Assembly (NCBI RefSeq): GCF_034087045.1
Contig: NZ_CP139247.1
Span: forward strand, 5,420,001 to 5,484,000
Direction: 5' to 3'
Length of the DNA stretch: 64,000 bases
Source of the DNA: Chitinophaga sancti
Lineage (GTDB): Bacteria; Bacteroidota; Bacteroidia; Chitinophagales; Chitinophagaceae
Shown: piece after piece, positions 1 to 64,000 of the stretch
How the letters are laid out: every line of letters begins with the position of its first letter
Position numbering within the stretch: the stretch's first letter is position 1
Notes under the pieces: generated by a model
Told to the model about the DNA's origin: nothing
What the model saw: only the letters and a program-made list of their open reading frames with translations
Database searches by the model: none
Position numbers and translations under genes: made by a program

Positions 1-476
1 CTCTGGGACCCACCTGCTGTAAACACGCCATCACACTGATCATCATACCCGATCTGCGCACCCGTCCAGTCTATCAGTTTCCGCTCCATAAATGTTCCAC
101 CCGCACTCTGATCGTAGGTATCCTGGCTACTATTGATCGCACTGATGATCACCTCTGCCGCCAGCGCCGGTATTACTACCGGACAATTCAGGTGTGCAAT
201 ATACTTAGGCAAATGAAAGGCCGTTGCATGCTGAATATACAACCGATCCACCTCTTCAAACAATCGCTCATAATCAGGAAGCGGGGTGTCGAAATCCACT
301 TCCCTGAACTGCGCCAGCAAAGCTGCGGGCTTTATCCCGCTAAATGGTCGCTTATTATTTTCCAGAAAAGCCGTCACCCGCTCTGCAGCAGCCGTGATAG
401 CAGCATTGTATTCTGCCGCTGCCCCCTCATAAAAGAGATCTTTTACAGGTGCAGCAACCAGGGTTGGTTGATTCAT
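1..476 (-). CDS. PLP-dependent group II decarboxylase, N-terminal part (cut by window edge)
   Basis: Reverse-strand reading from the ATG at 476 stays open to base 1 and gives about 158 residues without the C-terminus. It matches the N-terminal part of group II pyridoxal-phosphate decarboxylases (diaminobutyrate/lysine/aromatic amino-acid type): HLPKYIAHLNCPVVIPA, then INSSQDTYDQSAGGTFMERK and the family-typical FTAGGSQ at the cut edge. The PLP lysine lies outside the window. It starts 7 bp after the stop of the oxygenase gene and is the last visible gene of the siderophore operon. By analogy with DesA or RhbB it probably makes the diamine (cadaverine or diaminopropane) that is N-hydroxylated and condensed. 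Substrate cannot be told from this part. Confidence 0.85.
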   Translation of the reverse strand, partial: MNQPTLVAAPVKDLFYEGAAAEYNAAITAAAERVTAFLENNKRPFSGIKPAALLAQFREVDFDTPLPDYERLFEEVDRLYIQHATAFHLPKYIAHLNCPVVIPALAAEVIISAINSSQDTYDQSAGGTFMERKLIDWTGAQIGYDDQCDGVFTAGGSQ

Positions 477-483
477 GTTTGAT

Positions 484-1611
484 TTATTTAAATAGACTGC
501 CATAATGTTCTTCCATAATTAAATAAGGGTCGTCCGCGTGCGTTACTCCCCTGATGCCAATGAGACTGGTCTTACTCATCATTCTCAACATCATTCGCCG
601 CTCACACTTCACCATCCTGTCATTCTCTTTCCGATATCCTGCCACAAATGCATTTCTGCCATGGGCACACAAATGATTGTTCACAAAAATGAGATCACCT
701 GACTCCGGTATATAATCATTGTATATCAGCTGCCTCGCCTCCTCCCAGAAATGCTTCAGGTGAGCCATTGCCTCCGGAGTTTGCCCGGCCGCTTCATTGT
801 ATATTTGCTCTGCCGCATCAAATCGAATGAAAGGATTCTCCCTGTTTCCATACAAAACCGGTGTAGTCACTTCCTCTCCCTTCGCCATATCAGCATCATA
901 ATTCGCATCTTTCGGGCATTTATAAATAGGTTGGAACAATGCTTCCATTTCCGGTCCCAGCATTCCATGCGAACGAATACTATACAGGGAACTCGGTACA
1001 TTTTCTTCATTCCTTAAAAACAAAAAGCTCAAAAAATCCGCCGCATTAAAGAGAAAAGCATCTTCCGTATGTACAAACAAATCCGTTCTTGACCCGGACC
1101 CTGTCTGGGTAAAATTCATTTTCTCATCGGGAATTATCGCATGCAATAACCCACCTCCCTTGCGCTGGGCATAGTACTGTACCGGCTTGGAAGGCACCGC
1201 TCCATGCAACAACGCACAGATAAAACCATATCGGTTGATCTTCGTATAATCCATCTGTTTATAAGAAGGGGGTGTAGGACCCAGCTGATCCTGATCTACA
1301 TTCACCAACCCTCTCAGTACGATCGCCCCATATTGAGAAGCTGAGAAGTCAGTGCCAAAACTGCTGAGGATACGTGATATTCTTTCTGGCAATAACTGAA
1401 ATGCATGTAAATGCAACTCGGCAATGAATGCCGGATTTTCATAGCTACCAAATGCCAATGCCAGCATATCGCCCAGTTTTGTCAGTGCAGCCCTTTCACG
1501 TGGTGTAATGTCTATAACGAGTGGGGCCATTGGCGGATAGGCGCGTGTTACGGAGAGCAACACATCATGCATGGGTTCCATCAGTGGCATGTTCGCTGTA
1601 TTGGGTTCCAT
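484..1611 (-). CDS. Fe(II)/2-oxoglutarate-dependent oxygenase, clavaminate synthase/AsnO-like
   Basis: I start it at the ATG at 1611 (MEPNTANMPL), giving 375 residues; an upstream ATG at 1686 would run deep into the preceding gene. The iron facial triad is visible as H-T-E in LFVHTEDAF and the distal histidine in NNHLCAHGRNAFVAGY, followed by an arginine-rich stretch likely to hold 2-oxoglutarate (ERRMMLRMM). An HxE instead of HxD is a feature of the VioC/AsnO-type amino-acid beta-hydroxylases in the TauD superfamily. The 5' end overlaps the desaturase-family gene by 47 bp, so the two are probably translationally coupled. Likely role, inferred from context: hydroxylation of a siderophore building block. 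Confidence 0.72.
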   Translation of the reverse strand: MEPNTANMPLMEPMHDVLLSVTRAYPPMAPLVIDITPRERAALTKLGDMLALAFGSYENPAFIAELHLHAFQLLPERISRILSSFGTDFSASQYGAIVLRGLVNVDQDQLGPTPPSYKQMDYTKINRYGFICALLHGAVPSKPVQYYAQRKGGGLLHAIIPDEKMNFTQTGSGSRTDLFVHTEDAFLFNAADFLSFLFLRNEENVPSSLYSIRSHGMLGPEMEALFQPIYKCPKDANYDADMAKGEEVTTPVLYGNRENPFIRFDAAEQIYNEAAGQTPEAMAHLKHFWEEARQLIYNDYIPESGDLIFVNNHLCAHGRNAFVAGYRKENDRMVKCERRMMLRMMSKTSLIGIRGVTHADDPYLIMEEHYGSLFK

Positions 1612-2548
1612 ATTTTTTCTTTTTAGAAAGTGGATATTGATATTCCTTCCAGGCTTCATCCCTGTATGTAGCAGCCATTTTGCCACCGTCTATATGATTC
1701 CATCCAGGAGGTTTGAGGACATAGCGTATTTTATCAATCAGGCGGGGGGCAGACCGGATATCCATCCATAGATCCCGCCAGAGTAGTAGTTGTACCTGCC
1801 AGAGGCTTTTGGGGTTAATCTTTTCACTCAGGATGCCATACACGGGTTTGATATCATCCAGTTCTGTCTGAAACGTGCGAAACAATTTATCCCATATAGA
1901 GAAGGTCTCACCATAATTGCGATCCAGGTAGATATAATTCTTTGCATGATGTACCCTGTGTACAGATGGTGTGATAAACAGGAATTCAAGGAATCGTTGT
2001 TTCCCGACATAGCGGTCAAAGTGATCATTGACATGTTCATACAAACCATAAAGTCTGGCAATAGACTCACAGATAAATATCATGAATGGATCAAAACCTA
2101 AAATGGGTAGCCAGATAATTGTGAGTGGGATATGCAGGAATCCCAGGAAGGATCCCCGCACGGCCACTGTGAGTTTCATCTCTTCGGCCGTATGGTGCAC
2201 ACCATGTATACACCAGAAGAAGCGCACCTGGTGGCCTAACAGGTGTACCAGCCAAAACATAAAATCGTACACCAGATAAGTGAGGATCCATATGTACCAG
2301 GCATCGCCCAGTGTGGTGATCCTGTATTGGTACAACCACATCATCGTGCCAAAGATCACCACCTTGCCCAGGAAGAAATATGGAATGCTATCCAATACAT
2401 AAGATAATACATTCACCCAGCCTTCTCTGTTGCTTTCCATTTTTTTACTGATCACCAGTAAGAGCCATTCTATTACAACAAGGCCAAGGACCACGTAGCC
2501 AAATACGCCTTGTAGTTTTCCAAGTAAGATGGGGAGATATGTATTCAT
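1565..2548 (-). CDS. fatty acid hydroxylase/sterol desaturase family membrane di-iron protein
   Basis: 327 residues with several hydrophobic segments near the N-terminus and the family's histidine clusters: HLLGH, HGVHHTAEE and HRVHHAKN, which bind a di-iron centre in the fatty acid hydroxylase superfamily. The conserved DRNYGETFSIWDKLF stretch follows the last box. It overlaps the nitroreductase gene by 4 bp (ATGA) and the downstream oxygenase by 47 bp, so it belongs to the siderophore operon. Members act on lipid or sterol chains in the membrane; in this context it could modify an acyl chain of the siderophore, but that is inference. The extreme C-terminus is basic and serine-rich and not conserved. 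Confidence 0.8.
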   Translation of the reverse strand: MNTYLPILLGKLQGVFGYVVLGLVVIEWLLLVISKKMESNREGWVNVLSYVLDSIPYFFLGKVVIFGTMMWLYQYRITTLGDAWYIWILTYLVYDFMFWLVHLLGHQVRFFWCIHGVHHTAEEMKLTVAVRGSFLGFLHIPLTIIWLPILGFDPFMIFICESIARLYGLYEHVNDHFDRYVGKQRFLEFLFITPSVHRVHHAKNYIYLDRNYGETFSIWDKLFRTFQTELDDIKPVYGILSEKINPKSLWQVQLLLWRDLWMDIRSAPRLIDKIRYVLKPPGWNHIDGGKMAATYRDEAWKEYQYPLSKKKKYGTQYSEHATDGTHA

Positions 2549-3099
2549 GTTAACCAGGTCACTTTTTTCTCAATCCCTGTCCGCCGTTTACTGGAAGTAT
2601 ATTCAGCCATATCATAATAACCCATGTAGAAAAATCCCAGGCATCTTTCATTTGGTGCCAGTTCAAACCGTGCGGCATATTCTATACAGGCAGCGCAGCT
2701 ATCCCAATATCCACCTATATCATAGGCGGTGCAGGTCAGCGCCATGTTCTGCACGGCACAGGCCACTGCTGCCAGTTCTTCCCACTCTTCTATGACTACC
2801 TTCATACTCCGCGTCATGATGATCACGATCACACATCCTGCTCTGGCAGGATAATGTAACAACCGTTCATACTGTGTGCTGTAGTAATCCGCCAGATACG
2901 ATCCGAACTTTATCAGCTGTGCGCCCTGCAATACAATAAACCGCCAGGGTTGGGTCATTTTATAATTTGGCGCCCAAATTGCATTTGTCAATACTTCTTC
3001 TATAACCGGTTTGGGAACAGGCTTATCTATATAATAATCCGCAAAAATGCTCCTGCGATTCCGGATGATATCCGTAATCATTTCACCTTTCGTCATCAT
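2545..3099 (-). CDS. nitroreductase family protein
   Basis: 184 residues, the usual length of short FMN nitroreductases. The N-terminal RNRRSIFADYYIDKPVP and NAIWAPNYKMTQPWRF are the FMN-phosphate and dimer-interface segments of the family, followed by a conserved AVACAVQNMALT helix and the GYWDS loop. The gene starts in a 4-bp ATGA overlap with the NIS synthetase gene; either of two consecutive ATGs (3099 or 3096) could be used. Family members reduce nitro groups, quinones or ferric complexes with NAD(P)H. In a siderophore operon it could reduce ferric siderophore or act on an N-oxidised intermediate; the sequence does not decide. Confidence 0.8.
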   Translation of the reverse strand: MMTKGEMITDIIRNRRSIFADYYIDKPVPKPVIEEVLTNAIWAPNYKMTQPWRFIVLQGAQLIKFGSYLADYYSTQYERLLHYPARAGCVIVIIMTRSMKVVIEEWEELAAVACAVQNMALTCTAYDIGGYWDSCAACIEYAARFELAPNERCLGFFYMGYYDMAEYTSSKRRTGIEKKVTWLT

Positions 3100-4904
3100 A
3101 CATCCAGCAGGGAGACATTTGCTTTTTTGAATACTGCGACCGGGTTCTTTAGCATACCGGCCAACTGCAAACTACCCGCCGGATCGGCCAGATCCACCAT
3201 TTGCTTATTATTTCTTAATTGCAGTCTGTTCAGACAAGACAAAATGAATTCTTCTGCAAACAGATCATACTGTTCAAACTTCTCTGCATGTTCCGGATGC
3301 TCTTCCTGGTAGGCATGAATAGTGGCTGCCACCAGCTGCCAGAATTTGTCTTCTGCATAGTCACAATGTTCTACCAGTATCTGGGCTACAAAACGGAAGA
3401 AACAATCAAACACATCTGTGAGGATACTCAATACACGTAATTCTTCCGGCACTTCTACACAGATCCTTCTACCCTTTTCAGGGATCTCTTCTTTGTAACT
3501 AAATACCCCTATCTCCTCTGTAATGTCTTTCATAATCGCCCTGACAGGGACATGATTTTCCAATACCAATATCAGGTTCTCTCCATGTGGCATAAATACC
3601 AGGTCATGCTCATAAAAACAATGCAACAAAGGCGTGAGATAACTCTGTAAATACTTTCGTAACCAGTCTGTTGTTGAGAAGCCAGATGCCTTGATCAACT
3701 CATGTAATAAGGAGTTACCATTGAAATCGATGTGTAGTAAACCAGCCATTGTCATGAGTCTCTCTCCCGGTTTCAATATAGTGGCCGGGCTTTCACGCCA
3801 CAGTGCAGCAAGCATTTTATTATAAGAACTCGTTTTTCCAAATGGCTCATAATAAAAGTTCCGGTAACCGACTGTCGCTACTTCACATAATAATGTAAAT
3901 CCTGATTTTTGAATATAAGGATCACCCGCAATGGCTGACTTAATCCACTCTGTAATGGGAGGTGTACTATCCATGTAATACGGCGTGAGTCCTCTTACAA
4001 ACCCCATATTGAGCACCCCAATAGCGGTCTTGGTGTAATGCTTATCCGGATGACTGAGATTATAGAAGGTACGAATGGATTGTTGTGCACTGAAATCATC
4101 CGGTCCTTCACCCAGGCAAACCAATAAGTTATTAGCGATATCAGGTGCAAACACAATTGCTAATTTATTGTACCACTGCCAAGGGTGTACGGGAATAAAG
4201 AAGTAATCAGCCGGGTCTACGCCTTTCTCTTTCAGGACTTTGTTGAAAGCCTCCAGCGTGCGTTCGCCCAGTTCTTTTTCCATCAATAACTGGTAAGGCA
4301 GGCTATCTACCGCAGCATAAGCCGCACGGCTTTTATGGCCTGCTAACCAGATCAGCCGGATCTTTGTATCTGCTTCCGGCGCATAAGCCTTGTAATCCAG
4401 TGCATCAAACCCGATGCGGCCATTATTAGCTACAAAACAGGGGTGTCCGCTGGTCATGGCGTGTTCGATAGTCTGGTAATCTGCATTCACCAGGTCTGCT
4501 GCACTCAGTGTATGATTGGCCATCATATAAGTACTGCCGTATAAAGTACTGGTGATCTCCTCCAGATAACTGGGCAATTGTTCTGTAGAAATATTCAACT
4601 GGTCTTTGAATTCCAGTATAAAGTGCAGGCTGTCTAAAGGTACTTGTTCACCGTTCCGGAATTTCTTCAGCGAATCTTTGTCTATATACCAGTGCTGCAG
4701 GCTTAGTATCCTGGCACGAAAACTATAAACGATATCTTCACTTACCAGATTATAATGCCCCCATCCGTTCTCTTCATATTGCAAAATGGGTGCAAGCAAG
4801 AGCTCATGGGCAAACTCACTAATGATCTTACATACGTGCAACTGGTTGGCACGAGCCCATAGCAGGGGTTGTAAATTGGATACTACATGTGCGGCTTGTT
4901 TCAT
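3096..4904 (-). CDS. NIS siderophore synthetase, IucA/IucC family
   Basis: 602 residues, the normal size for an NRPS-independent siderophore synthetase. Diagnostic stretches are SGHPCFVANNGRIGF (ATP/carboxylate site), IPVHPWQWYN, QQSIRTF, MPHGENLILVLEN and the following PVRAIMKDITEEIG, all in the order of the IucA/IucC N-terminal domain plus FhuF-like C-terminal domain. It condenses a carboxylate (citrate, succinate or an N-hydroxy-N-succinyl diamine) with an amine or hydroxylamine through an acyl-adenylate. Flanked by ATGA overlaps on both sides (4901-4904 and 3096-3099). Together with the monooxygenase and decarboxylase this suggests a desferrioxamine/bisucaberin- or rhizobactin-like hydroxamate. 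No acyltransferase is visible in the window; it may lie left of base 1. Confidence 0.93.
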   Translation of the reverse strand: MKQAAHVVSNLQPLLWARANQLHVCKIISEFAHELLLAPILQYEENGWGHYNLVSEDIVYSFRARILSLQHWYIDKDSLKKFRNGEQVPLDSLHFILEFKDQLNISTEQLPSYLEEITSTLYGSTYMMANHTLSAADLVNADYQTIEHAMTSGHPCFVANNGRIGFDALDYKAYAPEADTKIRLIWLAGHKSRAAYAAVDSLPYQLLMEKELGERTLEAFNKVLKEKGVDPADYFFIPVHPWQWYNKLAIVFAPDIANNLLVCLGEGPDDFSAQQSIRTFYNLSHPDKHYTKTAIGVLNMGFVRGLTPYYMDSTPPITEWIKSAIAGDPYIQKSGFTLLCEVATVGYRNFYYEPFGKTSSYNKMLAALWRESPATILKPGERLMTMAGLLHIDFNGNSLLHELIKASGFSTTDWLRKYLQSYLTPLLHCFYEHDLVFMPHGENLILVLENHVPVRAIMKDITEEIGVFSYKEEIPEKGRRICVEVPEELRVLSILTDVFDCFFRFVAQILVEHCDYAEDKFWQLVAATIHAYQEEHPEHAEKFEQYDLFAEEFILSCLNRLQLRNNKQMVDLADPAGSLQLAGMLKNPVAVFKKANVSLLDV

Positions 4905-6076
4905 ACTATCAATTTTGACGTTTGGGAAGTCTGTGTTCTGATTACATAATAATAAAGGGCGGTTACAACGGCGAAACCCGAAAGGGCTACCATAAAGGGC
5001 ATGCGCAGACTAAACTGATCTACCAGCACCCCAGCCATTGTGCTGGCTATCAACACGCCCATATTCTGAAAGAAATGGATCTTACTATATTCAATGGCAT
5101 ATGCTACCGGATCGCTCACATGAAAGAGCAAAGCATCGAAGCGGACTGCCGCCTGAAAGAAAGCCCAACCATAAATACAACGACCAATAAATACAGCGCC
5201 GGCCAACGGATACCCCTGTAATAACAAACCTGCCAGTCCAAACAGCAATGCAGAGATAATACCCTGGTATACATTGCGCTGCCTATGCCGTTTCTTATTT
5301 ACATATAGGCCAACCATAGCCACCACGGCAGGAATGGCATATACAGTGCCGGACAAAATTTTGCTATTACTATTCGTAAGGCTCTCCCAGTACCGCACAA
5401 AAAATGGCCGGATGATGAAATCACTGAAATAAAGGATCATTGTAATAATGCCGAGTTTCAATACCATGCCCTGTGGCCAGATACTGGTTTTAATCTTTTG
5501 TGGATTTTCCACAGTAGGCACTTGATCAGAGCCAGCGGTTTGCAACAAATAAAAACTCATACCAGCCTGTATAAGATCGCCTGCAGCCATGCCTATAAAG
5601 ATCCATGCCGGAGACAGCCAGTCGATCAGCATACCTCCAAACACAGCACCGAGTACACTGCCACAATGAATGATCACAGCAAGCAACCCGATGATATTGG
5701 TATGTTCTTCTTTCTTTGTAATGCGCAGGATAAAAGGATACACCAACAGGTAGCTCCCTTTAAAGACGATAATCGATAAGGAAACGATCCAGAAGTGTAT
5801 ATAGCTCGTGATAAAGAAACAACTGGCGGCCAATGCACCGGCTATCAGCTGTGTATATACGAGAATACGCAGTTCCGACTTACCTTTTGAAATCCATGCC
5901 CAAATCGGGAAGGCGATCATCACTGTCGCACATACCGTACTGAAATAAAAACCCACGGCTTTCGGATCCGTGATCCCAAACTGGGATTTGAAGAAATGAG
6001 GGTAAAAAGGATGCAATAAATAGTCACTCACCACCGCTACCAGCGTCATGATGATCAAGAAATTCCTCACCTTCAT
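4901..6076 (-). CDS. MFS transporter, probable siderophore exporter
   Basis: 391 residues with about twelve hydrophobic helices separated by short charged loops, fitting the major facilitator superfamily. The gene sits between the N-monooxygenase (2 bp gap) and the NIS synthetase (4-bp ATGA overlap). Position inside a siderophore biosynthesis operon is typical for the inner-membrane exporter that secretes the finished chelator, so export is the best guess; import of the ferric complex is the alternative. No substrate-specific motif could be recognised. Confidence 0.8.
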   Translation of the reverse strand: MKVRNFLIIMTLVAVVSDYLLHPFYPHFFKSQFGITDPKAVGFYFSTVCATVMIAFPIWAWISKGKSELRILVYTQLIAGALAASCFFITSYIHFWIVSLSIIVFKGSYLLVYPFILRITKKEEHTNIIGLLAVIIHCGSVLGAVFGGMLIDWLSPAWIFIGMAAGDLIQAGMSFYLLQTAGSDQVPTVENPQKIKTSIWPQGMVLKLGIITMILYFSDFIIRPFFVRYWESLTNSNSKILSGTVYAIPAVVAMVGLYVNKKRHRQRNVYQGIISALLFGLAGLLLQGYPLAGAVFIGRCIYGWAFFQAAVRFDALLFHVSDPVAYAIEYSKIHFFQNMGVLIASTMAGVLVDQFSLRMPFMVALSGFAVVTALYYYVIRTQTSQTSKLIV

Positions 6077-6078
6077 AC

Positions 6079-7374
6079 TTATATCAGTTCGGGTATGTTT
6101 TGTAAGATTTGTTCTTCATCGGTCACCATAAATTGCTGGAAGGCAATTCGCTTCTCTATCGCATAGTAGTCGGTACCGGTCATCTCGCGGATCAGGATGG
6201 CATTGCGATAACAGCCCATCCCCAGATCTGGTGTAGATAATCCATGGGTGTGTAACTCCGCGTTTTGTACATAGATGTTTTGCCCAATACTGTAGTTACG
6301 GCTTACATCGAACCGGCCTTTCTCATCAAAGGCAATCCTGTCTTTGATATTATTTAAAAAAGCCGGCATGCTGTAGTGATAACCAGTGCATAGGATCAGG
6401 CCTTCTGTATGATGCCTGTAATGCTTTTCCACTTCTTCCTGAAAAAAGTCCAGCGTGAAGCCATCGTCATAAGCGACCTTCTTCAATGCGGAATTTGTAC
6501 GCAGCGATACGGTAATATCGTGTTGGAGTCTTTTTGTATACAGCAGATCGAAGATATTGCCAATGAGGTCGTTATTAATCCCTTTGTACAAATGCCGTTG
6601 GTTGCGGCTCAGTTGGTCTCTCTTTTCCATCGGCAATGCATGAAAATAATCTACGTATTCAGGAGAGGTCATTTCCAGTGTAAGCTTACTGTATTCAAGC
6701 GGAAAGAACCGGGGAGAACGGGTGATCCAATGCAATTGGTATCCGTAGGTGTCTATATCTCCCAGCAGATCATAATAGATCTCCGCAGCACTCTGTCCAC
6801 TACCTACAATGGTAATACTACGCTTACTTTGTAAGTTATCTTTATTTTCAAGATAGGAAGATGAATGGATGGCATTTTTCATATGTTCCCTGCACATAGC
6901 TGGTACATAAGGAACAGTGCCGGTTCCCAATACCAATCTTTTTGCATGAATAACTCTGTTATTGCAGGTAAGCGTATAGTGCGTTCTGTTATCATCCCAT
7001 ACGATATCATCTACCCGTGTGTTCCAATGCAGATTATCTAACTTTTTTACCGCCCACTGGCAGTACCTGTTATACTCATGGCGCAGTATTTTAAAATTTT
7101 CCCTGATGTAAAAAGAATAGATACGTCCTTCTTCTTTCAGGTAGTTCAGAAAACTGAACGGACTGGTAGGATCTGCCATGGTGACGAGATCCGCCATGAA
7201 AGGAACTTGTAAAGTGGTGTCCTGGAGCAGCATACCAGGGTGCCAGTTGAAACCTTCGCGCTGATCCAGAAAAATACCATTGAGTGTTTTAATGGGTTGT
7301 GTCATGGCAGCGAGGCTGATATTGAAGGGACCTGCACCAATAGCCGCGAAGTCGTAAACCTTTTCAGTATTCAT
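6079..7374 (-). CDS. L-lysine/L-ornithine N-monooxygenase-type flavoenzyme
   Basis: 431 residues, usual length for IucD/SidA/DesB/RhbE-type N-hydroxylases. The FAD-binding motif is AAIGAGPFNISLA (about residues 10-22), the substrate/flavin contact FNWHPGMLLQDTTLQVPF follows, the NADPH-binding motif is ITIVGSGQSAAEIYYD and the C-terminal ATGY-like motif is LILCTGYHYSMP. These enzymes hydroxylate the terminal amine of lysine, ornithine or a diamine, the first committed step to a hydroxamate. It is the promoter-proximal gene of the operon. With a decarboxylase in the same operon the substrate may be a diamine such as cadaverine; inferred only. Confidence 0.93.
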   Translation of the reverse strand: MNTEKVYDFAAIGAGPFNISLAAMTQPIKTLNGIFLDQREGFNWHPGMLLQDTTLQVPFMADLVTMADPTSPFSFLNYLKEEGRIYSFYIRENFKILRHEYNRYCQWAVKKLDNLHWNTRVDDIVWDDNRTHYTLTCNNRVIHAKRLVLGTGTVPYVPAMCREHMKNAIHSSSYLENKDNLQSKRSITIVGSGQSAAEIYYDLLGDIDTYGYQLHWITRSPRFFPLEYSKLTLEMTSPEYVDYFHALPMEKRDQLSRNQRHLYKGINNDLIGNIFDLLYTKRLQHDITVSLRTNSALKKVAYDDGFTLDFFQEEVEKHYRHHTEGLILCTGYHYSMPAFLNNIKDRIAFDEKGRFDVSRNYSIGQNIYVQNAELHTHGLSTPDLGMGCYRNAILIREMTGTDYYAIEKRIAFQQFMVTDEEQILQNIPELI

Positions 7375-7417
7375 AAAATTGTTATTGTTGATGGGTTAAG
7401 GGCAGTTTTTCATTGAT

Positions 7418-7449
7418 GTAAAACTAGGTATACCATAATAGAATGGCAA
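7418..7449 (-). promoter_or_regulatory. candidate Bacteroidota promoter of the siderophore operon
   Basis: Read on the minus strand there is TTG at 7449-7447, a 20-nt spacer, and TAGTTTTAC at 7426-7418, close to the Bacteroidota sigma-70 pattern (TTTG, about 19-21 nt, TAnnTTTG). It lies 44 bp upstream of the monooxygenase ATG. The final base of the -7 core is A instead of G. No convincing Fur box was found. Confidence 0.38.
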
Positions 7450-7520
7450 TCGCCTGATTGGGGTAAAAAGAGGGTAGACACAAGTGGTAAAAGCCTACCC
7501 TATAAAGGGTATATTCTCAC

Positions 7521-7560
7521 ACAAAAAAGAGGGTGTATCTGAAATTAGATACACCCTCTT
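7521..7560 (-). terminator. rho-independent terminator of the response-regulator gene
   Basis: A perfect 14-bp stem (7527-7540 with 7547-7560) has a 6-nt loop. On the minus strand it is followed by a run of T complementary to the A-rich stretch 7523-7529. It lies about 85 bp beyond the stop of the LuxR-type gene and insulates it from the siderophore operon. Confidence 0.7.
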
Positions 7561-7644
7561 TGCATTCGGATACCTGATAAAGCAGGATTTTCATTTATTT
7601 ATGGCACACCCTTTTTTGTGGGGAGGTAGCCTGCGGCAGGCACA

Positions 7645-8283
7645 TTAAGTAACGAGACCATTCTCTATTGCAAAACTTGCAAGCCCGACTGCCGAATGGA
7701 CATTCAATTTTTTCATTATGTTCTTTCTATGCGTATGTACCGTGTGCGGACTTAAATTTAACGCTGCGGCAATCTCTTTGTTGGCTTTGCCGGAGGCTAT
7801 CTGCTGAATGATAGCAGTTTCCTTACCAGTCAGGATAGTAGTACTATAAGAGGTATTACGTCTATCATCCAGCAGTAGATCTACAATAAACGGTGCATAT
7901 TTTTTTCGCCCCTGCAAAGCGCCGGTAATGGCTTCCTGCAATTCCTGCTTTTCACATTCTTTTGTGAGATAGCAGTATACATTCAGTTCCAGGGAGCGAA
8001 GTATGTGCGCTTTCGTCTGCTGACTGGAAATAATGATTACTTTACACGAGGGAATCAGGGTGGGCACAGCGCTTACTACATCGGGACTGAAGAATGCCGG
8101 GTTATAATCGAGGATCAATATATCAGGATAGTATGTTTTTAACACTTGTTTGAACTCATCTGTGTTCCCCGCTTCCTGTATTACATAAGGGTTCTCCTGA
8201 CTAACGAGCAGACTTCTGACTCCTTCTCTATACACAGGCTGTGCATCCGCCAATAGGATACGGATTGTGTCTGTCTTGTTCAT
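7645..8283 (-). CDS. response regulator, REC plus LuxR-type HTH (NarL/FixJ family)
   Basis: Started at the ATG at 8283 (MNKTDTIRILLADAQP), 212 residues; the upstream in-frame ATG at 8391 adds an unconserved extension. The receiver domain shows the acidic residue in LLADAQP, the phospho-acceptor aspartate in DILILDYNP and the conserved lysine in CYLTKECEK. The C-terminal helix-turn-helix is LTGKETAIIQQIASGKANKE followed by LSPHTVHTHRKNIMKKL, typical of the NarL/FixJ class. No sensor kinase lies next to it. It is between the siderophore operon and the PepSY/receptor genes on the same strand, so a role in iron-related control is possible but unproven. Confidence 0.9.
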   Translation of the reverse strand: MNKTDTIRILLADAQPVYREGVRSLLVSQENPYVIQEAGNTDEFKQVLKTYYPDILILDYNPAFFSPDVVSAVPTLIPSCKVIIISSQQTKAHILRSLELNVYCYLTKECEKQELQEAITGALQGRKKYAPFIVDLLLDDRRNTSYSTTILTGKETAIIQQIASGKANKEIAAALNLSPHTVHTHRKNIMKKLNVHSAVGLASFAIENGLVT

Positions 8284-8411
8284 TATTTTGGTTACGTTAA
8301 ATAATGACCTTATTGAACCGATAAAGATATGACGGGAAAATAGTCTGTATACAGCAGTGCCGCCCTTAATAGTAAGGGAATAAGTTAACAAAAATCATAA
8401 TAATAAATAGT

Positions 8412-9599
8412 TTACACAGGTATGCTGACTGCAGGTTTGCGTGATGCCTGTTTTTTATTTTTTGTCGTCTTTTTATTTTTTCTGCCCCACCAGATATATA
8501 CACCGGTCACAGGCAGAGAAGCAGCAATGAGGGAAGCAAAGAATGCCAGCATTTTTCCGGGCAGACCTAATATGCTGCCCACATGCAAATCATAGTTAAA
8601 TGAGATCACCTTTTCTCCATTGTTCCGGTTACTCAATTCACTTCTTCTCAGCAGTTTACCGCTATGCTGGTCATAGAACGTACTGGTGCTGGTAAAGTAA
8701 GGCCTGCGGGCGTTCCGGGCATATACTGAAACCGCCGCTTTGTTATTTTTAGGTATGGTCACGAACAGAGAAGTAGCAGCAGGATCCTGTTTCAGGGCTG
8801 TATGTAGAATTCTATCCATGGAGTACGGGCGCAGGTCAAGTGTGTCAGAGGTAACGGCATGCAGCTCCGCCGCAGTTTTGCCACCATTGGCCGTCCATTG
8901 TACAGCTTTATTAAACCATTCAAAACTCCATACCAGACCTGTCAGCGCAATCACCAGTAAGATGAACATGGCGTAAAAACCGGCAATGTTGTGCAGGTCG
9001 TAGTTCTTGCGCTTCCACCTGGTATCCTTTTTCCATCTGAACCATACCCGTTGTTTCATAGCACTCTTGTTCTTCGGCCACCAGAGTATAAGTCCTGAGA
9101 TAAGCATCACAACGAAAATCACCACACTCCACGAAATGATCTTATTACCTACCACAGGCCCCATAAACAGGTTGACATGAAGGTTAATAACCAGGTTAAA
9201 GAATTCCCATTTTGTATTTTCTACTTTTACAACTGCTCCCGTATAGGGATTCACGTATACCTTGTAAAAGTATTCAAGGTAACCGTTGTAAAAAATCTTC
9301 TCTTCATTCACCTTCACAGTACGGAAATATACCGTACGATCCGGTGCGGTCACCACCTCCGCTACCTGCAATGGTTTATCTGCACCGACAGCCTTTTGTG
9401 CATTGGCCTGTAAAGTGGCCAGGGGCAAACGAACTGCATTGGGCGGAACAGTTACATACATGCGGTGATGATAGACCACCGGTTTTATTTCTTCAATAAA
9501 AGCATACAAACAACCGGTGATGCCCAGTATTAAAACAACAAGCCCGGAACAAAGCCCGAGCCATAAATGTAATTTTCCAGTGATCTGTTTAAAGGTCAT
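8412..9599 (-). CDS. PepSY-associated TM helix protein (iron-regulated inner membrane protein)
   Basis: 395 residues with four membrane helices: near the N-terminus (LWLGLCSGLVVLILGITGC), around 160 (WSVVIFVVMLISGLILWW), around 210 (AGFYAMFILLVIALTGLVW) and near the C-terminus (FFASLIAASLPVTGVYIWW). This is the PepSY_TM/PiuB architecture commonly found beside TonB-dependent siderophore receptors, where homologues such as FpvG act in reductive iron release. The positively charged tail (RKNKKTTKNKK) faces the cytoplasm by the positive-inside rule. It follows the receptor gene after a 62-bp gap that holds a hairpin. Confidence 0.88.
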   Translation of the reverse strand: MTFKQITGKLHLWLGLCSGLVVLILGITGCLYAFIEEIKPVVYHHRMYVTVPPNAVRLPLATLQANAQKAVGADKPLQVAEVVTAPDRTVYFRTVKVNEEKIFYNGYLEYFYKVYVNPYTGAVVKVENTKWEFFNLVINLHVNLFMGPVVGNKIISWSVVIFVVMLISGLILWWPKNKSAMKQRVWFRWKKDTRWKRKNYDLHNIAGFYAMFILLVIALTGLVWSFEWFNKAVQWTANGGKTAAELHAVTSDTLDLRPYSMDRILHTALKQDPAATSLFVTIPKNNKAAVSVYARNARRPYFTSTSTFYDQHSGKLLRRSELSNRNNGEKVISFNYDLHVGSILGLPGKMLAFFASLIAASLPVTGVYIWWGRKNKKTTKNKKQASRKPAVSIPV

Positions 9600-9618
9600 A
9601 AGTTTGCTTTAAATAGAA

Positions 9619-9647
9619 GACTAAGGGGTGCCATGCACCCCTTAGTC
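9619..9647 (-). terminator. intergenic hairpin between receptor and PepSY gene
   Basis: A perfect 12-bp inverted repeat (9619-9630 with 9636-9647) with a 5-nt loop. The T-run after it on the minus strand is weak, so it may act as a partial terminator or mRNA-stability element that lowers PepSY expression relative to the receptor. Confidence 0.5.
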
Positions 9648-9661
9648 ATTGAATAGGATGC

Positions 9662-12067
9662 TTAGAAACGATAGCTTGTAGACACGCGTAAATTTCTTCC
9701 GGCTTCGGCCTGCCAGTAATAAATATGGTTGCCGTTGTTGTCGTAAGAAGGTGCCCCTGTGTACAGGTATTTATTCAGTACATTATTTACATTCACGTTA
9801 AAGCTGAATTTGTTAATGTTGTAACCAACACCACCATCCAGTCTGAAGTAATCAGGCAGGAAGTTTTCAGACTTATCATATACCTGGCCAGCAATACGGC
9901 CTATCTGCCACTGGTAACCGGCAAAGATGCGCAACCCATTCAGCACACCTGCCGGCACACGGTAAGTAACCCAGCTATTCTGGATATGCTTCGCAGTACC
10001 GGATATGTAGTTACCCACCAGGCTGGCATAAGAGTCTTTCGTTACCTGACCATCGGTGTAAGCATAGTTGGCTACTACGCTCAGACCACGCGCCAGCTCA
10101 CCCTTTACATCCACTTCCACACCTTTTATTTTCTGCTGTCCGTTAGTACGGCTATAGATGAACCCAGCGGTAGGTGATTCATGTTCCAGGTCTGTAGCCA
10201 GTACATTGTTCTTCACGATCTGATAGATAGCTACATTGGTGCTAAAGCGACCACCGAACCATTCCTTCTTCACACCCAGTTCCGTGTTAGACCCGGTGAG
10301 CGGTTTGAAAGTTTTTCCTTCCCAATCAGTACCACCATTCTGCATAAACACTTCATCGTATACGAAGTAAGCACTCAGACTGCTGTTTACAGAGTAACTC
10401 AGACCTACACGTGGAGTGAACTTACTTTCATTTTTAGTAGTGGAGTAAGGGTTATTATAAATATTGGTAGTATAGCGGCCGGCAATTGTCAGGCGCAGGG
10501 TATTATTCAGGAAACCGAGTTCATCCTGCAGGTATTCGGTGGTATAACCATAGTCATATTCCACACCTCTTACGCGAATGTTTTGAGAACGATCCCAGGT
10601 AGGTTGTGTTACGTTGCTGTAAGTGGGTTTATAAATGTTGAAGGTAGTATCACCCAGGGCATGTGATTGATTCCAGTCAGCCCAGTACTGGCTACGTTTC
10701 ATATCCAGACCACCCAGTACGGTGTGGGTCACAGGACCGGTTTTGAATTTACCATTTACAAAGAACTGGCCGGTACGGTTGATGGCCAGTGCATCCCAGA
10801 TACCGATATTTCTTTGCAACAGACTATCATTGTAAGAAGAGAAATAAGAAGGCCACATGCTCTGACCTCTCTGGTCATATTGCAGGTAGGCCACCTGTGC
10901 AGTAAATTTCCAGTTGTTGTTGAAGTTGTGCTCGAAAGTACCCGTCAGACTCTGATCTGTGATCTTAGTAGGATCCAGTTTTGGATCGGCAGTGGTGAAG
11001 TTGATAGGCAGATCAGCATACCCTTTGCGGGAAAAGGCATAGTTGCTGCCAATTACCTGCTCCTGCACAAACTGACGGTTATATTCCAATGTAACAGATG
11101 TTCTGTCGTCAATCAGGTATTTCAATACCGGTGCAATAGAGTAACGGTTATTGAATTCATAATTACGCCAGGAATCACGCTGTGTACCCATTACATTCAG
11201 GCGGTACAGCAGGCGGCCGTTTTTGGAGAGCTTGCCATCCAGGTCCAGTGTACCACGGTAAGTATTGAAACTACCTACGGTCAGCGCAATTTCATTATTA
11301 TTACTCAACCCAGTAGGCTTCTTGGTCACTACGTTATAGAAGCCGGAAGGTTCCCCGCTGGAAAGCATAAAGCCCGCAGGGCCTTTCACAATTTCGATAC
11401 GGTCTACCATGCTCATATCTTCGGTAAGCGGGCTCCATGGGCTACTTACTACGTTCATACCGTTTCTGAAAGCAGAGAGCTGGGAGCCTCGGGCCTGAAT
11501 TTTAGTATAAATATCCCAGTGACCGATACGCATAGCGCCAGAGATATTCCTGGATACATCTTCCTGCATATCAAAGATCTGCTGATCCTGCAATACTTCG
11601 TGGGTGAGTACTTCGATGCTTTGCGGCACATCTTTGATAGGGGTAGCAATACGGAGGGAGGTCGATGGCGCATCTAACTTGTATTTGTTTCCATCGGCCA
11701 CAACTACCACCTCTTTCATTTGCTGGTTGGTAGCACTGAGCTGGATGGTTACATGAGCGACCTTATCTTCTTCCACGGTTACCACCTCCTCTACGGATTC
11801 ATATCCAATCAGGGAAACCTGCAATGTATATGTACCGGGTTTTATCTTTTTGAAAATGAATTCACCATTTTGATCTGTAACAATTCCTCTACCGGTGCCT
11901 TTGACCTGTACGGTTACGTAAGGGGCAGGCTGACCATCGGAAGTAATAACTTTCCCCCTGATAGCGGAAAGGAACTCGTCAGCTTTGGCGATGTTCCAAA
12001 GGGAACTAAGTAGTAATGTAAAAAGCAGCGTTGTGGTAAAAGTGTAACGGGTGACGTTTTGGTTCAT
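9662..12067 (-). CDS. TonB-dependent siderophore receptor
   Basis: 801 residues. Signal peptide in the first about 30, then a carboxypeptidase-regulatory-like beta domain (about 33-115: IRGKVITSDGQPAPYVTVQV to LQVSLIGYESVEEVV), then the plug starting near APSTSLRIATPIKDVPQSIEV with the siderophore-receptor signature VDRIEIVKGPAGFMLSSGEP, and a 22-strand barrel ending in an aromatic residue (LRVSTSYRF). The plug wording (DVPQSIEV) is typical of FhuE/FoxA/FpvA-type ferric-siderophore receptors. It presumably imports the siderophore made by the nearby operon or a related xenosiderophore. It lies upstream of PepSY and the response regulator on the same strand. Confidence 0.92.
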   Translation of the reverse strand: MNQNVTRYTFTTTLLFTLLLSSLWNIAKADEFLSAIRGKVITSDGQPAPYVTVQVKGTGRGIVTDQNGEFIFKKIKPGTYTLQVSLIGYESVEEVVTVEEDKVAHVTIQLSATNQQMKEVVVVADGNKYKLDAPSTSLRIATPIKDVPQSIEVLTHEVLQDQQIFDMQEDVSRNISGAMRIGHWDIYTKIQARGSQLSAFRNGMNVVSSPWSPLTEDMSMVDRIEIVKGPAGFMLSSGEPSGFYNVVTKKPTGLSNNNEIALTVGSFNTYRGTLDLDGKLSKNGRLLYRLNVMGTQRDSWRNYEFNNRYSIAPVLKYLIDDRTSVTLEYNRQFVQEQVIGSNYAFSRKGYADLPINFTTADPKLDPTKITDQSLTGTFEHNFNNNWKFTAQVAYLQYDQRGQSMWPSYFSSYNDSLLQRNIGIWDALAINRTGQFFVNGKFKTGPVTHTVLGGLDMKRSQYWADWNQSHALGDTTFNIYKPTYSNVTQPTWDRSQNIRVRGVEYDYGYTTEYLQDELGFLNNTLRLTIAGRYTTNIYNNPYSTTKNESKFTPRVGLSYSVNSSLSAYFVYDEVFMQNGGTDWEGKTFKPLTGSNTELGVKKEWFGGRFSTNVAIYQIVKNNVLATDLEHESPTAGFIYSRTNGQQKIKGVEVDVKGELARGLSVVANYAYTDGQVTKDSYASLVGNYISGTAKHIQNSWVTYRVPAGVLNGLRIFAGYQWQIGRIAGQVYDKSENFLPDYFRLDGGVGYNINKFSFNVNVNNVLNKYLYTGAPSYDNNGNHIYYWQAEAGRNLRVSTSYRF

Positions 12068-12409
12068 AAAAGGTCCAGTTTATATGTCCTTGGTTTTTGG
12101 CTTGCAAAACTAACCCACACAAAGGCGTAAGGGTTTACGCAAAAAGGAAAAGTTTTAATCGTAGTGGGAAAAATTTAATAATTTGGCTTAATGAACCTTT
12201 ATTTGTAGAGTCAGTAACTAATTTTATTTATTGTCCCGGTTTTGCCCTTTGTTTCCGGATAGCAGCTTTCTGACCCATAACAGGGATAATATAATGCATT
12301 GTAGTTTCCTTTTGCATAAGCGCTTATCCTAATAAAACCTGATTGGTCCTGCTATCCTTATTTCCAATTGGGATATGGTCGTTCTGGGAATGGAGGGAAA
12401 GGAAATGCT
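12068..12409. other. 342-bp intergenic region upstream of the siderophore receptor
   Basis: No gene seen. On the minus strand TAGTTTTG (12112-12105) is a good -7 element but no -33 TTG lies at the right spacing. A perfect 12-bp palindrome ATAAGCGCTTAT at 12316-12327 could be an operator. No recognisable Fur box. Confidence 0.3.
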
Positions 12410-13678
12410 TTATGAGACCTTAGTAACAGGCGTCATCTTAGGTAATAAAAAATGGATCAGCAACCATGCCAACAGGAAAGACAGGCTGCAGTAAATGAAA
12501 ATAATATTGTAGCCGGCTGTGATTTGGTTTAAGGCCTTGTAATGGTCCAATACTAATCCTATAGCAATTGGGAAAAGCACGCCGCCTACGGCTCCCGCCA
12601 TGCCGCCTATGCCTATTACGGAGCTGACTGCTCCCGAGGGCAAAATGTCGGATACCACCGTATAGATATTGGCGCTCCAGGCAGCATTCCCTGCGATGGA
12701 AAGACTAATGAGACTTACTACTATCCAGATGTTCTCAGTATAACGGGAAGCAAAGATTGGCAATACCACAAGTGCAGATATCAGGAGGGCCATCTTACGG
12801 GCCTTATACACCGGCCAGCCTCGTTTAAGGAGGAAGGAAGACAAGTAACCACCACCCAGCGCACCCAGGGTAGCGGCAGTATATATTATAATCAGCGGAG
12901 GAGAAGGTTTCTTCAGGTCCAGATGAAACGCACTGGAAAAATATGACGGCAGCCAGTACATAAAAAAGTACCAGATCGGGTCAGTAAAAAACTTTCCGAT
13001 GATGAACACCCAGGTCTGCTTCAGCCCAAATAACCAGCTCCAGGACACGGTCCCATTCAACAAAGGCTCGTTATCGCTTTTTATCAGCGCCAATTCGGCT
13101 GCAGATACTTTTTTATGATTTTCTGGTTTGTCGTAGGTAAGCACCCAGCCGATGAGCCATAAGCCTCCCAGGCTACCGGTAATGATAAATGCAGCCTGCC
13201 AGCCAAAGGCGCCTAGCAACCACGGAATAACCAGCGGTGCTGCTACTGCACCGATATTGGAGCCGGAATCAAAGATGCCCGTTGCCATGGCTCTTTCATT
13301 TTTAGGGAACCATTCTACAACAGTTTTAATAGCAGACGGGAAGTTACCGGATTCTCCAAGGCCCAGGAATGCCCTGATTATGCCAAATCCAAGTGTAGAT
13401 CTTACTACGGCATGTAAAATGGCTGCCAGGCTCCATACTGCGATGGAGATGGTATATCCCATCTTGCTGCCAATCTTATCGATAATGCGGCCGAATACTA
13501 GCAGTCCGATGGCATAGGAAGCGGTAAAAGCCATTACAATATGGCTATAGTCAGTTTCTGTCCAGTTAAATTGCTTTTCAAGTATGGGTTTCAGATAGCC
13601 GACTACCTGCCTGTCCAGGTAATTGATGGTGGTTGCAAAAAACAGCATGCCGCAAATGACCCAGCGATAATTTCTCAT
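12410..13678 (-). CDS. MFS transporter, hexuronate (ExuT-like, ACS family)
   Basis: 422 residues with twelve predicted helices. The N-terminus (FFATTINYLDRQVVGYLKPI) carries the NYLDR signature of the anion:cation symporter family, and RAFLGLGESGNFPSAIK and WFPKNERAMATGIFDSGSNI match the ExuT/hexuronate branch. It would take up galacturonate or glucuronate across the inner membrane. It is the last gene of the glycan locus, about 35 bp after a remnant of another sugar carrier, and fits the GH28 enzyme upstream, which would release galacturonate. Confidence 0.85.
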   Translation of the reverse strand: MRNYRWVICGMLFFATTINYLDRQVVGYLKPILEKQFNWTETDYSHIVMAFTASYAIGLLVFGRIIDKIGSKMGYTISIAVWSLAAILHAVVRSTLGFGIIRAFLGLGESGNFPSAIKTVVEWFPKNERAMATGIFDSGSNIGAVAAPLVIPWLLGAFGWQAAFIITGSLGGLWLIGWVLTYDKPENHKKVSAAELALIKSDNEPLLNGTVSWSWLFGLKQTWVFIIGKFFTDPIWYFFMYWLPSYFSSAFHLDLKKPSPPLIIIYTAATLGALGGGYLSSFLLKRGWPVYKARKMALLISALVVLPIFASRYTENIWIVVSLISLSIAGNAAWSANIYTVVSDILPSGAVSSVIGIGGMAGAVGGVLFPIAIGLVLDHYKALNQITAGYNIIFIYCSLSFLLAWLLIHFLLPKMTPVTKVS

Positions 13679-13714
13679 GACTTATAATTTAACTTATTTG
13701 GTTTTCCCGAAAAA

Positions 13715-13936
13715 CTATAATAAACCAGCCATGTATAAGGCTGGCAATAAAATGATATATGCATACTGATGATGAATGAGACCTGACAACCAGCCATAAA
13801 GCTGGGGTATTAAAGCGCCTCCAGTAATATCCCTAATAAGTACAGCCGATCCTATTGCCAAAGCTTTGCGCTGCAACTCATGAGAACCTGTGGCCAGATG
13901 ATTGGAAATAAGGCACAATACTGCCCCCCGTAAAAC
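13715..13936 (-). pseudogene. C-terminal remnant of a FucP/NagP-type sugar MFS carrier
   Basis: The minus-strand reading contains LISNHLATGSHELQRKALAI and then GGALIPQLYGWLSGLIHH, followed by YIILLPALYMAGLL and a stop at 13715. This resembles the C-terminal helices 10-12 of the FucP/NagP glucose-galactose-GlcNAc permeases (GGAxIPxLYG). Only about 70 residues remain and the N-terminal 300 residues are absent. It lies between nagB-like and the ExuT-like gene, the place where a GlcNAc permease would be expected. Assignment rests on short similarity, hence medium confidence. Confidence 0.5.
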
Positions 13937-13959
13937 CCAGCAGCCGGAGGTAGATGGAT

Positions 13960-14718
13960 TCAGATGATCAGTGCCGCACTTTCCTTGTCAAGGAACATGG
14001 TTGTGTTTTCATGTTCCCTTAAGATGGTGGAAGGATATTTTTCTGAGATATCATTTTTTAATGTATGATATACGGCCTGTGCCTTGGTGGCTCCTGGCAC
14101 CATACAGTAAATATACTTCGCGTTAAGCAGAGCAGGAATAGTGAGTGTATAAGCATATGGAGGTACATCAGCGGGTTGTGAAAAGCAACCTTCGTTTACC
14201 TGCTGCTGCTTGCAGGCTTCGTCCAGGTCTACTATTTTCACCAGCTTGCTGTCGTTAAACAAAGCCACATGCGGATCGTTAAAGGCCAGGTGGGCATTTT
14301 CACCAATGCCCATGAAGGTGATATCTACAGGATTGGTTTTCAGCAAAGCCGCATACCTGCTACATTCAGTATGAATGTCAGTGGCCTGTCCGTTAATGTA
14401 AAAAATATTTTTAAACGATACTTTGCCGAAAATCTTTTCTCTTAGAAAATTACTGAACAGCTGTGGGTGTCCATCCGGCAGCCCCATGTATTCGTCCATA
14501 TGGAATGCCTGAACCCTGTTCCATTCAAGGTCTTCCCTGATCAAAGCAGCCAGGAACTCCAGCTGCGAACCGGCAGCGGCAAAGATGATATTGACCACAG
14601 GCTGCTGCTGCAGCAGCTCTTTTATCTGCTGTGCAGCCATCGTAGCTGCAGCTTGTCCAAGCGCCTGGCGATTTTCATAAATATTAACGGCTAACTGTCC
14701 TGCTGTAATTGCTGTCAT
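13960..14718 (-). CDS. glucosamine-6-phosphate deaminase-like protein (NagB family)
   Basis: Started at the ATG at 14718 (MTAITAGQLAVNIYEN), 252 residues; the longer reading would overlap the receptor gene. Family segments are FHMDEYMGLPDGHPQLFSNF (active-site aspartate-glutamate loop), FMGIGENAHLAFNDP, and KYPSTILREHENTTMFLD at the C-terminus. NagB converts glucosamine-6-phosphate to fructose-6-phosphate and ammonia. The usual GxNGHIAFNEP is changed to GENAHLAFNDP, so another amino-sugar phosphate (for example galactosamine-6-phosphate) is possible. It lies 23 bp after the TonB receptor and would process amino sugars released by the GH20 enzyme. No nagA or kinase is seen in this window. Confidence 0.85.
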   Translation of the reverse strand: MTAITAGQLAVNIYENRQALGQAAATMAAQQIKELLQQQPVVNIIFAAAGSQLEFLAALIREDLEWNRVQAFHMDEYMGLPDGHPQLFSNFLREKIFGKVSFKNIFYINGQATDIHTECSRYAALLKTNPVDITFMGIGENAHLAFNDPHVALFNDSKLVKIVDLDEACKQQQVNEGCFSQPADVPPYAYTLTIPALLNAKYIYCMVPGATKAQAVYHTLKNDISEKYPSTILREHENTTMFLDKESAALII

Positions 14719-14741
14719 GCTTATTTTATTTTCCACCTTGT

Positions 14742-17585
14742 TTAAAATCTGAATTTGAGGCCGGCACGTCCCCAATAAGAATAAAATTGCTTTTCGTAAA
14801 TGCGCTGCTTGTTACCGAAATAAGAGCGCTGGGGAGCATTTGTAAGATTTTGTGCTTCCACATATACAGTAAAGTATTTGCTGAGTTGGTACGATGCATT
14901 GGCATCCACCTGTATGCGTGCATCCCTGATCACATCTTTATCCGCATTATCACCCAGGCTTACGACGTAAGATCCGTTGTAGTTAAGATTACCCTGGATA
15001 GTGAAACCTTTTAAAGAATATGCCAGCGATCCGTTGGCACTGTGGGTGGCCTGACCAGGCAGACGCAAGTTCTTGCGGAACTGTGCATCAGCATCAGAGT
15101 GGCTGTAGGTATAGTTAGCAAAAATGGTGAATCCTTTCAGAAATCCCGGAAGGAAGGTCATATTTGCCTGTGCATTCAACTCCAGTCCGTATACATTAGC
15201 AGAGTTACCATTCAGCGTCTGGTAATATCTCCAGCCTGTATATTGATCTGCCCCGTCAAATTCATCTCCGGCCAGGTTGATCACGCTATTGTATTGAAAC
15301 TTGTCGATCTTCTTATAGAAGATGCCTCCGGAAAGGATACCCAGGTTAGACAGGTATTTTTCTGCCATCAGGTCTACATTGGTAGAGAATGCCGGCTTCA
15401 GCTCAGGATTACCATCGGTCACGGTTTCGCTGAGGATATTGATAATTCGCCCAGGCACGAGGTCTGCGAAATTCGGACGGGAATAGCCAAAGGTCACACC
15501 ACCACGGATCAGAGATGACTTTGTAAGATCATATTTACCCTGGATGTTGGGCAGGAATCGCACATAGCTGTTTGTTTTCTTTGCCAGGGTGGTAGAAGCC
15601 CACTGTTCATCCTCGTCCTGGGTAATGATGTTGCCTTTGTAGTCTACGTCTGTGCGTTCTACACGAAGGCCGCCCAGTAACATAAACCGGTTGAACTGTA
15701 TCCGGTTCATGACATATCCTGCTGTTATGGTTTCTACAGCATCATAAAAATAAGCGTCTTTGCTTACGCGTGTACTGGATTCATCCGTGGTAAAAGTGCC
15801 ATCGCTGGCAGCATAATGCTTGTTAAAGTAGTTGATGGTGGAGGCTTTATCGACACCCAGACCAAAGTCAAAATTTCCGTCCAGCAGCTCATCATCAACA
15901 TTGGTGAGGCCTGCGAAGTTAGTGAGCTTACCATCTGCGGCATCACCGCTAAAGTTAGCTACCAGCGTATTGGGTAGCTTATACCGCTTATTGTGCATGG
16001 ACTTCACCTTCACGCCTGCTTTAAAGATGGCTGAGTTGTTACCTATTTTATAGGGCACTGTGGCATTGATTTTAGCAACAAAATTTTTGCCTTCAGTATT
16101 AAAGTAATCACGTTCAATGGTGTTGTAGGTAAAAAGGGAAGCATCATTCCGCCAGTCAGTACCTGTAGCCATTAGATAATCTTCGTTCAGTTTACTGATG
16201 GTCAGAGGTATATTTCCTGTAATAAAGTTAAATGTGTTGTTCCTGCTTTTCAGTTTAGAGATGCTATAGAATGCGCCTCCATCCAGCTTTACTCTTCCGA
16301 TCTGGGTTTCTCCCTGGAGATTAAAATTCAGGTTCCCATTATCTTCTGATGCATCTTTTATTTCGTTGTATGAACGACCCTTACTTGTCACATAATTGCC
16401 GTCTGCATCAACAGAGGTATTCTTTGTCTGCATGCGGGTGCGTTTCCTGTATCTAGTCATGTTATTATCCCTGTCGCTGTACATCACGTTCAGCACAAGA
16501 TTAGTTACCGGAGAAAAGTTATAGTCGATTGTAGCAGAAGCTCCTACCCTTGTTCGCTGATTTTCCATGTAGAGATACCTGATATCAGTAGGGAAATAGA
16601 TAGAGTCTTTCCCGTCTCCAAAGTCCTTTAGCTCCCATACCTGTGCATTTACTTCATCATAACCGTTAGTAGTACGGTAATAGCTGCCAGTGAGTATCAC
16701 ACCAAGCTTCCCGTTTGGATTGTTCTCGTTCTGGAAGAAACGCTGGCCGTATGAAATGTTGCCAATCCCGTTGGATTTACTTCTCAGTTGGTTATAGCCA
16801 AGTCCTGCGTCAAGGGCAAGCCTGGGTTTCAGGGAGATGGCGGTAGGAGATTTCATATTCACGACCCCCGCGATAGCGTCTCCGTCCAGGTCCGGGGTAA
16901 GCGTTTTGATCACTTCCATGGAAGAAAGTACATTGACAGGGATGAGATCCAGGGTAGCATTACGTTCACCGTCCTCAGAAGAACCCATGATCTGCTCTCC
17001 ATTTACATTGATGTTGGTAAAGTTCCCCGGCGTACCCCTCAGCTGTACTGTGGCGCCCTCTCCACTGGTATTGCGGCCAATGGTGACACCCGGCAGGCGT
17101 TGCATAGATTCGGCCACGTTCAGATCAGGAAAACGGCCCATCACGTCAGCAGAGACCACCTGCTTAATGTTGTCGGCATTCCGCTGCTGGTTCAGGGCTT
17201 TCTGCTGGCCTTCCATTACGCTGGATACCTGGATAGTGGAAAGGCTGTGAACATTTGACGACATCTTTATATCCTTCACTACTGTGCTACCACCTTTTAC
17301 CTTCACCTCTGTTTCCATCGGGGCGTACCCCATATAGTTGATCTGAAGGGTATAGGAGCCTTCTTTTACACCTTGCAACTCAAAGGTGCCGGCGGTACCG
17401 GAAGATACCCCTTTTGTAGTTCCTTTAATTTTCACGGAAGCTCCCGGCAGGGCATTACCTTCCGTATCTGTAATCAGGCCTTTTATATTGCCCGGCGACT
17501 GTTGTGCTGTTACATCCGATATAAGGCATATCAGTGACGCTGTAAAGAAAAATAGCGTCCGTAACAGGTGAATACCTGCTTTCAT
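14742..17585 (-). CDS. TonB-dependent receptor of SusD-independent type
   Basis: 947 residues with signal peptide (cleavage probably after DVTAQ), carboxypeptidase-regulatory-like domain (about 32-115), plug with DVMGRFPDLNVAESMQRLPG and LRGTPGNFTNINVNGEQIMG, and a barrel ending in GLKFRF. These plug motifs are those of the proteobacterial-type carbohydrate receptors (TIGR01782-like) rather than SusC, and no SusD gene lies anywhere in the locus. It follows the toroid enzyme gene after 34 bp and would import oligosaccharides across the outer membrane. Confidence 0.9.
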   Translation of the reverse strand: MKAGIHLLRTLFFFTASLICLISDVTAQQSPGNIKGLITDTEGNALPGASVKIKGTTKGVSSGTAGTFELQGVKEGSYTLQINYMGYAPMETEVKVKGGSTVVKDIKMSSNVHSLSTIQVSSVMEGQQKALNQQRNADNIKQVVSADVMGRFPDLNVAESMQRLPGVTIGRNTSGEGATVQLRGTPGNFTNINVNGEQIMGSSEDGERNATLDLIPVNVLSSMEVIKTLTPDLDGDAIAGVVNMKSPTAISLKPRLALDAGLGYNQLRSKSNGIGNISYGQRFFQNENNPNGKLGVILTGSYYRTTNGYDEVNAQVWELKDFGDGKDSIYFPTDIRYLYMENQRTRVGASATIDYNFSPVTNLVLNVMYSDRDNNMTRYRKRTRMQTKNTSVDADGNYVTSKGRSYNEIKDASEDNGNLNFNLQGETQIGRVKLDGGAFYSISKLKSRNNTFNFITGNIPLTISKLNEDYLMATGTDWRNDASLFTYNTIERDYFNTEGKNFVAKINATVPYKIGNNSAIFKAGVKVKSMHNKRYKLPNTLVANFSGDAADGKLTNFAGLTNVDDELLDGNFDFGLGVDKASTINYFNKHYAASDGTFTTDESSTRVSKDAYFYDAVETITAGYVMNRIQFNRFMLLGGLRVERTDVDYKGNIITQDEDEQWASTTLAKKTNSYVRFLPNIQGKYDLTKSSLIRGGVTFGYSRPNFADLVPGRIINILSETVTDGNPELKPAFSTNVDLMAEKYLSNLGILSGGIFYKKIDKFQYNSVINLAGDEFDGADQYTGWRYYQTLNGNSANVYGLELNAQANMTFLPGFLKGFTIFANYTYSHSDADAQFRKNLRLPGQATHSANGSLAYSLKGFTIQGNLNYNGSYVVSLGDNADKDVIRDARIQVDANASYQLSKYFTVYVEAQNLTNAPQRSYFGNKQRIYEKQFYSYWGRAGLKFRF

Positions 17586-17619
17586 GTAGAGATAATTTTG
17601 GTTGAATAATTAATAGACC

Positions 17620-18846
17620 CTACTTAAACTTATAATTCAGATAATCCGAAAGAAACCGGACTGCAAATGAAGTTCCGATATCCCTGTTAGTGAGCCATAT
17701 TTTCCCTTTCTTAAATCTTGTGCGTGTTTCAAGTACGGCCCCCCGGAGGTTTGGATCAGGATGATTTTCGGCGAACCTGTTTTTCATAAGCCATACTGCC
17801 GACTTTTCTATATTCTCATTAAACGCTGTGTATCCCTGTTCTGCCAGCTTGATCCAGACAATGCCGGCAAGCGATACTGCCGAACCGGTGGCTGAACCTT
17901 TATCGGGCGCCCGTCCATTTATATAGTTATCATAATAGATAGTTCCTTCTTCCGTTTGGGCGTTTGCAAAAAGCCGCGCTGTGCGGGCAGCTGCCTCCAG
18001 GTATTTTTTATCCTTTGTGAGATAAAACGCTTCTATCAGCGATTCAGCATACCACAAAGAAAAACGGGGATGAAAGGAATGTGCTTCCATTGAATTGGGT
18101 GTAAACCGCATCCACAAGCCTTCAGGCCCCTGTTTTTCAATCAGGCTGTTGCATAGGAGGATGAATGCATTGCGAAAGGCTGTATCTCCTGAAAACTCAT
18201 ATGCATCCTTAAACAGGGAGCCCTCTGTGTTTGGCCTTGATACGTCATACAGCTCCTGCTTCTTTTTGCCTTTCCAGAAAGGGCTGTTCTCTTTCACCAC
18301 CTCCCCTGTTTTTACATCTATCAGGTCGTAGCACACGCCCATCTGCGGGTAATACATGTTTTTCAGCATCCACTTCGCTGCACCGGTAGCCACTTTTGCA
18401 TATACAGGATCTTTGGTGACCCTGGACAACTCATAGATACCCGGCGTTCCATCAGAAACAGTAGCAAATACATAATAGTCCTGTCCCAGCACATCGCCAT
18501 GGATAGCGCTCACCATGCCATTCAGTTTGGGATCGTCCTTTATTTCCATATTGATCCAGTAATTGCCCCCTCTTTTCGCCGCATCGAGATAATGTTTATT
18601 GCCTGTTACCTTATAAGCCGCCAGTAGTGCATTTACGGCCTGTCCAGTATGCCAGGGCACTTCGTAGGGATACCATTTCCCTTCCAGCACATTATAATCA
18701 CAGCGGGACTTACCTGCGGAATCGATCAATACATCTGCCACATACCGTGCAGTCTGATCGATGGCCCTGACGACATCTTTCTTTTTCAGCTGCGCCGGGG
18801 CTGATATCGTAAGCAGGCACATTAAAACTGTTTTAATCCACTTCAT
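17620..18846 (-). CDS. secreted alpha/alpha-toroid protein, probable glycoside hydrolase or lyase
   Basis: 408 residues with a signal peptide (MKWIKTVLMCLLTISAPAQ). The rest shows repeating helical hairpins such as HTGQAVNALLAAYKVTGNKH, ARFSLWYAESLIEAFYLT-like segments and GSATGSAVSLAGIVWIKLAE, as in six-hairpin (alpha/alpha)6 barrels of GH88/GH105, GH127-type or uronyl-acting enzymes. I do not recognise a specific CAZy family: the WDD and RD catalytic motifs of GH88/105 are not clear. It overlaps GH20 by 14 bp. Context with GH28, GH20 and a hexuronate carrier suggests action on uronic-acid containing oligosaccharides. Confidence 0.6.
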   Translation of the reverse strand: MKWIKTVLMCLLTISAPAQLKKKDVVRAIDQTARYVADVLIDSAGKSRCDYNVLEGKWYPYEVPWHTGQAVNALLAAYKVTGNKHYLDAAKRGGNYWINMEIKDDPKLNGMVSAIHGDVLGQDYYVFATVSDGTPGIYELSRVTKDPVYAKVATGAAKWMLKNMYYPQMGVCYDLIDVKTGEVVKENSPFWKGKKKQELYDVSRPNTEGSLFKDAYEFSGDTAFRNAFILLCNSLIEKQGPEGLWMRFTPNSMEAHSFHPRFSLWYAESLIEAFYLTKDKKYLEAAARTARLFANAQTEEGTIYYDNYINGRAPDKGSATGSAVSLAGIVWIKLAEQGYTAFNENIEKSAVWLMKNRFAENHPDPNLRGAVLETRTRFKKGKIWLTNRDIGTSFAVRFLSDYLNYKFK

Positions 18847-21154
18847 AACGGTTGGTTTTTGAATTTATCTGGTATTTGTGCTTATGATTAGTGATTACAA
18901 GGTCATCCTGTAGTCGGAAGGTAAAGCTGCGGCAAATTCCAGTGCTCCGGATGAGGAGGTGGTTTATCCCTGCATGTAATGGTAGTTGAATCCGGTTTTG
19001 CACAGTTTTTACTTCACGGCCATTACAATACAACACCGTGCTGTCTCCTGATGTCAGCCATGCATCTGCTACCCTGGCGCTGTCTGTTTGTAGCTGGCAA
19101 TAGGCATATATAACAGATGGCAGGTATTTTTCTTCCAGATCGATAATACCTCCGTTGGTGGCTGCAAACTTCTGCCAGCGATACTTATTACCATCATAAA
19201 TGTATACATCGCCAGGCGAAGGCTGCAACGCCTTATCCATTCCATCTGTTGACGGCAGGTTACCGCACAGCAACCAATTGGTGAAGTAAAAGGAGTTTGT
19301 TGGAATGATATCTTTTCTACGCGCAGGCAGCTTCTGTAATTCCTTCACCTTTTGTGACCAGGATCGTAACACCGTATCCAGCCAGTACGGTTGATTTTCA
19401 TTCAACCACAGTTTTCTGAAGGTTTCGGCAGTCGCCTTATAGGCTGCTACGAGACTGTCTGTGCTCATATCAGGATCTACCATAGCCTGCCTGGTTCGCA
19501 ACATCAGCTCATATTGATGGATGACCAGCTGCATCGCTGCAAGATCTTCCGGATGAAGCACAGGTGCTGCCCGGTGGCAAAGGCTATCGGCTATTCTCAC
19601 AATATGTAATGCCCCGGCTATACTGTTATTGTTCAGGATCATTTGTTTGCCGCTGTCCGGTACAATCTGCTGTTTCCACAGCTGATCATTCAGGTTATAG
19701 GTAACTGGCAGTTCACGCAACTGCATCAGGGTAAAAAGAGCATTTACATAGTTACCATTATCCGTACCATATGTAACGTTTTCAAAGCGGTGATCAAACC
19801 CATCAGCCCCCGTATTCCAGCTTTTGTCTGCAGCAAGGTAAACCCCATACCAGTCCGCATCGAAAAGGTAGGTGCCGCCATCATCCCACACCGTAGTAAA
19901 CACACCAGCGGCACCGCTCTCCCTGCCCTGTTTAACAAATCCGCCTATATTTTTTTTCGCCATGATCATATCAGGAAACATGCGGTAAGAATTGACAATA
20001 CCCGGGCATACCATATACTGTAATCCCCGCCGGGCAAAAGGTTTTATCCACTGATCAAAGTTCGCCTGGTCCCCATATTCCCAGGAGAGGTACATAATGT
20101 CTCTGGGGAGGAGGTCCAGAATTTCAGTATGCTTTAAGGCCATATCTCCCCACATCATCATTTTTTTACCATGTTGTTTCACTACATCATACAATAACTG
20201 GATAAAGCCGGCATAAAACTTAGGGATGCCTACGCTGTCAACATATTTTGCTGATCGTCCTTTATCAATTCCAAATGTTTCATCACAGTTTACATTAAAC
20301 CAGGGTGCGCTGAAAGCATCGCACAGCTCTCCTATTACATCCGTCAGGAATCTGCGTGCACTGTCGTCAAGTGGTGAGATGAGCGTAGCTGATTCTCCCA
20401 TGTGTCTGTATTGAGGTAATGCCAGGATCTTCTCAAAGTGGCCGAACGATTGAAAATTTCCTATCAGCTGCATGTGATAATCTGCTGCATAATCGCTTAG
20501 TTCACGGATTTGCCGGATAGTCAGCTTTCCATCTGCCGGGGCAAAATCGGGATGAGATAATGGCTGTACTACATGCTCTATATAAAACGAGAGATAATTG
20601 ACCTTTAACGCTGCCAGGCGTTGAATTTGCTTTTTTATATAATCGACTGTCGATATGGGACCGCGGCTGATGTCGTCAAACACTATCCGGGCGGGAAAAT
20701 CAGGCCAGTCAATAATGGTGACTGCTGTTTGCCAATGTGCCCGTGTAAGCTGTATGAGCGTTTGTAAACCGTAAAACAGTCCAACTTCATCGTTAGCAGC
20801 TATGAACCGATGTTGGCGATTGATGACTAGTATATATCCCTCTTTTCCAATTTTCTCAATATTATTTTGTGCATAATGCCGGACAAGCTCATAGATGGAT
20901 GAATTACCACTAATGATATATAAGCTAACGCCTTCCTGCGGGCCGGATGCTGCCGGCAGCTGCCAGTGGCGAAGGAGACGTGCCTGCATAGCACTGTCCT
21001 TTCCGGTCAGCAGTAACTTTCCAGGCATGCTGACATTGTCTTTCCCCACCTTTACAAGCTGCGGATAAGGAATTACTGGTAGAACAGCTGCGTGCGTGAA
21101 TACCATGGGCAAAAACATCCCCATTAATAGAAATAGATTTCTATATGCTGTCAT
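18833..21154 (-). CDS. GH20-type beta-N-acetylhexosaminidase
   Basis: 773 residues. Signal peptide (about 1-22), a GH20b-like N-terminal domain (about 25-145, including EGYILVINRQHRFIAANDE), then a TIM-barrel starting DWPDFPARIVFDDISRGPIS. The catalytic Asp-Glu pair of GH20 is seen in FNVNCDETFG (about 291-292). The C-terminal 250 residues are helical followed by a beta domain. It removes terminal beta-GlcNAc or GalNAc. First gene of the GH20-toroid-receptor-nagB-MFS transcription unit, with a candidate LacI operator about 130 bp upstream. GH20-like enzymes with lactonase or other side activities exist, so specificity is open. Confidence 0.83.
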   Translation of the reverse strand: MTAYRNLFLLMGMFLPMVFTHAAVLPVIPYPQLVKVGKDNVSMPGKLLLTGKDSAMQARLLRHWQLPAASGPQEGVSLYIISGNSSIYELVRHYAQNNIEKIGKEGYILVINRQHRFIAANDEVGLFYGLQTLIQLTRAHWQTAVTIIDWPDFPARIVFDDISRGPISTVDYIKKQIQRLAALKVNYLSFYIEHVVQPLSHPDFAPADGKLTIRQIRELSDYAADYHMQLIGNFQSFGHFEKILALPQYRHMGESATLISPLDDSARRFLTDVIGELCDAFSAPWFNVNCDETFGIDKGRSAKYVDSVGIPKFYAGFIQLLYDVVKQHGKKMMMWGDMALKHTEILDLLPRDIMYLSWEYGDQANFDQWIKPFARRGLQYMVCPGIVNSYRMFPDMIMAKKNIGGFVKQGRESGAAGVFTTVWDDGGTYLFDADWYGVYLAADKSWNTGADGFDHRFENVTYGTDNGNYVNALFTLMQLRELPVTYNLNDQLWKQQIVPDSGKQMILNNNSIAGALHIVRIADSLCHRAAPVLHPEDLAAMQLVIHQYELMLRTRQAMVDPDMSTDSLVAAYKATAETFRKLWLNENQPYWLDTVLRSWSQKVKELQKLPARRKDIIPTNSFYFTNWLLCGNLPSTDGMDKALQPSPGDVYIYDGNKYRWQKFAATNGGIIDLEEKYLPSVIYAYCQLQTDSARVADAWLTSGDSTVLYCNGREVKTVQNRIQLPLHAGINHLLIRSTGICRSFTFRLQDDLVITNHKHKYQINSKTNRYEVD

Positions 21155-21283
21155 AGTTTATGAATATCCACTGGAATAAAAGAATTGTCCCCCCTGATAA
21201 ATTAGCTCCTACTTACCTATAGTGCGTTTAAACGAACATTTACATGAAAATGAAATACCTCTAATACAATATAAGAATTTTTC

Positions 21284-21297
21284 CGGTAACGTACCCG
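21284..21297. promoter_or_regulatory. candidate LacI-family operator upstream of GH20
   Basis: CGGTAACGTACCCG matches the palindrome core CGGGTACGTACCCG at 22799-22812 in 12 of 14 positions, with an identical right half CGTACCCG and the central CG typical of LacI-family operators. It lies 130 bp upstream of the GH20 start, between it and the GH28 stop. Confidence 0.48.
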
Positions 21298-21300
21298 CAA

Positions 21301-22734
21301 TTATTCAATTAATTTCTTTTTTGCACCTTTCTCCTGTGTAAACCCATTGCTGCTATCCTGTATGCTTACTCCTCCTACATCCAGATCAGTACAGGCAAAT
21401 TGTTGTGTATGGCTGATCATCAGGCCTGGCCTGCTGTCCTTTTCTTTGGCACGGAATGTAATATCAGATAATCTTATATCCTTTGCATATCTTATAAACA
21501 GGCCATAGGCTGGTAATATGCCAAACATGGTAGCTTCAGGATAATCCTTTTCCAGCTCCGGCACTGGCTGGCCGGAGGCTTTGCCACCACCAGCTGTTTC
21601 GATAGTAATATGAGACAGAGAGACCGCCTGCAAGGGAGTACCTGCAATACCTGTGATGGAGCATCCTGTAACGTCGGCACCTGTAGCATGAATATCTGAC
21701 AAATGTATATTTCTTATTATTCCGGGAGCTGGTGTTGCGCCGCCTTCCTTATATTTCCTGCCCCTGTTGCACAGGCGAATGAACAATGGCACTTGTGGTC
21801 CATCTATTACTATATTATTAATGGATACATTTTCCATGATGCCGCCATCCGCCATTTCCAGTGAAATACCGCTGTTTCCTGCAGGTTTGCCGTAAATGGT
21901 AATTAATTGCGCCGATGGCCGTATCACACAATTGGTGACGGCAATATTCCTGAAACCACCGGTGGATTCTGTACCAAACTTCAACGCATTGCAGTGGCTG
22001 CTAATCACACAATTGCTGATAGTAATATTTTCAGAAATACGTGGCGATGTGCTCTTGATCGTAATTCCATCATCATCGCTGTCCCCATTGATGCCAGATA
22101 TGACTACATTACGACAGCCATCAATATCCATCATATCATTATTCTTGTTGGAATGGTTCCAGATTCTTATATCCTGAATTTTTACATCGTCACAGTCAAG
22201 GTAGTGTTGCATCCAGAAGGCTGAATTACGTAGTGTAATGTCCCGCACAGAGATATTTTTACACCCTATGAACCACAAAAGGTATGGACGATTGCGGTAT
22301 CGGTCCGGCTTCTTTAGTGTATTGGTCACAAATGCTGCACCCTGTCCATCTATGATACCATTTCCTTCAATGTGCACGTTTTCCTGGCCTTTGCAGAAGA
22401 AGAGTGCCTGCTGTGCCCATTCATCTCCATAAAATCTAATACCGGCCTGCTGATGCGGGTATAATTTTGTATCCTTCTGTCCCAGGATGGTGGCTCCTCC
22501 TGCTATATATAAGGTGACATTACTTTTCAGGTAAACGGTTGCACTCAGGTATTTCCCCGCTGGAAAATACACCTTTCCTCCTTTGGCAGCACAAGCATCC
22601 ACTGCTTTTTGAATAGCAGCTGTATTATCAGTGGTGCTGTCTCCAATGGCTCCATAGCTGGTTACATCGAACCATTGGCTGCGGGCTTCCATAGTAAATA
22701 ATAAGCAACAAAGCCATATGCAATGCCTTATCAT
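21301..22734 (-). CDS. GH28 family pectin-type glycoside hydrolase (polygalacturonase-like)
   Basis: 477 residues with a signal peptide (to about MEARSQ) and an opening WFDVTSYGAIGDSTTDNTAA, the classic start of the right-handed parallel beta-helix in GH28. Acidic catalytic residues are seen in NNDMMDIDG (about 198-206) and SDDDGITIKS (about 218-228); the usual GHG is SSHCNALKFG (about 245-254), so the histidine site is altered. It would cleave alpha-linked galacturonate or a related uronic/rhamnose bond. It stands alone after its own palindrome, upstream of the GH20 operon and downstream of lacI. Confidence 0.87.
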   Translation of the reverse strand: MIRHCIWLCCLLFTMEARSQWFDVTSYGAIGDSTTDNTAAIQKAVDACAAKGGKVYFPAGKYLSATVYLKSNVTLYIAGGATILGQKDTKLYPHQQAGIRFYGDEWAQQALFFCKGQENVHIEGNGIIDGQGAAFVTNTLKKPDRYRNRPYLLWFIGCKNISVRDITLRNSAFWMQHYLDCDDVKIQDIRIWNHSNKNNDMMDIDGCRNVVISGINGDSDDDGITIKSTSPRISENITISNCVISSHCNALKFGTESTGGFRNIAVTNCVIRPSAQLITIYGKPAGNSGISLEMADGGIMENVSINNIVIDGPQVPLFIRLCNRGRKYKEGGATPAPGIIRNIHLSDIHATGADVTGCSITGIAGTPLQAVSLSHITIETAGGGKASGQPVPELEKDYPEATMFGILPAYGLFIRYAKDIRLSDITFRAKEKDSRPGLMISHTQQFACTDLDVGGVSIQDSSNGFTQEKGAKKKLIE

Positions 22735-22782
22735 AGTTTCTCATTTTACGTGTGATGTAACAACAACTGCTATCGTTTAACT

Positions 22783-22828
22783 AAAATAATGAAAAAAACG
22801 GGTACGTACCCGTTTTTTTCATTATTTT
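22783..22828. promoter_or_regulatory. 46-nt perfect palindrome: LacI operator and/or bidirectional terminator
   Basis: 23-bp arms (22783-22805 and 22806-22828) pair without mismatch or loop. The core CGGGTACGTACCCG is GC-rich and flanked by A7 and T7 runs, so it could terminate lacI transcription, yet its core recurs at 21284-21297 and it sits 49 bp upstream of the GH28 ATG, as expected for an operator. Confidence 0.65.
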
Positions 22829-23026
22829 TTTTGATTGAGATAATTTATCAAACGAAAAGCTATAAGTAAACTAAGAATCAGCTGGTCTTCCAATGACGGT
22901 AAAATCAACTCCAGAAGGTATGCTTTCAATGGGGGATAAAGCTCCTGCTCACTGCCAGTAGGGCAAAGAAGTATGGATCCTGGCAATTAAAGATTTAAGT
23001 GCTGGCTACAAAACATTGTGCTTTTT

Positions 23027-24100
23027 TTAATTCCGATAGTACCGGCAATTTTCTTTTGTGACAATCTCAATTGGCATTAGGTATTCAGGCTCTACGGGTT
23101 GGTCATAAACGAGGTGCTGGAACAAAGTGATGATACCTCGGTATCCTTGCTCACGCGGCTTCTCACAGATCAGAAAGTTTATAGTTCCGGACTGGAGATA
23201 GCTTACATTATCAGGAATAAAATCATATCCCAGCAGGATCAGGTGTTTCAGGCCAGCCTTTTCAAGACAACGGGCCACCAGTGATACCCTGGAGTTAGTG
23301 ACAAAAATAGCGCCGATGGCATTATCATTTTTAAGGAGCTTTGTCAGATGGCGCGCCACTATTTCATAATCCGTATCCTTAGAATCGAATGTAATCAGCT
23401 CATAAGGCAGCTGATTGTCTTTGAAATATGTCCTGAAGCCTTCTTCCTTTCTCAAAATGGAATAGTTAGTATCTATCTCCTGCGCGATTTTCGTAATAAC
23501 AATTTTCTGCCCTTCCCGGATGCCATAATTTACAAGCTGAGCGGCCACGTAGCCACTATGAAAGTTTTCAGGTCCTATATAGCACATGGCGTTAAAGCCG
23601 GGAATATCTGTATTGATCAGCACATAGGGAATACCAGACTCCTTGCAGTAATCAATGAGCTCTAAGGCCGTATCAGAAAATGTGGGTGTTAGCAGGATCC
23701 CATCCGGGGCAGAGCGTATGATTTTTTTTACCTGCTTTTTAAAAGTGGCTTCATTGTTCTGGTCAAAGAAAAGCCGCTCTACCTTTATTCCATACTGCCT
23801 GATTTCATTTTCGGCCTGGTCAATCCCTTCCTTTGGTGCTTCCCAGAAAGCTGTTTCTGGCGAGGTGACAGGCAATAGCGTGACCAGCCGCAGATTTCCC
23901 CTGCTGGCCAGTGCCAGGCGCCGGGCCAGCACATTGGGTTGGTAATTCAGCTTTTTCATTATCTCCCGGATCCTGGCCTTTGTCTTCTCAGATACTCCTT
24001 CCCTGTTGTGAATTACCCTGTCTACCGTTGCTATAGATACCTGTGCAAGCCTTGCAATTTCTTTTACTCCTGCGGCTGCTTTGCTATTATCTTTCTTCAT
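23027..24100 (-). CDS. LacI family transcriptional regulator
   Basis: Started at the ATG at 24100 (MKKDNSKAAAGVKEIA), 357 residues. The HTH is VKEIARLAQVSIATVDRVIH (about 12-31), followed by the hinge helix NYQPNVLARRLA whose leucine inserts at the central CpG of LacI operators. The remainder is a periplasmic-binding-protein-like sensor domain, closest in wording to sugar-responsive members (ILLTPTFSDTALELIDYCKE). It is the only regulator in the glycan locus and is transcribed in the same direction as its likely targets. Effector unknown; a uronate or amino sugar is plausible. Confidence 0.9.
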   Translation of the reverse strand: MKKDNSKAAAGVKEIARLAQVSIATVDRVIHNREGVSEKTKARIREIMKKLNYQPNVLARRLALASRGNLRLVTLLPVTSPETAFWEAPKEGIDQAENEIRQYGIKVERLFFDQNNEATFKKQVKKIIRSAPDGILLTPTFSDTALELIDYCKESGIPYVLINTDIPGFNAMCYIGPENFHSGYVAAQLVNYGIREGQKIVITKIAQEIDTNYSILRKEEGFRTYFKDNQLPYELITFDSKDTDYEIVARHLTKLLKNDNAIGAIFVTNSRVSLVARCLEKAGLKHLILLGYDFIPDNVSYLQSGTINFLICEKPREQGYRGIITLFQHLVYDQPVEPEYLMPIEIVTKENCRYYRN

Positions 24101-24300
24101 AATATTATTAGCTATAACAAATATAAACAATTAAACAGCCGCGTTGTATGACGCTAATCTTTTGCCTTTATGTTTTTCCCTGTCCTTTCCCCGTATGATC
24201 GAATCCTCCTACCCGTTCATATTCCACCATATCGGCAGATCTGTAATTGATGAACACCTGGCGCAGGTGGGCAGAGCTATTACGCCTGCTGTACTTATTA

Positions 24301-24341
24301 AAATAAAAAAGCGCACCTGCCAGGAGACAGATGCGCTTTTT
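24301..24341 (-). terminator. terminator of the lipoprotein gene
   Basis: A 10-bp stem (24306-24315 with 24332-24341) has a 16-nt loop, followed on the minus strand by TTTTTTATTT. It lies 15 bp after the stop of the minus-strand lipoprotein gene. The rest of the 255-bp gap to lacI holds nothing I recognise. Confidence 0.68.
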
Positions 24342-24355
24342 AACATTTGCTTTTT

Positions 24356-25339
24356 TCAATAATAGATATCTACCACACCATTCGGGGTACCATTCGTCAC
24401 CACAGTTGCATGCTGTCCGCAATCTGTCACCGCATTCGCCACTGTCCAGGACAATGCTGATTGCGAACCACCCTGTAACTGTATCTGAATATTACTGAAT
24501 CTCGTCTTAGTAGTATTCGGATAATCAGTACATACTACAGGATAGTATACTTCCAGCGACTCAGCCGCCCAATAGAGCTTCTGGATATTACTCACTGAAA
24601 GATTGATAGAAGAATAGCCGGTGAAAGCAGAAGTGTAGCTATAGGAGCTGCCACTGCTGCCAGTGAGGGTCATGATACCTGTAAGACTCGTACCGGCACT
24701 CACCCTGACGAGGTTACTGAAGATAGCAGTTCCGCTGGAACCATCTACATACCAGTTGGCAATGGCCCAGTAGTTACCACCACCTGCTGCAGAAGGGCCC
24801 CATTGTAAAACGGGTTGCAGGATGTAGGAACTGTTTTGGAGACCATTGAACATAAAGATGGTCTGCCCATTGGAAGTAGAAGGTGCAGGGGGTACCGTCC
24901 AGGTGGTAGAGAAATAAGAAATCGGTGTAGACACCGGGTTACTCCAGTAAGTGTAAGCAATCCAACCGGAGCTGAGGGGTTTTACTTTCCGCGCTAAAGG
25001 AGCAGCGCTGTTTACATTACCTGGATAATCTGGAAGCGAGCCGGCATCGGCATGGATAGCGCCGAAGTCTTTGGCTACTTTGCCGGTAGCATCATCGATG
25101 GCTCTTAAACGGCCACCCTGTACATCCAGGTGTTGTCCTTGTTCGATTTTGCTGACTTTGTCAGCTGGGCGCCAACCACCGGGAGTTAGTACCATACCTG
25201 CCTGGGCTGAGTTGTCAGTGGCAACGGTAGTGGTGGAAACGGGGGTAGTGTCAGGAGCAGATTTGGTCGTTTCTTTGCTGCATGCAGCAAAGAAGAGGGC
25301 GCTGATGAGTATCAGACCGCCAACATAGGTGTGTTTCAT
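24356..25339 (-). CDS. lipoprotein with a beta-sandwich domain, possibly peptidase G1-like
   Basis: 327 residues. Lipobox LFFAACSKE at residue 20, then a Thr/Ser-rich tether, a short segment with TPGGWRPADKVSKIEQG, and a C-terminal domain from about 120 on. That domain contains YFSTTWTVPPAP, FNGLQNSSYILQPVLQWG, YWAIANWYVDG and LYWAAESLEVYYP. The W-x-VP start, a Q in the second motif and an E in AAESLEVY resemble the Gln/Glu pair of G1 (eqolisin) peptidases, but I am not sure of this. A carbohydrate-binding or adhesive role is the alternative. Monocistronic, with its own terminator. Confidence 0.5.
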   Translation of the reverse strand: MKHTYVGGLILISALFFAACSKETTKSAPDTTPVSTTTVATDNSAQAGMVLTPGGWRPADKVSKIEQGQHLDVQGGRLRAIDDATGKVAKDFGAIHADAGSLPDYPGNVNSAAPLARKVKPLSSGWIAYTYWSNPVSTPISYFSTTWTVPPAPSTSNGQTIFMFNGLQNSSYILQPVLQWGPSAAGGGNYWAIANWYVDGSSGTAIFSNLVRVSAGTSLTGIMTLTGSSGSSYSYTSAFTGYSSINLSVSNIQKLYWAAESLEVYYPVVCTDYPNTTKTRFSNIQIQLQGGSQSALSWTVANAVTDCGQHATVVTNGTPNGVVDIYY

Positions 25340-25449
25340 GCGTGATCGGGTTTTCTGGTTATTATGGGGATGTTCTTAAAGTTACCTTGTATGGATGCGG
25401 GGACATAGCAGGGGGAGGTTTTTAAGTTGTTTTTAAGTTCCTTTGTATT

Positions 25450-26070
25450 ATGAAAAGGGAATTACTGGTCACGGCTGATGGCTCCCATACAATAGCTATT
25501 CCGGACATGAACGTAACATATCATAGCACACACGGAGCGATACAGGAAAGTATGCATGTATTTATCCATGCGGGCTTACAGGCTATACAGGCACCTGCCA
25601 TCCGCATCTTTGAAATGGGATTTGGTACCGGACTGAATGCTTTGCTCACTTTACAGTATGCTACTATACCTGTGTATTACTATGCAGTAGAACAATTTCC
25701 CCTGACGGCACAGGAAATAGAAGGATTAAATTATGGTACCGATCTACATCAATACCCCTGGAATAAAGATGTAAAAATTTCAGAAAAATTTACCTTGCAC
25801 AAAGCCCATGCATCTTTATTAGATGTAACCCCTGTTGTCCAACCCTTTCATTTGATTTATTACGATGCCTTTGCACCTGCATCCCAACCGGAATTATGGT
25901 CGGTAGCTGTCTTTGAAAAATTATATAGCTTATTGGAACCGGGAGGAATGCTGGTTACCTATTGTAGTAAAGGAGATGTAAGAAGAGCAATGCAGGCAGC
26001 AGGTTTCAAGGTAGAAAAATTAGCAGGCCCTCCGGGAAAAAGAGAAATGCTGCGAGCCGTAAGACCCTAA
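25450..26070 (+). CDS. mnmD: tRNA U34 methyltransferase MnmD (MnmC methylase-domain protein)
   Basis: 206 residues with the SAM-binding motif IFEMGFGTGLNALL (about 54-67) and the catalytic IYYDAFAPASQPELWS (about 136-151), followed by GGMLVTYCSKGDVRRAMQAA and GPPGKREMLRA. This is the stand-alone version of the MnmC methylase domain (DUF752), which makes 5-methylaminomethyl-2-thiouridine at the wobble position. It lacks the FAD oxidase half, as in other Bacteroidota and Gram-positives. Divergently oriented from the lipoprotein gene. Confidence 0.87.
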   Translation: MKRELLVTADGSHTIAIPDMNVTYHSTHGAIQESMHVFIHAGLQAIQAPAIRIFEMGFGTGLNALLTLQYATIPVYYYAVEQFPLTAQEIEGLNYGTDLHQYPWNKDVKISEKFTLHKAHASLLDVTPVVQPFHLIYYDAFAPASQPELWSVAVFEKLYSLLEPGGMLVTYCSKGDVRRAMQAAGFKVEKLAGPPGKREMLRAVRP

Positions 26071-26120
26071 CGACAAATGTCCCAACCAATGTTGAGACAC
26101 CTGTTCTTTTTTTAAACAGA

Positions 26121-26678
26121 TTATTTTTGTACGACCTGTGTACGCAATGTTTCTACTAGTGCACCTACCCTTCCGATCAACTGATCAGACAAGCCATTTT
26201 TCTTTGCACCTTTTACGAGGTCTGCAACAAATGCATCGAAATCATCATTGGCAGCCTTTCCATTCATGCGGGAATTCTGTGCCGGATCATGTGCAGCGGT
26301 CATGCTTTTACCACCATAAGTATAACTGGTAGCACCCGTACCTACGCATACAAAATCAGTGAGGTTCTTGCTAAGGACTTCAAAACCGCTGGTATTGCCG
26401 GCGGTAACCTCAGCCAGCAGCGCCTGGAAAAATCCATTGATAGCAGTATCTGCTGCAATCACGAAGATAGTACTGTCTACGACAGAACGAATGCCAAGAC
26501 GGCCCTGTTGAATCATAGTACCTGGATTGGCAGGATCATTCACCATAGTGGATCCTCCGAGTGAATCGTACAATGTTTTTGTTGTTTCCGTTTTGTCTGA
26601 ATCTTTCTTGCACGAGGTGAGGAACAGGCCTGTGCCAAAGATACCAGCTAATAATAACAGTGCTGCGTTACTTTTCAT
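26121..26678 (-). CDS. lipoprotein-anchored truncated haemoglobin-like protein
   Basis: 185 residues. Lipobox LFLTSCKKD at about residue 23, then a domain reading like group 1 truncated globins: TLYDSLGGSTMVND at its start, the E-helix region INGFFQALL, the F-helix GGKSMTAAHDP with the probable proximal histidine, and a C-terminal G/H-helix segment (FDAFVADLVKGAKKNGL). A globin with a lipoprotein signal would sit in the periplasm or outer membrane. The distal B10 Tyr and E7 residues could not be placed. It follows a small membrane-protein gene after 3 bp. Confidence 0.75.
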   Translation of the reverse strand: MKSNAALLLLAGIFGTGLFLTSCKKDSDKTETTKTLYDSLGGSTMVNDPANPGTMIQQGRLGIRSVVDSTIFVIAADTAINGFFQALLAEVTAGNTSGFEVLSKNLTDFVCVGTGATSYTYGGKSMTAAHDPAQNSRMNGKAANDDFDAFVADLVKGAKKNGLSDQLIGRVGALVETLRTQVVQK

Positions 26679-26681
26679 TTT

Positions 26682-27107
26682 CTATTTTTTACTGATGAAT
26701 AAGTTTAAAATTTTCCCGGAGAATGACTGTGCCATAGCCGGACAGCCTTTCTGCATATCGGCGGCGCTGGGCACAAATCGTGTAGCCGTATAATGTAGTG
26801 ACTGACCACACCTGCTGATGATGTCGTTGGCATCGGCCAGCAATGGAGAATAAGTAAATATAGCGATACGTGTTCCGGCATTTACCAATACATGATCTAC
26901 GCCGGGCTGTGCATAGAGCCAGGCCTGTACCTGTTCTCCTTCTTTGGCAGTAAGTGATTGCTGAATGTCCATTCTGGCCATGATTCGTGTATGCGCATCC
27001 GCTGGCTTTGGCCGGGTTACAAGGTAAATATGTACGGCCAGTACGAGTACAAGGCACACGAGTATACCACCCGCCCATGGCAGGATTTTCAGAGCTTTCC
27101 TTATCAT
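26682..27107 (-). CDS. small single-helix membrane protein paired with the globin
   Basis: 141 residues with one N-terminal membrane helix (LPWAGGILVCLVLVLAVHIYL) and a periplasmic part of about 105 residues. I do not recognise a family. The soluble part has DIQQSLTAKEGEQVQAWLYA and PGVDHVLVNAGTRIAIFTYS, a possible alpha/beta heavy-metal-domain-like fold, and two cysteines (SRCGQ and KGCPA). It lies 3 bp upstream of the globin gene, so both are probably co-transcribed and may act together at the envelope. Confidence 0.55.
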   Translation of the reverse strand: MIRKALKILPWAGGILVCLVLVLAVHIYLVTRPKPADAHTRIMARMDIQQSLTAKEGEQVQAWLYAQPGVDHVLVNAGTRIAIFTYSPLLADANDIISRCGQSLHYTATRFVPSAADMQKGCPAMAQSFSGKILNLFISKK

Positions 27108-27138
27108 AAAATAGAGTGTAAATTATAGAGACGAGCTT

Positions 27139-27179
27139 CCGTATCTGACGATGTAGTTTTGCTACATATTCAGATACGG
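27139..27179. repeat. interrupted inverted repeat upstream of the globin operon
   Basis: Outer arms 27139-27148 and 27170-27179 (10 bp) and inner arms 27151-27156 and 27162-27167 (6 bp) could fold into one long hairpin. There is no T-run on either side; it may be a weak terminator of the upstream gene or a regulator site. Confidence 0.4.
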
Positions 27180-27227
27180 GAAATAAATTCAGATGGATTT
27201 AAAAGCTGAAAAATAATTGAAGAGGGG

Positions 27228-27812
27228 TTATTCGGAAGTATATTCTCCTTTCAGTATGCGGTCCAGTTTAAAATATCCCAGGTGCAAATGATCTGGCTTT
27301 GCATCTGGACCAGCAGGAGTTAATTGCAAAGCATATTGCGCCCTGATAGTAACAGGGAGTATTTCTTCTATCAGTGCAAAATCATCGATATCTACACCAT
27401 ACTTGTCATCGATGTGGGATGTAGCACCGGGGAATGTGGTATGCTTGAAAAATGCAGTAGCTTTTGCTTTTCGTAGCGCTTCGTTCTTTTCCTTACCTGT
27501 AGAAAGCAATTTGTAATGGAATTCCTCCATTTCATTCTCTTTGTATCCTCCAAGGTTGATAAAGTACAGTTGTGTACCACCAGCTTCCTTTTCTGCACGG
27601 GGTATCACTTTTACGTGCATATCATCTACAAGCGTCACTTCCCGGAAAGCATCAAGGTGAAGATTCCCTTTTGCTTCAGGCCAGAAGGCTTCCAGCGCAG
27701 GTATGACCTCTTTCAGTGAAGGAGCGATAGTAAAGAATACATCATGTTGTTCTGTGTGTCTGCCTGCAGGCTTACATCCTGCAAGGATCATAAAAAGCTT
27801 TACTTGTTCCAT
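27228..27812 (-). CDS. DUF1543 domain-containing protein
   Basis: 194 residues. The start KLFMILAGCKPAGRHTEQHD and FINLGGYKENEMEEFHY match DUF1543 proteins, which have no known function and are widespread in Bacteroidota and gamma-proteobacteria. No membrane or signal sequence. It overlaps the cobB gene by 13 bp and is the next gene downstream of it, so it is probably co-transcribed with it. Confidence 0.75.
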   Translation of the reverse strand: MEQVKLFMILAGCKPAGRHTEQHDVFFTIAPSLKEVIPALEAFWPEAKGNLHLDAFREVTLVDDMHVKVIPRAEKEAGGTQLYFINLGGYKENEMEEFHYKLLSTGKEKNEALRKAKATAFFKHTTFPGATSHIDDKYGVDIDDFALIEEILPVTIRAQYALQLTPAGPDAKPDHLHLGYFKLDRILKGEYTSE

Positions 27813-29098
27813 AATGATAATAGTATTGCGACGTCTTCGCCCCAGTAAAAATGAATGTAGGAGGCGATCACATTTTGTTGCCTGTAAATAGGTGTCGGTA
27901 CGGCTTTACCACGGGCGTTCTGTACTTCGCCGATGGTGGTAAGATTGGAGGTGGCGTGAGAGTAATGGAATTCGTGCCCTTTCAAAACTGCATCTGAAAT
28001 TTGTACTTTGCGATAACCCAGTGATAAGCGACTATCAACCATGCTGGTCTCAAGGTCAAGTACACCACACATGTGGTGGCGGTTGCCTTCCTGGTCAGTA
28101 ATAACGTTGCCAAGGTACATCATCCCCCCGCATTCTGCCATCACACGTCCGCCTTGTCTGGAATAGTCGCGGATTGCCATACGCATAGCTTCATTCTTCT
28201 CTAAGACGGACAGGTATAATTCAGGATATCCGCCGGCGAGGTATAGTAAATCTGCTTCAGGTAAGGAGCTATCATGCAATGGGCTAAAAAACACAACGTC
28301 TCCCTGTTGCGTTAGCTGGCGAATATTTTCTTCATAGATAAAATTAAAGGCTTCATCTTTGGCAATAGCGATCCTGTATTTTTTTTCAGGAAAGGAATGA
28401 TTAATATTGGATGATGGTTTGTGTGTGTCCGTCAATGCCAATAACCCATCAATATCCACGGACCTACTTATATGAGCAGCTGCCAGCTCTACAATCGCCT
28501 CATAATCATTTTCCCCTGACAATGCCAACCCCAGGTGCCTGGAAGGGATCTTTATCTCTTCGTTCACAGGAATATACCCCAATGGCATAATACCTACATC
28601 ATGGCACGCATCCTTCAGGAACTGATAATGACTCTCTGTGTTGACAAAATTGAAAATAACCCCGGCAATCTTTACATCAGTATTAAAATTCTTCAACCCA
28701 TACAACAACGGCGCCACTGAATACGCCATTGCCTTGGCATTCACCACCAGTATCACAGGTATATCCAGCAACAATGCGATTGCCGCACTGCTCCCCTCCC
28801 ATTTCACGGCTCCGTCATACAACCCCATCACTCCTTCTGTGACCACCACATCTGCATCACTGCTGTAGTGACTATATAGCTCCTGCACATGTGCCTCACT
28901 CATCATAAACGTATCGAGATTGATGCTCTGCCTGCGGGCGGCCCGGGTATGATGGGTTGTATCAATATAATCAGGGCCACATTTAAAAGGCTGTACCTGC
29001 AAGCCCCTGTTATGCAATGCCCGCAACAACCCCAAAGTGAGGGTGGTCTTGCCTGAATGGCTGGATGGTGCTGCGATTAAAAACTGAGGCTTCTTCAT
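27800..29098 (-). CDS. cobB/cbiA: cobyrinate a,c-diamide synthase
   Basis: 432 residues. N-terminal dethiobiotin-synthetase-like ATPase domain with Walker A APSSHSGKTTLTLGLLRAL (about 9-27) and VTEGVMGLYDG, then a class I glutamine amidotransferase-type domain with LAGGYPELY and the nucleophile cysteine in GGRVMAECGGMMYLG. It amidates carboxylates a and c of cobyrinic acid with glutamine and ATP. Divergently transcribed from cobQ over a 47-bp gap; the only cobalamin gene here on the minus strand besides cobW-cobN. Confidence 0.94.
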   Translation of the reverse strand: MKKPQFLIAAPSSHSGKTTLTLGLLRALHNRGLQVQPFKCGPDYIDTTHHTRAARRQSINLDTFMMSEAHVQELYSHYSSDADVVVTEGVMGLYDGAVKWEGSSAAIALLLDIPVILVVNAKAMAYSVAPLLYGLKNFNTDVKIAGVIFNFVNTESHYQFLKDACHDVGIMPLGYIPVNEEIKIPSRHLGLALSGENDYEAIVELAAAHISRSVDIDGLLALTDTHKPSSNINHSFPEKKYRIAIAKDEAFNFIYEENIRQLTQQGDVVFFSPLHDSSLPEADLLYLAGGYPELYLSVLEKNEAMRMAIRDYSRQGGRVMAECGGMMYLGNVITDQEGNRHHMCGVLDLETSMVDSRLSLGYRKVQISDAVLKGHEFHYSHATSNLTTIGEVQNARGKAVPTPIYRQQNVIASYIHFYWGEDVAILLSLWNK

Positions 29099-29145
29099 TT
29101 GGTCAAAGATAGTACATTTGCAAAATTATCTATTCGCCCAACGCT

Positions 29146-30612
29146 ATGCAGCAATTAAAACCCATCATGTTTGTAGGTACCGCTTCAGACGTCGGGAAAA
29201 GTTTTATTAATACCGGTTTCTGCCGCATCTTCAAACAGGATGGTTACCAACCAGCTCCGTTTAAGGCACAGAACATGTCGCTCAACAGCTTTGTTACTCC
29301 CGACGGACTTGAAATAGGCCGTGCTCAGGCAGTGCAGGCGGAAGCCTGTGGGTTGCCCTGTAGTGCCGATATGAATCCTGTATTGCTGAAACCTACGAAT
29401 GACAAGACCTCTCAGGTCGTATTGATGGGTAAACCTGTTGGGAGCCAGTCGGCCTATGATTACTTCATGGGAAATAACAAACAGGAATTGTTGAATGCTG
29501 CCAAAGCTGCCTTTGACAGGTTGCAGGCACAGTACAACCCTGTCGTAATGGAAGGTGCAGGTAGTATCAGTGAACTAAACCTGAAACACAGGGATATTAC
29601 AAACATGCGGATGGCACTGCACGCAAAGGCCGATGTTTACCTCGTAGCAGACATTGACAAAGGCGGCATCTTTGGGAGTGTATATGGCACGATCGCCCTT
29701 TTACCACCTGAAGAAAAAGCATTGCTGAAAGGCATCATCGTCAATAAATTCCGTGGCGACGCCCGTCTCTTTGAAACCGGCAAAACCTTGCTGGAAGAGC
29801 TGTGCGGTGTACCTGTAGTTGGCATCATCCCTTTTCGCAAAGATATCTATGTAGAGGAAGAAGACTCTGTGGCACTGGCCCATAAGCAACAACAGGCAGG
29901 TAGTGGCAAAGTTAATGTAGTAGTAGTTTTACTAAACCGTTTGTCCAACTTCACAGACTTTACCGTACTGGAAAAAGATGAGCGCGTACACCTCTATTAT
30001 AGCAATAACCCGGCTGAAATTGCACAGGCAGACATTGTGATACTACCCGGTAGTAAAAATACCATAGCAGACCTGGTAGACATTAAAAATAATGGTGTGG
30101 CGACCGCCATCACACAGGCATTCAAAGGCGGCAGGACAGTGATTGGTATCTGTGGTGGTTACCAGATGATGGGGCAGAGTGTGGAAGATCCTGCGGGTGT
30201 GGAAGGCACTGTTTCCTTTATGCCCGGGCTGGGGTTGCTGCCGGTTACAACAGTACTTACAGAAGTAAAGACCACGCAGCAATGTACCTTTCAATATAAA
30301 AATAGTGCTGCTACCTGTGAAGGATATGAGATTCATATGGGGATTACCGCCAGCAGCACCCCATTGAATACAATGCTCCATGGCCACGGTGATGGGTATT
30401 TATTGAACGACCGCTGCTGGGGCACGTATGTACATGGCATTTTGGATAACCCTGTAGTCGTGGACGACCTGCTTTCTCCCTTCAGCCTGGAAGCTTCCGC
30501 CCCTTTCGATTACAACAATTATAAACACGAGCAGTACGATAAACTGGCACAACATCTGCGCGAACATGTCGATATTGCCTACATTTACAGTCAATTAAAA
30601 AGTGAACAATGA
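29146..30612 (+). CDS. cobQ/cbiP: cobyric acid synthase
   Basis: 488 residues. N-terminal ATPase domain with FVGTASDVGKSFINTGFCRI and the FKAQNMSLNSFVTPDG motif specific to CobQ, then a triad-type amidotransferase domain with VILPGSKNTIADL and the nucleophile cysteine in GRTVIGICGGYQMMG; catalytic histidine in CWGTYVHGILDN. It adds amides at positions b, d, e and g. Its stop overlaps the start of cobD by 4 bp. Confidence 0.95.
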   Translation: MQQLKPIMFVGTASDVGKSFINTGFCRIFKQDGYQPAPFKAQNMSLNSFVTPDGLEIGRAQAVQAEACGLPCSADMNPVLLKPTNDKTSQVVLMGKPVGSQSAYDYFMGNNKQELLNAAKAAFDRLQAQYNPVVMEGAGSISELNLKHRDITNMRMALHAKADVYLVADIDKGGIFGSVYGTIALLPPEEKALLKGIIVNKFRGDARLFETGKTLLEELCGVPVVGIIPFRKDIYVEEEDSVALAHKQQQAGSGKVNVVVVLLNRLSNFTDFTVLEKDERVHLYYSNNPAEIAQADIVILPGSKNTIADLVDIKNNGVATAITQAFKGGRTVIGICGGYQMMGQSVEDPAGVEGTVSFMPGLGLLPVTTVLTEVKTTQQCTFQYKNSAATCEGYEIHMGITASSTPLNTMLHGHGDGYLLNDRCWGTYVHGILDNPVVVDDLLSPFSLEASAPFDYNNYKHEQYDKLAQHLREHVDIAYIYSQLKSEQ

Positions 30613-31625
30613 TATTAGGTCATGGAGATGACAGGTATCTGTATTCCCGGGAAATTCTTGCTGACTTTAGTTCTAACGTTTATTACAAAGGACTTTCCAT
30701 TGGTTTGGTACAACACCTGAGCACGCAGCTTTTCAGATTAAAAAATTATCCGCAGGCAAACGCACAAAGTTTGCAGGAGGCATTGGCCCAATGGCATGAG
30801 ATTACGCCATCACAGGTCTTAGCCACCAATGGCGCAACAGAAGCTTTTTACCTGGTAGCCCATGCATGGAGAGGCCAGTCGGCTACGGTTGTCATTCCTG
30901 CATTTGCAGAGTATGAAGATGCCTGCAGGGTGAATGATATTTCAGTATCGCATCTTGAATGGTCTTCTCTGCAACAGGATACTATCTTTACGACAGCGCT
31001 GGTATTCTTAGGTAATCCTAATAATCCTACCGGGGCGTTGTTATCAGTTGAATTTCTACAGGCATTGTTGCTAAGCAATACTACAGTGACGTTTGTGATC
31101 GATGAAGCATATGTAGACTTTACCCATGAAAGAAAATCCCTGGTTACCTCACTGCATGACTTACCGAATTTAATTATCATCAAATCACTCACCAAAACTT
31201 ATGCAATACCAGGTTTGAGGCTAGGGTATTTATTAAGTAGCAGGGATACGATTGCTAAAATTACATTCTCCAAAATGCCATGGTCTGTGAATGCACTGGC
31301 CATTGAAGCGGGCTTGTATATCGTGGCGAATAAAGAACAGCTGACATTTAATGCAGTAGATTTATTGCAGGATACGGCTAACTTAATGGCAGCATTGAGT
31401 ATTCATGTGAATGTGATGCCTACCCGGACGAACTTCTTTTTATGTGAGTTAATAAATGGTACTGCTGCTGATTTAAAGGCATATCTGGTAGAGGAACATA
31501 GTTTACTCATCAGGGATGCCAGCAATTTCAAAAGTCTAAGTCCGAAACATTTCAGGGTGGCGACACAGACGCCAGAGAAAAATGCTTTATTGATTAAAGG
31601 CATCAATGCATGGATGGAAAAATAA
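30609..31625 (+). CDS. cobD: threonine-phosphate decarboxylase-like aminotransferase family protein
   Basis: 338 residues of the histidinol-phosphate aminotransferase fold. Features are LATNGATEAFYLVAHAW, FLGNPNNPTGALLS, DEAYVDF and the PLP lysine in KSLTKTYAIPGLRLGYL. In cobalamin loci this family member (CobD of Salmonella, CobC in the Pseudomonas nomenclature) makes aminopropanol phosphate from threonine phosphate for the nucleotide loop. Translationally coupled on both sides (4-bp overlap with cobQ, 16-bp overlap with cbiB). Confidence 0.88.
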   Translation: MILGHGDDRYLYSREILADFSSNVYYKGLSIGLVQHLSTQLFRLKNYPQANAQSLQEALAQWHEITPSQVLATNGATEAFYLVAHAWRGQSATVVIPAFAEYEDACRVNDISVSHLEWSSLQQDTIFTTALVFLGNPNNPTGALLSVEFLQALLLSNTTVTFVIDEAYVDFTHERKSLVTSLHDLPNLIIIKSLTKTYAIPGLRLGYLLSSRDTIAKITFSKMPWSVNALAIEAGLYIVANKEQLTFNAVDLLQDTANLMAALSIHVNVMPTRTNFFLCELINGTAADLKAYLVEEHSLLIRDASNFKSLSPKHFRVATQTPEKNALLIKGINAWMEK

Positions 31626-32539
31626 TATGGATTCCTTTGGTGGTGGGGTATGTGTTAGATTTGCTGCTGGGCGACCCACGGTGGTTGCCCCATCCGGTGC
31701 GGTTATTTGGGAACCTGATCACATTCGGTGAAAAGAAACTCAATAATGGATACAAACGTTTTCTGAAAGGAGCTATATTAACCGTGGTATTGTGCCTCGG
31801 GGTGTATGCTTTCTTCTATTACATGCAGGAAATTCTTCCGCTTTGGGCAAGGTATATTTTCAACAGTATTTTTGTTTTTTACGGTTTGGCCAATAAGAGC
31901 CTTTTACAGGAGGGCGCAGCTGTTTATGATGCTTTATACCATCAGGGGCTGGAAGCGGGCAGAAAACGTCTTTCCTGGATCGTAGGGAGGGATACTTTAA
32001 AGCTGCAGGAGAACCAGGTCCGGATTGCGGTATTGGAGACCTTGTCAGAGAACCTAAGTGATGGGGTAATTGCCCCCCTGCTCTTTTATGCAGTAGGTGG
32101 TGTACCGGCTATGATGCTGTATAAGATGATCAATACCCTGGATTCTATGATTGGATATAAAAGCGAGCGCTATTTATATTTTGGGCGGTTTGCCGCCAGA
32201 CTGGATGATGTGGCAAACTATATCCCCGCGAGGGTGACGGCGTTTTTGATGGTGCTGGTCTCCTTCAGTAAACGGGGATGGCAGTATATATTTAAATTCG
32301 GCCATCAGCACGCCAGTCCAAATTCAGGTTACCCGGAGTCGGCGCTGGCAGGGATTATGAATTGCAGGTTCGGCGGCCCGAATGTGTATCATGGTGTGGT
32401 GGTAGAGAAGCCTTATATCGGTGAGTACCAGCGGGAAATTCAACATGAAGAGTTACGAAAAGTGATGTTTATAAATCACGCAGTAACTTTCGTGGTGGTG
32501 GTACTGATAGTATTATTGCATGCATTGTATTCAAAATAA
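31610..32539 (+). CDS. cbiB: adenosylcobinamide-phosphate synthase
   Basis: 309 residues, polytopic membrane protein. The N-terminal DLLLGDPRWLPHPVRLFGN is the hallmark of CbiB/CobD, followed by ETLSENLSDGVIAPLLFYA, MINTLDSMIGYKSERYLYFG and PNSGYPESALAGIM. It attaches aminopropanol (phosphate) to the f-carboxylate of adenosylcobyric acid. Last gene of the cobQ-cobD-cbiB unit; the cobalamin riboswitch of the next operon follows. Confidence 0.94.
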   Translation: MDGKIIWIPLVVGYVLDLLLGDPRWLPHPVRLFGNLITFGEKKLNNGYKRFLKGAILTVVLCLGVYAFFYYMQEILPLWARYIFNSIFVFYGLANKSLLQEGAAVYDALYHQGLEAGRKRLSWIVGRDTLKLQENQVRIAVLETLSENLSDGVIAPLLFYAVGGVPAMMLYKMINTLDSMIGYKSERYLYFGRFAARLDDVANYIPARVTAFLMVLVSFSKRGWQYIFKFGHQHASPNSGYPESALAGIMNCRFGGPNVYHGVVVEKPYIGEYQREIQHEELRKVMFINHAVTFVVVVLIVLLHALYSK

Positions 32540-32707
32540 TAAATGGGCACACTGAAACCTGTACCAAAGACCAATTTGTTATCCCCCAACAAATCTAACG
32601 CATCCGTTACCTCACTCATCCCTCCACTATTCATATAGTCATACTTCATAGGGTGGGTTTATTGTTCTTAACTTCCGCAAAGTTAATTTTATTTACTACT
32701 TTTACCC

Positions 32708-32890
32708 CGGTTTATGGTTTTTATCTGCCTCCCAGGCTGATAAAATTAAAAGGGAATCCGGTGTAAATCCGGAACAGTTCCCGCTGCTGTAAGTTCCATC
32801 AATCGCTTTTAACATCTGCAAAGCCACTGTTCCAACCGGAACGGGAAGGCGTTAAAAGTGGAACAAGTCAGAAGACCTGCCAAAAACTAT
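32708..32890 (+). ncRNA. cobalamin riboswitch
   Basis: The core is clear: GGGAATCCGGTGTAAATCC at 32752-32770, GAACAGTTCCCGCTGCTGTA at 32772-32791, CCACTGTTCC and GGAACGGGAAGG around 32824-32849, and the B12 box AAGTCAGAAGACCTGCC at 32865-32881. The element lies about 140 bp upstream of the ferredoxin gene and heads the long plus-strand cobalamin operon, so it should shut the operon down when adenosylcobalamin is plentiful. The downstream 32891-33028 stretch probably holds the expression platform. The rest of the 489-bp gap after cbiB has no recognised gene. Confidence 0.94.
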
Positions 32891-33028
32891 AACTACTTAT
32901 CCAATGCTTTCGGGAAAAAAGTACAGGGATGGCAAACAACTTACGCAGTGTTTGCTCCTGCCGCCTTTTCTCCTGTCTGCTTGTTTAATCGTTAACGGGT
33001 AATTAACTGCATTAAATGTTTTAAAGGT

Positions 33029-33388
33029 ATGGCTATTAAAGATCTGACCAGGGTTCAGAAGATGGTTTTTATTTGCAATGGTGGAACCTGTGCTAAAGGC
33101 GGTGCAGACGAAAACACTTTAGCTTTGAGGGCACACCTCACCAAACATGGCATGGATGACGAAATTCATACCATACGCACCAAATGTATGGGGCAATGTA
33201 CCAGCGGACCTATTGTATTCATTCACCCCGAAGGAGCCTGGTATGGTAGCGTAAACCCAGAGGTTGCGCGTGATATTGTAACTCAGCACCTCTTACAAAA
33301 TACTTTACTGAAACCCCAACTCTGCTTTCCGGAAGCAGATGCCATGGAATTACAGCCTGTAAAGTTTAGCACCGCGAAAGCAGAATAA
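33029..33388 (+). CDS. [2Fe-2S] thioredoxin-like ferredoxin of the cobalamin operon
   Basis: 119 residues. Four cysteines in FICNGGTCAKGG and TKCMGQCTSGPIVFIHP give the C-x4-C ... C-x3-C pattern of thioredoxin-fold [2Fe-2S] ferredoxins. First gene after the riboswitch. Homologues are common in cobalamin loci with CbiX or CobN chelatases and are suspected to provide electrons for corrin ring reduction or cobalt reduction; function is inferred. Confidence 0.82.
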   Translation: MAIKDLTRVQKMVFICNGGTCAKGGADENTLALRAHLTKHGMDDEIHTIRTKCMGQCTSGPIVFIHPEGAWYGSVNPEVARDIVTQHLLQNTLLKPQLCFPEADAMELQPVKFSTAKAE

Positions 33389-33480
33389 ACCACTGCATCG
33401 CCATCTACGAAAATGTTGAATCACATCACACCAGGCACGCCCTTTTCATAAAGGAAGTTTGAGCGTATATTTTTAAAATC

Positions 33481-34281
33481 ATGGGAACCAATATTTCAGG
33501 ATTTATCGTATTGGCCGTTCTTGGCCTTCGCCATGGACTGGACCCGGACCACATTACTGTGATCGATGGTTATACTTACCGACTCCACATGAACAAAAGT
33601 ATGTGGAGCAAATGGGTAGGTACCCTCTTTACATTTGGACATGGTATTATGGTCACCGCCATCGCATTGTTCCTTTGTATACTGAAGAACAATTTCAATA
33701 TCCCGCCACTGCTGGATATCGTAGTAGAATGGACTGCCTCGCTGATGTTGTTATTTATGGGTATTTCGAACCTGATCTATTTGAAGAGAGGTCAGGTACA
33801 AATGACCGGTATCCGACAGAAATTAATCCCGGATGCATTCAACAAAAGCCTGAATCCTTTTACTGTAATACTCACAGGCATCATCTTCGGATTCATCTTC
33901 GATACCTCTTCGCAGATTGCAGCCTTTGGCTATGCTGTAGCAGTATCAAACCAATGGATCTACGCGATCCTCGGTGGCGTTGTATTTTCTATAGGATTAA
34001 TCCTTACGGGCACCTGCGATTCCATGCTGCTCAGCAAACTACTCAAGACCTTTGACCAGAAGAAGATCCAGAACCACCGGTTCAAATTGAATGTACTGAT
34101 CACAATCATGTGTTTCGCTATTCCCATCTACAAAATACTCAGTACATGGAATACTTCCCTGGAATTGAGCGACACGCAGAACAATATTGTGGGAATAATT
34201 TTCATAAGTATCATCATTTCATTGTATGCTGATTTATATTTGAGGCACAAATTCAGTAAATCAGGCAATGGAACAGAATGA
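33481..34281 (+). CDS. nickel/cobalt permease, NiCoT-like (first of two)
   Basis: 266 residues with six to eight membrane helices. The signature LRHGLDPDHITVIDGYT near the N-terminus is the HX4DH metal-binding motif of NiCoT permeases (here H-G-L-D-P-D-H); a second family segment is GFIFDTSSQIAAFGYA and GTCDSMLLSKLL. It would bring cobalt into the cell for CbiX or CobN. Under riboswitch control by position. It ends in a 14-bp overlap with the next gene. Confidence 0.86.
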   Translation: MGTNISGFIVLAVLGLRHGLDPDHITVIDGYTYRLHMNKSMWSKWVGTLFTFGHGIMVTAIALFLCILKNNFNIPPLLDIVVEWTASLMLLFMGISNLIYLKRGQVQMTGIRQKLIPDAFNKSLNPFTVILTGIIFGFIFDTSSQIAAFGYAVAVSNQWIYAILGGVVFSIGLILTGTCDSMLLSKLLKTFDQKKIQNHRFKLNVLITIMCFAIPIYKILSTWNTSLELSDTQNNIVGIIFISIIISLYADLYLRHKFSKSGNGTE

Positions 34282-35107
34282 ATATACAAAGAACAGATCC
34301 ATCAGCATCCTGGGCTGTGGCTGGCTCGGCTTACCATTAGCCGAACTTTTTGTTCAGCAGGGATACCAGGTTAAGGGGTCTGTGACCAGTGAAGAAAAGC
34401 TGGAAACGCTGTCTGAAAAAGGGGTACTCCCCTACAAGGTCACCATCACCGACCAGGCCATTGATTGTAATGACCTGCCGGGATTCCTGGATAGCGATAT
34501 CCTGATCATCAATTTTCCCCCCGGTCGCAGGCCGGATATTACCACTTATCACCCTGCCCAGATTGCCTTACTGATTCAGGCAATTGAGCCAAGCCCCGTC
34601 AGGCACGTGCTGTTTATCAGCTCCACCTCCGTATACCCTGACCTGAACAGGGAAATAACGGAAAAAGATAGCGTACCCCCTACCAAAGGTAGCGGACAAG
34701 CCCTGTTGCATGCAGAGAACCTGCTCCTTTCACAAGCGAAATTTACTACTACCATACTTAGACTAGGAGGCTTGATCGGGTACGACCGTATGCCGGCGCG
34801 CTTCCTGGCTGGCAAAAAGGACGTGGAAAACGGGGATGCCCCTATCAATGTGATTCACCAGGATGATTGCCTGGGACTGATCAGTGCGCTCATTGAACAG
34901 GAGGTCTGGGAAGACATTTTCCATGCTGCCGCCGATGAACACCCGACCCGCAAAGTTTATTACACACTGGCAGCTGAAAAAGCAGGACTGGAAGTTCCTA
35001 CCTTTGCCGAAGGCAAGCCGTTGTGTTTTAAGATTATCAATTCTGATAAGATCAAGCGCCGCCTGGGTTATACATTCAAACACCCTAATCCACTGGCATT
35101 ATTATGA
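34268..35107 (+). CDS. NAD(P)-dependent epimerase/dehydratase-like protein (YeeZ type)
   Basis: 279 residues with an N-terminal dinucleotide-binding motif ILGCGWLGLPLAELFVQQG, FISSTSVYPDLNREITE and ILRLGGLIGYDRMPARFLAG, as in extended SDR/YeeZ proteins. The YxxxK tyrosine is not conserved in the usual place. Embedded between the permease and cbiX with 14-bp and 4-bp overlaps, so it is firmly part of the cobalamin operon. No biochemical role in B12 synthesis is known to me for this family; ring reduction or side-chain work is speculation. Confidence 0.75.
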   Translation: MEQNEYTKNRSISILGCGWLGLPLAELFVQQGYQVKGSVTSEEKLETLSEKGVLPYKVTITDQAIDCNDLPGFLDSDILIINFPPGRRPDITTYHPAQIALLIQAIEPSPVRHVLFISSTSVYPDLNREITEKDSVPPTKGSGQALLHAENLLLSQAKFTTTILRLGGLIGYDRMPARFLAGKKDVENGDAPINVIHQDDCLGLISALIEQEVWEDIFHAAADEHPTRKVYYTLAAEKAGLEVPTFAEGKPLCFKIINSDKIKRRLGYTFKHPNPLALL

Positions 35108-36024
35108 AAGGGATATTAATATGCGGACATGGCAGCAGGGACCCGGAAGGAGTACGGGGATTTAAAGAGCTGGTCGCGTTGCTCAAAGAGAAGTACCCGG
35201 ACTATATAGTCGATTATGGCTTTCTGGAATTTTCACATCCCGTGTATGCAGCGGCGGTAGAACGCATGTATCTGGCGGGAGTGCGTGAAATTCTGGCGAT
35301 TCCTGCAATTCTCTTTGCCGGCGCGCATGCCAAGAACGATATTCCTTATGAGATGAATACCCTGCAAAGCCAGTATGAAGGATTGACGATACGACTGGGC
35401 AGGCACATAGGTATTACACCATCTATTTTAAAACTCGCACAGAAACTTATACGGGAAGCAGGTGGTACAGGAGATCTTTCTGATACCTGTCTGCTGGTAG
35501 TTGGCAGAGGAACTTCCGATCCTGATGCCAATGCTGATGTGGCGAAGATGACCCGGATGCTGTGGGAAGGAATGGGATTTGGCTTTGCAACAACAGCCTA
35601 TATCGGGGTGACAAAACCTTTGCTGCAGGAGGCCTTACCACTGGTGAATCTCCTGCCCTATAAGCGGATCATTGCAGTGCCGGTATTTTTGTTTACAGGC
35701 GTGTTATTGAAAAAGATATATACGCAACTGGACGAATACAAGGCTCAGACTGATAAAACAATACTATACACTTCAGGTTTCGAATGTGATGACCTATTGT
35801 TAGACACGATCGATGAACGGATCAGGGAGGTGGAGGTTGGAAGACCGGAGATGAATTGCCAGCTTTGTAAGTATAGAACTCAGATAATTGGATTTGAGGA
35901 GGAAGTGGGCAAAGAGCAGGTGGGACACCATTTGGCAGTGAAAGGGATATTGTTTGAAGAAGATGAGAAGATTGAATCGGGGAATAAGGTGATCAGTAAA
36001 TTTAAAAAGATATTGGGGATCTGA
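35104..36024 (+). CDS. cbiX: sirohydrochlorin cobaltochelatase CbiX, long form with CxxC motif
   Basis: 306 residues with two CbiX half-domains. The metal-site histidines lie in LICGHGSRDPEG (N-terminal) and LFAGAHAKNDIPYEM. The C-terminal MNCQLC is the M-x-C-x-x-C pattern described for the Fe-S cluster of the Bacillus CbiX, but the His-rich tail of that protein is missing. It inserts cobalt early, into sirohydrochlorin, the first committed step of the anaerobic pathway. Starts in an ATGA overlap with the epimerase gene and ends 3 bp before cbiL. Confidence 0.9.
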   Translation: MKGILICGHGSRDPEGVRGFKELVALLKEKYPDYIVDYGFLEFSHPVYAAAVERMYLAGVREILAIPAILFAGAHAKNDIPYEMNTLQSQYEGLTIRLGRHIGITPSILKLAQKLIREAGGTGDLSDTCLLVVGRGTSDPDANADVAKMTRMLWEGMGFGFATTAYIGVTKPLLQEALPLVNLLPYKRIIAVPVFLFTGVLLKKIYTQLDEYKAQTDKTILYTSGFECDDLLLDTIDERIREVEVGRPEMNCQLCKYRTQIIGFEEEVGKEQVGHHLAVKGILFEEDEKIESGNKVISKFKKILGI

Positions 36025-36027
36025 GTT

Positions 36028-36735
36028 ATGGCAAAACATGGTAAAATTTATGGCATATCTCTTGGCCCCGGCGATCCTTTATTGATAACCGTGAAGGGCC
36101 TGCAGGTGTTGCAGCAGGTAGATAAAATTTATTATCCGGGCTCTTTGCTCGAGGATGGCAGTACCATCAGTTACTCCCTGGGCATATTGCAATACCATCA
36201 ACTGGATGAGCGCAAATTCAGGGGCATGTTCCTGAAAATGAGTAACAACAGAAGCGAGGTTGCGGGCACATATGCCAATACGTTCCTGCAGATGTGGGAG
36301 GATTACCAGATGGGGTTACAGGTAGCGTTTGTAAGCGAAGGGGATATTTCCTTTTACAGCACATTTGCTTACCTGATGGAACATATTCAGCAATATAAGT
36401 TAGATGTGGAGATCATAGCAGGGGTACCATCTTTCCTGAATGGAGCGGCCGCACACCAGTCTCCATTAGGTGTACTGAATGAGAAAATTGCCATTCTGCC
36501 ACGCATGCAGGATGCTAAACAACTGAACCATTTATTAGATTCCTTTGATACCGTAGTACTGATTAAGGTGCGGAGTGTGATCAAAACCTTGTTGCCGGTG
36601 ATGCACAACAGGGCATTGCGGATGATGTATTGCGAGAGACTGGGTACTCCCGATCAGTTTATCACAACAGATATACAGGCTATTAAAGATAGGGAGCTAC
36701 CTTATTTTTCGCTGATTATTTTAAAGAAATTATGA
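36028..36735 (+). CDS. cbiL: cobalt-factor II/precorrin-2 C20-methyltransferase
   Basis: 235 residues of the tetrapyrrole methylase family: GISLGPGDPLLITVKGLQVL at the N-terminus (SAM-binding GPGDP), VAFVSEGDISFYSTFAYLME and IIAGVPSFLNGAAAHQSPL in the middle. The longer GxVGxGxGDPxLlTxKA version fits CbiL/CobI. It methylates C20. ATGA-coupled to cbiHC. Confidence 0.93.
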   Translation: MAKHGKIYGISLGPGDPLLITVKGLQVLQQVDKIYYPGSLLEDGSTISYSLGILQYHQLDERKFRGMFLKMSNNRSEVAGTYANTFLQMWEDYQMGLQVAFVSEGDISFYSTFAYLMEHIQQYKLDVEIIAGVPSFLNGAAAHQSPLGVLNEKIAILPRMQDAKQLNHLLDSFDTVVLIKVRSVIKTLLPVMHNRALRMMYCERLGTPDQFITTDIQAIKDRELPYFSLIILKKL

Positions 36736-38081
36736 GATTAAGTGTAGTGGGCATAGGTCCCGGCGGCGCTGATTACATTTTGCCAGTCGCACAACAGGTA
36801 TTATCAAGTGCAGATATCGTGATTGGGTATAGTTACTATTTCCAGTTCATCAGTCATTTGCTAAAACCCACCTGCGAATGTATTGGCAAAGACCTTGCTG
36901 AAGAAGAAGCACGTGCAGAACTGGCAGTAGATAGCTGTGCCCCCGGTAAGCATGTAGTTGTAATCAGTTCTGGCGATGCCGGTATTTATGCCATGGCATC
37001 ACTGGTATACCAGTACGCAGGCAGACACCCGGAAAATGATATTGCATTGCAGACCATTCCGGGTATCAGCGCATTCATAGCCGCTGCAGGTAAACTTGGT
37101 GCGCCACTCGGTCATGACTTCTGCTGCATCTCCCTATCCGATTTAATGACACCATGGACCACCATAGAGCAACGTATCAAAGCGGCTGCCTTTGGTGACT
37201 TCGTCACCTCATTATATAATCCAAGAAGCAAAAAACGCTTCTGGCAACTGGAACGCTTTAAAGAGATCTTTTTAGAACATCGTTCGCCAGATACTCCTGT
37301 GGCAATAATACGTCAGGTAACACGCCCTGAAGAAAACATCCTCATTACCACACTAAAAGAATTGCCTGTAGAAGCAGTAGATATGTTCTCGCTGGTAATG
37401 GTGGGCAATTCACAAACATACCAGTTCAAAAACTTCTTAGTAACGCCCCGTGGTTATTTAGATAGAAAGCCACAAAGCGGACAGGAGATCCAGGATGAAA
37501 GTTTCAGACAGATCGCCGCGCAAATGCAACGTACTGATTTATCACCTGCCGATAAGTGGGCGGTAATGCGTTGTATACACACAACGGCTGATTTTGAATA
37601 TGAGAATCTGTATCATTCTAACGATAACGCTATTGGCCGCTGGCAGGAATACCTGCAACAAGGCGGTACGATTGTAACGGATGTGACAATGGTGCAATCC
37701 GGTATTACCCGTTCTTTCCTGGAAAAATACCAGTCCCAGGTACATTGTTACTTAAATGCAGAAGGCGTGCTTGAACTCGCGGCAAAGGAAGGCTTGACAA
37801 GAAGTCAGGCCGGCATGCGGCTGGCGATAGAGAAACACCCGGAGGCATTGTTTGTGGTAGGAAATGCACCGACAGCGTTGTTTGAGTTATGCGACCATTT
37901 GGGATATGGTAGTTTTAAACCTGCAGGCATCATTGGTGCACCGGTAGGCTTTGTGAATGTGGTGGAATCAAAATTGAAATTGCAGGCCATGAAGCATATT
38001 CCTTATGTGATAATAAAAGGTCACAAGGGAGGTAGCAATGTGGCAGCAAGTATTGTAAATGCAGCATTTTCTTATGAATAA
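36732..38081 (+). CDS. cbiHC: fusion of precorrin-3B C17-methyltransferase and precorrin-8X methylmutase
   Basis: 449 residues in two parts. Residues about 1-240 are CbiH/CobJ (VVGIGPGGADYILPVAQQV, SSGDAGIYAMASLVYQ, LYNPRSKKR), a SAM methyltransferase that also contracts the ring. Residues about 250-449 are CbiC/CobH, with the catalytic histidine in MRCIHTTADFEY, DVTMVQSGITR and VGNAPTALFEL near the end, moving the C11 methyl to C12. Fusion of these two is seen in several Bacteroidota. It overlaps cbiET by 8 bp (ATGAATAA). Confidence 0.94.
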   Translation: MRLSVVGIGPGGADYILPVAQQVLSSADIVIGYSYYFQFISHLLKPTCECIGKDLAEEEARAELAVDSCAPGKHVVVISSGDAGIYAMASLVYQYAGRHPENDIALQTIPGISAFIAAAGKLGAPLGHDFCCISLSDLMTPWTTIEQRIKAAAFGDFVTSLYNPRSKKRFWQLERFKEIFLEHRSPDTPVAIIRQVTRPEENILITTLKELPVEAVDMFSLVMVGNSQTYQFKNFLVTPRGYLDRKPQSGQEIQDESFRQIAAQMQRTDLSPADKWAVMRCIHTTADFEYENLYHSNDNAIGRWQEYLQQGGTIVTDVTMVQSGITRSFLEKYQSQVHCYLNAEGVLELAAKEGLTRSQAGMRLAIEKHPEALFVVGNAPTALFELCDHLGYGSFKPAGIIGAPVGFVNVVESKLKLQAMKHIPYVIIKGHKGGSNVAASIVNAAFSYE

Positions 38082-39261
38082 ATACGTGGTCATAGGGATT
38101 TCAGATCATGCACACTTCACCTTAGGGGATGAAGTACGGACCCTATTACCACAACACCGGTATTTTTCAGGAGGCAGGCGACACCTTGAACGGATACAGC
38201 CATATCTGCCGGAAAAATACGAATGGATCAATATTACAGTTGATATTCCCGGCTTGATAGAACAGTATCGCCAGCTGGATGGCACAGTAGTGATCTTTGC
38301 TTCAGGCGATCCATTATTTTATGGATTTGCAAATAGCATCCGGAAGTATGATCCAAAGGCAGCCATGAAGGTCTATCCTTATTTTAATAGCTTACAGTTA
38401 TTATGTCAGAAATGCAATATTGCTTATGCCGGATTGTATAACACATCTGTTCACGGGCGTGGATGGGATGAATTAGATACAGCACTGATCAAAAGAGAAA
38501 AGCTGATCGGCGTATTGACAGATGGCGTAAAGACACCTGGTACTATAGCAAAAAGACTTTTATCATTTGGGTATAACAACTACACAATGATAACAGGTGA
38601 AGCGTTGGAGGGTGTGGAGGAAAAAATCACAACACACTCATTACCAGAAGCCACAAACGGCTTATTTCACTCCTTGAATTGTGTATTATTAATACAAACC
38701 ACGCCGCGCAAAAAATATTCAGGCATTCCAGATGCATTATTCGAAGGACTACCGAACAGGCCAAACATGATCACCAAGATGCCAATAAGGCTATTGAGTT
38801 TGACCCAATTGGATTTGTTTCAGCGAAGTGTATTATGGGATATCGGCTTTTGTACAGGCTCAGTAGCCATTGAAGCCAGGAATAATTTCCCTCATTTACA
38901 GGTAGTCGCTTTTGAAAAGAGAGAAGCATGTGATGCATTGCTGGATATAAATGCCTGCAAATTTGGAGTACCCGGAATTATAAAGGTGATGGGTGATATT
39001 TTCGAACAGGACTTATCTGGCTATCCCCTACCCGATGCGATATTTATCGGCGGGCACGGAAACAGGTTAGATGCCTTAATCCACTTCCTGCATTTGCATA
39101 TAAAAAAAGACGCTCGCATTGTCATGAATGCGGTCAAACCCGAAAGCAGGGCACAATTTACGCAGACCATGACGACCTTAGGCTATCACCTGCATGCCCC
39201 TGTAGATATTACAATTGACGATCATAATCCGATCACTGTCCTCACGGCAGAAAAAATATAA
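38074..39261 (+). CDS. cbiET: bifunctional precorrin-6Y C5,15-methyltransferase/decarboxylase
   Basis: Started at 38074 (MNKYVVIGISDHAHF), 395 residues; 38059 is an alternative. The first half is a tetrapyrrole methylase (CbiE) with VIFASGDPLFYGFAN and KREKLIGVLTDGVKTPGTIA. The second half is the CbiT methyltransferase/decarboxylase with SVLWDIGFCTGSVAIEARNN (Rossmann SAM site), DAIFIGGHGNRLD and a final IVMNAVKPESRAQF. It methylates C5 and C15 and decarboxylates the acetate at C12. Same arrangement as CobL. Confidence 0.93.
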   Translation: MNKYVVIGISDHAHFTLGDEVRTLLPQHRYFSGGRRHLERIQPYLPEKYEWINITVDIPGLIEQYRQLDGTVVIFASGDPLFYGFANSIRKYDPKAAMKVYPYFNSLQLLCQKCNIAYAGLYNTSVHGRGWDELDTALIKREKLIGVLTDGVKTPGTIAKRLLSFGYNNYTMITGEALEGVEEKITTHSLPEATNGLFHSLNCVLLIQTTPRKKYSGIPDALFEGLPNRPNMITKMPIRLLSLTQLDLFQRSVLWDIGFCTGSVAIEARNNFPHLQVVAFEKREACDALLDINACKFGVPGIIKVMGDIFEQDLSGYPLPDAIFIGGHGNRLDALIHFLHLHIKKDARIVMNAVKPESRAQFTQTMTTLGYHLHAPVDITIDDHNPITVLTAEKI

Positions 39262-39263
39262 AC

Positions 39264-41084
39264 ATGAACAAAACAGCGATCATAGCCAGTACAGACAGAG
39301 GCGTGGAATTAGGTTTGCGCATCAGGCAGGAATTTCCTCATGCTGTAGTGGTAAGTACGCGCACACATGAGCAGGTAACCAACATCCCTGCTATAGCAGA
39401 TTTCTTACAGACCAGTTACGATAAGTTCGATACCCTGGTATTCATTGGCGCATTAGGTATTTGTGTAAGAAGTATTGCGCCTTATTTACAAAACAAACAT
39501 ACAGACCCCGCAGTCATCAATATGGATGACCATGGGTATTATGTGCAGGCAGTCGTATCCGGCCATGAAGGCGGCGCAAACGCATTAGCCACGAAACTGG
39601 CACGTGCTACAGCCGGACAGGCCGTGATCACGACCAGTAGCGACCTGCAACAGTTATGGGCACTGGATACATTGGCTGCGCAGTTTAACTGGAAAGCCGC
39701 TACAAATAATGCATTAATTGCTTTATTTGTCAATAACAAACCCACAGCAGTTTTATTAGATATCAAAGACAAAGGTACACAGCACCTGGAAAGAACGAAG
39801 CCTGCCTTTGCTGATATTTATTACGCTTATGACGAGATCGACTTTTCGAAATATGAATTGCTGATTGCGGTTACTTATAAAAACTATGAGGCCCCCATTC
39901 CGGTATTGCATTACCATGCACCTGTATTAAATATAGGTATGGGATGTTCAAGAGATATTGAAACTGACCTGCTGGAAGCATCACTCCGTGAGCAGTTTCA
40001 CACACAGGGACTGGCTTTATCCGCTTTAAATGCAATCGGGTCTATTGATATCAAAGGAGACGAAACTGCTTTCATTGCCTTAGCACAAACATTAGGTATA
40101 CCCTTTATCACCTTTACTGCCGATGAATTAAATACACAGGTAGTCCCAAATGCATCTGAAGTAGTCCTGTCTAAATTGGGCGTACACAGTGTATCTGAAG
40201 CGGCTGCCATGCTGCTATCCGGTAATAACGGTTTACTTCTTGAAAAGCAAAAGATAACTGTAGCCTCCGGCAAAAAACATACCCTGGCAATTGCCATTGA
40301 TAAAAGCGCGGTGCGCAAAGCAGAAGTGGTAATCGTAGGGGCAGGACCGGGAGATGCTGAATTGATCAGTATCAAAGGAAAGCAGTTATTAGAGACTGCG
40401 GACCTGATCTTGTATGCAGGTAGCCTGGTTCCGGAAGAACTCACCTATTATGCGAAAACAGGCGCAGTAGTACGTAACTCCGCCAGTATGACGCTGGAAG
40501 ATCAGATCAGTCTTATGGAAACGCATTATGCGAAAGGGCATTTGATCGTGCGTTTACAATCCGGCGATCCTTCCATATATGGCGCGATACAGGAGCAGAT
40601 GACCATCTTTGATGAGAAAGACATGGACTACTCCATCGTACCAGGCATCTCTTCGTTCCAGGCGGCAGCAGCTTATCTGAAATCTGAGTTTACCATCCCG
40701 GAAGTCGTGCAAAGCATCATCTTAACACGTGGTGCCGGTAAGACCCCGTTACCGGAAAATGAGAAACTGAATGAGATGGCAAAGCACAAGGCAACCATGT
40801 GTATCTTCCTGAGTGCGACTATTGCGAAATCAGTACAGGCACAACTACTGGAACATTACGCACCTGACACACCGGTGGCAGTATTGTACAGGGTGACATG
40901 GAAAGATGAAGCAGTATTTACCGGTCAGTTAAAAGATCTTGCTCAGATCATCAGGGATAATAAACTAACCCTCACTACCCTGGTCATTGTCGGTGATGCA
41001 ATTGGTGCAAGAAAGAACAGATCACATTTATATAGTCCTGAATGGAAACACACATTCAGAACAGGTAAAACATTAAATGTATAA
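39264..41084 (+). CDS. cbiGF: fusion of CbiG hydrolase and precorrin-4 C11-methyltransferase
   Basis: 606 residues. The N-terminal about 340 are CbiG (ALGICVRSIAPYLQNKHTDP, VVSGHEGGANALATKLA, LNIGMGCSRDIETDLLEA), which opens the lactone and loses acetaldehyde in the anaerobic route. From about 352 follows CbiF/CobM: VIVGAGPGDAELISIKGKQL, LYAGSLVPEEL, RLQSGDPSIYGAIQEQ, VPGISSFQAAAAYL and LYRVTWKDE. Presence of CbiG marks the anaerobic pathway. Its 3' end is partly duplicated in the following intergenic spacer. Confidence 0.94.
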   Translation: MNKTAIIASTDRGVELGLRIRQEFPHAVVVSTRTHEQVTNIPAIADFLQTSYDKFDTLVFIGALGICVRSIAPYLQNKHTDPAVINMDDHGYYVQAVVSGHEGGANALATKLARATAGQAVITTSSDLQQLWALDTLAAQFNWKAATNNALIALFVNNKPTAVLLDIKDKGTQHLERTKPAFADIYYAYDEIDFSKYELLIAVTYKNYEAPIPVLHYHAPVLNIGMGCSRDIETDLLEASLREQFHTQGLALSALNAIGSIDIKGDETAFIALAQTLGIPFITFTADELNTQVVPNASEVVLSKLGVHSVSEAAAMLLSGNNGLLLEKQKITVASGKKHTLAIAIDKSAVRKAEVVIVGAGPGDAELISIKGKQLLETADLILYAGSLVPEELTYYAKTGAVVRNSASMTLEDQISLMETHYAKGHLIVRLQSGDPSIYGAIQEQMTIFDEKDMDYSIVPGISSFQAAAAYLKSEFTIPEVVQSIILTRGAGKTPLPENEKLNEMAKHKATMCIFLSATIAKSVQAQLLEHYAPDTPVAVLYRVTWKDEAVFTGQLKDLAQIIRDNKLTLTTLVIVGDAIGARKNRSHLYSPEWKHTFRTGKTLNV

Positions 41085-41187
41085 TAATGATACTTGTATT
41101 TGATGGAAGGACAAAATGACGATCAGAACAGGTAAAACTATAAAAGCATATTCATGATACTCGTATTTGGTGGAACGACAGAAGGAA
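41055..41187 (+). repeat. 67-bp tandem duplication spanning the cbiGF-cobK junction
   Basis: CAGAACAGGTAAAAC at 41057-41071 recurs at 41124-41138, and ATGATACTTGTATTTGATGG at 41087-41106 recurs as ATGATACTCGTATTTGGTGG at 41154-41173; the offset is 67 in both. The first copy holds the true end of cbiGF, the second the true start of cobK, so the spacer between them is a duplicated, now non-coding copy of both ends. Confidence 0.85.
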
Positions 41188-41891
41188 GAAAAACCATGGC
41201 CCTGCTGGAACAGGCAGGCTTACCTTATTGCTATTCTACCAAATCGGAAATCGACATGCCATCGCAGACTTATGGCACATACAGGCATGGAGCACTCACC
41301 CCTGCTGCACTACAGGCTTTCTGTAAAGATCAGGGGGTACGTGTAATAGTTCATGCCAGTCATCCGTTTGCAACCGTATTACACCAGGCAATTGCGGAAG
41401 CAGGCTTGCCTGTTTTACGCTTTGAAAGAGAATATCCGGCACGTACAGTACATCCGCTGGTGAATTACTTTGAAAGTTATGATGCAGCAATGGACTATTT
41501 GTCCGTACATCCTGTAAAAAAGCTATTAGCCTTAACTGGTGTACAGACAATCCGTCAACTAACCAGGTATTGGCAGCATAATGAAACAGTTTTCAGGATC
41601 CTGCCAAGGGATAGTTCATTGGAACAGGCATTGGCAGCAGGTTTTCCAAAAGAAAAACTGATCATGGAAATGCCGGGCAATGAAGCGGCACTGATTGCTT
41701 TGCACAACATTACAGGTATACTGACAAAAGAAAGTGGTGAATCAGGTTTATTATCTGTCAAGATCAATGAAGCACTGGCAGCTAACATTCCCATTTTTAT
41801 CATTTCCAGGCCTGTTATGCCGGCAGGGTTTATATCCGTAAAAGAAGATGATTTATTAGATCATTTAAAAGTTTATGTGGCATGTCTCTAA
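41154..41891 (+). CDS. cobK/cbiJ: precorrin-6A/cobalt-precorrin-6A reductase
   Basis: 245 residues. N-terminal ILVFGGTTEGRKTMALLEQA is the typical start of CobK/CbiJ; then ICHASHPFATVLHQ-like VIVHASHPFATVLHQAIAEA, LRFEREYPART, and ALTGVQTIRQLTRYW. It reduces the macrocycle with NAD(P)H. A partial copy of its first 20 bp lies 67 bp upstream with an ATG but is not needed. It overlaps cbiD by 10 bp. Confidence 0.9.
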   Translation: MILVFGGTTEGRKTMALLEQAGLPYCYSTKSEIDMPSQTYGTYRHGALTPAALQAFCKDQGVRVIVHASHPFATVLHQAIAEAGLPVLRFEREYPARTVHPLVNYFESYDAAMDYLSVHPVKKLLALTGVQTIRQLTRYWQHNETVFRILPRDSSLEQALAAGFPKEKLIMEMPGNEAALIALHNITGILTKESGESGLLSVKINEALAANIPIFIISRPVMPAGFISVKEDDLLDHLKVYVACL

Positions 41892-42938
41892 GAACAGGAT
41901 ATACCACCGGCGCCTGTGCAACTGCCTGTACCAAGGCAGCCCTGATAGCCCTGTTGACTCAGGCTCCTGTTGAAGAAATTGAGATCACATTACCACTCGG
42001 TCAAAAGGTATTATTCAAAGTAACCTGTTCATTTAATAATTTAAGTGCAACCTGCACCACGATCAAAGACGGTGGCGATGATCCGGATGCAACACATGGA
42101 GCCACCATCGGAAGCAGGGTTTCATTAAATACAGGAGATGATATTGTTTTTCTCAGAGGCGAAGGTGTAGGTGTAGTCACATTACCCGGCCTGGCCATTG
42201 GAGTAGGCGAGCCTGCGATCAATCCCGTTCCAAGAAAAATGATGCGCGATGCAGTGAATTTTATCCGGCATCAGTACCAGCTTACACAAGGTGTAGACAT
42301 ACAGGTGTTCGTAGTGAATGGAGAAGAGATCGCAAAGAAGACGTTGAATGCACGTATCGGTATTCTTGGTGGTATATCAATATTAGGTACCACTGGCATT
42401 GTAAAACCATTCAGTGCCTCTGCTTATATTGCCAGTATTACACAGGGCATTGATGTATCGATTGCTAATGGTTGCGATACCGTCGTGATCAATTCAGGCG
42501 GTCGGTCTGAAAATATATTAAGAAAGCGCTTCGCGCTTCTGCCGGAATTTGCCTTTGTGCAATATGGTAACTGGATTGGTGAAACATTGGATAAAATAAA
42601 AAACGACTCCCCTGCGGAAAGTGAAAATGGGTATTATGCTGGGCAAGGCCTGCAAACTGGCACAGGGAGAGCTGGACACACATAGTGGTAAATCCAGCTG
42701 GGATAAACAATTCATTTATGAACTGGCTATGGGTTGCGGGTATCCTCCGGAACAATGTCAGCCCATTCTGGATCTGAATCTGGCACGCAGACTGACGGAA
42801 TTGTTTCCTTTTAATGCAGAAGAGGCTTTCTACAAAGCATTGGCAGCACGCTGCTATGCGGTATGTAAAGCGATCATCCCTGCTGTAAGACTGGAAATAT
42901 TATTGATTGATGCGAATGACAATATAATTAGCTGGTAG
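41882..42938 (+). CDS. cbiD: cobalt-precorrin-5B C1-methyltransferase, reading frame interrupted
   Basis: The first part (41882-42685) reads MSLRTGYTTGACATACTKAA, IKDGGDDPDATHGA, GGISILGTTGIVKPFS and FVQYGNWIGETLDK in frame 2, clear CbiD. The family's conserved next block, VKMGIMLGKACKLAQGELDT, is in frame 0 and runs to a stop at 42936-42938. A +1 shift (one base too many) between 42595 and 42620 is needed; the A6 tract at 42598-42603 or the C4 at 42609-42612 are the likely spots. The joined product would have about 352 residues, normal for CbiD. Either a real frameshift mutation, recoding/slippage or a sequencing error. CbiD is needed in the anaerobic pathway. Confidence 0.88.
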
Positions 42939-43251
42939 TGATGATTGGAAATTTTGTTATTGATGCATATGAAAATTTAATTGCCTGCCAGCGAGGCTTG
43001 GAAATATTATTGATTGATGCATATGATAATATAATTAGCTGGTAGTGATGATTGGAAATTTTGTTGATTGATGCATATGAAAATTTAATTTCCTGCCAGC
43101 GAGGTTTTGAAATACTATTGATTGATGCGAATGACAATATAATTAGCTGGTAGTGATGATTGGAAATTTTGTTGATTGATGCATATGAAAATTTAATTGC
43201 CTGCCAGCGAGGTTTTGAAATACTATTGATTGATGCGAATGACAATATAAT
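42892..43251 (+). repeat. tandem repeat (107-108 bp period, 54-bp subrepeat) made from the cbiD tail
   Basis: Units begin at 42892, 42999, 43107 and 43215 and each consists of two diverged 53-54 bp halves (one with GGAAATATTATTGATTGATG, one with GGAAATTTTGTTGATTGATG). The first copy is the coding end of cbiD; the last runs to the ATG of the next gene at 43252. 54 is a multiple of 3, so the antisense strand shows a spurious 18-residue periodic reading frame. Confidence 0.9.
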
Positions 43252-43947
43252 ATGATTGGATTTTTATTAACAGATTCTATTTTATTAGGCGTACAACATT
43301 CTTTTGAACCGGACCATATGGCCGCCGTATCAGTATTGGCATCTGAAAAAGCGAACAACAAACTAAGTCTCCGCAAACTCATCTGGCGATCTTCCCAATG
43401 GGCATTAGGTCACTCCGTTTCTTTGATCCTCTTCAGCTTTTTCGCTTTATTATTGAAATCGGCTTTGCCTGTGAATATATCCGCCTATGCTGAAATGGCG
43501 GTAGGCCCCGTCATGATATGGCTGGGAATTTCCGCCATCCGCCGCAACCACCAGTTGAAAAAACTGATGGCTACCCACAAGGAATTTGCAGCGCACGACC
43601 ACCTGAACAATGCCCTGCACATCCATGGCAAACAAGGGCAGGAAATCGCCATGAATCCCCTGAGCCGTAGCTTTTGGGTAGGCATGCTTCATGGCCTGGC
43701 AGGTACAGGCGGCGCCTGTGCCATCGCCCTTATACTGGCATCAAAAGATGCAGGTACGGCCATGTGGATTATCGTATTGCAAAGTTTGGGGATCGTTATT
43801 GCCATGACCACTTATAGTTGTGTACTGGCATTTTCCGTATCCCGTTTTATTGAAAGAAATCAGGTGGCGTTCAAATCAATGAACGCCATCGTCGGCCTCT
43901 TCTCAATTGGAGTAGGCTGTGTATGGGTATATAATTGTTTTGTATGA
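43252..43947 (+). CDS. second nickel/cobalt permease-like membrane protein (UreH/NiCoT type)
   Basis: 231 residues with about six helices. The N-terminal GVQHSFEPDHMAAVSVLAS is a variant of the H-x4-DH metal motif; another histidine cluster is in AAHDHLNNALHIHGKQ in the central loop, and the second half has GMLHGLAGTGGACAIALILA typical of UreH-type transporters. It is less similar to classical NiCoT than the permease at 33481 and probably a second cobalt importer, but an exporter cannot be excluded. It ends in a 13-bp overlap with the chelatase gene. Confidence 0.75.
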   Translation: MIGFLLTDSILLGVQHSFEPDHMAAVSVLASEKANNKLSLRKLIWRSSQWALGHSVSLILFSFFALLLKSALPVNISAYAEMAVGPVMIWLGISAIRRNHQLKKLMATHKEFAAHDHLNNALHIHGKQGQEIAMNPLSRSFWVGMLHGLAGTGGACAIALILASKDAGTAMWIIVLQSLGIVIAMTTYSCVLAFSVSRFIERNQVAFKSMNAIVGLFSIGVGCVWVYNCFV

Positions 43948-44867
43948 TCACGTATCCTTTTACTGCCATTTGCGGACAGGAAGAATTTAAACTAGCGCTG
44001 ACACTGTGTATGATCGATCCCGGATTGGGAGGCGTACTGGCACTGGGTGACAAAGGCACTGGTAAAACCACCACTGTAAGAGGGCTAAGTCATCTCCTGC
44101 AGGATATTCCTTTTGTAAACCTGCCAATAGGTGCAACAGAAGATCGTGTGCTGGGCAATGTAAAATTGGATGTGCTCCTGAACGAAAAGCGGCTGGAAAT
44201 ACAACCCGGTTTGCTGGCAGCAGCACATCATGGTATTCTCTATATAGACGAAATAAACCTCCTGAGTGATTATCTCATGGATGTATTACTGGATGCGGCG
44301 GCAAGCGGTGGCTATTATCTGGAAAGAGATACCATCTCCCAATGGATGGAAAGCCGCTTTTGCCTGGTAGGCACGATGAACCCGGAAGAAGGGAATCTGC
44401 GTCCGCAGTTGTTAGATCGCTTTGGATTAAGTGTACATATCAGTACACCTACAGATAAAGCGCTGCGCATGGAGATTGTACAGCGCAGGATAGCTTTTGA
44501 TACAGACGCAGCAAAGTTTATTAAAAAATATAGTGACCATGAAAAGATGCTTGAAGCGCAGATCGTAGCTGCTCAGAATTTTTTACCCGCGGTTACGATT
44601 CCAACAAAGACCTATGATGTAGTCACTGACCTTTGTATCCGGCACCAGGTGGAAGGGATGCGTGCAGATATATTATTGATGAAAGCAGCCAGGGCACATG
44701 CCGCGTTTCATGGACAAAATACTATAAGGGAAGAAGATGTGCATGTAGTTCAAAACTTTGTCCTCTCCCACCGTTCACGTCAAACACCGCCGCCTCAAAG
44801 CTCTTCCCGCGAAAGCAAGCCTTCGGGCGATAAGGAGGGGGAGCCGAAAAAGGTCAGAACGATTTAA
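43935..44867 (+). CDS. chlI-like: cobalt chelatase AAA+ subunit (ChlI/BchI-like), frame-0 product
   Basis: 310 residues. Walker A GDKGTGKTTTVRGL, Walker B GILYIDEINLL with YLMDVLLDAAASGG, sensor 1 LVGTMNPEEGNLRPQLLDRF, sensor 2 GMRADILLMKAARAHAAFHG, as in Mg-chelatase subunit I. The C-terminal tail after about 290 is Ser/Pro/Lys-rich and ends at the TAA 44865-44867, 13 bases after a -1 slippery site. The same nucleotides encode the N-terminal half of the ChlD-like long product. With CobN (49280) it should form the ATP-driven cobalt chelatase. Confidence 0.88.
   Translation: MFCMITYPFTAICGQEEFKLALTLCMIDPGLGGVLALGDKGTGKTTTVRGLSHLLQDIPFVNLPIGATEDRVLGNVKLDVLLNEKRLEIQPGLLAAAHHGILYIDEINLLSDYLMDVLLDAAASGGYYLERDTISQWMESRFCLVGTMNPEEGNLRPQLLDRFGLSVHISTPTDKALRMEIVQRRIAFDTDAAKFIKKYSDHEKMLEAQIVAAQNFLPAVTIPTKTYDVVTDLCIRHQVEGMRADILLMKAARAHAAFHGQNTIREEDVHVVQNFVLSHRSRQTPPPQSSSRESKPSGDKEGEPKKVRTI
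44832..44852 (+). promoter_or_regulatory. putative programmed -1 frameshift signal in the chelatase gene
   Basis: AAGGAGG at 44832-44838, a strong SD-like sequence in a genome with weak SDs, lies about 8 nt before the slippery A-A-A-A-A-G at 44847-44852 (frame-0 codons AAA AAG). A -1 slip continues as GGT CAG AAC and runs through to 45550. The layout resembles the E. coli dnaX signal; a clear downstream hairpin was not identified. Confidence 0.7.
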
Positions 44868-45550
44868 ATAATTACCTTTTACAGGCAGCTGGCACTGAAA
44901 AGAGGTTAAATCTCAAAGGTGGGCCGAAAGGCCGTAAAAAGGGCCTGCCAATGCCTGTAATGACCACTCCCGTTATCGGCAATGATCATCAGACACGCGA
45001 TCTGCTCGGCACAGTAAAAAATTACTTACTCACCGGCCAGCCTGAAATAAAATACCAGCGTAAATCTTCAAAAGCTGCCCTGTCTTTGTTATTTTTAATT
45101 GACAGCAGCGGCTCAATGATCAAAGACAGGCAGATCGCTTATATTAAGGGAGTCATTGCTCAAACTATTGCGCAGCATCAACACAAACGGCTGCGCTATG
45201 GCGCAGTTGCCCTTGCACAGGGCGATGCACAACTGGTATCACATTATACAACAGACACGACCAGTTTTATCGAAAGGATCGCCCAATTGCGGTCAGGCGG
45301 CAAGACCAATCTGAAAGCAGGGTTGCAACTTATACAACAAATGAAAACATCCGACAGGACACAACTTTACATCTTCACAGATGGGAAGATCAATACCGGC
45401 GGTAGTTTGCAGGACGCGGCCCTTTATTTCAAACAACACCTCCGGACTTTGTCTGCAACCACTGTCGTTAACATTGAAAGTGGTTTTGTGAAACTGGGCA
45501 GGGCGGCCGAGCTGGCAAAAGGAATTGGTGCTACTTACTTAAACTTATAA
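44852..45550 (+). CDS. chlD-like: ChlD-like VWA part, read in the -1 frame after the AAA+ domain
   Basis: The -1 frame is open from 44839 to the stop at 45550. It begins GQNDLNNYLLQAAGTEKR, passes a basic linker LKGGPKGRKKGLPM and ends in a von Willebrand A domain with the MIDAS motif LIDSSGSM, the TNLKAGL loop and FTDGKINTGG. A frame-shifted product from 43935 would have 538 residues, AAA+ plus linker plus VWA, the ChlD/BchD layout. An internal ATG at 44951 could also start a 199-residue VWA protein, but the conserved-looking basic linker before it favours the fused product. Ends 3 bp before cobU. Confidence 0.82.
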   Translation, partial: GQNDLNNYLLQAAGTEKRLNLKGGPKGRKKGLPMPVMTTPVIGNDHQTRDLLGTVKNYLLTGQPEIKYQRKSSKAALSLLFLIDSSGSMIKDRQIAYIKGVIAQTIAQHQHKRLRYGAVALAQGDAQLVSHYTTDTTSFIERIAQLRSGGKTNLKAGLQLIQQMKTSDRTQLYIFTDGKINTGGSLQDAALYFKQHLRTLSATTVVNIESGFVKLGRAAELAKGIGATYLNL

Positions 45551-45553
45551 CAG

Positions 45554-46057
45554 ATGATCCATTACATTTCAGGCGGACAAAGGTCCGGCAAAACAAAATT
45601 TGCTATGCAGACAGCCTCGCAGCTGACCCCAAACCCTGTTTACCTGGCTACCAGCCGCATCTGGGATACAGAACACCAGGCAAGGATTGAGTTGCATAAA
45701 CAGGAACGTGATCATCAATGGGAAAATATAGAAGAAGAGAAAGAAGTCAGTAAACTATTACTGCCCAACAGAACCGTGGTTTTTGACTGCGTCACCCTGT
45801 GGCTGACCAACTTCTTTACCGATGCACATTATAACATAGACATCGCACTCAGGGAGGCCAAAGCAGAATTTGACCTCTTTGCTGCTCAGGAATTTAATCT
45901 CATCATCATCTCCAACGAAATCGGTATGGGCGTACACGCTGATACTGAAATCGGCAGGAAGTTCGTCGACCTGCAGGGATGGATGAACCAATACATCGCA
46001 CAAAAAGCGGATAAGGCAACGCTGATGGTATCAGGACTAGCCATTACAGTTAAATAA
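45554..46057 (+). CDS. cobU: adenosylcobinamide kinase/guanylyltransferase
   Basis: 167 residues. Walker A ISGGQRSGKTKFAMQTASQL, YLATSRIWDTEHQARI (with the covalent-GMP histidine region HKQERDHQW), VFDCVTLWLTNFF and ISNEIGMGVHADTEIGRKF are CobU/CobP signatures. It phosphorylates adenosylcobinamide and transfers GMP. The last 17 residues (KADKATLMVSG and on) are the template for the repeats that follow. Confidence 0.93.
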   Translation: MIHYISGGQRSGKTKFAMQTASQLTPNPVYLATSRIWDTEHQARIELHKQERDHQWENIEEEKEVSKLLLPNRTVVFDCVTLWLTNFFTDAHYNIDIALREAKAEFDLFAAQEFNLIIISNEIGMGVHADTEIGRKFVDLQGWMNQYIAQKADKATLMVSGLAITVK

Positions 46058-46290
46058 AACTGGCAGCACTGATATTATCAGAACTACCATTACAGTAACA
46101 AAACTGACAAGGCCACCCTGACAATCTCAGCACCACCACCTCAGTAACAAAACTGACAAGGCAACCCTGACATCTCAGCACCACCACCTCGGTAACAAAA
46201 CTGACAAGGCAACCCTGACATCTCAGCACCTCCACCTCAGTAACAAAACTGACAAGGCCACCCTGATAATCTCCGCACCACCCATTATAA
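46007..46290 (+). repeat. degenerate 44-53 bp tandem repeat made from the cobU tail
   Basis: Copies start at 46007 (still coding, end of cobU), 46060, 46104, 46153, 46201 and 46249. The common core is CTGACAAGGCAACCCTGACA plus a CTCAGCACCACCACCTCAGT half. Copy 2 keeps most of the cobU end (TATCAGAACTACCATTACAGTAA vs TATCAGGACTAGCC... in the gene). It fills the whole space to cobT at 46301. Confidence 0.88.
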
Positions 46291-46300
46291 TTAAACAGAC

Positions 46301-47341
46301 ATGACCGAATTTAACATCACACCACCTGACAGCCACCTTGACGCTGCCCTCACCGAAAAAATCAATTTAAAAACCAAACCACCAGGCTCCTTAGGCAAAC
46401 TTGAAAAACTCGCCTTACAGATCGGGAAAATTCAAAACACCCTTTCGCCAACATTAACAAAACCTACCATCGTTGTATTCGCAGGTGACCATGGCATTGC
46501 TAAAGAAGGCGTAAGCCCTTTCCCCCAGGAAGTGACCTGGCAGATGGTATACAACTTCCTCCAGGGTGGCGCAGGTATCAATGTTTTTGCCCGCCAGCAC
46601 CAGATCACCATCAAAGTTGTCGATGCCGGTGTGAATTATACCTTTCCTCCCCATCCGGATCTGATTGACTTAAAAGTAGCTCCAGGTACTCAAAGCTATC
46701 TCCATGCACCTGCCATGAGTGTAGAAGAATGTAACACCGCCATCAGTCGTGCAGCATCACTGGTAAGCCAATTACATGCAGACGGTTGTAATGTGATCGG
46801 ATTTGGTGAAATGGGTATCGGCAATACTTCGGCTGCTGCATTGCTGATGAGTCTTTTATGTAACCTGCCACTGGAACAATGCATAGGCAGAGGTACGGGC
46901 CTGGATGATAAAGGATTGGAAAAGAAGAAAACAATCCTGGGCGAAGCCCTGCGTACACAAACGCCTGCTATCAAATCTCCGCTGGAAATACTAAGGACCT
47001 TTGGCGGCTTTGAAGTAGCCATGATCTGCGGTGCCATGCTGAAAGCCGCTGAATTGAAAATGGTTGTTCTGGTAGATGGCTTTATTACTACAGCTGCCTT
47101 GCTGGTTGCAGCTGCATTACATCCTGCAATACTGGATTACTGTGTATTTGCACATCAATCAAACGAGCAGGGACATCAGCAATTATTAAATTATTTACAT
47201 GCAGATCCGTTATTGCAACTGGGTATGCGTTTAGGAGAAGGCACCGGTGCAGCTGTAGCATATCCGCTGGTACAGTCAGCCGTAGCATTCCTGAATGAAA
47301 TGGCCAGCTTTGCATCTGCGGGTGTAACTAATAAAGACTAA
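46301..47341 (+). CDS. cobT: nicotinate-nucleotide:dimethylbenzimidazole phosphoribosyltransferase
   Basis: 346 residues, normal length. TKPPGSLGKLEKLALQIGKI at the N-terminus, VFAGDHGIAKEGVSPFPQEV, FGEMGIGNTSAAALL, GRGTGLDDKGLEKK, and the catalytic glutamate in MRLGEGTGAAVAYPLV near the C-terminus. It makes alpha-ribazole phosphate, so a benzimidazole-type lower ligand is implied. One bp before cobS. No bluB in the window. Confidence 0.95.
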   Translation: MTEFNITPPDSHLDAALTEKINLKTKPPGSLGKLEKLALQIGKIQNTLSPTLTKPTIVVFAGDHGIAKEGVSPFPQEVTWQMVYNFLQGGAGINVFARQHQITIKVVDAGVNYTFPPHPDLIDLKVAPGTQSYLHAPAMSVEECNTAISRAASLVSQLHADGCNVIGFGEMGIGNTSAAALLMSLLCNLPLEQCIGRGTGLDDKGLEKKKTILGEALRTQTPAIKSPLEILRTFGGFEVAMICGAMLKAAELKMVVLVDGFITTAALLVAAALHPAILDYCVFAHQSNEQGHQQLLNYLHADPLLQLGMRLGEGTGAAVAYPLVQSAVAFLNEMASFASAGVTNKD

Positions 47342-47342
47342 C

Positions 47343-48113
47343 ATGATCAAAAGGGAAATCCTGTACTTCAGGGCCGCTTTGATGTTTTTCACCCGTTTGC
47401 CGGCGGGACATCACACCATTGTCGGATTACAAAGTGCCGCCAGGTATTTGCCACTGATAGGTATTCTGGTAGGTGCTACTGGTGCCACGGTATATTATCT
47501 GGGGCATTTGCTATTCAAAGACCCGTATGTAGCATCTGTACTCTCGATTGTAGCCACACTGCTGATGACAGGTGGCTTTCATGAAGACGGACTGGCAGAC
47601 GTGGCAGATGGCTTTGGTGGTGGTTGGACAAAGGAAAAGATCCTGGAGATTATGAAGGATCCCCGCACTGGAGCTTATGGTGTGATGGCGCTGGTATGTA
47701 GTATTGGATTAAAAATATTCGTACTCGCGAAACTAGGAACGTTGCTGCCCGATCAGTTCTTTTTGATCTATGTATGCGGGCATACAATCAGCAGGGTTCC
47801 ACCACTGTTTATGATGCGTTTTTTGGAGTATGCCCGCCTGGATGGAACCAGTAAGGTGGGTGCCGTGATCACCCCGGTCGGTATCGGCGCTTTGGTATTT
47901 GCGACGGTTACCGGATTCGTACCACTGACTATACTTGGTGTGGAAGCTGCATGGATCAGTGTAATTCCTTGTGCTACGATGACATTGTATTTAGGATGGT
48001 ATTTCCAGAAGTGGATAGATGGGTATACAGGAGATTGTTTGGGGGCTACACAACAATTGAATGAGCTTATTTTTTACCTGTGTTTACTGGCGATATGGAA
48101 TTATACTTTGTAA
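47343..48113 (+). CDS. cobS: adenosylcobinamide-GDP ribazoletransferase
   Basis: 256 residues, polytopic membrane enzyme. FFTRLPAGHH at the start, the metal-binding GGFHEDGLADVADGFGGG and the IMKDPRTGAYGVMALV motif are CobS/CobV signatures. It joins the activated corrinoid with alpha-ribazole (phosphate). Overlaps cobC by 19 bp. Confidence 0.94.
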   Translation: MIKREILYFRAALMFFTRLPAGHHTIVGLQSAARYLPLIGILVGATGATVYYLGHLLFKDPYVASVLSIVATLLMTGGFHEDGLADVADGFGGGWTKEKILEIMKDPRTGAYGVMALVCSIGLKIFVLAKLGTLLPDQFFLIYVCGHTISRVPPLFMMRFLEYARLDGTSKVGAVITPVGIGALVFATVTGFVPLTILGVEAAWISVIPCATMTLYLGWYFQKWIDGYTGDCLGATQQLNELIFYLCLLAIWNYTL

Positions 48114-48610
48114 GACATGTACAACCGGCGATTGAAGCTGGAATTTGTTATGGGCAACTGGATGTACCTTTGCCGGCAGGATATGAAACCCTGCATAGTG
48201 AGATCATCGCTGGCCTGGGTCGTTTCGACAAAGTATATACCAGTCCTTTACAAAGATGTCAGTTATTGGCTCAAACCCTTTCAGCAAACTTTGTCCCGGA
48301 TGAACGACTGAAGGAATTGAATTTTGGCGAATGGGAAGGAATGAAATGGAATGACATTGATCGTCAATTGATGGATCACTGGGGAGCTAATTACATCACT
48401 TCGGGCCCTCCGGGAGGTGAATCATTACAACAACTGGTAGCAAGACTAGATGCTTTTTTAAGAACAATTCCCTTCGCGGATCGCATCGTTATTGTAACCC
48501 ATGCAGGCGTAATCCGTGCAGCACGACATCTGCTGGAAGCCCGGCCACTCAACGAAATCATGTCAGAAAAAATTAATTACGGAGGAATTTATACATTCAA
48601 CTTATTATGA
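48095..48610 (+). CDS. cobC: alpha-ribazole phosphatase, histidine phosphatase family
   Basis: Started at the ATG 48095 (MELYFVRHVQPAIEAG), 171 residues. The phosphohistidine motif is FVRHVQ, with the usual G of RHG replaced by V; then CYGQLDVPL, VYTSPLQRCQLLA, LNFGEWEGMKW and the second histidine in VTHAGVIRAARH. Removes the phosphate from alpha-ribazole-P or adenosylcobalamin-P. ATGA overlap with pduO. Confidence 0.9.
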   Translation: MELYFVRHVQPAIEAGICYGQLDVPLPAGYETLHSEIIAGLGRFDKVYTSPLQRCQLLAQTLSANFVPDERLKELNFGEWEGMKWNDIDRQLMDHWGANYITSGPPGGESLQQLVARLDAFLRTIPFADRIVIVTHAGVIRAARHLLEARPLNEIMSEKINYGGIYTFNLL

Positions 48611-49185
48611 AGATCTATACTAAAAAAGGAGACCGGGGTACGACCGCCTTATTCGGCGGAAGCCGTGTAGATAAAGACGATGTAAGAGTAGAAAGCTACG
48701 GTACACTGGATGAAGTAAATTCTACCATCGGCCTGTTGCGAGCTAAACTTGGACCAGAACACGAATGGCAACCACGCTTACATAAGATCCAGAAAGACAT
48801 GATGAACATGATGTCGCATCTGGCCCGTCCTTCTGACTGTAAAAAGGAAAACCCGAATCCAAAGCCGGAAGACGGTGCAGCCTTTTGTGAAGAATGGATT
48901 GATGAACTGGAAGCTGCCATGACATCAAAGTCTGATTACTTCTTATTACCAGGTGGCAATGAGATTTCTGCTTTGTGCCATGTGGTAAGAACACAATTGA
49001 GAAGAGGCGAAAGACGACTGGTATCGCTGATGAAAGTAGATACCATTGAAGATTATATACCCGCGTATGTAAACAGACTATCTGATCTGTTCTTCATTCT
49101 CGCAAGAGCAGAGATGGACAAGACAGGAGTAGCGGAAGAAAAATGGCAGCTGTTTCTTTACAAAAGAAAGAAACAGCCGGAATGA
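48607..49185 (+). CDS. pduO: cob(I)alamin adenosyltransferase, PduO type
   Basis: 192 residues. IYTKKGDRGTTALFGGSRV at the start, YGTLDEVNSTIGLLRAKL, LPGGNEISALCHVVRTQLRR with GERRLV, and YVNRLSDLFFILAR at the end fit PduO/MMAB-type ATP:corrinoid adenosyltransferases. A short insert with KKENPNPKPEDG lies in the middle. Last gene of the long plus-strand operon. Confidence 0.94.
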   Translation: MKIYTKKGDRGTTALFGGSRVDKDDVRVESYGTLDEVNSTIGLLRAKLGPEHEWQPRLHKIQKDMMNMMSHLARPSDCKKENPNPKPEDGAAFCEEWIDELEAAMTSKSDYFLLPGGNEISALCHVVRTQLRRGERRLVSLMKVDTIEDYIPAYVNRLSDLFFILARAEMDKTGVAEEKWQLFLYKRKKQPE

Positions 49186-49236
49186 TTGTTCCCTTCATCC
49201 TGCAAAAGCAAAGACGTACAAGCCGTAATGATTTAC

Positions 49237-49270
49237 GCCCTGACAGCACAATTTCAAAGCTGGTCAGGGC
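49237..49270. terminator. hairpin between convergent pduO and cobN
   Basis: Stem GCCCTGAC (49237-49244) with GTCAGGGC (49263-49270), extendable inward by AGC/GCT with a one-base bulge. It lies exactly between the two convergent genes and may end both transcripts, though T-runs are poor. Confidence 0.5.
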
Positions 49271-49279
49271 AGTAATGAC

Positions 49280-52200
49280 CTACTCCATATCCACAAACAT
49301 ACTTTGCAGCTTCTCCAGCGTCTCCGGTTTTGGCGCCTGCCACATTCCCCGCTGAATAGCTTCCAACATACGTTCTGTCATATCCTTCAATGCCCACGGA
49401 TTTGCCTGTTCGATGAACTGACGATTCTCTTCATTGAACAGGTACTCCTGGGTAATCCCTTCATACATAAAATCATCTACCATATTAGTCGTTGCATCAT
49501 AAGCAAATAGATAATCCATTGTTGCCGCCATCTCAAATGCCCCCTTATAACCATGTCGCTTCACACCAGCAATCCACTTCGGATTCACCACCCTTGAACG
49601 ATATACTTTCAGCAACTCTTCTTTTAAACTCTTTATCCGCGGCGTCTCCGGACGTGCATGGTCGCCAAAATAAATAGACGGCTGCTCTCCTTTGATAGTT
49701 TCCACCGCATTTGCTAAACCACCCTGGAATTGGTAATAATCATCCGAATCGAGAATATCATGTTCCCGGTTATCCTGGTTATGCATTACGATTTGCAGAT
49801 CAGATAAACGCTTTTCAAATACCTCATGCGCAGATTCACCTGTGCGGTCCGCACCATAAGCATACCCACTCCAATTGATATATACTTTAGCAAGATCTTC
49901 CCTCGTCTGCCAGTTCTTTTCATCTATCACTGCCTGTAACCCTGCGCCATAAGCACCTGGCTTGGAACCAAAAACCCTGAATAGAGATCTTTTATGTGCC
50001 CTGGTTTCATCCAATCCTTTATTGAGCCATTCCTGCTTTTCTGCGAGGTAGCGCTTGCGGATAGGATTCTGTTCCAACGGTTCATCCAGTAAAGCCACTT
50101 TTTCTACCACCGCATTCAGCAAAGAAATTACATCCGGAAATGCATCCCTGAAAAACCCTGAAATACGTAGCATAACATCGATGCGTGGCCTTCTCAATTG
50201 AATAAGCGGAATGATCTCAAAATCAGACACCCGCCTGTTAGCCGCCTGCCATACGGGTTGTACTCCCATAAGGGCCAGTGCCTGTGCGATGTCATCTCCA
50301 CCTGTACGCATAGTACTGGTACCCCATACTGACAACCCTATAGATTCAGGATAATCCCCCTGCTCCTGCATGTAACGATTGATGATAAGGTTCGCGCTTT
50401 TGACCCCCAGGCTGTAAGCGGCCTGTGTGGGTATAGCGCGCACATCTACAGAATAGAAGTTTCTCCCTGTAGGCAAAACATCCATACGACCACGTGTAGG
50501 TGCACCGGAGCTACCACTGGGAACATAGCCAGCGTCTAAACCGTGTAAAAGGTGAGTGATTTCCTCCTTAGTGCGTTGAATCTTTGGTAAAGTATGCGTA
50601 AAGATATTTTCACAATATGCTTTGGTCGCCGGTAGATGGAAGTCTTCGCCTTGTAGGATATGATGACCACTCAGCATACGCTCACCTTTCAAAAGCCCCT
50701 CTCCATGCAACATCTCCATTCCCTTCAGCATCTCTTTCACAATCTCCTCCAACACAGCCACCGCATCCCCCCTGTTCCTACATCCCCTAAATAACACATG
50801 CGCACTTTCAAAAGCCACCTCATAATCCCCCCCTAAAGGATCAAATCCTAACCCCATCTCCTCTGCCGGCACCTGCGTAATCCCCTTCTGCCCCGCCACT
50901 GGCACCCTATGCAATGCTATCAGCAAATCAATCAACTGCTCATCCTCCGGCGCCTTTCCCAGAATATGCAACCCATCACGGATCTGCGCCTCTTTCAACT
51001 CACACAAATACCCATCCAGCTTCAACAACAACGTATCCATATCAGCAACGGCTGCCTGCAGATCTGTTTCCAGATCCGCCTCTTTCACCAACTGTGTGAT
51101 CTGCGCACGAATCACCGCTGTACGCTTCGGATCCACACTAAACGCCTCGTAATATTCATCAATCAAATGTTCCAGCTTAGTCAACGTACCATAATTCTCA
51201 GCTCTCGTCATAGGCGGAATCAGGTGATCAATTATAATAGCATGTGTCCTGCGCTTCGCCTGCGTTCCTTCCCCCGGATCATTCACTATGAACGGATAGA
51301 AATGCGGGACAGGACTTAACAACACAGCAGGGAAACAACTCTCCTTACTCAATGCCACACTCTTCCCCGGCAACCATTCCAGGTTTCCATGCTTGCCACA
51401 ATGAATCAAAGCATCTGCTTTGAACACCTCATTCACCCAACAGTAATAAGCAAGATATCTATAAGTAGGCGGTAAATCCGGCGAGTGGTAAATAGCCTTC
51501 TCATCCTGGTTATAACCACGTGCAGGCTGAATACTCACGAAGATATTCCCCAACAAACACCCGGGAATTATAAAATCCTCTTCCTGTGAAGGCCCCCATT
51601 GCTCAAGGATCTTCTCTTTAAGCAATGGTGCTAACTGCTCAAAATATTCCTGGAACCGATCCTTCTCGATACTAATCTGGTAAGGACGATACAACGTAGT
51701 ATCCGTATCATTCGTCACATAATGCGTGATGAGTGTGATTAACTCCCCGCTGGTAGCTGGAATATAATCTCCTGTATCATACCCTGCTGTTTTCAATGCC
51801 TGCAGAATTTCCACAATACTCGCAGGTGTATCTAATCCTACCCCATTTGCCAAACGGCTATCCTTATTGGGATAGTTCGGCATGATAAGAGCAATATGTT
51901 TATCTTTTTGCTTTTTCTTCCCAAGCTGTATCCAGTTATTTGCAAAAGCCACCACAAAATCACAACCCTCTTCATGCGTACTATATTGCAGAATATCTGA
52001 ATCTGTCAGCGCATCCTTGCCCACAGAAGATTTAAAAGAAATCGCCGTCGTAATAATACGACCATCTATCTCCGGCAATGCAATATTCATCGCCACATCT
52101 ACTGGTGTCAGACCAAATAGGTTCTGCTCCCATACCTCTTTGGTACAGGCAGCAAAGATGCCCTGTATAACAGGTACATCAAGATTATCAAATAAGAAAC

Positions 52201-53023
52201 TTTCATCCTTATCCATAGACTTGATTGAAAAGCTGGTCGTGTTGATCAACACTTTTACCTTTCCTTTCAATAAAGATTCAAGTTCCTGCAAACTATGCTG
52301 ATCACGAAGATTACTCACAAAAGCAATTACAGGTTTCAGTCCTTTCACCTCCAGCGCCTTTATCAAATAATTCACCGGCGCCAGGTTATCAGCCAGGTAA
52401 TGCGTTTGGTAAACAAGGATGGCTACATCTGCTATATAATCCTCCGGCGGTATCATTCCCTTCTCAGGATGAAATAAAAACAGGTCCGCAATTTTCTGAG
52501 GGGGAGCGAATTGTAAATCTGTATCAAAGCAATGATGAAATATATAAGCCAACCCATTCTTCAGGTTATGCTTTCCCCCGGCACAACAGTATTTCCATAG
52601 GGTATCAGCAATCTTCACATCCACCGTGGAATTATTCAGCAATTCTACATCCGGCGCGTCATATCCCGGCAGGAAGAGTACGGGAATATTTTGCTGTTCA
52701 CAGGCAATGCTGATAGCTTCGAACAAATACGGGTAGTAATTCCTGCCACCTAACAGGCGACAGATCACCAGCTTTGAATGGCTGATCACTTCCTCTACAT
52801 ATTTATCGATGGTCAGTTCCTGCTTCAGGTATACCAGGTTGGCAATTCGCAGGGTCGGGAGCTGTGGGTGGGTTTGGTGTAACTCCCTGTAAGCATTGTT
52901 CAGTGAATGGATCTCCGTATCGGCAGCAGAGAGGAATACGACGTCTCCTATAGATTGCTGTATGTGGAAGACCCCATCCCCGTTGGGATTCCACCCACCG
53001 GGGATTGTTGGGATCAGGTGCAT
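49280..53023 (-). CDS. cobN: cobaltochelatase large subunit CobN
   Basis: 1247 residues, usual size. HCGKHGNLEWLPGKSVALS, VNDPGEGTQAKRRTHAIIID, LIDEYYEAFSVDPKR, SGSSGAPTRGRMDVLPTGRN, GLSVWGTSTMRTGGDDIAQA and HGYKGAFEMAATMDYLFAYD are CobN/ChlH-type motifs in the right order. It holds the tetrapyrrole during ATP-driven metal insertion by the AAA+/VWA subunits encoded at 43935-45550. Downstream of cobW by 1 bp. Its coexistence with CbiX is notable because CobN acts late in the aerobic route. Confidence 0.95.
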   Translation of the reverse strand: MHLIPTIPGGWNPNGDGVFHIQQSIGDVVFLSAADTEIHSLNNAYRELHQTHPQLPTLRIANLVYLKQELTIDKYVEEVISHSKLVICRLLGGRNYYPYLFEAISIACEQQNIPVLFLPGYDAPDVELLNNSTVDVKIADTLWKYCCAGGKHNLKNGLAYIFHHCFDTDLQFAPPQKIADLFLFHPEKGMIPPEDYIADVAILVYQTHYLADNLAPVNYLIKALEVKGLKPVIAFVSNLRDQHSLQELESLLKGKVKVLINTTSFSIKSMDKDESFLFDNLDVPVIQGIFAACTKEVWEQNLFGLTPVDVAMNIALPEIDGRIITTAISFKSSVGKDALTDSDILQYSTHEEGCDFVVAFANNWIQLGKKKQKDKHIALIMPNYPNKDSRLANGVGLDTPASIVEILQALKTAGYDTGDYIPATSGELITLITHYVTNDTDTTLYRPYQISIEKDRFQEYFEQLAPLLKEKILEQWGPSQEEDFIIPGCLLGNIFVSIQPARGYNQDEKAIYHSPDLPPTYRYLAYYCWVNEVFKADALIHCGKHGNLEWLPGKSVALSKESCFPAVLLSPVPHFYPFIVNDPGEGTQAKRRTHAIIIDHLIPPMTRAENYGTLTKLEHLIDEYYEAFSVDPKRTAVIRAQITQLVKEADLETDLQAAVADMDTLLLKLDGYLCELKEAQIRDGLHILGKAPEDEQLIDLLIALHRVPVAGQKGITQVPAEEMGLGFDPLGGDYEVAFESAHVLFRGCRNRGDAVAVLEEIVKEMLKGMEMLHGEGLLKGERMLSGHHILQGEDFHLPATKAYCENIFTHTLPKIQRTKEEITHLLHGLDAGYVPSGSSGAPTRGRMDVLPTGRNFYSVDVRAIPTQAAYSLGVKSANLIINRYMQEQGDYPESIGLSVWGTSTMRTGGDDIAQALALMGVQPVWQAANRRVSDFEIIPLIQLRRPRIDVMLRISGFFRDAFPDVISLLNAVVEKVALLDEPLEQNPIRKRYLAEKQEWLNKGLDETRAHKRSLFRVFGSKPGAYGAGLQAVIDEKNWQTREDLAKVYINWSGYAYGADRTGESAHEVFEKRLSDLQIVMHNQDNREHDILDSDDYYQFQGGLANAVETIKGEQPSIYFGDHARPETPRIKSLKEELLKVYRSRVVNPKWIAGVKRHGYKGAFEMAATMDYLFAYDATTNMVDDFMYEGITQEYLFNEENRQFIEQANPWALKDMTERMLEAIQRGMWQAPKPETLEKLQSMFVDME

Positions 53024-53024
53024 A

Positions 53025-54062
53025 TTAGTTTAACTTTTCGTGTAACAGTGCGGACAGGTCTTTTTCCACCAGTTCATCGCCGATGAATACCAGACTGGTT
53101 TTGCGGGCTTCGCCATCCTTCCATTTACGATCAAAATAATGATCAAAACGATGAGATACACCCTGCAATACCATGCGCATAGGCTTATTTGGAATATCAA
53201 TAAAGCCTTTGATACGGTAGATCTCATGCTCTGCCACCATTTCTTTCAGGGCAGCTACCAGTGATTCCGGGGTATGCGGTGCCGTTACAGTTACCACGAT
53301 AGAGTCGATATCGTCATCGTGATGGTGATCCAGGCCATTGGCATGATCTTCCTCGTGATGAGAGTGACGGCTTTCCAGGTCGTTTTCTGCAGCAGCCTGC
53401 ACGCCTAACAGTACGTCGGCAGACAGGTCGCCATTGTTGGCAGTCACCATCTTCACATTCGGACGAAGTTTGTTGCTGATGATACCTGTTACTTCTTCAA
53501 ACTGTAATCCTTCCAGCAGATCCTTCTTAGTTAACACGACGAGGTCAGCGCAGGAGAGCTGGTCTTCGAAAAGTTCTTCGATCGGTGTTTCATGATCCAG
53601 GGAGTCATCGGCCTCACGCTGCGCCTGTACGCGTTCACGGTCACAGATTTCGCCGGTCGCCTGACCTACCAGGTCTACCACAGTGACAACTGCATCTACA
53701 GTGATCTGTGATTTCAGGTCAGGCCAGTTAAATGCATGCAGCAGCGGTTTGGGCAGTGCAAGACCAGAAGTTTCGATGATGATATGATCGATCGTATCTT
53801 TTCTATCCATCAATTGCAGCATCACTGGCAAAAACTCTTCCTGCACGGTACAACACAGGCAACCGTTGTTCAGTTCAAGTACGTCTTCTTCATTTGAGCA
53901 GCAGGATTTGATCAGGTCTCCGTCAATGCCCATTTCACCAAATTCATTGACAATTACTGCAAGTCGACGGCCATTGGCGTTCTGAATCAGGTTGCGGATC
54001 AATGTAGTTTTTCCGGAGCCTAAGAACCCCGTAATGATGGTTACCGGTATTTTGGAAGTCAT
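53025..54062 (-). CDS. cobW: CobW family GTPase (metallochaperone)
   Basis: 345 residues. Walker A ITGFLGSGKTTLIRNLIQN, FGEMGIDGDLI, the metal-binding ELNNGCLCCTVQEE (CxCC), IIIETSGLALPKPLL and VVLTKKDLLEG are typical of the COG0523/CobW family. A His/Asp-rich loop (SRHSHHEEDHANGLDHHHDD, about residues 231-250) could bind metal. The C-terminal domain follows (EIYRIKGFIDIPNKPMRMV). Lies 1 bp before cobN, suggesting cobalt delivery to the CobN chelatase. Confidence 0.92.
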   Translation of the reverse strand: MTSKIPVTIITGFLGSGKTTLIRNLIQNANGRRLAVIVNEFGEMGIDGDLIKSCCSNEEDVLELNNGCLCCTVQEEFLPVMLQLMDRKDTIDHIIIETSGLALPKPLLHAFNWPDLKSQITVDAVVTVVDLVGQATGEICDRERVQAQREADDSLDHETPIEELFEDQLSCADLVVLTKKDLLEGLQFEEVTGIISNKLRPNVKMVTANNGDLSADVLLGVQAAAENDLESRHSHHEEDHANGLDHHHDDDIDSIVVTVTAPHTPESLVAALKEMVAEHEIYRIKGFIDIPNKPMRMVLQGVSHRFDHYFDRKWKDGEARKTSLVFIGDELVEKDLSALLHEKLN

Positions 54063-54139
54063 GTTATTGTTTTGTGTAGGGCGCTAAAATACGTGATTTT
54101 TATATACTTTTACAGGCCCCGTTTAAACCCATTCATACC

Positions 54140-55129
54140 ATGACACATTTTCCAGTAGTTAGTTCCATTTTGTCGGCCCAATATCTGGTCCCTTTATTTC
54201 AGGTAAAATATAATTTGAGTCGTGATACGACCTGCAGATTGCTGAAAGCAGGCGTGAATCACAGTTATCTCGTAACGGATGGTGACAATAAGTACATCTT
54301 TAGGATATATTGCATCAACTGGCGTACGAAGAAGGATATTGCAGAAGAGATCCGTTTGTTAAATCTATTGCGCGCACATGCAATGCCGGTAACCTATCCT
54401 ATTGCCGATTTTGACAACGACTATGTACAGCTATTGCATGCACCGGAAGGCTTGCGGTATGGCGTGCTGTTTTCCTATGCCCATGGAGAAAAAATTTTAC
54501 AGTACCCAACAGCGCTCCATTACAAAATGGGTGCGACCATTGCACGCCTTCACCAGGTAACTGAAAATTTCAAACTGGATAGAGTGGACTATACCCCCGC
54601 TGTCATGGTAGTGGATTCTTTCGAAAGACTGAAAGGTTATCTCCCATTGGAGACAGAAGAAATGCAATGGATGCAGCAGGCGCAGGACTACTTATTAAAG
54701 CTATACGCCACCATCGATCACTCAAGGGTGAGAAATGGTGCTGTGCACATGGACCTGTGGTTTGACAACATGAATATTGCTAACGATGAATTTACCATTT
54801 TCGACTTTGACTTTTGTGGGAATGGCATGCTCTGTTATGATCTGGCCTATTACATCCTGCAGGTACATAGTACAGAAAGAGAAAATACGGAGGTGTGTAA
54901 AGAAAAGGTAGCTGCTTTCCTGGAAGGTTATTCTTCCATAACCACCATCTCAGAAGAGGAAAAGGCATTGATTCCGGCCTTTGGTATAAGTATGTATTTC
55001 TTCTACCTGGGCATTCAGTGCCAGCGGTATGAGGACTGGTCCAATACTTTCCTGAATGAGGTATACCTGAAGCGGTTTATAAAATTATTAATAAAAAGAT
55101 ATGCCGACTTATATGAGCTGGCTATCTAA
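54140..55129 (+). CDS. aminoglycoside phosphotransferase/choline kinase-like protein
   Basis: 329 residues. A short N-terminal lobe with GVNHSYLVTDGDNKYIFRIY (nucleotide-binding loop), then the catalytic HMDLWFDNMNIANDEFTIFD (HxDxxxxN) and metal-binding DFDFCGNG. Members phosphorylate small alcohols such as homoserine, choline or fructosamine. It is divergent from cobW over 77 bp; no link to B12 is known. Substrate unknown. Confidence 0.8.
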   Translation: MTHFPVVSSILSAQYLVPLFQVKYNLSRDTTCRLLKAGVNHSYLVTDGDNKYIFRIYCINWRTKKDIAEEIRLLNLLRAHAMPVTYPIADFDNDYVQLLHAPEGLRYGVLFSYAHGEKILQYPTALHYKMGATIARLHQVTENFKLDRVDYTPAVMVVDSFERLKGYLPLETEEMQWMQQAQDYLLKLYATIDHSRVRNGAVHMDLWFDNMNIANDEFTIFDFDFCGNGMLCYDLAYYILQVHSTERENTEVCKEKVAAFLEGYSSITTISEEEKALIPAFGISMYFFYLGIQCQRYEDWSNTFLNEVYLKRFIKLLIKRYADLYELAI

Positions 55130-55214
55130 CATGACCTACCATTCACACAATTTTTTAATAAAGCTTTCACTTTTTGATTATTTTTCAAGGAATCTATGCT
55201 AAAAAGTGAATTTT

Positions 55215-56768
55215 ATGAAACGCGTGTTTTTTCTAATGGCAAGTTATTGCCTCTTGGGTGGCGCCATGGCGCAGCAAAAGCTGCCCCGTATAGCCATCGC
55301 AGGTCTCGCTATCGAGTCCAGCACTTTCTCTCCTGCCACGTCAGACGAAGCGGCTTTCAAGGCGCAGTATGGCAATGAAGTATTTAGGACGTATCCGTTT
55401 ATGTCTGCAGATTCGCCCCTGCGAAAGGCAGCTATATGGTTCCCGACTATTACGGGCCATGCTTTGCCGGGTGGTGCGGTGACCAAAGAGGCGTATGAGT
55501 CGCTGGTTAGAAAAACACTGGATTCATTGAAGAAACACCTCCCTTACGATGGATTGTATTTCGATATTCATGGAGCGATGAGTGTAGTGGGCATGGAAGA
55601 TCCGGAAGGCGATTTTATAGTACGCATCCGCAAAGTTGTGGGCACAAAAACGCTGATCAGTACATCTATGGACCTGCATGGAAACGTAAGCTGGAGACTG
55701 GCGGAAAACACAGACCTCATTACCTGTTATCGCATGGCGCCTCACGAAGATGCACTGGATACAAAGGAAAGAGCAATACGTAATCTCGTAGAACGTCTGA
55801 AAAGCGGTAAAGGGAAACCCGCCTACAAAGCCTGGATTCCAGTGCCAATCTTATTGCCGGGCGAAAAAACATCTACCCGTATAGAACCCGGTAAAAGCCT
55901 GTATGCGCAGGTAGATCCGGCTTCCAGGCAACCTGGTGTTATTGATGCTGCGATCTGGATCGGGTATGCATGGGCAGATGAACCACGTAATCACGCTGTA
56001 GTAATGGTAACAGGTGATGACAAGGAAAATGTGACTATTGCTGCTGAAAAACTGGCCAAAAGCTTTTGGGATGTGCGCAAACAATTTGAATTTGTAGCAC
56101 CGACCGCCACCTTGCAGCAAGCGCTGGATGCGGCAGTGAAAAGTGACAAACATCCTTTCTATATCAGTGATTCTGGTGATAATCCAACTGCTGGTGGAGC
56201 GGGCGATGTAACCTGGACATTGACGCAGATACTGGCACGACCTGAGTTTAAATCAGAGAATGGGCCTACATTGATTTATGCTAGTATTCCAGGCCCCGAT
56301 TTTGTAAAGAAAGCCATAGAACTGGGTGTGGGCAAGCATATAGAAGCAGAAGCGGGTGCTAAGGTGGATGCACGTTTTGCAGGGCCGGTGAAACTGTCTG
56401 GTACTATTGAGTCAATTGAATATGGTGATAAAGATGCTGCGGTAGAAGTCGTGGTGAAGGTAGGAAGTGTACACGTCATCGTGACACAGAAACGGAAACC
56501 TTATCACAAAGAGAAAGATTTTACAAGGTTAGGATTGAATCCCCGTAAAGCAGATATTGTGGTGGTGAAGATTGGCTATCTGGAACCTGAATTGTATAAT
56601 ATGCGGGCAGATTGGTTGCTGGCACTTACACCGGGTGGTGTGGATCAGAATTTGGAGCGGTTAGGATATAAACATATAGCGCATCCGATGTTTCCGGTTG
56701 ATAAAGATATGAAGGATCCTGATCTGAAAGTAAGATGGGTATCTGCGGCAGATAAGTTGAAGAAATAG
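55215..56768 (+). CDS. M81 family metallopeptidase (MlrC-like), secreted
   Basis: Started at 55215 (MKRVFFLMASYCLLGG), 517 residues; an ATG at 55206 adds three residues. A signal peptide ends near AMAQQ. RIAIAGLAIESSTFSP is the typical start, then GLYFDIHGAMSVVGMEDPEG, TSMDLHGNVSWRLAEN and CYRMAPHEDALDT with likely metal ligands, and ISDSGDNPTAGGAGDVTW, all MlrC/M81 motifs. MlrC cleaves microcystin fragments, but most relatives act on unknown small peptides or amides. Monocistronic, followed by a strong terminator. Confidence 0.88.
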   Translation: MKRVFFLMASYCLLGGAMAQQKLPRIAIAGLAIESSTFSPATSDEAAFKAQYGNEVFRTYPFMSADSPLRKAAIWFPTITGHALPGGAVTKEAYESLVRKTLDSLKKHLPYDGLYFDIHGAMSVVGMEDPEGDFIVRIRKVVGTKTLISTSMDLHGNVSWRLAENTDLITCYRMAPHEDALDTKERAIRNLVERLKSGKGKPAYKAWIPVPILLPGEKTSTRIEPGKSLYAQVDPASRQPGVIDAAIWIGYAWADEPRNHAVVMVTGDDKENVTIAAEKLAKSFWDVRKQFEFVAPTATLQQALDAAVKSDKHPFYISDSGDNPTAGGAGDVTWTLTQILARPEFKSENGPTLIYASIPGPDFVKKAIELGVGKHIEAEAGAKVDARFAGPVKLSGTIESIEYGDKDAAVEVVVKVGSVHVIVTQKRKPYHKEKDFTRLGLNPRKADIVVVKIGYLEPELYNMRADWLLALTPGGVDQNLERLGYKHIAHPMFPVDKDMKDPDLKVRWVSAADKLKK

Positions 56769-56777
56769 TTTTTATAA

Positions 56778-56815
56778 AAGAATGGGCGTCCCGAAGTTTC
56801 GGTACGCCCATTCTT
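56778..56815. terminator. bidirectional terminator between M81 and FMN reductase genes
   Basis: A 12-bp perfect stem (56778-56789 with 56804-56815) with a second small hairpin (CCGA/TCGG) in its loop, A-rich on the left and TTTATT on the right. It sits between convergent genes. Confidence 0.8.
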
Positions 56816-56844
56816 TATTCGGGTACCAGTTGGACAGAATATTC

Positions 56845-57399
56845 TTAAGCATTTTTATTAAACCAATCAATATACGCTTTCACCGCCGTTGCAATAAACT
56901 CTTTAGTATCCCCTTCTTTCAGATTCCCCTTATCATCAAACAGCTCATTAGATTTCTGAATATATACCTCGGGCTGCTGCATTACAGGAATATTCAGGAA
57001 AACAAGACTTTGCCTTAAATGATGATTTGCCCCAAACCCACCGATATTACCAGGAGAATTACTAAACACAGCACCGGGCTTGCCATTCCATACACTTTTC
57101 CCATAAGGCCTGGACCCCACATCCAGCGCATTTTTCAAAGCCGCAGGTATAGACCTGTTATGCTCAGGTGTCACAAAAATAACCCCATCCACAGATTGTA
57201 TCGCATTTCTGAAAGCCACATAGGAAGCCGGCACACTTTGATGATCATCAAAGTCCTGGTTGTAAATAGGCAGCTCATCAATGGCGATAATTTTAAACTC
57301 AAACCCCGCCGGAGCCATGGAAAGTAATCCATTGGCAATCTTCTTTGAAAACGATTCTTTGCGCAGGCTCCCAGCGATAATGCCTATAATCTTGCTCAT
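56845..57399 (-). CDS. NADPH-dependent FMN reductase family protein
   Basis: 184 residues with the flavodoxin-like FMN phosphate loop IAGSLRKESFSKKIANGLL, LPIYNQDFDDH and VIFVTPEHNRSIPAALKNAL, the classic signature of the ChrR/YieF/azoreductase family. It reduces quinones, chromate or azo compounds using NAD(P)H. Monocistronic in appearance. Confidence 0.9.
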   Translation of the reverse strand: MSKIIGIIAGSLRKESFSKKIANGLLSMAPAGFEFKIIAIDELPIYNQDFDDHQSVPASYVAFRNAIQSVDGVIFVTPEHNRSIPAALKNALDVGSRPYGKSVWNGKPGAVFSNSPGNIGGFGANHHLRQSLVFLNIPVMQQPEVYIQKSNELFDDKGNLKEGDTKEFIATAVKAYIDWFNKNA

Positions 57400-57498
57400 A
57401 ATACTTGGTTTTTACCATATATCACGGCAATGATAATGCCATAGCAACATTTACAAATGTTGGGGAATGTGACAGGAGCTTTTTTTATTGCTATTCTA

Positions 57499-57978
57499 TT
57501 ATGAGGATAAACCTTTCAACCTTTCTTTTTGCGGCCCTCTCTTCAGTGAGTATATTTTTAACGATGCTTCCACTGCTAAAGTGTAATCAATCAGCACCTG
57601 TATTTTTGCAAGTAATTTTAGTTGCTCCGGGCTATCCACTACTAATCGGATTTCATGATCTGCATCTCCCTTTTCAGCATTAGGATCCTCCATTGCCAAC
57701 TGCTCCAACACCAGGTCCCTATTAATCTCCGCCTCCTCCAAAAGTATATCCACCATATAATCCACTGCTCTATAATCCACCTCTTTCTCCCTTAGAAAAA
57801 CCTCTAACTCCTCCGCACTTAAACCATCAAAAAACGCCTTGCTCCCAAACTTCGTCCCACTAAACGCGGCTTTGATCTCCTCCAATGCCTTTGCAGGCTG
57901 ATCCTTTCTACGAGCTATAATCGCCCTCATGGCTCTTCCCAGCTCCTCTATCATTTCTAAAATATAATCTATTGGCAT
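57499..57978 (-). CDS. small helical protein of unknown function
   Basis: 159 residues, almost wholly alpha-helical and acidic in the middle (LSAEELEVFLREKEVDYRAV, DILLEEAEINRDLVLEQLAM), ending basic. The start MPIDYILEMIEELGRAMRAI and the helix pattern resemble DUF6483-type proteins, but I do not claim this. No signal or membrane segment. No functional hint from neighbours. Confidence 0.6.
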   Translation of the reverse strand: MPIDYILEMIEELGRAMRAIIARRKDQPAKALEEIKAAFSGTKFGSKAFFDGLSAEELEVFLREKEVDYRAVDYMVDILLEEAEINRDLVLEQLAMEDPNAEKGDADHEIRLVVDSPEQLKLLAKIQVLIDYTLAVEASLKIYSLKRGPQKERLKGLSS

Positions 57979-58141
57979 ATTATCAGCAAATTTAACGTTT
58001 CTAAAAGGTTATAAATAAAGCCCTCCCCCACAATGGCATAATTCTGGAAGTTAGTAAGACAAACACAAAAATACTTACCAGTCACAGCCGCTTTTTTGAA
58101 AACTAAATTACTTTATTGAAAAAACCTAAAACAACTGAGTT

Positions 58142-58903
58142 ATGGAAACAATCACCCAAAATTCCCGATATAAATATATTCGTGAAATGCCTTGTGGAGA
58201 TTACGAAACAGAAGGCGAAGCGGAACCAACCATCTCCCCATTCATTCTATACGACACGGCAAAAGACGGATGCCACCGTCTTGTAGGCAAAGTCGCACTG
58301 ATAGAGGGCGGAGACACTGGTCTTGGCCGTGCCATTGCCGTACAGTTTGCCAAAGAAGGCGCGGAAGTTGCTATCCTTTTCAATGATGATGGCAGCCAGG
58401 CCAGGGAAACAGCTGACATGATCAGGGAATATGGCAAACAAGCACTTTTACTTTCCTGTAATGTAACACGGGAAGATGGTTGCAAACAAGCTGTCGATAA
58501 AACGATCAGCAGGTTTGGAAAGATCGATATCCTTGTAAACAATGCAGCACAGGAAAATCTTGTTCCGCAATATCATCTCGTCAATCATGCCATCCCACAC
58601 CTGGCAATAGGGAGCAGTATTATCAATACTTCCACCCAGGAAGCCATTATAAACTTTACAAGGGCCTTGTCTTCCCAATTAATTAAAAAAGGGATCAGGG
58701 TGAATGGAGTGGCGCCAGGCGCAATATGGGATTCATCTGTCTATGACATAGCTGACCCTGACTATGGGAAAGATGCCCTTTTCGGACATGCCGCTCACCC
58801 TGCAGACATTGCACCTTGCTATATTTTTCTGGCTTCCGAAGATGCGGCATTTATTTCCGGAGAAATATTGCATCCCAACGGCGGAACTGTTATTACCAGT
58901 TAA
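58142..58903 (+). CDS. SDR-type oxidoreductase lacking the catalytic YxxxK motif
   Basis: 253 residues. The cofactor site is ALIEGGDTGLGRAIAVQFAK (about 52-71; the usual TGGxSGIG has become EGGDTGLG) and NNAAQEN follows at about 134. Relatives of the YhdG/GdhI type have about 290 residues with PQ...YSATKGA. Here two internal segments are missing: after NLVPQ, and between SSIINTST and AIINFTRALS, which removes the catalytic Tyr-x-x-x-Lys. The C-terminal GVAPGAIWDSSV and ISGEILHPNGG are intact. The reading frame is open, so the deletions are in frame; the protein is probably inactive as a dehydrogenase. Confidence 0.8.
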   Translation: METITQNSRYKYIREMPCGDYETEGEAEPTISPFILYDTAKDGCHRLVGKVALIEGGDTGLGRAIAVQFAKEGAEVAILFNDDGSQARETADMIREYGKQALLLSCNVTREDGCKQAVDKTISRFGKIDILVNNAAQENLVPQYHLVNHAIPHLAIGSSIINTSTQEAIINFTRALSSQLIKKGIRVNGVAPGAIWDSSVYDIADPDYGKDALFGHAAHPADIAPCYIFLASEDAAFISGEILHPNGGTVITS

Positions 58904-58904
58904 G

Positions 58905-59094
58905 AAGGCACGATAATGCCCAGGTAATGAGAAACCATGTTGCCCGGTTGGAGGCATCATGATTTTTCATTAAAGAGGCTCGATAATGACCCGTTAAAAA
59001 GATACCATGATGCCCCGTTAATGAGATACCATGATGCCCGGTTGGAGGCATCATGATTTCCCCTTAAAGAGGCGCTATGATGACCCGTTAAAAT
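58905..59094 (+). repeat. 94-bp tandem repeat with embedded hairpins before ligD
   Basis: TGCCCGGTTGGAGGCATCAT occurs at 58941-58960 and 59035-59054 (offset 94). Each copy has CATGATGCC...GGCATCATG (9-bp arms, one mismatch in copy 1), and shorter GATACCATGATGCCC-type units also repeat. It fills the whole 190-bp space between the SDR gene and ligD. Confidence 0.8.
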
Positions 59095-59103
59095 TTGATC
59101 GCT

Positions 59104-61953
59104 ATGAGCTTAGCTAAGTACAAGCAAAAAAGGACTTTTTCAAAAACACCTGAACCAACAGGTGGCAAGAGTGATAATAAGGAATTGCATTTTGTAATTC
59201 AGAAGCACGATGCTTCGCATTTACATTATGATTTCAGACTGGAAATGAAAGGTGTACTTAAAAGCTGGGCGGTGCCAAAAGGGCCTTCAATGGATCCGAA
59301 AGTGAAAAGACTCGCCATGATGGTAGAGGATCATCCATATGATTATAAAGATTTTGAAGGGGTAATCCCAGCCGGCAACTACGGCGCAGGTACGGTGATT
59401 GTCTGGGATGAAGGCACCTATGTTCCGCAGATAAGCGGGCTTAATAAAAAGGGATGGGAAAAAGAATTACTACATGCCATAGAAAACGGAAAGCTTCATT
59501 TTATTTTAGAGGGTGAAAAGCTGAAAGGAGAATTTGCCTTAGTGAAAACACATGGCAGAGGGGAGAATTCATGGTTGCTAATGAAGATAAAGGATGAATA
59601 TGCCGCAACAGCGGATGTGACAAAGAAAGAGAAATCGGTTTTATCTGGCAGGACACTTAAGCAGGTGGAAAAAGACCCGGAAATGGTTTGGAAGAGTAAT
59701 AGGGAGGAAAAGGTCGACAAAACGAAATCTACGCCTAAAAAGCCCGTTAAAGAGGATCCTGCAACTCACCCTCCTGTTAAAAAAATCGCTGCTCCGCCTG
59801 CAGGCGACTTTTCCACCCTCCTGTCAAAGGGCAAAAAAGCCCCTATGCCGAAAAAAATAAAACCCATGCTGGCCACCCTCACAGAAAAACCATTTGATAA
59901 AAAAGACTGGCTCTATGAAATCAAATGGGATGGCTACAGGGCTATCAGCTATATAAACAAAGGCAATGTAACCATGCTATCCAGGAACCAGCTTTCCTTC
60001 AACGAAAAGTTTGACGTGATTGCTGATTCCCTAAAGGAATGGAATGCAAAAGCTATTATTGATGGCGAAATAGTGGCATTGAATAAAAATGGCAACCCTG
60101 ATTTCCAGGCGCTGCAAAATTACCTGAAGACCGGCAAATCCGTTCAACTGGCTTATTATGTATTTGACCTGCTATGGTATGATGGCAAGGATATTACCCA
60201 ACTACCTTTGCTGGAAAGAAAGGAAATATTACAGCAGGTATTACCACAGGATAATAACCTGGTACGGTACAGTGAGCACATCACTGGAGAAAACGGTCAG
60301 GGCACCGCATTCTTTAAAGCTGCTTTGAAAAAAGGACTGGAAGGCGTAATGGCTAAAAATGCGGATAGTTCCTATTCTTTAGGCCGCCGCACTGATAGCT
60401 GGCTAAAAATTAAAAACAATCTGCAGACGGAAGCCATCATCTGTGGCTATACCGCCGGCCGAAATAGCCGCAAACATTTTGGTGCATTGATATTAGGGAA
60501 GTATAAGAATAGCGTATTGCATTATATAGGGCATACAGGAGGCGGATTTGATACGAAGTCACTGAAGGAATTGTATGAGAAATTCCAACCTTTGGTCACA
60601 GACAAATCTCCCTTTAAAGTAAAGCCTAAAACCAATATGCCGGCTACATGGATAAAGCCAGAGCTGGTATGTGAGGTGAAATTTGCAGAGGAGACAAGAG
60701 AAGGCATTTTAAGACAACCGATTTTTCTTGGCCTGAGAGAAGATAAAAGTGCAAAGAATGAGAAGAAGGAAAAAGTAGTGGCGGCACCAGTTTCTGATAA
60801 AAAAACAAAGACTATGAAAAAGACAGCTAAACCCGAAAAAGTAGTAGAAAATCTGACGGCAAAAAAAGCAACACCCAAAAAATCTGCTGCACCCAAAGCG
60901 ACTGCAGAAAAACCTGCTGCTAAAAAGGCTGCCTCCCCAAAAGCAACACCCCCTGCCCCAAAGGCCACCGCTAAAACTTCAGCTACTTCTAAAAAATCCC
61001 CTTCAAAAAAAAAGCCCACTAACACCCTCCTCCCGGAAGATCAAAACGAAGTCGAAATCAAAATAGACGGTAAACTCCTAAAATTCACCAACCTTGACAA
61101 AATCTACTGGCCAGATGAAAACATCACCAAAAGAGACATGCTTAACTACTACGCAGCCATTTCCGATACCATCCTCCCCTACCTCATCGACCGCCCGCAA
61201 TCCCTCAACAGATTTCCCGACGGTATCAAAGGCTTCCACTTCTATCAAAAAAATGTAGAAGACAAAGTTGCCGACTGGATCCAAACCTTCCCCTACATCA
61301 GCGAATCAGATGGCGAAACGAAAAACTTCTTAGTCTGCAAAGACAAAGCCAGCCTACTCTATATGGCCAACCTGGGATGCATCGAACTCAACCCATGGCA
61401 TAGCCGCATTAAAAAACCAGACAATCCGGACTACTGCCTCATCGATCTCGATCCAGACACCAATGACTTCAACGAAGTTATTCAAACCGCACTCGAAATA
61501 AAAAAGCTACTTGATGATGTAGGCGCTGATTCCTACATCAAAACTTCCGGCTCTACCGGCATGCACATCCTCATCCCACTTGGTGCAAAGTATACATTTG
61601 ACCAATCCCGAATGCTCGCAGAACTCATCGTCCAGGTTATCAATAAAAGACTACCTGACATTACAAGTATTGAACGCTCTCCTAATAAACGAAAAGGAAA
61701 GATTTACTTAGATTTCCTTCAAAACAGGCAAATCCAAACCATGGCGGTTGCTTACTCTCTAAGGCCTAAACCAGGCGCCACCGTGTCTGCCCCACTCAAA
61801 TGGGAAGAGGTCAGAAAAGGGTTAACTATCCAACACTTTGATATCTTCAATATGCCTGATAGAATTGCAAAAGAAGGGGATTTACTGAAAGGAGTATTAG
61901 GGAAAGGAATCAATATGCAGCAGGTATTAAAAAAACTACAAAAATTCATCTGA
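59104..61953 (+). CDS. ligD: multifunctional DNA ligase D
   Basis: Started at 59104 (MSLAKYKQKRTF), 949 residues; 59095 is an alternative. Order: 3'-phosphoesterase domain (about 25-165; FVIQKHDASHLHYDFRLEM, HPYDYKDFEGVIPAGNYGAG), basic linker, ATP-dependent ligase domain (about 250-560) with the AMP lysine in YEIKWDGYRAI (about residue 274), a Lys/Ala/Pro-rich linker (about 570-650) resembling histone H1 tails, and the archaeo-eukaryotic primase-type polymerase domain (about 655-945; KTSGSTGMHILIPLG, LDFLQNRQIQTMAVAYSLRP). It repairs double-strand breaks with Ku; no ku gene is in the window. Confidence 0.95.
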   Translation: MSLAKYKQKRTFSKTPEPTGGKSDNKELHFVIQKHDASHLHYDFRLEMKGVLKSWAVPKGPSMDPKVKRLAMMVEDHPYDYKDFEGVIPAGNYGAGTVIVWDEGTYVPQISGLNKKGWEKELLHAIENGKLHFILEGEKLKGEFALVKTHGRGENSWLLMKIKDEYAATADVTKKEKSVLSGRTLKQVEKDPEMVWKSNREEKVDKTKSTPKKPVKEDPATHPPVKKIAAPPAGDFSTLLSKGKKAPMPKKIKPMLATLTEKPFDKKDWLYEIKWDGYRAISYINKGNVTMLSRNQLSFNEKFDVIADSLKEWNAKAIIDGEIVALNKNGNPDFQALQNYLKTGKSVQLAYYVFDLLWYDGKDITQLPLLERKEILQQVLPQDNNLVRYSEHITGENGQGTAFFKAALKKGLEGVMAKNADSSYSLGRRTDSWLKIKNNLQTEAIICGYTAGRNSRKHFGALILGKYKNSVLHYIGHTGGGFDTKSLKELYEKFQPLVTDKSPFKVKPKTNMPATWIKPELVCEVKFAEETREGILRQPIFLGLREDKSAKNEKKEKVVAAPVSDKKTKTMKKTAKPEKVVENLTAKKATPKKSAAPKATAEKPAAKKAASPKATPPAPKATAKTSATSKKSPSKKKPTNTLLPEDQNEVEIKIDGKLLKFTNLDKIYWPDENITKRDMLNYYAAISDTILPYLIDRPQSLNRFPDGIKGFHFYQKNVEDKVADWIQTFPYISESDGETKNFLVCKDKASLLYMANLGCIELNPWHSRIKKPDNPDYCLIDLDPDTNDFNEVIQTALEIKKLLDDVGADSYIKTSGSTGMHILIPLGAKYTFDQSRMLAELIVQVINKRLPDITSIERSPNKRKGKIYLDFLQNRQIQTMAVAYSLRPKPGATVSAPLKWEEVRKGLTIQHFDIFNMPDRIAKEGDLLKGVLGKGINMQQVLKKLQKFI

Positions 61954-61954
61954 C

Positions 61955-62239
61955 AGATCTTATAGAAAATGTATTTCTTAAAAAATCACCGCCACCACAT
62001 CCACCCCTCAGCAAAGTGGGGAAATTACCCCTTAAAAAGAAGAAAGAACTCATACAGGAAGCCCGTCAGTACAGCTTCGATTTCCTGGAATGGAAAAAAC
62101 TTTTGTACTAAAACAACACTGGCTCGCCCACACCCGCAAAACCTGCCCCCGCTGTCATATAGCTTTCAATAAAGAATACCTCGGCACCACCAAACGAAGA
62201 TCATTTTTTTGCAATAATTGCCAGTTATTATATGAATAA
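61955..62239 (+). pseudogene. decayed C-terminal fragment of an Fpg/Nei-type DNA glycosylase
   Basis: Three frames must be joined. IENVFLK, then HRHHIHP, then LSKVGKLPLKKKKELIQEAR with QYSFDFLEWKK, then FVLKQHWLAHTRKTCPRCHI and FNKEYLGTTKRRSFFCNNCQ. The end is the C-x2-C ... C-x2-C zinc finger of Fpg/Nei glycosylases. Shifts coincide with the A6 runs near 61980 and 62094-62099 and the C4 near 62005. The N-terminal two-thirds, including the catalytic proline, are absent. It directly follows ligD. Confidence 0.72.
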
Positions 62240-62299
62240 CGATTGTAATGGCATGAATTTTACCACCTTATGCCCTAGAACTAATTGCTGTATAAATTA

Positions 62300-64000
62300 A
62301 TGAAGAACAGTCCACAAACCCTACAACTACCAGTCCATATTGCCCCTGGTAGTCCATATCCATTAGGCGCAACTCCTGATAATAAAGGCGTAAATTTCGC
62401 CATCTATGCCGATTATGCGACCGGTGTAGACCTCTGCCTGTTCAACAGCCCCTCAGACCCAAAAGAATCCCAAAGAATCAAAATGACTGAGCGGTTTCAT
62501 CAGGTATGGCATGTGCATGTATCCGGCCTGCAACCCGGCCAACTGTATGGCTACCGCGTAAGTGGACCATACAATCCCCAGGAAGGCAGCCGTTTCAATG
62601 AAAATAAATTACTCTTAGATCCTTACGCCAAAGCCATCTCAGGCACTATCAACTGGCACGACTCCCTCTTTGGCTACCAGATAGGCAGCCCGGAAGAAGA
62701 CCTGAGTTTCAGCGACGCTGACAGCGCACCATATATTCCGAAATCGGTAGTGGTCGATGATGCCTTTGACTGGGAAAACGATAAATGTCCAAAAATCCCC
62801 TACAATGCCACCATCATCTATGAGATGCATGTAAAGGGCTTTACAAAAATGCATCCGGACATTCCTGAAGAGATCCGCGGAACATATGCTGCTATCGGTC
62901 ATCCGGTAACAATCGATTACCTCAAAAAACTAGGCGTAACGGCGGTTGAATTAATGCCGGTACATCACTTTGTAGTCGACAGGCACCTGGTAGAGAAAGG
63001 ATTGACTAACTACTGGGGATATAATACCATCGGGTATTTTGCCCCTGATGCAAGGTATTCTTCTTCCGGTATCGAAGGCCAGCAGGTAACCGAGTTCAAA
63101 GAAATGGTCAAAGCCCTTCATAAAGCTGGTATTGAAGTATTCCTCGATGTCGTTTATAACCATACTGCCGAAGGCAACCATATGGGACCGACACTGAGCT
63201 TCAGAGGAGTGGATAATTGCAGTTATTACCGGCTTACTGAAGATAAGCGTTACTACATGGACTATACCGGCACAGGCAATACACTGAATGCACAGTTACC
63301 AAATGTACTGCGCCTCATTATGGATAGCCTTCGCTATTGGGTAGAGCAGATGCATATTGACGGATTTCGTTTCGATCTGGCTGCTGCATTAGCACGGGAA
63401 CTACATGAGGTGAACAGCCTGAGTGCTTTCTTTGAAATTATTTACCAGGACCCGGTGATCAGTCAGGTCAAGTTAATTGCAGAACCCTGGGATGTGGGAG
63501 AAGGTGGCTACCAGGTAGGAAAATTTCCTCCCGGCTGGGCGGAATGGAATGGTCTATACAGAGATTGTATCAGGGGATACTGGAAAGGTGATGATAGTAT
63601 GCTGGCTGAGTTTGCCCTCCGGTTTACAGGAAGCCCGGATTTGTATGAGGCGGATTATCGCAGGCCAACGGCTAGTATCAACTTCATTACCGCCCATGAT
63701 GGCTTTACCATGCATGACCTTGTCTCTTATAATGACAAGCATAATGAAAGTAATGGCGAAAACAACAGGGATGGTGCGAATGATAATTACTCTTTTAACT
63801 GGGGTACGGAAGGTGATACCAATGATGAAGGCATCAATTATATCCGTGCACAGATCAAGCGAAATTTTATTACAACCTTATTCCTTTCACAGGGAGTGCC
63901 TATGCTGGTAGCGGGTGATGAATCGGGTAATACGCAGTATGGGAATAACAATGCGTATTGTCAGGATAATGAAATATCATGGTTGGATTGGGAGAAACAG
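62300..64000 (+). CDS. glgX: glycogen debranching enzyme GlgX-type, C-terminus beyond window
   Basis: Open from the ATG at 62300 to the window end, 567 residues so far (typical total about 700). N-terminal CBM48 domain (PGSPYPLGATPDNKGVNFAI, RVSGPYNPQEGSRFNENKLL), then a GH13 barrel with ELMPVHHFVVDR, FLDVVYNHTAEGNH, the nucleophile aspartate in DGFRFDLAAALARE, the acid/base glutamate in LIAEPWDVG and the third acid in FITAHDGFTMHDL. It hydrolyses alpha-1,6 branches of limit-dextrin. No partner glg gene is visible yet. Confidence 0.94.
   Translation, partial: MKNSPQTLQLPVHIAPGSPYPLGATPDNKGVNFAIYADYATGVDLCLFNSPSDPKESQRIKMTERFHQVWHVHVSGLQPGQLYGYRVSGPYNPQEGSRFNENKLLLDPYAKAISGTINWHDSLFGYQIGSPEEDLSFSDADSAPYIPKSVVVDDAFDWENDKCPKIPYNATIIYEMHVKGFTKMHPDIPEEIRGTYAAIGHPVTIDYLKKLGVTAVELMPVHHFVVDRHLVEKGLTNYWGYNTIGYFAPDARYSSSGIEGQQVTEFKEMVKALHKAGIEVFLDVVYNHTAEGNHMGPTLSFRGVDNCSYYRLTEDKRYYMDYTGTGNTLNAQLPNVLRLIMDSLRYWVEQMHIDGFRFDLAAALARELHEVNSLSAFFEIIYQDPVISQVKLIAEPWDVGEGGYQVGKFPPGWAEWNGLYRDCIRGYWKGDDSMLAEFALRFTGSPDLYEADYRRPTASINFITAHDGFTMHDLVSYNDKHNESNGENNRDGANDNYSFNWGTEGDTNDEGINYIRAQIKRNFITTLFLSQGVPMLVAGDESGNTQYGNNNAYCQDNEISWLDWEKQ

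Follow-up and report, generated by a model that had tools for sequence, protein, structure and literature searches.

A Shine-Dalgarno-like Junction Motif Accompanies Probable Frameshift Expression of Two Chelatase Subunits from One Gene in Chitinophaga

In Chitinophaga sancti, one gene (positions 43944-45550 of the window, the whole 64,000-nucleotide stretch of DNA analyzed here) appears to encode two chelatase subunits, and the explanation that we favor, as a probable one, places the shift between its frames at a GAG/CCG codon pair under contact with a Shine-Dalgarno (SD)-like element. Ribosomes that stay in frame would produce a ChlI-like ATPase of about 34 kDa, and a fraction of ribosomes would enter the -1 (= +2) frame at the junction to give a ChlD-like protein of about 59 kDa, in which the same ATPase domain is joined to a VWA domain. 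Frameshift expression is well supported and is known, as a kind, from fs-chlD genes; our comparisons make frameshifting of one sort or another highly probable.

The features of the locus are collected in Table 1. The AAA+ frame carries a Walker A motif (GDKGTGKTT) and an AAA lid, has ChlI/BchI as its closest solved structures, and stops at the TAA of 44865-44867. The open VWA frame, which lies in the -1 register relative to AAA+, extends from 44834 to a TAA ending at 45550, and the two overlap at 44834-44867. An earlier note on this DNA had described such an overlap, which was borne out by the ORF coordinates and by 25 of the 26 genus orthologues. Its positions for AAGGAGG (44832-44838) and AAAAAG (44847-44852) were both right, and the zero-frame stop does begin 13 bases past the last base of AAAAAG. 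The start that it proposed, TTG at 43935, is less likely than ATG at 43944, which overlaps the stop of the upstream gene (ATGA). Computed masses (34.1 kDa from this ATG, 58.7 kDa for the long reading) agree with the sequence-derived products of 34 and 59 kDa suggested previously. The joined 536-aa reading scored 443 bits with TIGR02442 (putative cobaltochelatase), below the curated cut-off of 779, which was also missed by three continuous Bacteroidota relatives (441-452 bits). In a whole-genome protein search for a separate chlI/cobS, the only other match was a 28% identical AAA protein, so that the absence of a separate chlI, noted before for the locus, now holds genome-wide. PF01078 also matched two frames at 21 bits and a 515-aa frame (317 bits), which we take from its size to be of the ComM/YifB type. 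To judge from the protein families, the predicted chelatase function would be exerted with CobN, encoded nearby, which both products may serve in cobalt insertion.

Table 1. Coordinates of the chelatase gene, its junction elements and cobN in the window.
Feature	Position	Strand	Remarks
Zero-frame ORF	43944..44867	+	small ChlI-like AAA+ subunit (predicted short product), 307 aa from ATG
-1-frame ORF	44834..45550	+	linker and VWA (DSSGS) domain, C-terminal part of the predicted long ChlD-like product
SD-like element AAGGAG (AAGGAGG if one more base is counted)	44832..44837	+	AAG GAG in 20/20 clade-A loci and L051, GGG GAR in six clade-B loci
Three-base spacer GGG	44838..44840	+	variants GGC, GGT, GGA, GAT, TAT, TCT, AGC elsewhere
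Proposed P-site / take-off codon GAG	44841..44843	+	GAN or CAC in 27/27
Proposed slow A-site codon CCG	44844..44846	+	NCG in 27/27, though the residue is T, S or P
Proposed landing codon GAA	44846..44848	+	5 nt downstream of GAG, same tRNA-Glu(UUC); resumption at AAA 44849
AAAAAG hexamer (slip site of the earlier note)	44847..44852	+	AAA AAG in 4/26 orthologues
cobN, cobaltochelatase large subunit (presumed partner of both products)	49280..53023	-	TIGR02257, 1515 bits, cut-off 822

We found the VWA frame at -1 in 25 of 26 strong Chitinophaga orthologues; the remaining one (L023) initially continues in the -1 frame too, but is broken a second time downstream. Continuous-frame orthologues, named by the earlier note as evidence against frameshifting, were present outside the genus: 22 of the best 25 genome-contig loci were from other genera, and 21 of these 22 were continuous, encoding a fused protein. 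With continuous frames so common outside the genus, the split is lineage-specific and not an artefact. The only shifted locus with DNA from outside the genus, among the 25 best genome matches, was L051. Searches for further shifted orthologues gave, in the family sample, matches at 1e-20 in three of 394 genomes, all within the genus; in the order sample (298), the gene itself and two 41-42% identical matches with no adjoining VWA found; and in the class sample, the gene itself and one of L118/L119 only. In the phylum sample 92 of 395 matched at 1e-40; those listed were mostly 33-47% identical, and the only two closer matches among them (57% and 54%; L118 and L119) were both continuous.

The -1 frame just past the junction is conserved as protein: over the 28 codons that follow the zero-frame stop, pN/pS is 0.23, as compared with 1.06 and 1.52. 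This analysis and that of start codons covered 24 of the 26 loci, omitting L008 (a near-copy of L007) and L023 (the second break). The zero-frame tails are also conserved among the orthologues. These data leave little room for a sequencing error or a pseudogene, an explanation that we regard as hardly credible. Such events do occur here, since cbiD, which belongs to this operon, is broken in its frame in this strain; however, that break was seen in none of the 19 relatives with cbiD found upstream, whereas the chelatase split is common to 25 of 26 assemblies, which contradicts an error, and both the purifying selection on the -1 linker and the conserved zero-frame tails argue against decay. 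Nor do the data favor two separate overlapping genes, in which AAGGAGG would drive reinitiation or internal initiation of the VWA protein. The SD-like element is indeed strong, and VWA parts appear as separate entries of varying length in the protein collection (144-260 aa among 65 matches, in a search that considers only about 131-416 aa). However, no start codon is common to the 24 loci, which makes reinitiation at a standard start unlikely; counted from the zero-frame stop, the first ATG, GTG or TTG comes only after 79 codons in L013 and after 73 in L016, and the first -1-frame ATG of the window is at 44951, 84 nt past that stop. The stretch that would be skipped is conserved as protein, and continuous-frame relatives encode the fused protein, making separate genes very improbable. 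The conserved split and the protein-level conservation of the -1 linker thus support the earlier proposal that one gene gives small and medium subunits through frameshifting.

The in-frame motif RRGGAR-N3-NAN-NCG, found after inspection of these same sequences, tracks the split perfectly: it was present in every split gene (27/27, of which 26 belong to the genus and one is L051) and in none of 54 continuous homologues. The latter are loci whose VWA match lay in frame with the AAA+ part; those lacking any VWA match did not enter the count. The motif had no other occurrence in the 7,800 codons scanned in the 26 genus loci. Its SD-like part reads AAG GAG in all 20 clade-A loci and in L051, and GGG GAR in the six clade-B loci; the remaining 21,840 nt of these ORFs contain AGGAGG just twice. 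In clade A the codons AAG, GAG and NCG are each invariant (20/20), as compared with 33%, 25% and 26%, respectively, in the rest of the ORFs. In an alignment of the 27 sequences, the third base was invariant in only two of 285 non-Met/Trp codon columns, those of the first SD codon and of the NCG codon, although the G of the latter may be due in part to -1-frame coding. An SD-like element near the junction, as proposed before, is supported by RRGGAR-N3 in every split gene. The orthologue comparison recommended with that proposal gave a divided answer: the SD-like element and both frames are conserved, but the slippery hexamer is not (4/26). In five of the 26 orthologues (L007, L008, L010, L017 and L018) a -1 TGA overlaps the first two bases of the NAN codon, and the shift in these must therefore lie at or after that codon.

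We consider the NAN-NCG codon pair the probable place of the shift. In the window, it would most likely occur with GAG (44841-44843) in the P site, where AAGGAG ends exactly 3 nt upstream, as in prfB, and a slow NCG codon (CCG) would wait in the A site. The strained peptidyl-tRNA would then release and resume forward on a codon that it can read, from GAG to GAA 5 nt on, and in the sister clade from CAC to CAC 2 nt on. We infer both the shift and its direction from sequence; a forward shift is favored because the spacing equals that of the prfB site. SD pairing is an assumption here, because Bacteroidota ribosomes normally hide the anti-SD, according to passages of PMC8710568.

In 26 of the 27 sequences the NAN codon could re-pair in the shifted frame, 5 or 2 nt further on; this is the only column of 288 to reach at least 24, with its position anchored on the motif itself. 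Take-off and landing codons are readable by one tRNA in 26 of the 27 DNA loci, and the rule fails in L021 (GAG to GAT). Among metagenomic proteins, judged at the protein level only, 62 of 79 tails could fit re-pairing, 16 do not and one is ambiguous; the non-fitting tails are K-E-[GE]-D-T-K (11/79) and five others (D-T-V, D-T-E, D-P-A, Y-T-V and Y-S-E). This survey took 79 of 120 listed proteins, omitting rows above 345 aa, those after P0097, very short bodies and eight proteins without the motif. Covariation of E/D take-off with K/I landing was rejected as significant, since these traits change only three and two times on the tree. In the search for tRNAs, the scoring of 150 of 358 candidates gave 58, and a scan covered 50 loci (L154-L157 and L159 lying inside others); the resulting list must be incomplete because Ala-UGC and Ile-GAU are absent from it. 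No Thr-CGU, Ser-CGA or Pro-CGG tRNA, that is, no matching C34 tRNA for the NCG codon, was found, and the one match of a separate Pro search was no tRNA. Slow A-site codons and matched codons favor hopping in synthetic constructs, as described in part of PMC5009743. Forward re-pairing as set out above is a reading that we hold tentatively, at somewhat less than even chances. Still more guarded is the fullest statement of it: an enzyme gene on a bacterial chromosome would have a conserved, programmed shift forward into the +2 frame, by a 5-nt GAN..GAN hop in one clade and a +2 CAC-to-CAC slide in the other. The shift would be driven by a prfB-like tight SD contact together with a sense codon that no tRNA matches, although the ribosomes of this phylum normally ignore SD sequences.

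Another possible explanation is a +2-frame shift at NAN_NCG without re-pairing, in which the incoming tRNA passes over NC and reads a codon from the G of NCG (GAA, GAT or GGN), much as in the occlusion model of Ty3. That G is invariant (27/27) and begins GAN or GGN, the protein tails that misfit re-pairing would also be covered, and PMC5009743 describes shifting of the Ty3 type in which re-pairing is not realistic. However, the capacity of the P-site codon for forward re-pairing in 26 of 27 sequences would be left unexplained, and -1 coding also accounts for the G; we consider this course unlikely, though worth keeping in view. A classical -1 shift at AAA AAG, the dnaX-like slip site of the earlier note, is about equally doubtful. 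Here, as in E. coli dnaX, an SD-like element (8 nt upstream) would assist the P-site tRNA-Lys in slipping from AAG to AAA, to give the junction peptide KEGEPKKGQNDL in the long product. The re-pairing is perfect in the window, L007, L008 and L010, and chelatase genes elsewhere have poly-A sites, with E. coli values of 10% for A7, 40% for A9 and 63% for A11 in a portion of PMC3711429. However, these four are the only orthologues of the 26 with an in-frame AAA AAG; L009 has AAA AGG despite an 82% identical AAA+ protein, and L018 lacks cognate -1 re-pairing after its -1 TGA. The heptamer in the window is G_AAA_AAG, not A_AAA_AAG. The genome has a tRNA-Lys(CUU), so AAG should be held firmly; for Thermus, PMC5009743 expects tight pairing with AAG from such a second lysine tRNA. 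In a scan for stems (pseudoknots lying outside it) over 17 of the 27 loci, none recurred downstream, which speaks against RNA structure as a shared signal: z for 60 nt ranged from -2.4 to +1.0 (window -1.4), although the 100 nt downstream folded somewhat better than shuffles in the window (z -2.0), L028 (-2.4) and L051 (-3.3). Two further candidates were rejected. A -1 slip from AAG to AAA at the SD codon is open in 14 of 27 loci; L017 and L018 block it with their -1 TGA, and it would be non-cognate in the six loci of clade B, in L007-L010 and in the window. A stop hop at AGC TG AGY is available only in some relatives.

Antonov 2020 reportedly deals with frameshifted chlD genes. The present gene resembles fs-chlD in that its AAA+ and VWA parts lie in -1-related frames, both subunits would come from one gene, cobN is present and no separate small-subunit gene was found. 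Known fs-chlD sites have A_AAA_AAR runs (7-11 A in those tested) and potential structure downstream, according to parts of PMC3711429 and PMC5009743, whereas the overlap here has no A_AAA_AAR run and no recurrent structure, and carries SD-N3-NAN-NCG instead. In the accessible portions of the literature on chlD, Bacteroidetes or Chitinophaga frameshifting, Antonov 2020 aside, we found no report of this signal (fs-chlD work named: Antonov 2013, Antonov 2020, Kuznetsov 2022), and the main text of PMC9227772 has no mention of Bacteroidetes or Chitinophaga. The closest likeness in layout is to prfB of Flavobacterium johnsoniae, of the same bacterial class, with its six-base SD-like element, three-base spacer, P-site codon and presumed slow A-site codon; passages of PMC8710568 give this site as AGGAGG UAU CUU UGA C and report the prfB frameshift in 523 of 726 Bacteroidia. 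The A-site codon here is a sense NCG rather than a stop, there is no CUU UGA, the net shift is -1/+2 rather than +1, and the purpose would be two products rather than autoregulation. Like E. coli dnaX, the gene has a putative upstream SD-like stimulator and would give a short and a long product, but no orthologue of the 26 has A_AAA_AAG in its overlap and no conserved 3' hairpin was seen. Matched take-off and landing codons and a presumed slow A-site codon recall bypassing (T4 gene 60, and synthetic hops over slow codons). The gap here would be 2 nt (or an overlapping CACAC) instead of 50, in a conserved chromosomal enzyme gene.

Two-in-one chelatase genes with poly-A sites are known; in this lineage the shift signal looks different, with the coding logic kept. 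Should pairing of mRNA with rRNA indeed drive a forward shift, short hopping would gain one of its rare natural examples, and prfB would no longer stand alone among genes whose internal SD contact is used by Bacteroidota ribosomes despite their hidden anti-SD. Synthesis of B12 might in this way be tied to the state of the SD/anti-SD contact.

The split gene, a ChlI-like AAA+ frame overlapped in the -1 register by a ChlD-like VWA frame, lies in surroundings whose profile matches mark a cobalamin operon, in a genome of 8.32 Mb assembled as a single contig. Re-reading of the sequence bore out the coordinates that the earlier note had assigned.

Features of the split chelatase gene and its surroundings (window coordinates)
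Feature	Position	Remarks
cbiE/cbiT		cobalamin operon member
cbiG-cobM/cbiF fusion		cobalamin operon member
cbiD	41882-42938	cobalamin operon member; split into two frames in this strain
108-bp unit, 3.3 copies	42892-43251	between cbiD and the next gene
cobU-like gene		cobalamin operon member; score below cut-off
cobT (DMB phosphoribosyltransferase)		cobalamin operon member
cobS (cobalamin synthase)		cobalamin operon member
adenosyltransferase		cobalamin operon member
cobN		opposite strand; 1515 bits
ChlI-type AAA+ ORF	43935-44867	probable start ATG 43944; nearest solved structures ChlI and BchI
Linker and VWA domain ORF	44834-45550	-1 register; carries DSSGS
SD-like element AAGGAG	44832-44837	followed by GGG, GAG and CCG
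AAAAAG	44847-44852	slip site of the earlier note

When the protein was searched against its own genome, one other protein was retrieved besides the split gene (28% identical), and the PF01078 profile also matched two 21-bit frames and a 515-aa frame, which we take to be of the ComM/YifB type. No second chlI was found by these genome-wide sequence searches; the earlier note had seen none in the locus.

In 79 genomes of the genus, 26 strong orthologues were identified (60-100% identity, E ≤ 4.7e-115), the remaining matches being only 24-34% identical (E ≥ 3e-7). The VWA part stood in the -1 frame relative to the AAA+ part in 25 of the 26, confirming the proposed relation of the two frames. The 26th, L023, retains the -1 linker and then carries a second break about 125 nt past the zero-frame stop, which may reflect faulty assembly or decay of the gene. 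The cbiD gene of the window strain has, in contrast, the look of an error or a fresh mutation: all 19 relatives with a cbiD located upstream (L007-L025) have it in one frame, so that its break is, by this comparison, a strain-private mutation or a sequencing error in the B12 operon. The adjacent repeat appears to be a copy of sequence at the cbiD 3' end.

Most of the 24 loci compared have a block resembling L-Q-x-Y-L-[LF]-Q-A past the zero-frame stop and ahead of any shared start codon; the first ATG, GTG or TTG comes 79 codons beyond the stop in L013 and 73 beyond it in L016. Over the first 28 codons past that stop, pooled comparisons within groups put pN/pS at 0.23 for the -1 frame, as against 1.06 and 1.52 for the remaining frames. 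Conservation extends to the zero-frame tail, KEG[DE][STP]..., so that both a short and a long product appear to have been retained. Frameshifting of some kind very probably expresses the VWA part.

The proposed slip site was not supported as the general signal, as AAA AAG occurs in only 4 of the 26 orthologues and is missing in L009. A -1 TGA overlaps the codon following the SD-like element and spacer in five orthologues (L007, L008, L010, L017 and L018), which places the shift in these at or after that GAN/CAC codon. All 26 genus loci, and L051 outside the genus, share an in-frame RRGGAR, three free bases, GAN/CAC and NCG, a motif defined post hoc from the same sequences; with any NAN codon allowed, it was found nowhere else in 7,800 codons scanned in the 26 loci, and in none of 54 continuous-frame homologues. 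In the 20 loci of clade A, AAG and GAG are invariant, as compared with 33% and 25% over the remainder of the reading frames, and NCG is invariant (26% elsewhere) even though it encodes Thr, Ser or Pro. Excluding Met/Trp columns, only 2 of 285 codon columns in the 27-sequence alignment have an invariant third base, namely AAG/GGG within the SD-like element and NCG. The G of NCG doubles as the first base of the first -1 codon; for the SD codon, -1 coding is not a general cause of invariance, since in five relatives it is followed by a -1 stop. No recurrent downstream RNA structure was seen in 17 loci (60-nt z, -2.4 to +1.0); 100-nt fold z values were -3.3 in L051, -2.4 in L028 and -2.0 in the window.

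We counted, for each codon column, the sequences (of 27) whose codon would allow its tRNA to re-pair at -1, +2 or +5. Columns averaged 2.0, and the GAN/CAC column, with 26 (19 by +5, as GAG..GAA or GAY..GAT, and 7 by +2, as CACAC; L021 is the exception), was the only one of 288 to reach at least 24, the next highest being 22. No C34 tRNA for NCG codons was present in the tRNA set recovered or found by pattern searches; those found for the residues concerned were Thr UGU and GGU, Ser UGA, GGA and GCU, and Pro UGG and GGG. Lys, Gln, Gly, Arg and Leu do have C34 tRNAs in this genome. We infer that NCG may be slow in the A site. The SD spacing equals that reported for the Flavobacterium johnsoniae prfB site (PMC8710568). 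Among metagenomic tails, known as protein only, 62 of 79 could re-pair; those without perfect re-pairing comprise D-T-K in 11 of the 79 and five others. The protein tree shows too few relevant changes to support a claim of covariation. Given these misfit tails, the few changes, the post hoc motif and the -1 coding role of the NCG G, we hold frameshifting itself to be very probable, regard a shift at the codon pair after the SD-like element as somewhat favored, and give re-pairing in the forward direction at the GAN/CAC codon slightly less than even chances.

The best 25 genome-contig loci of a wider comparison (L036-L060) include three from Chitinophaga; the other 22, from sources including Flavobacterium, Aquimarina, Flammeovirga, Pedobacter and Dyadobacter, comprise 21 with one continuous frame and the split L051 (Cesiribacteraceae). 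The latter carries AAGGAG AGC CAC ACG G, through horizontal transfer or as an old common signal. Linkers of 23 continuous loci contain an SD-like string in 7, an in-register A_AAA_AAR in 4 (L044, L056, L118 and L119) and the full motif in none. In those four, a -1 slip at that site might terminate early and yield a shortened product, as in dnaX. Twelve ChlI-like metagenomic proteins (P0074, P0085, P0095, P0104-P0108, P0112-P0114 and P0116) end soon after E-K-K-K or E-K-K-T-P-type runs; known from protein only, such endings would fit classical A-run shift sites, which suggests that relatives include both signal types.

Chelatase frameshifting as such is already known, from Pseudomonas, Burkholderia, Delftia, Herpetosiphon and methanogens, the shift sites tested being A7-A11 (PMC3711429 and PMC5009743), and is also discussed in PMC9227772. 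Since 21 of those 22 loci outside Chitinophaga are continuous and the full motif is absent from the continuous homologues, the split state with this signal looks lineage-specific from the sequences compared, and what is new here is the differing shift signal proposed for this lineage.
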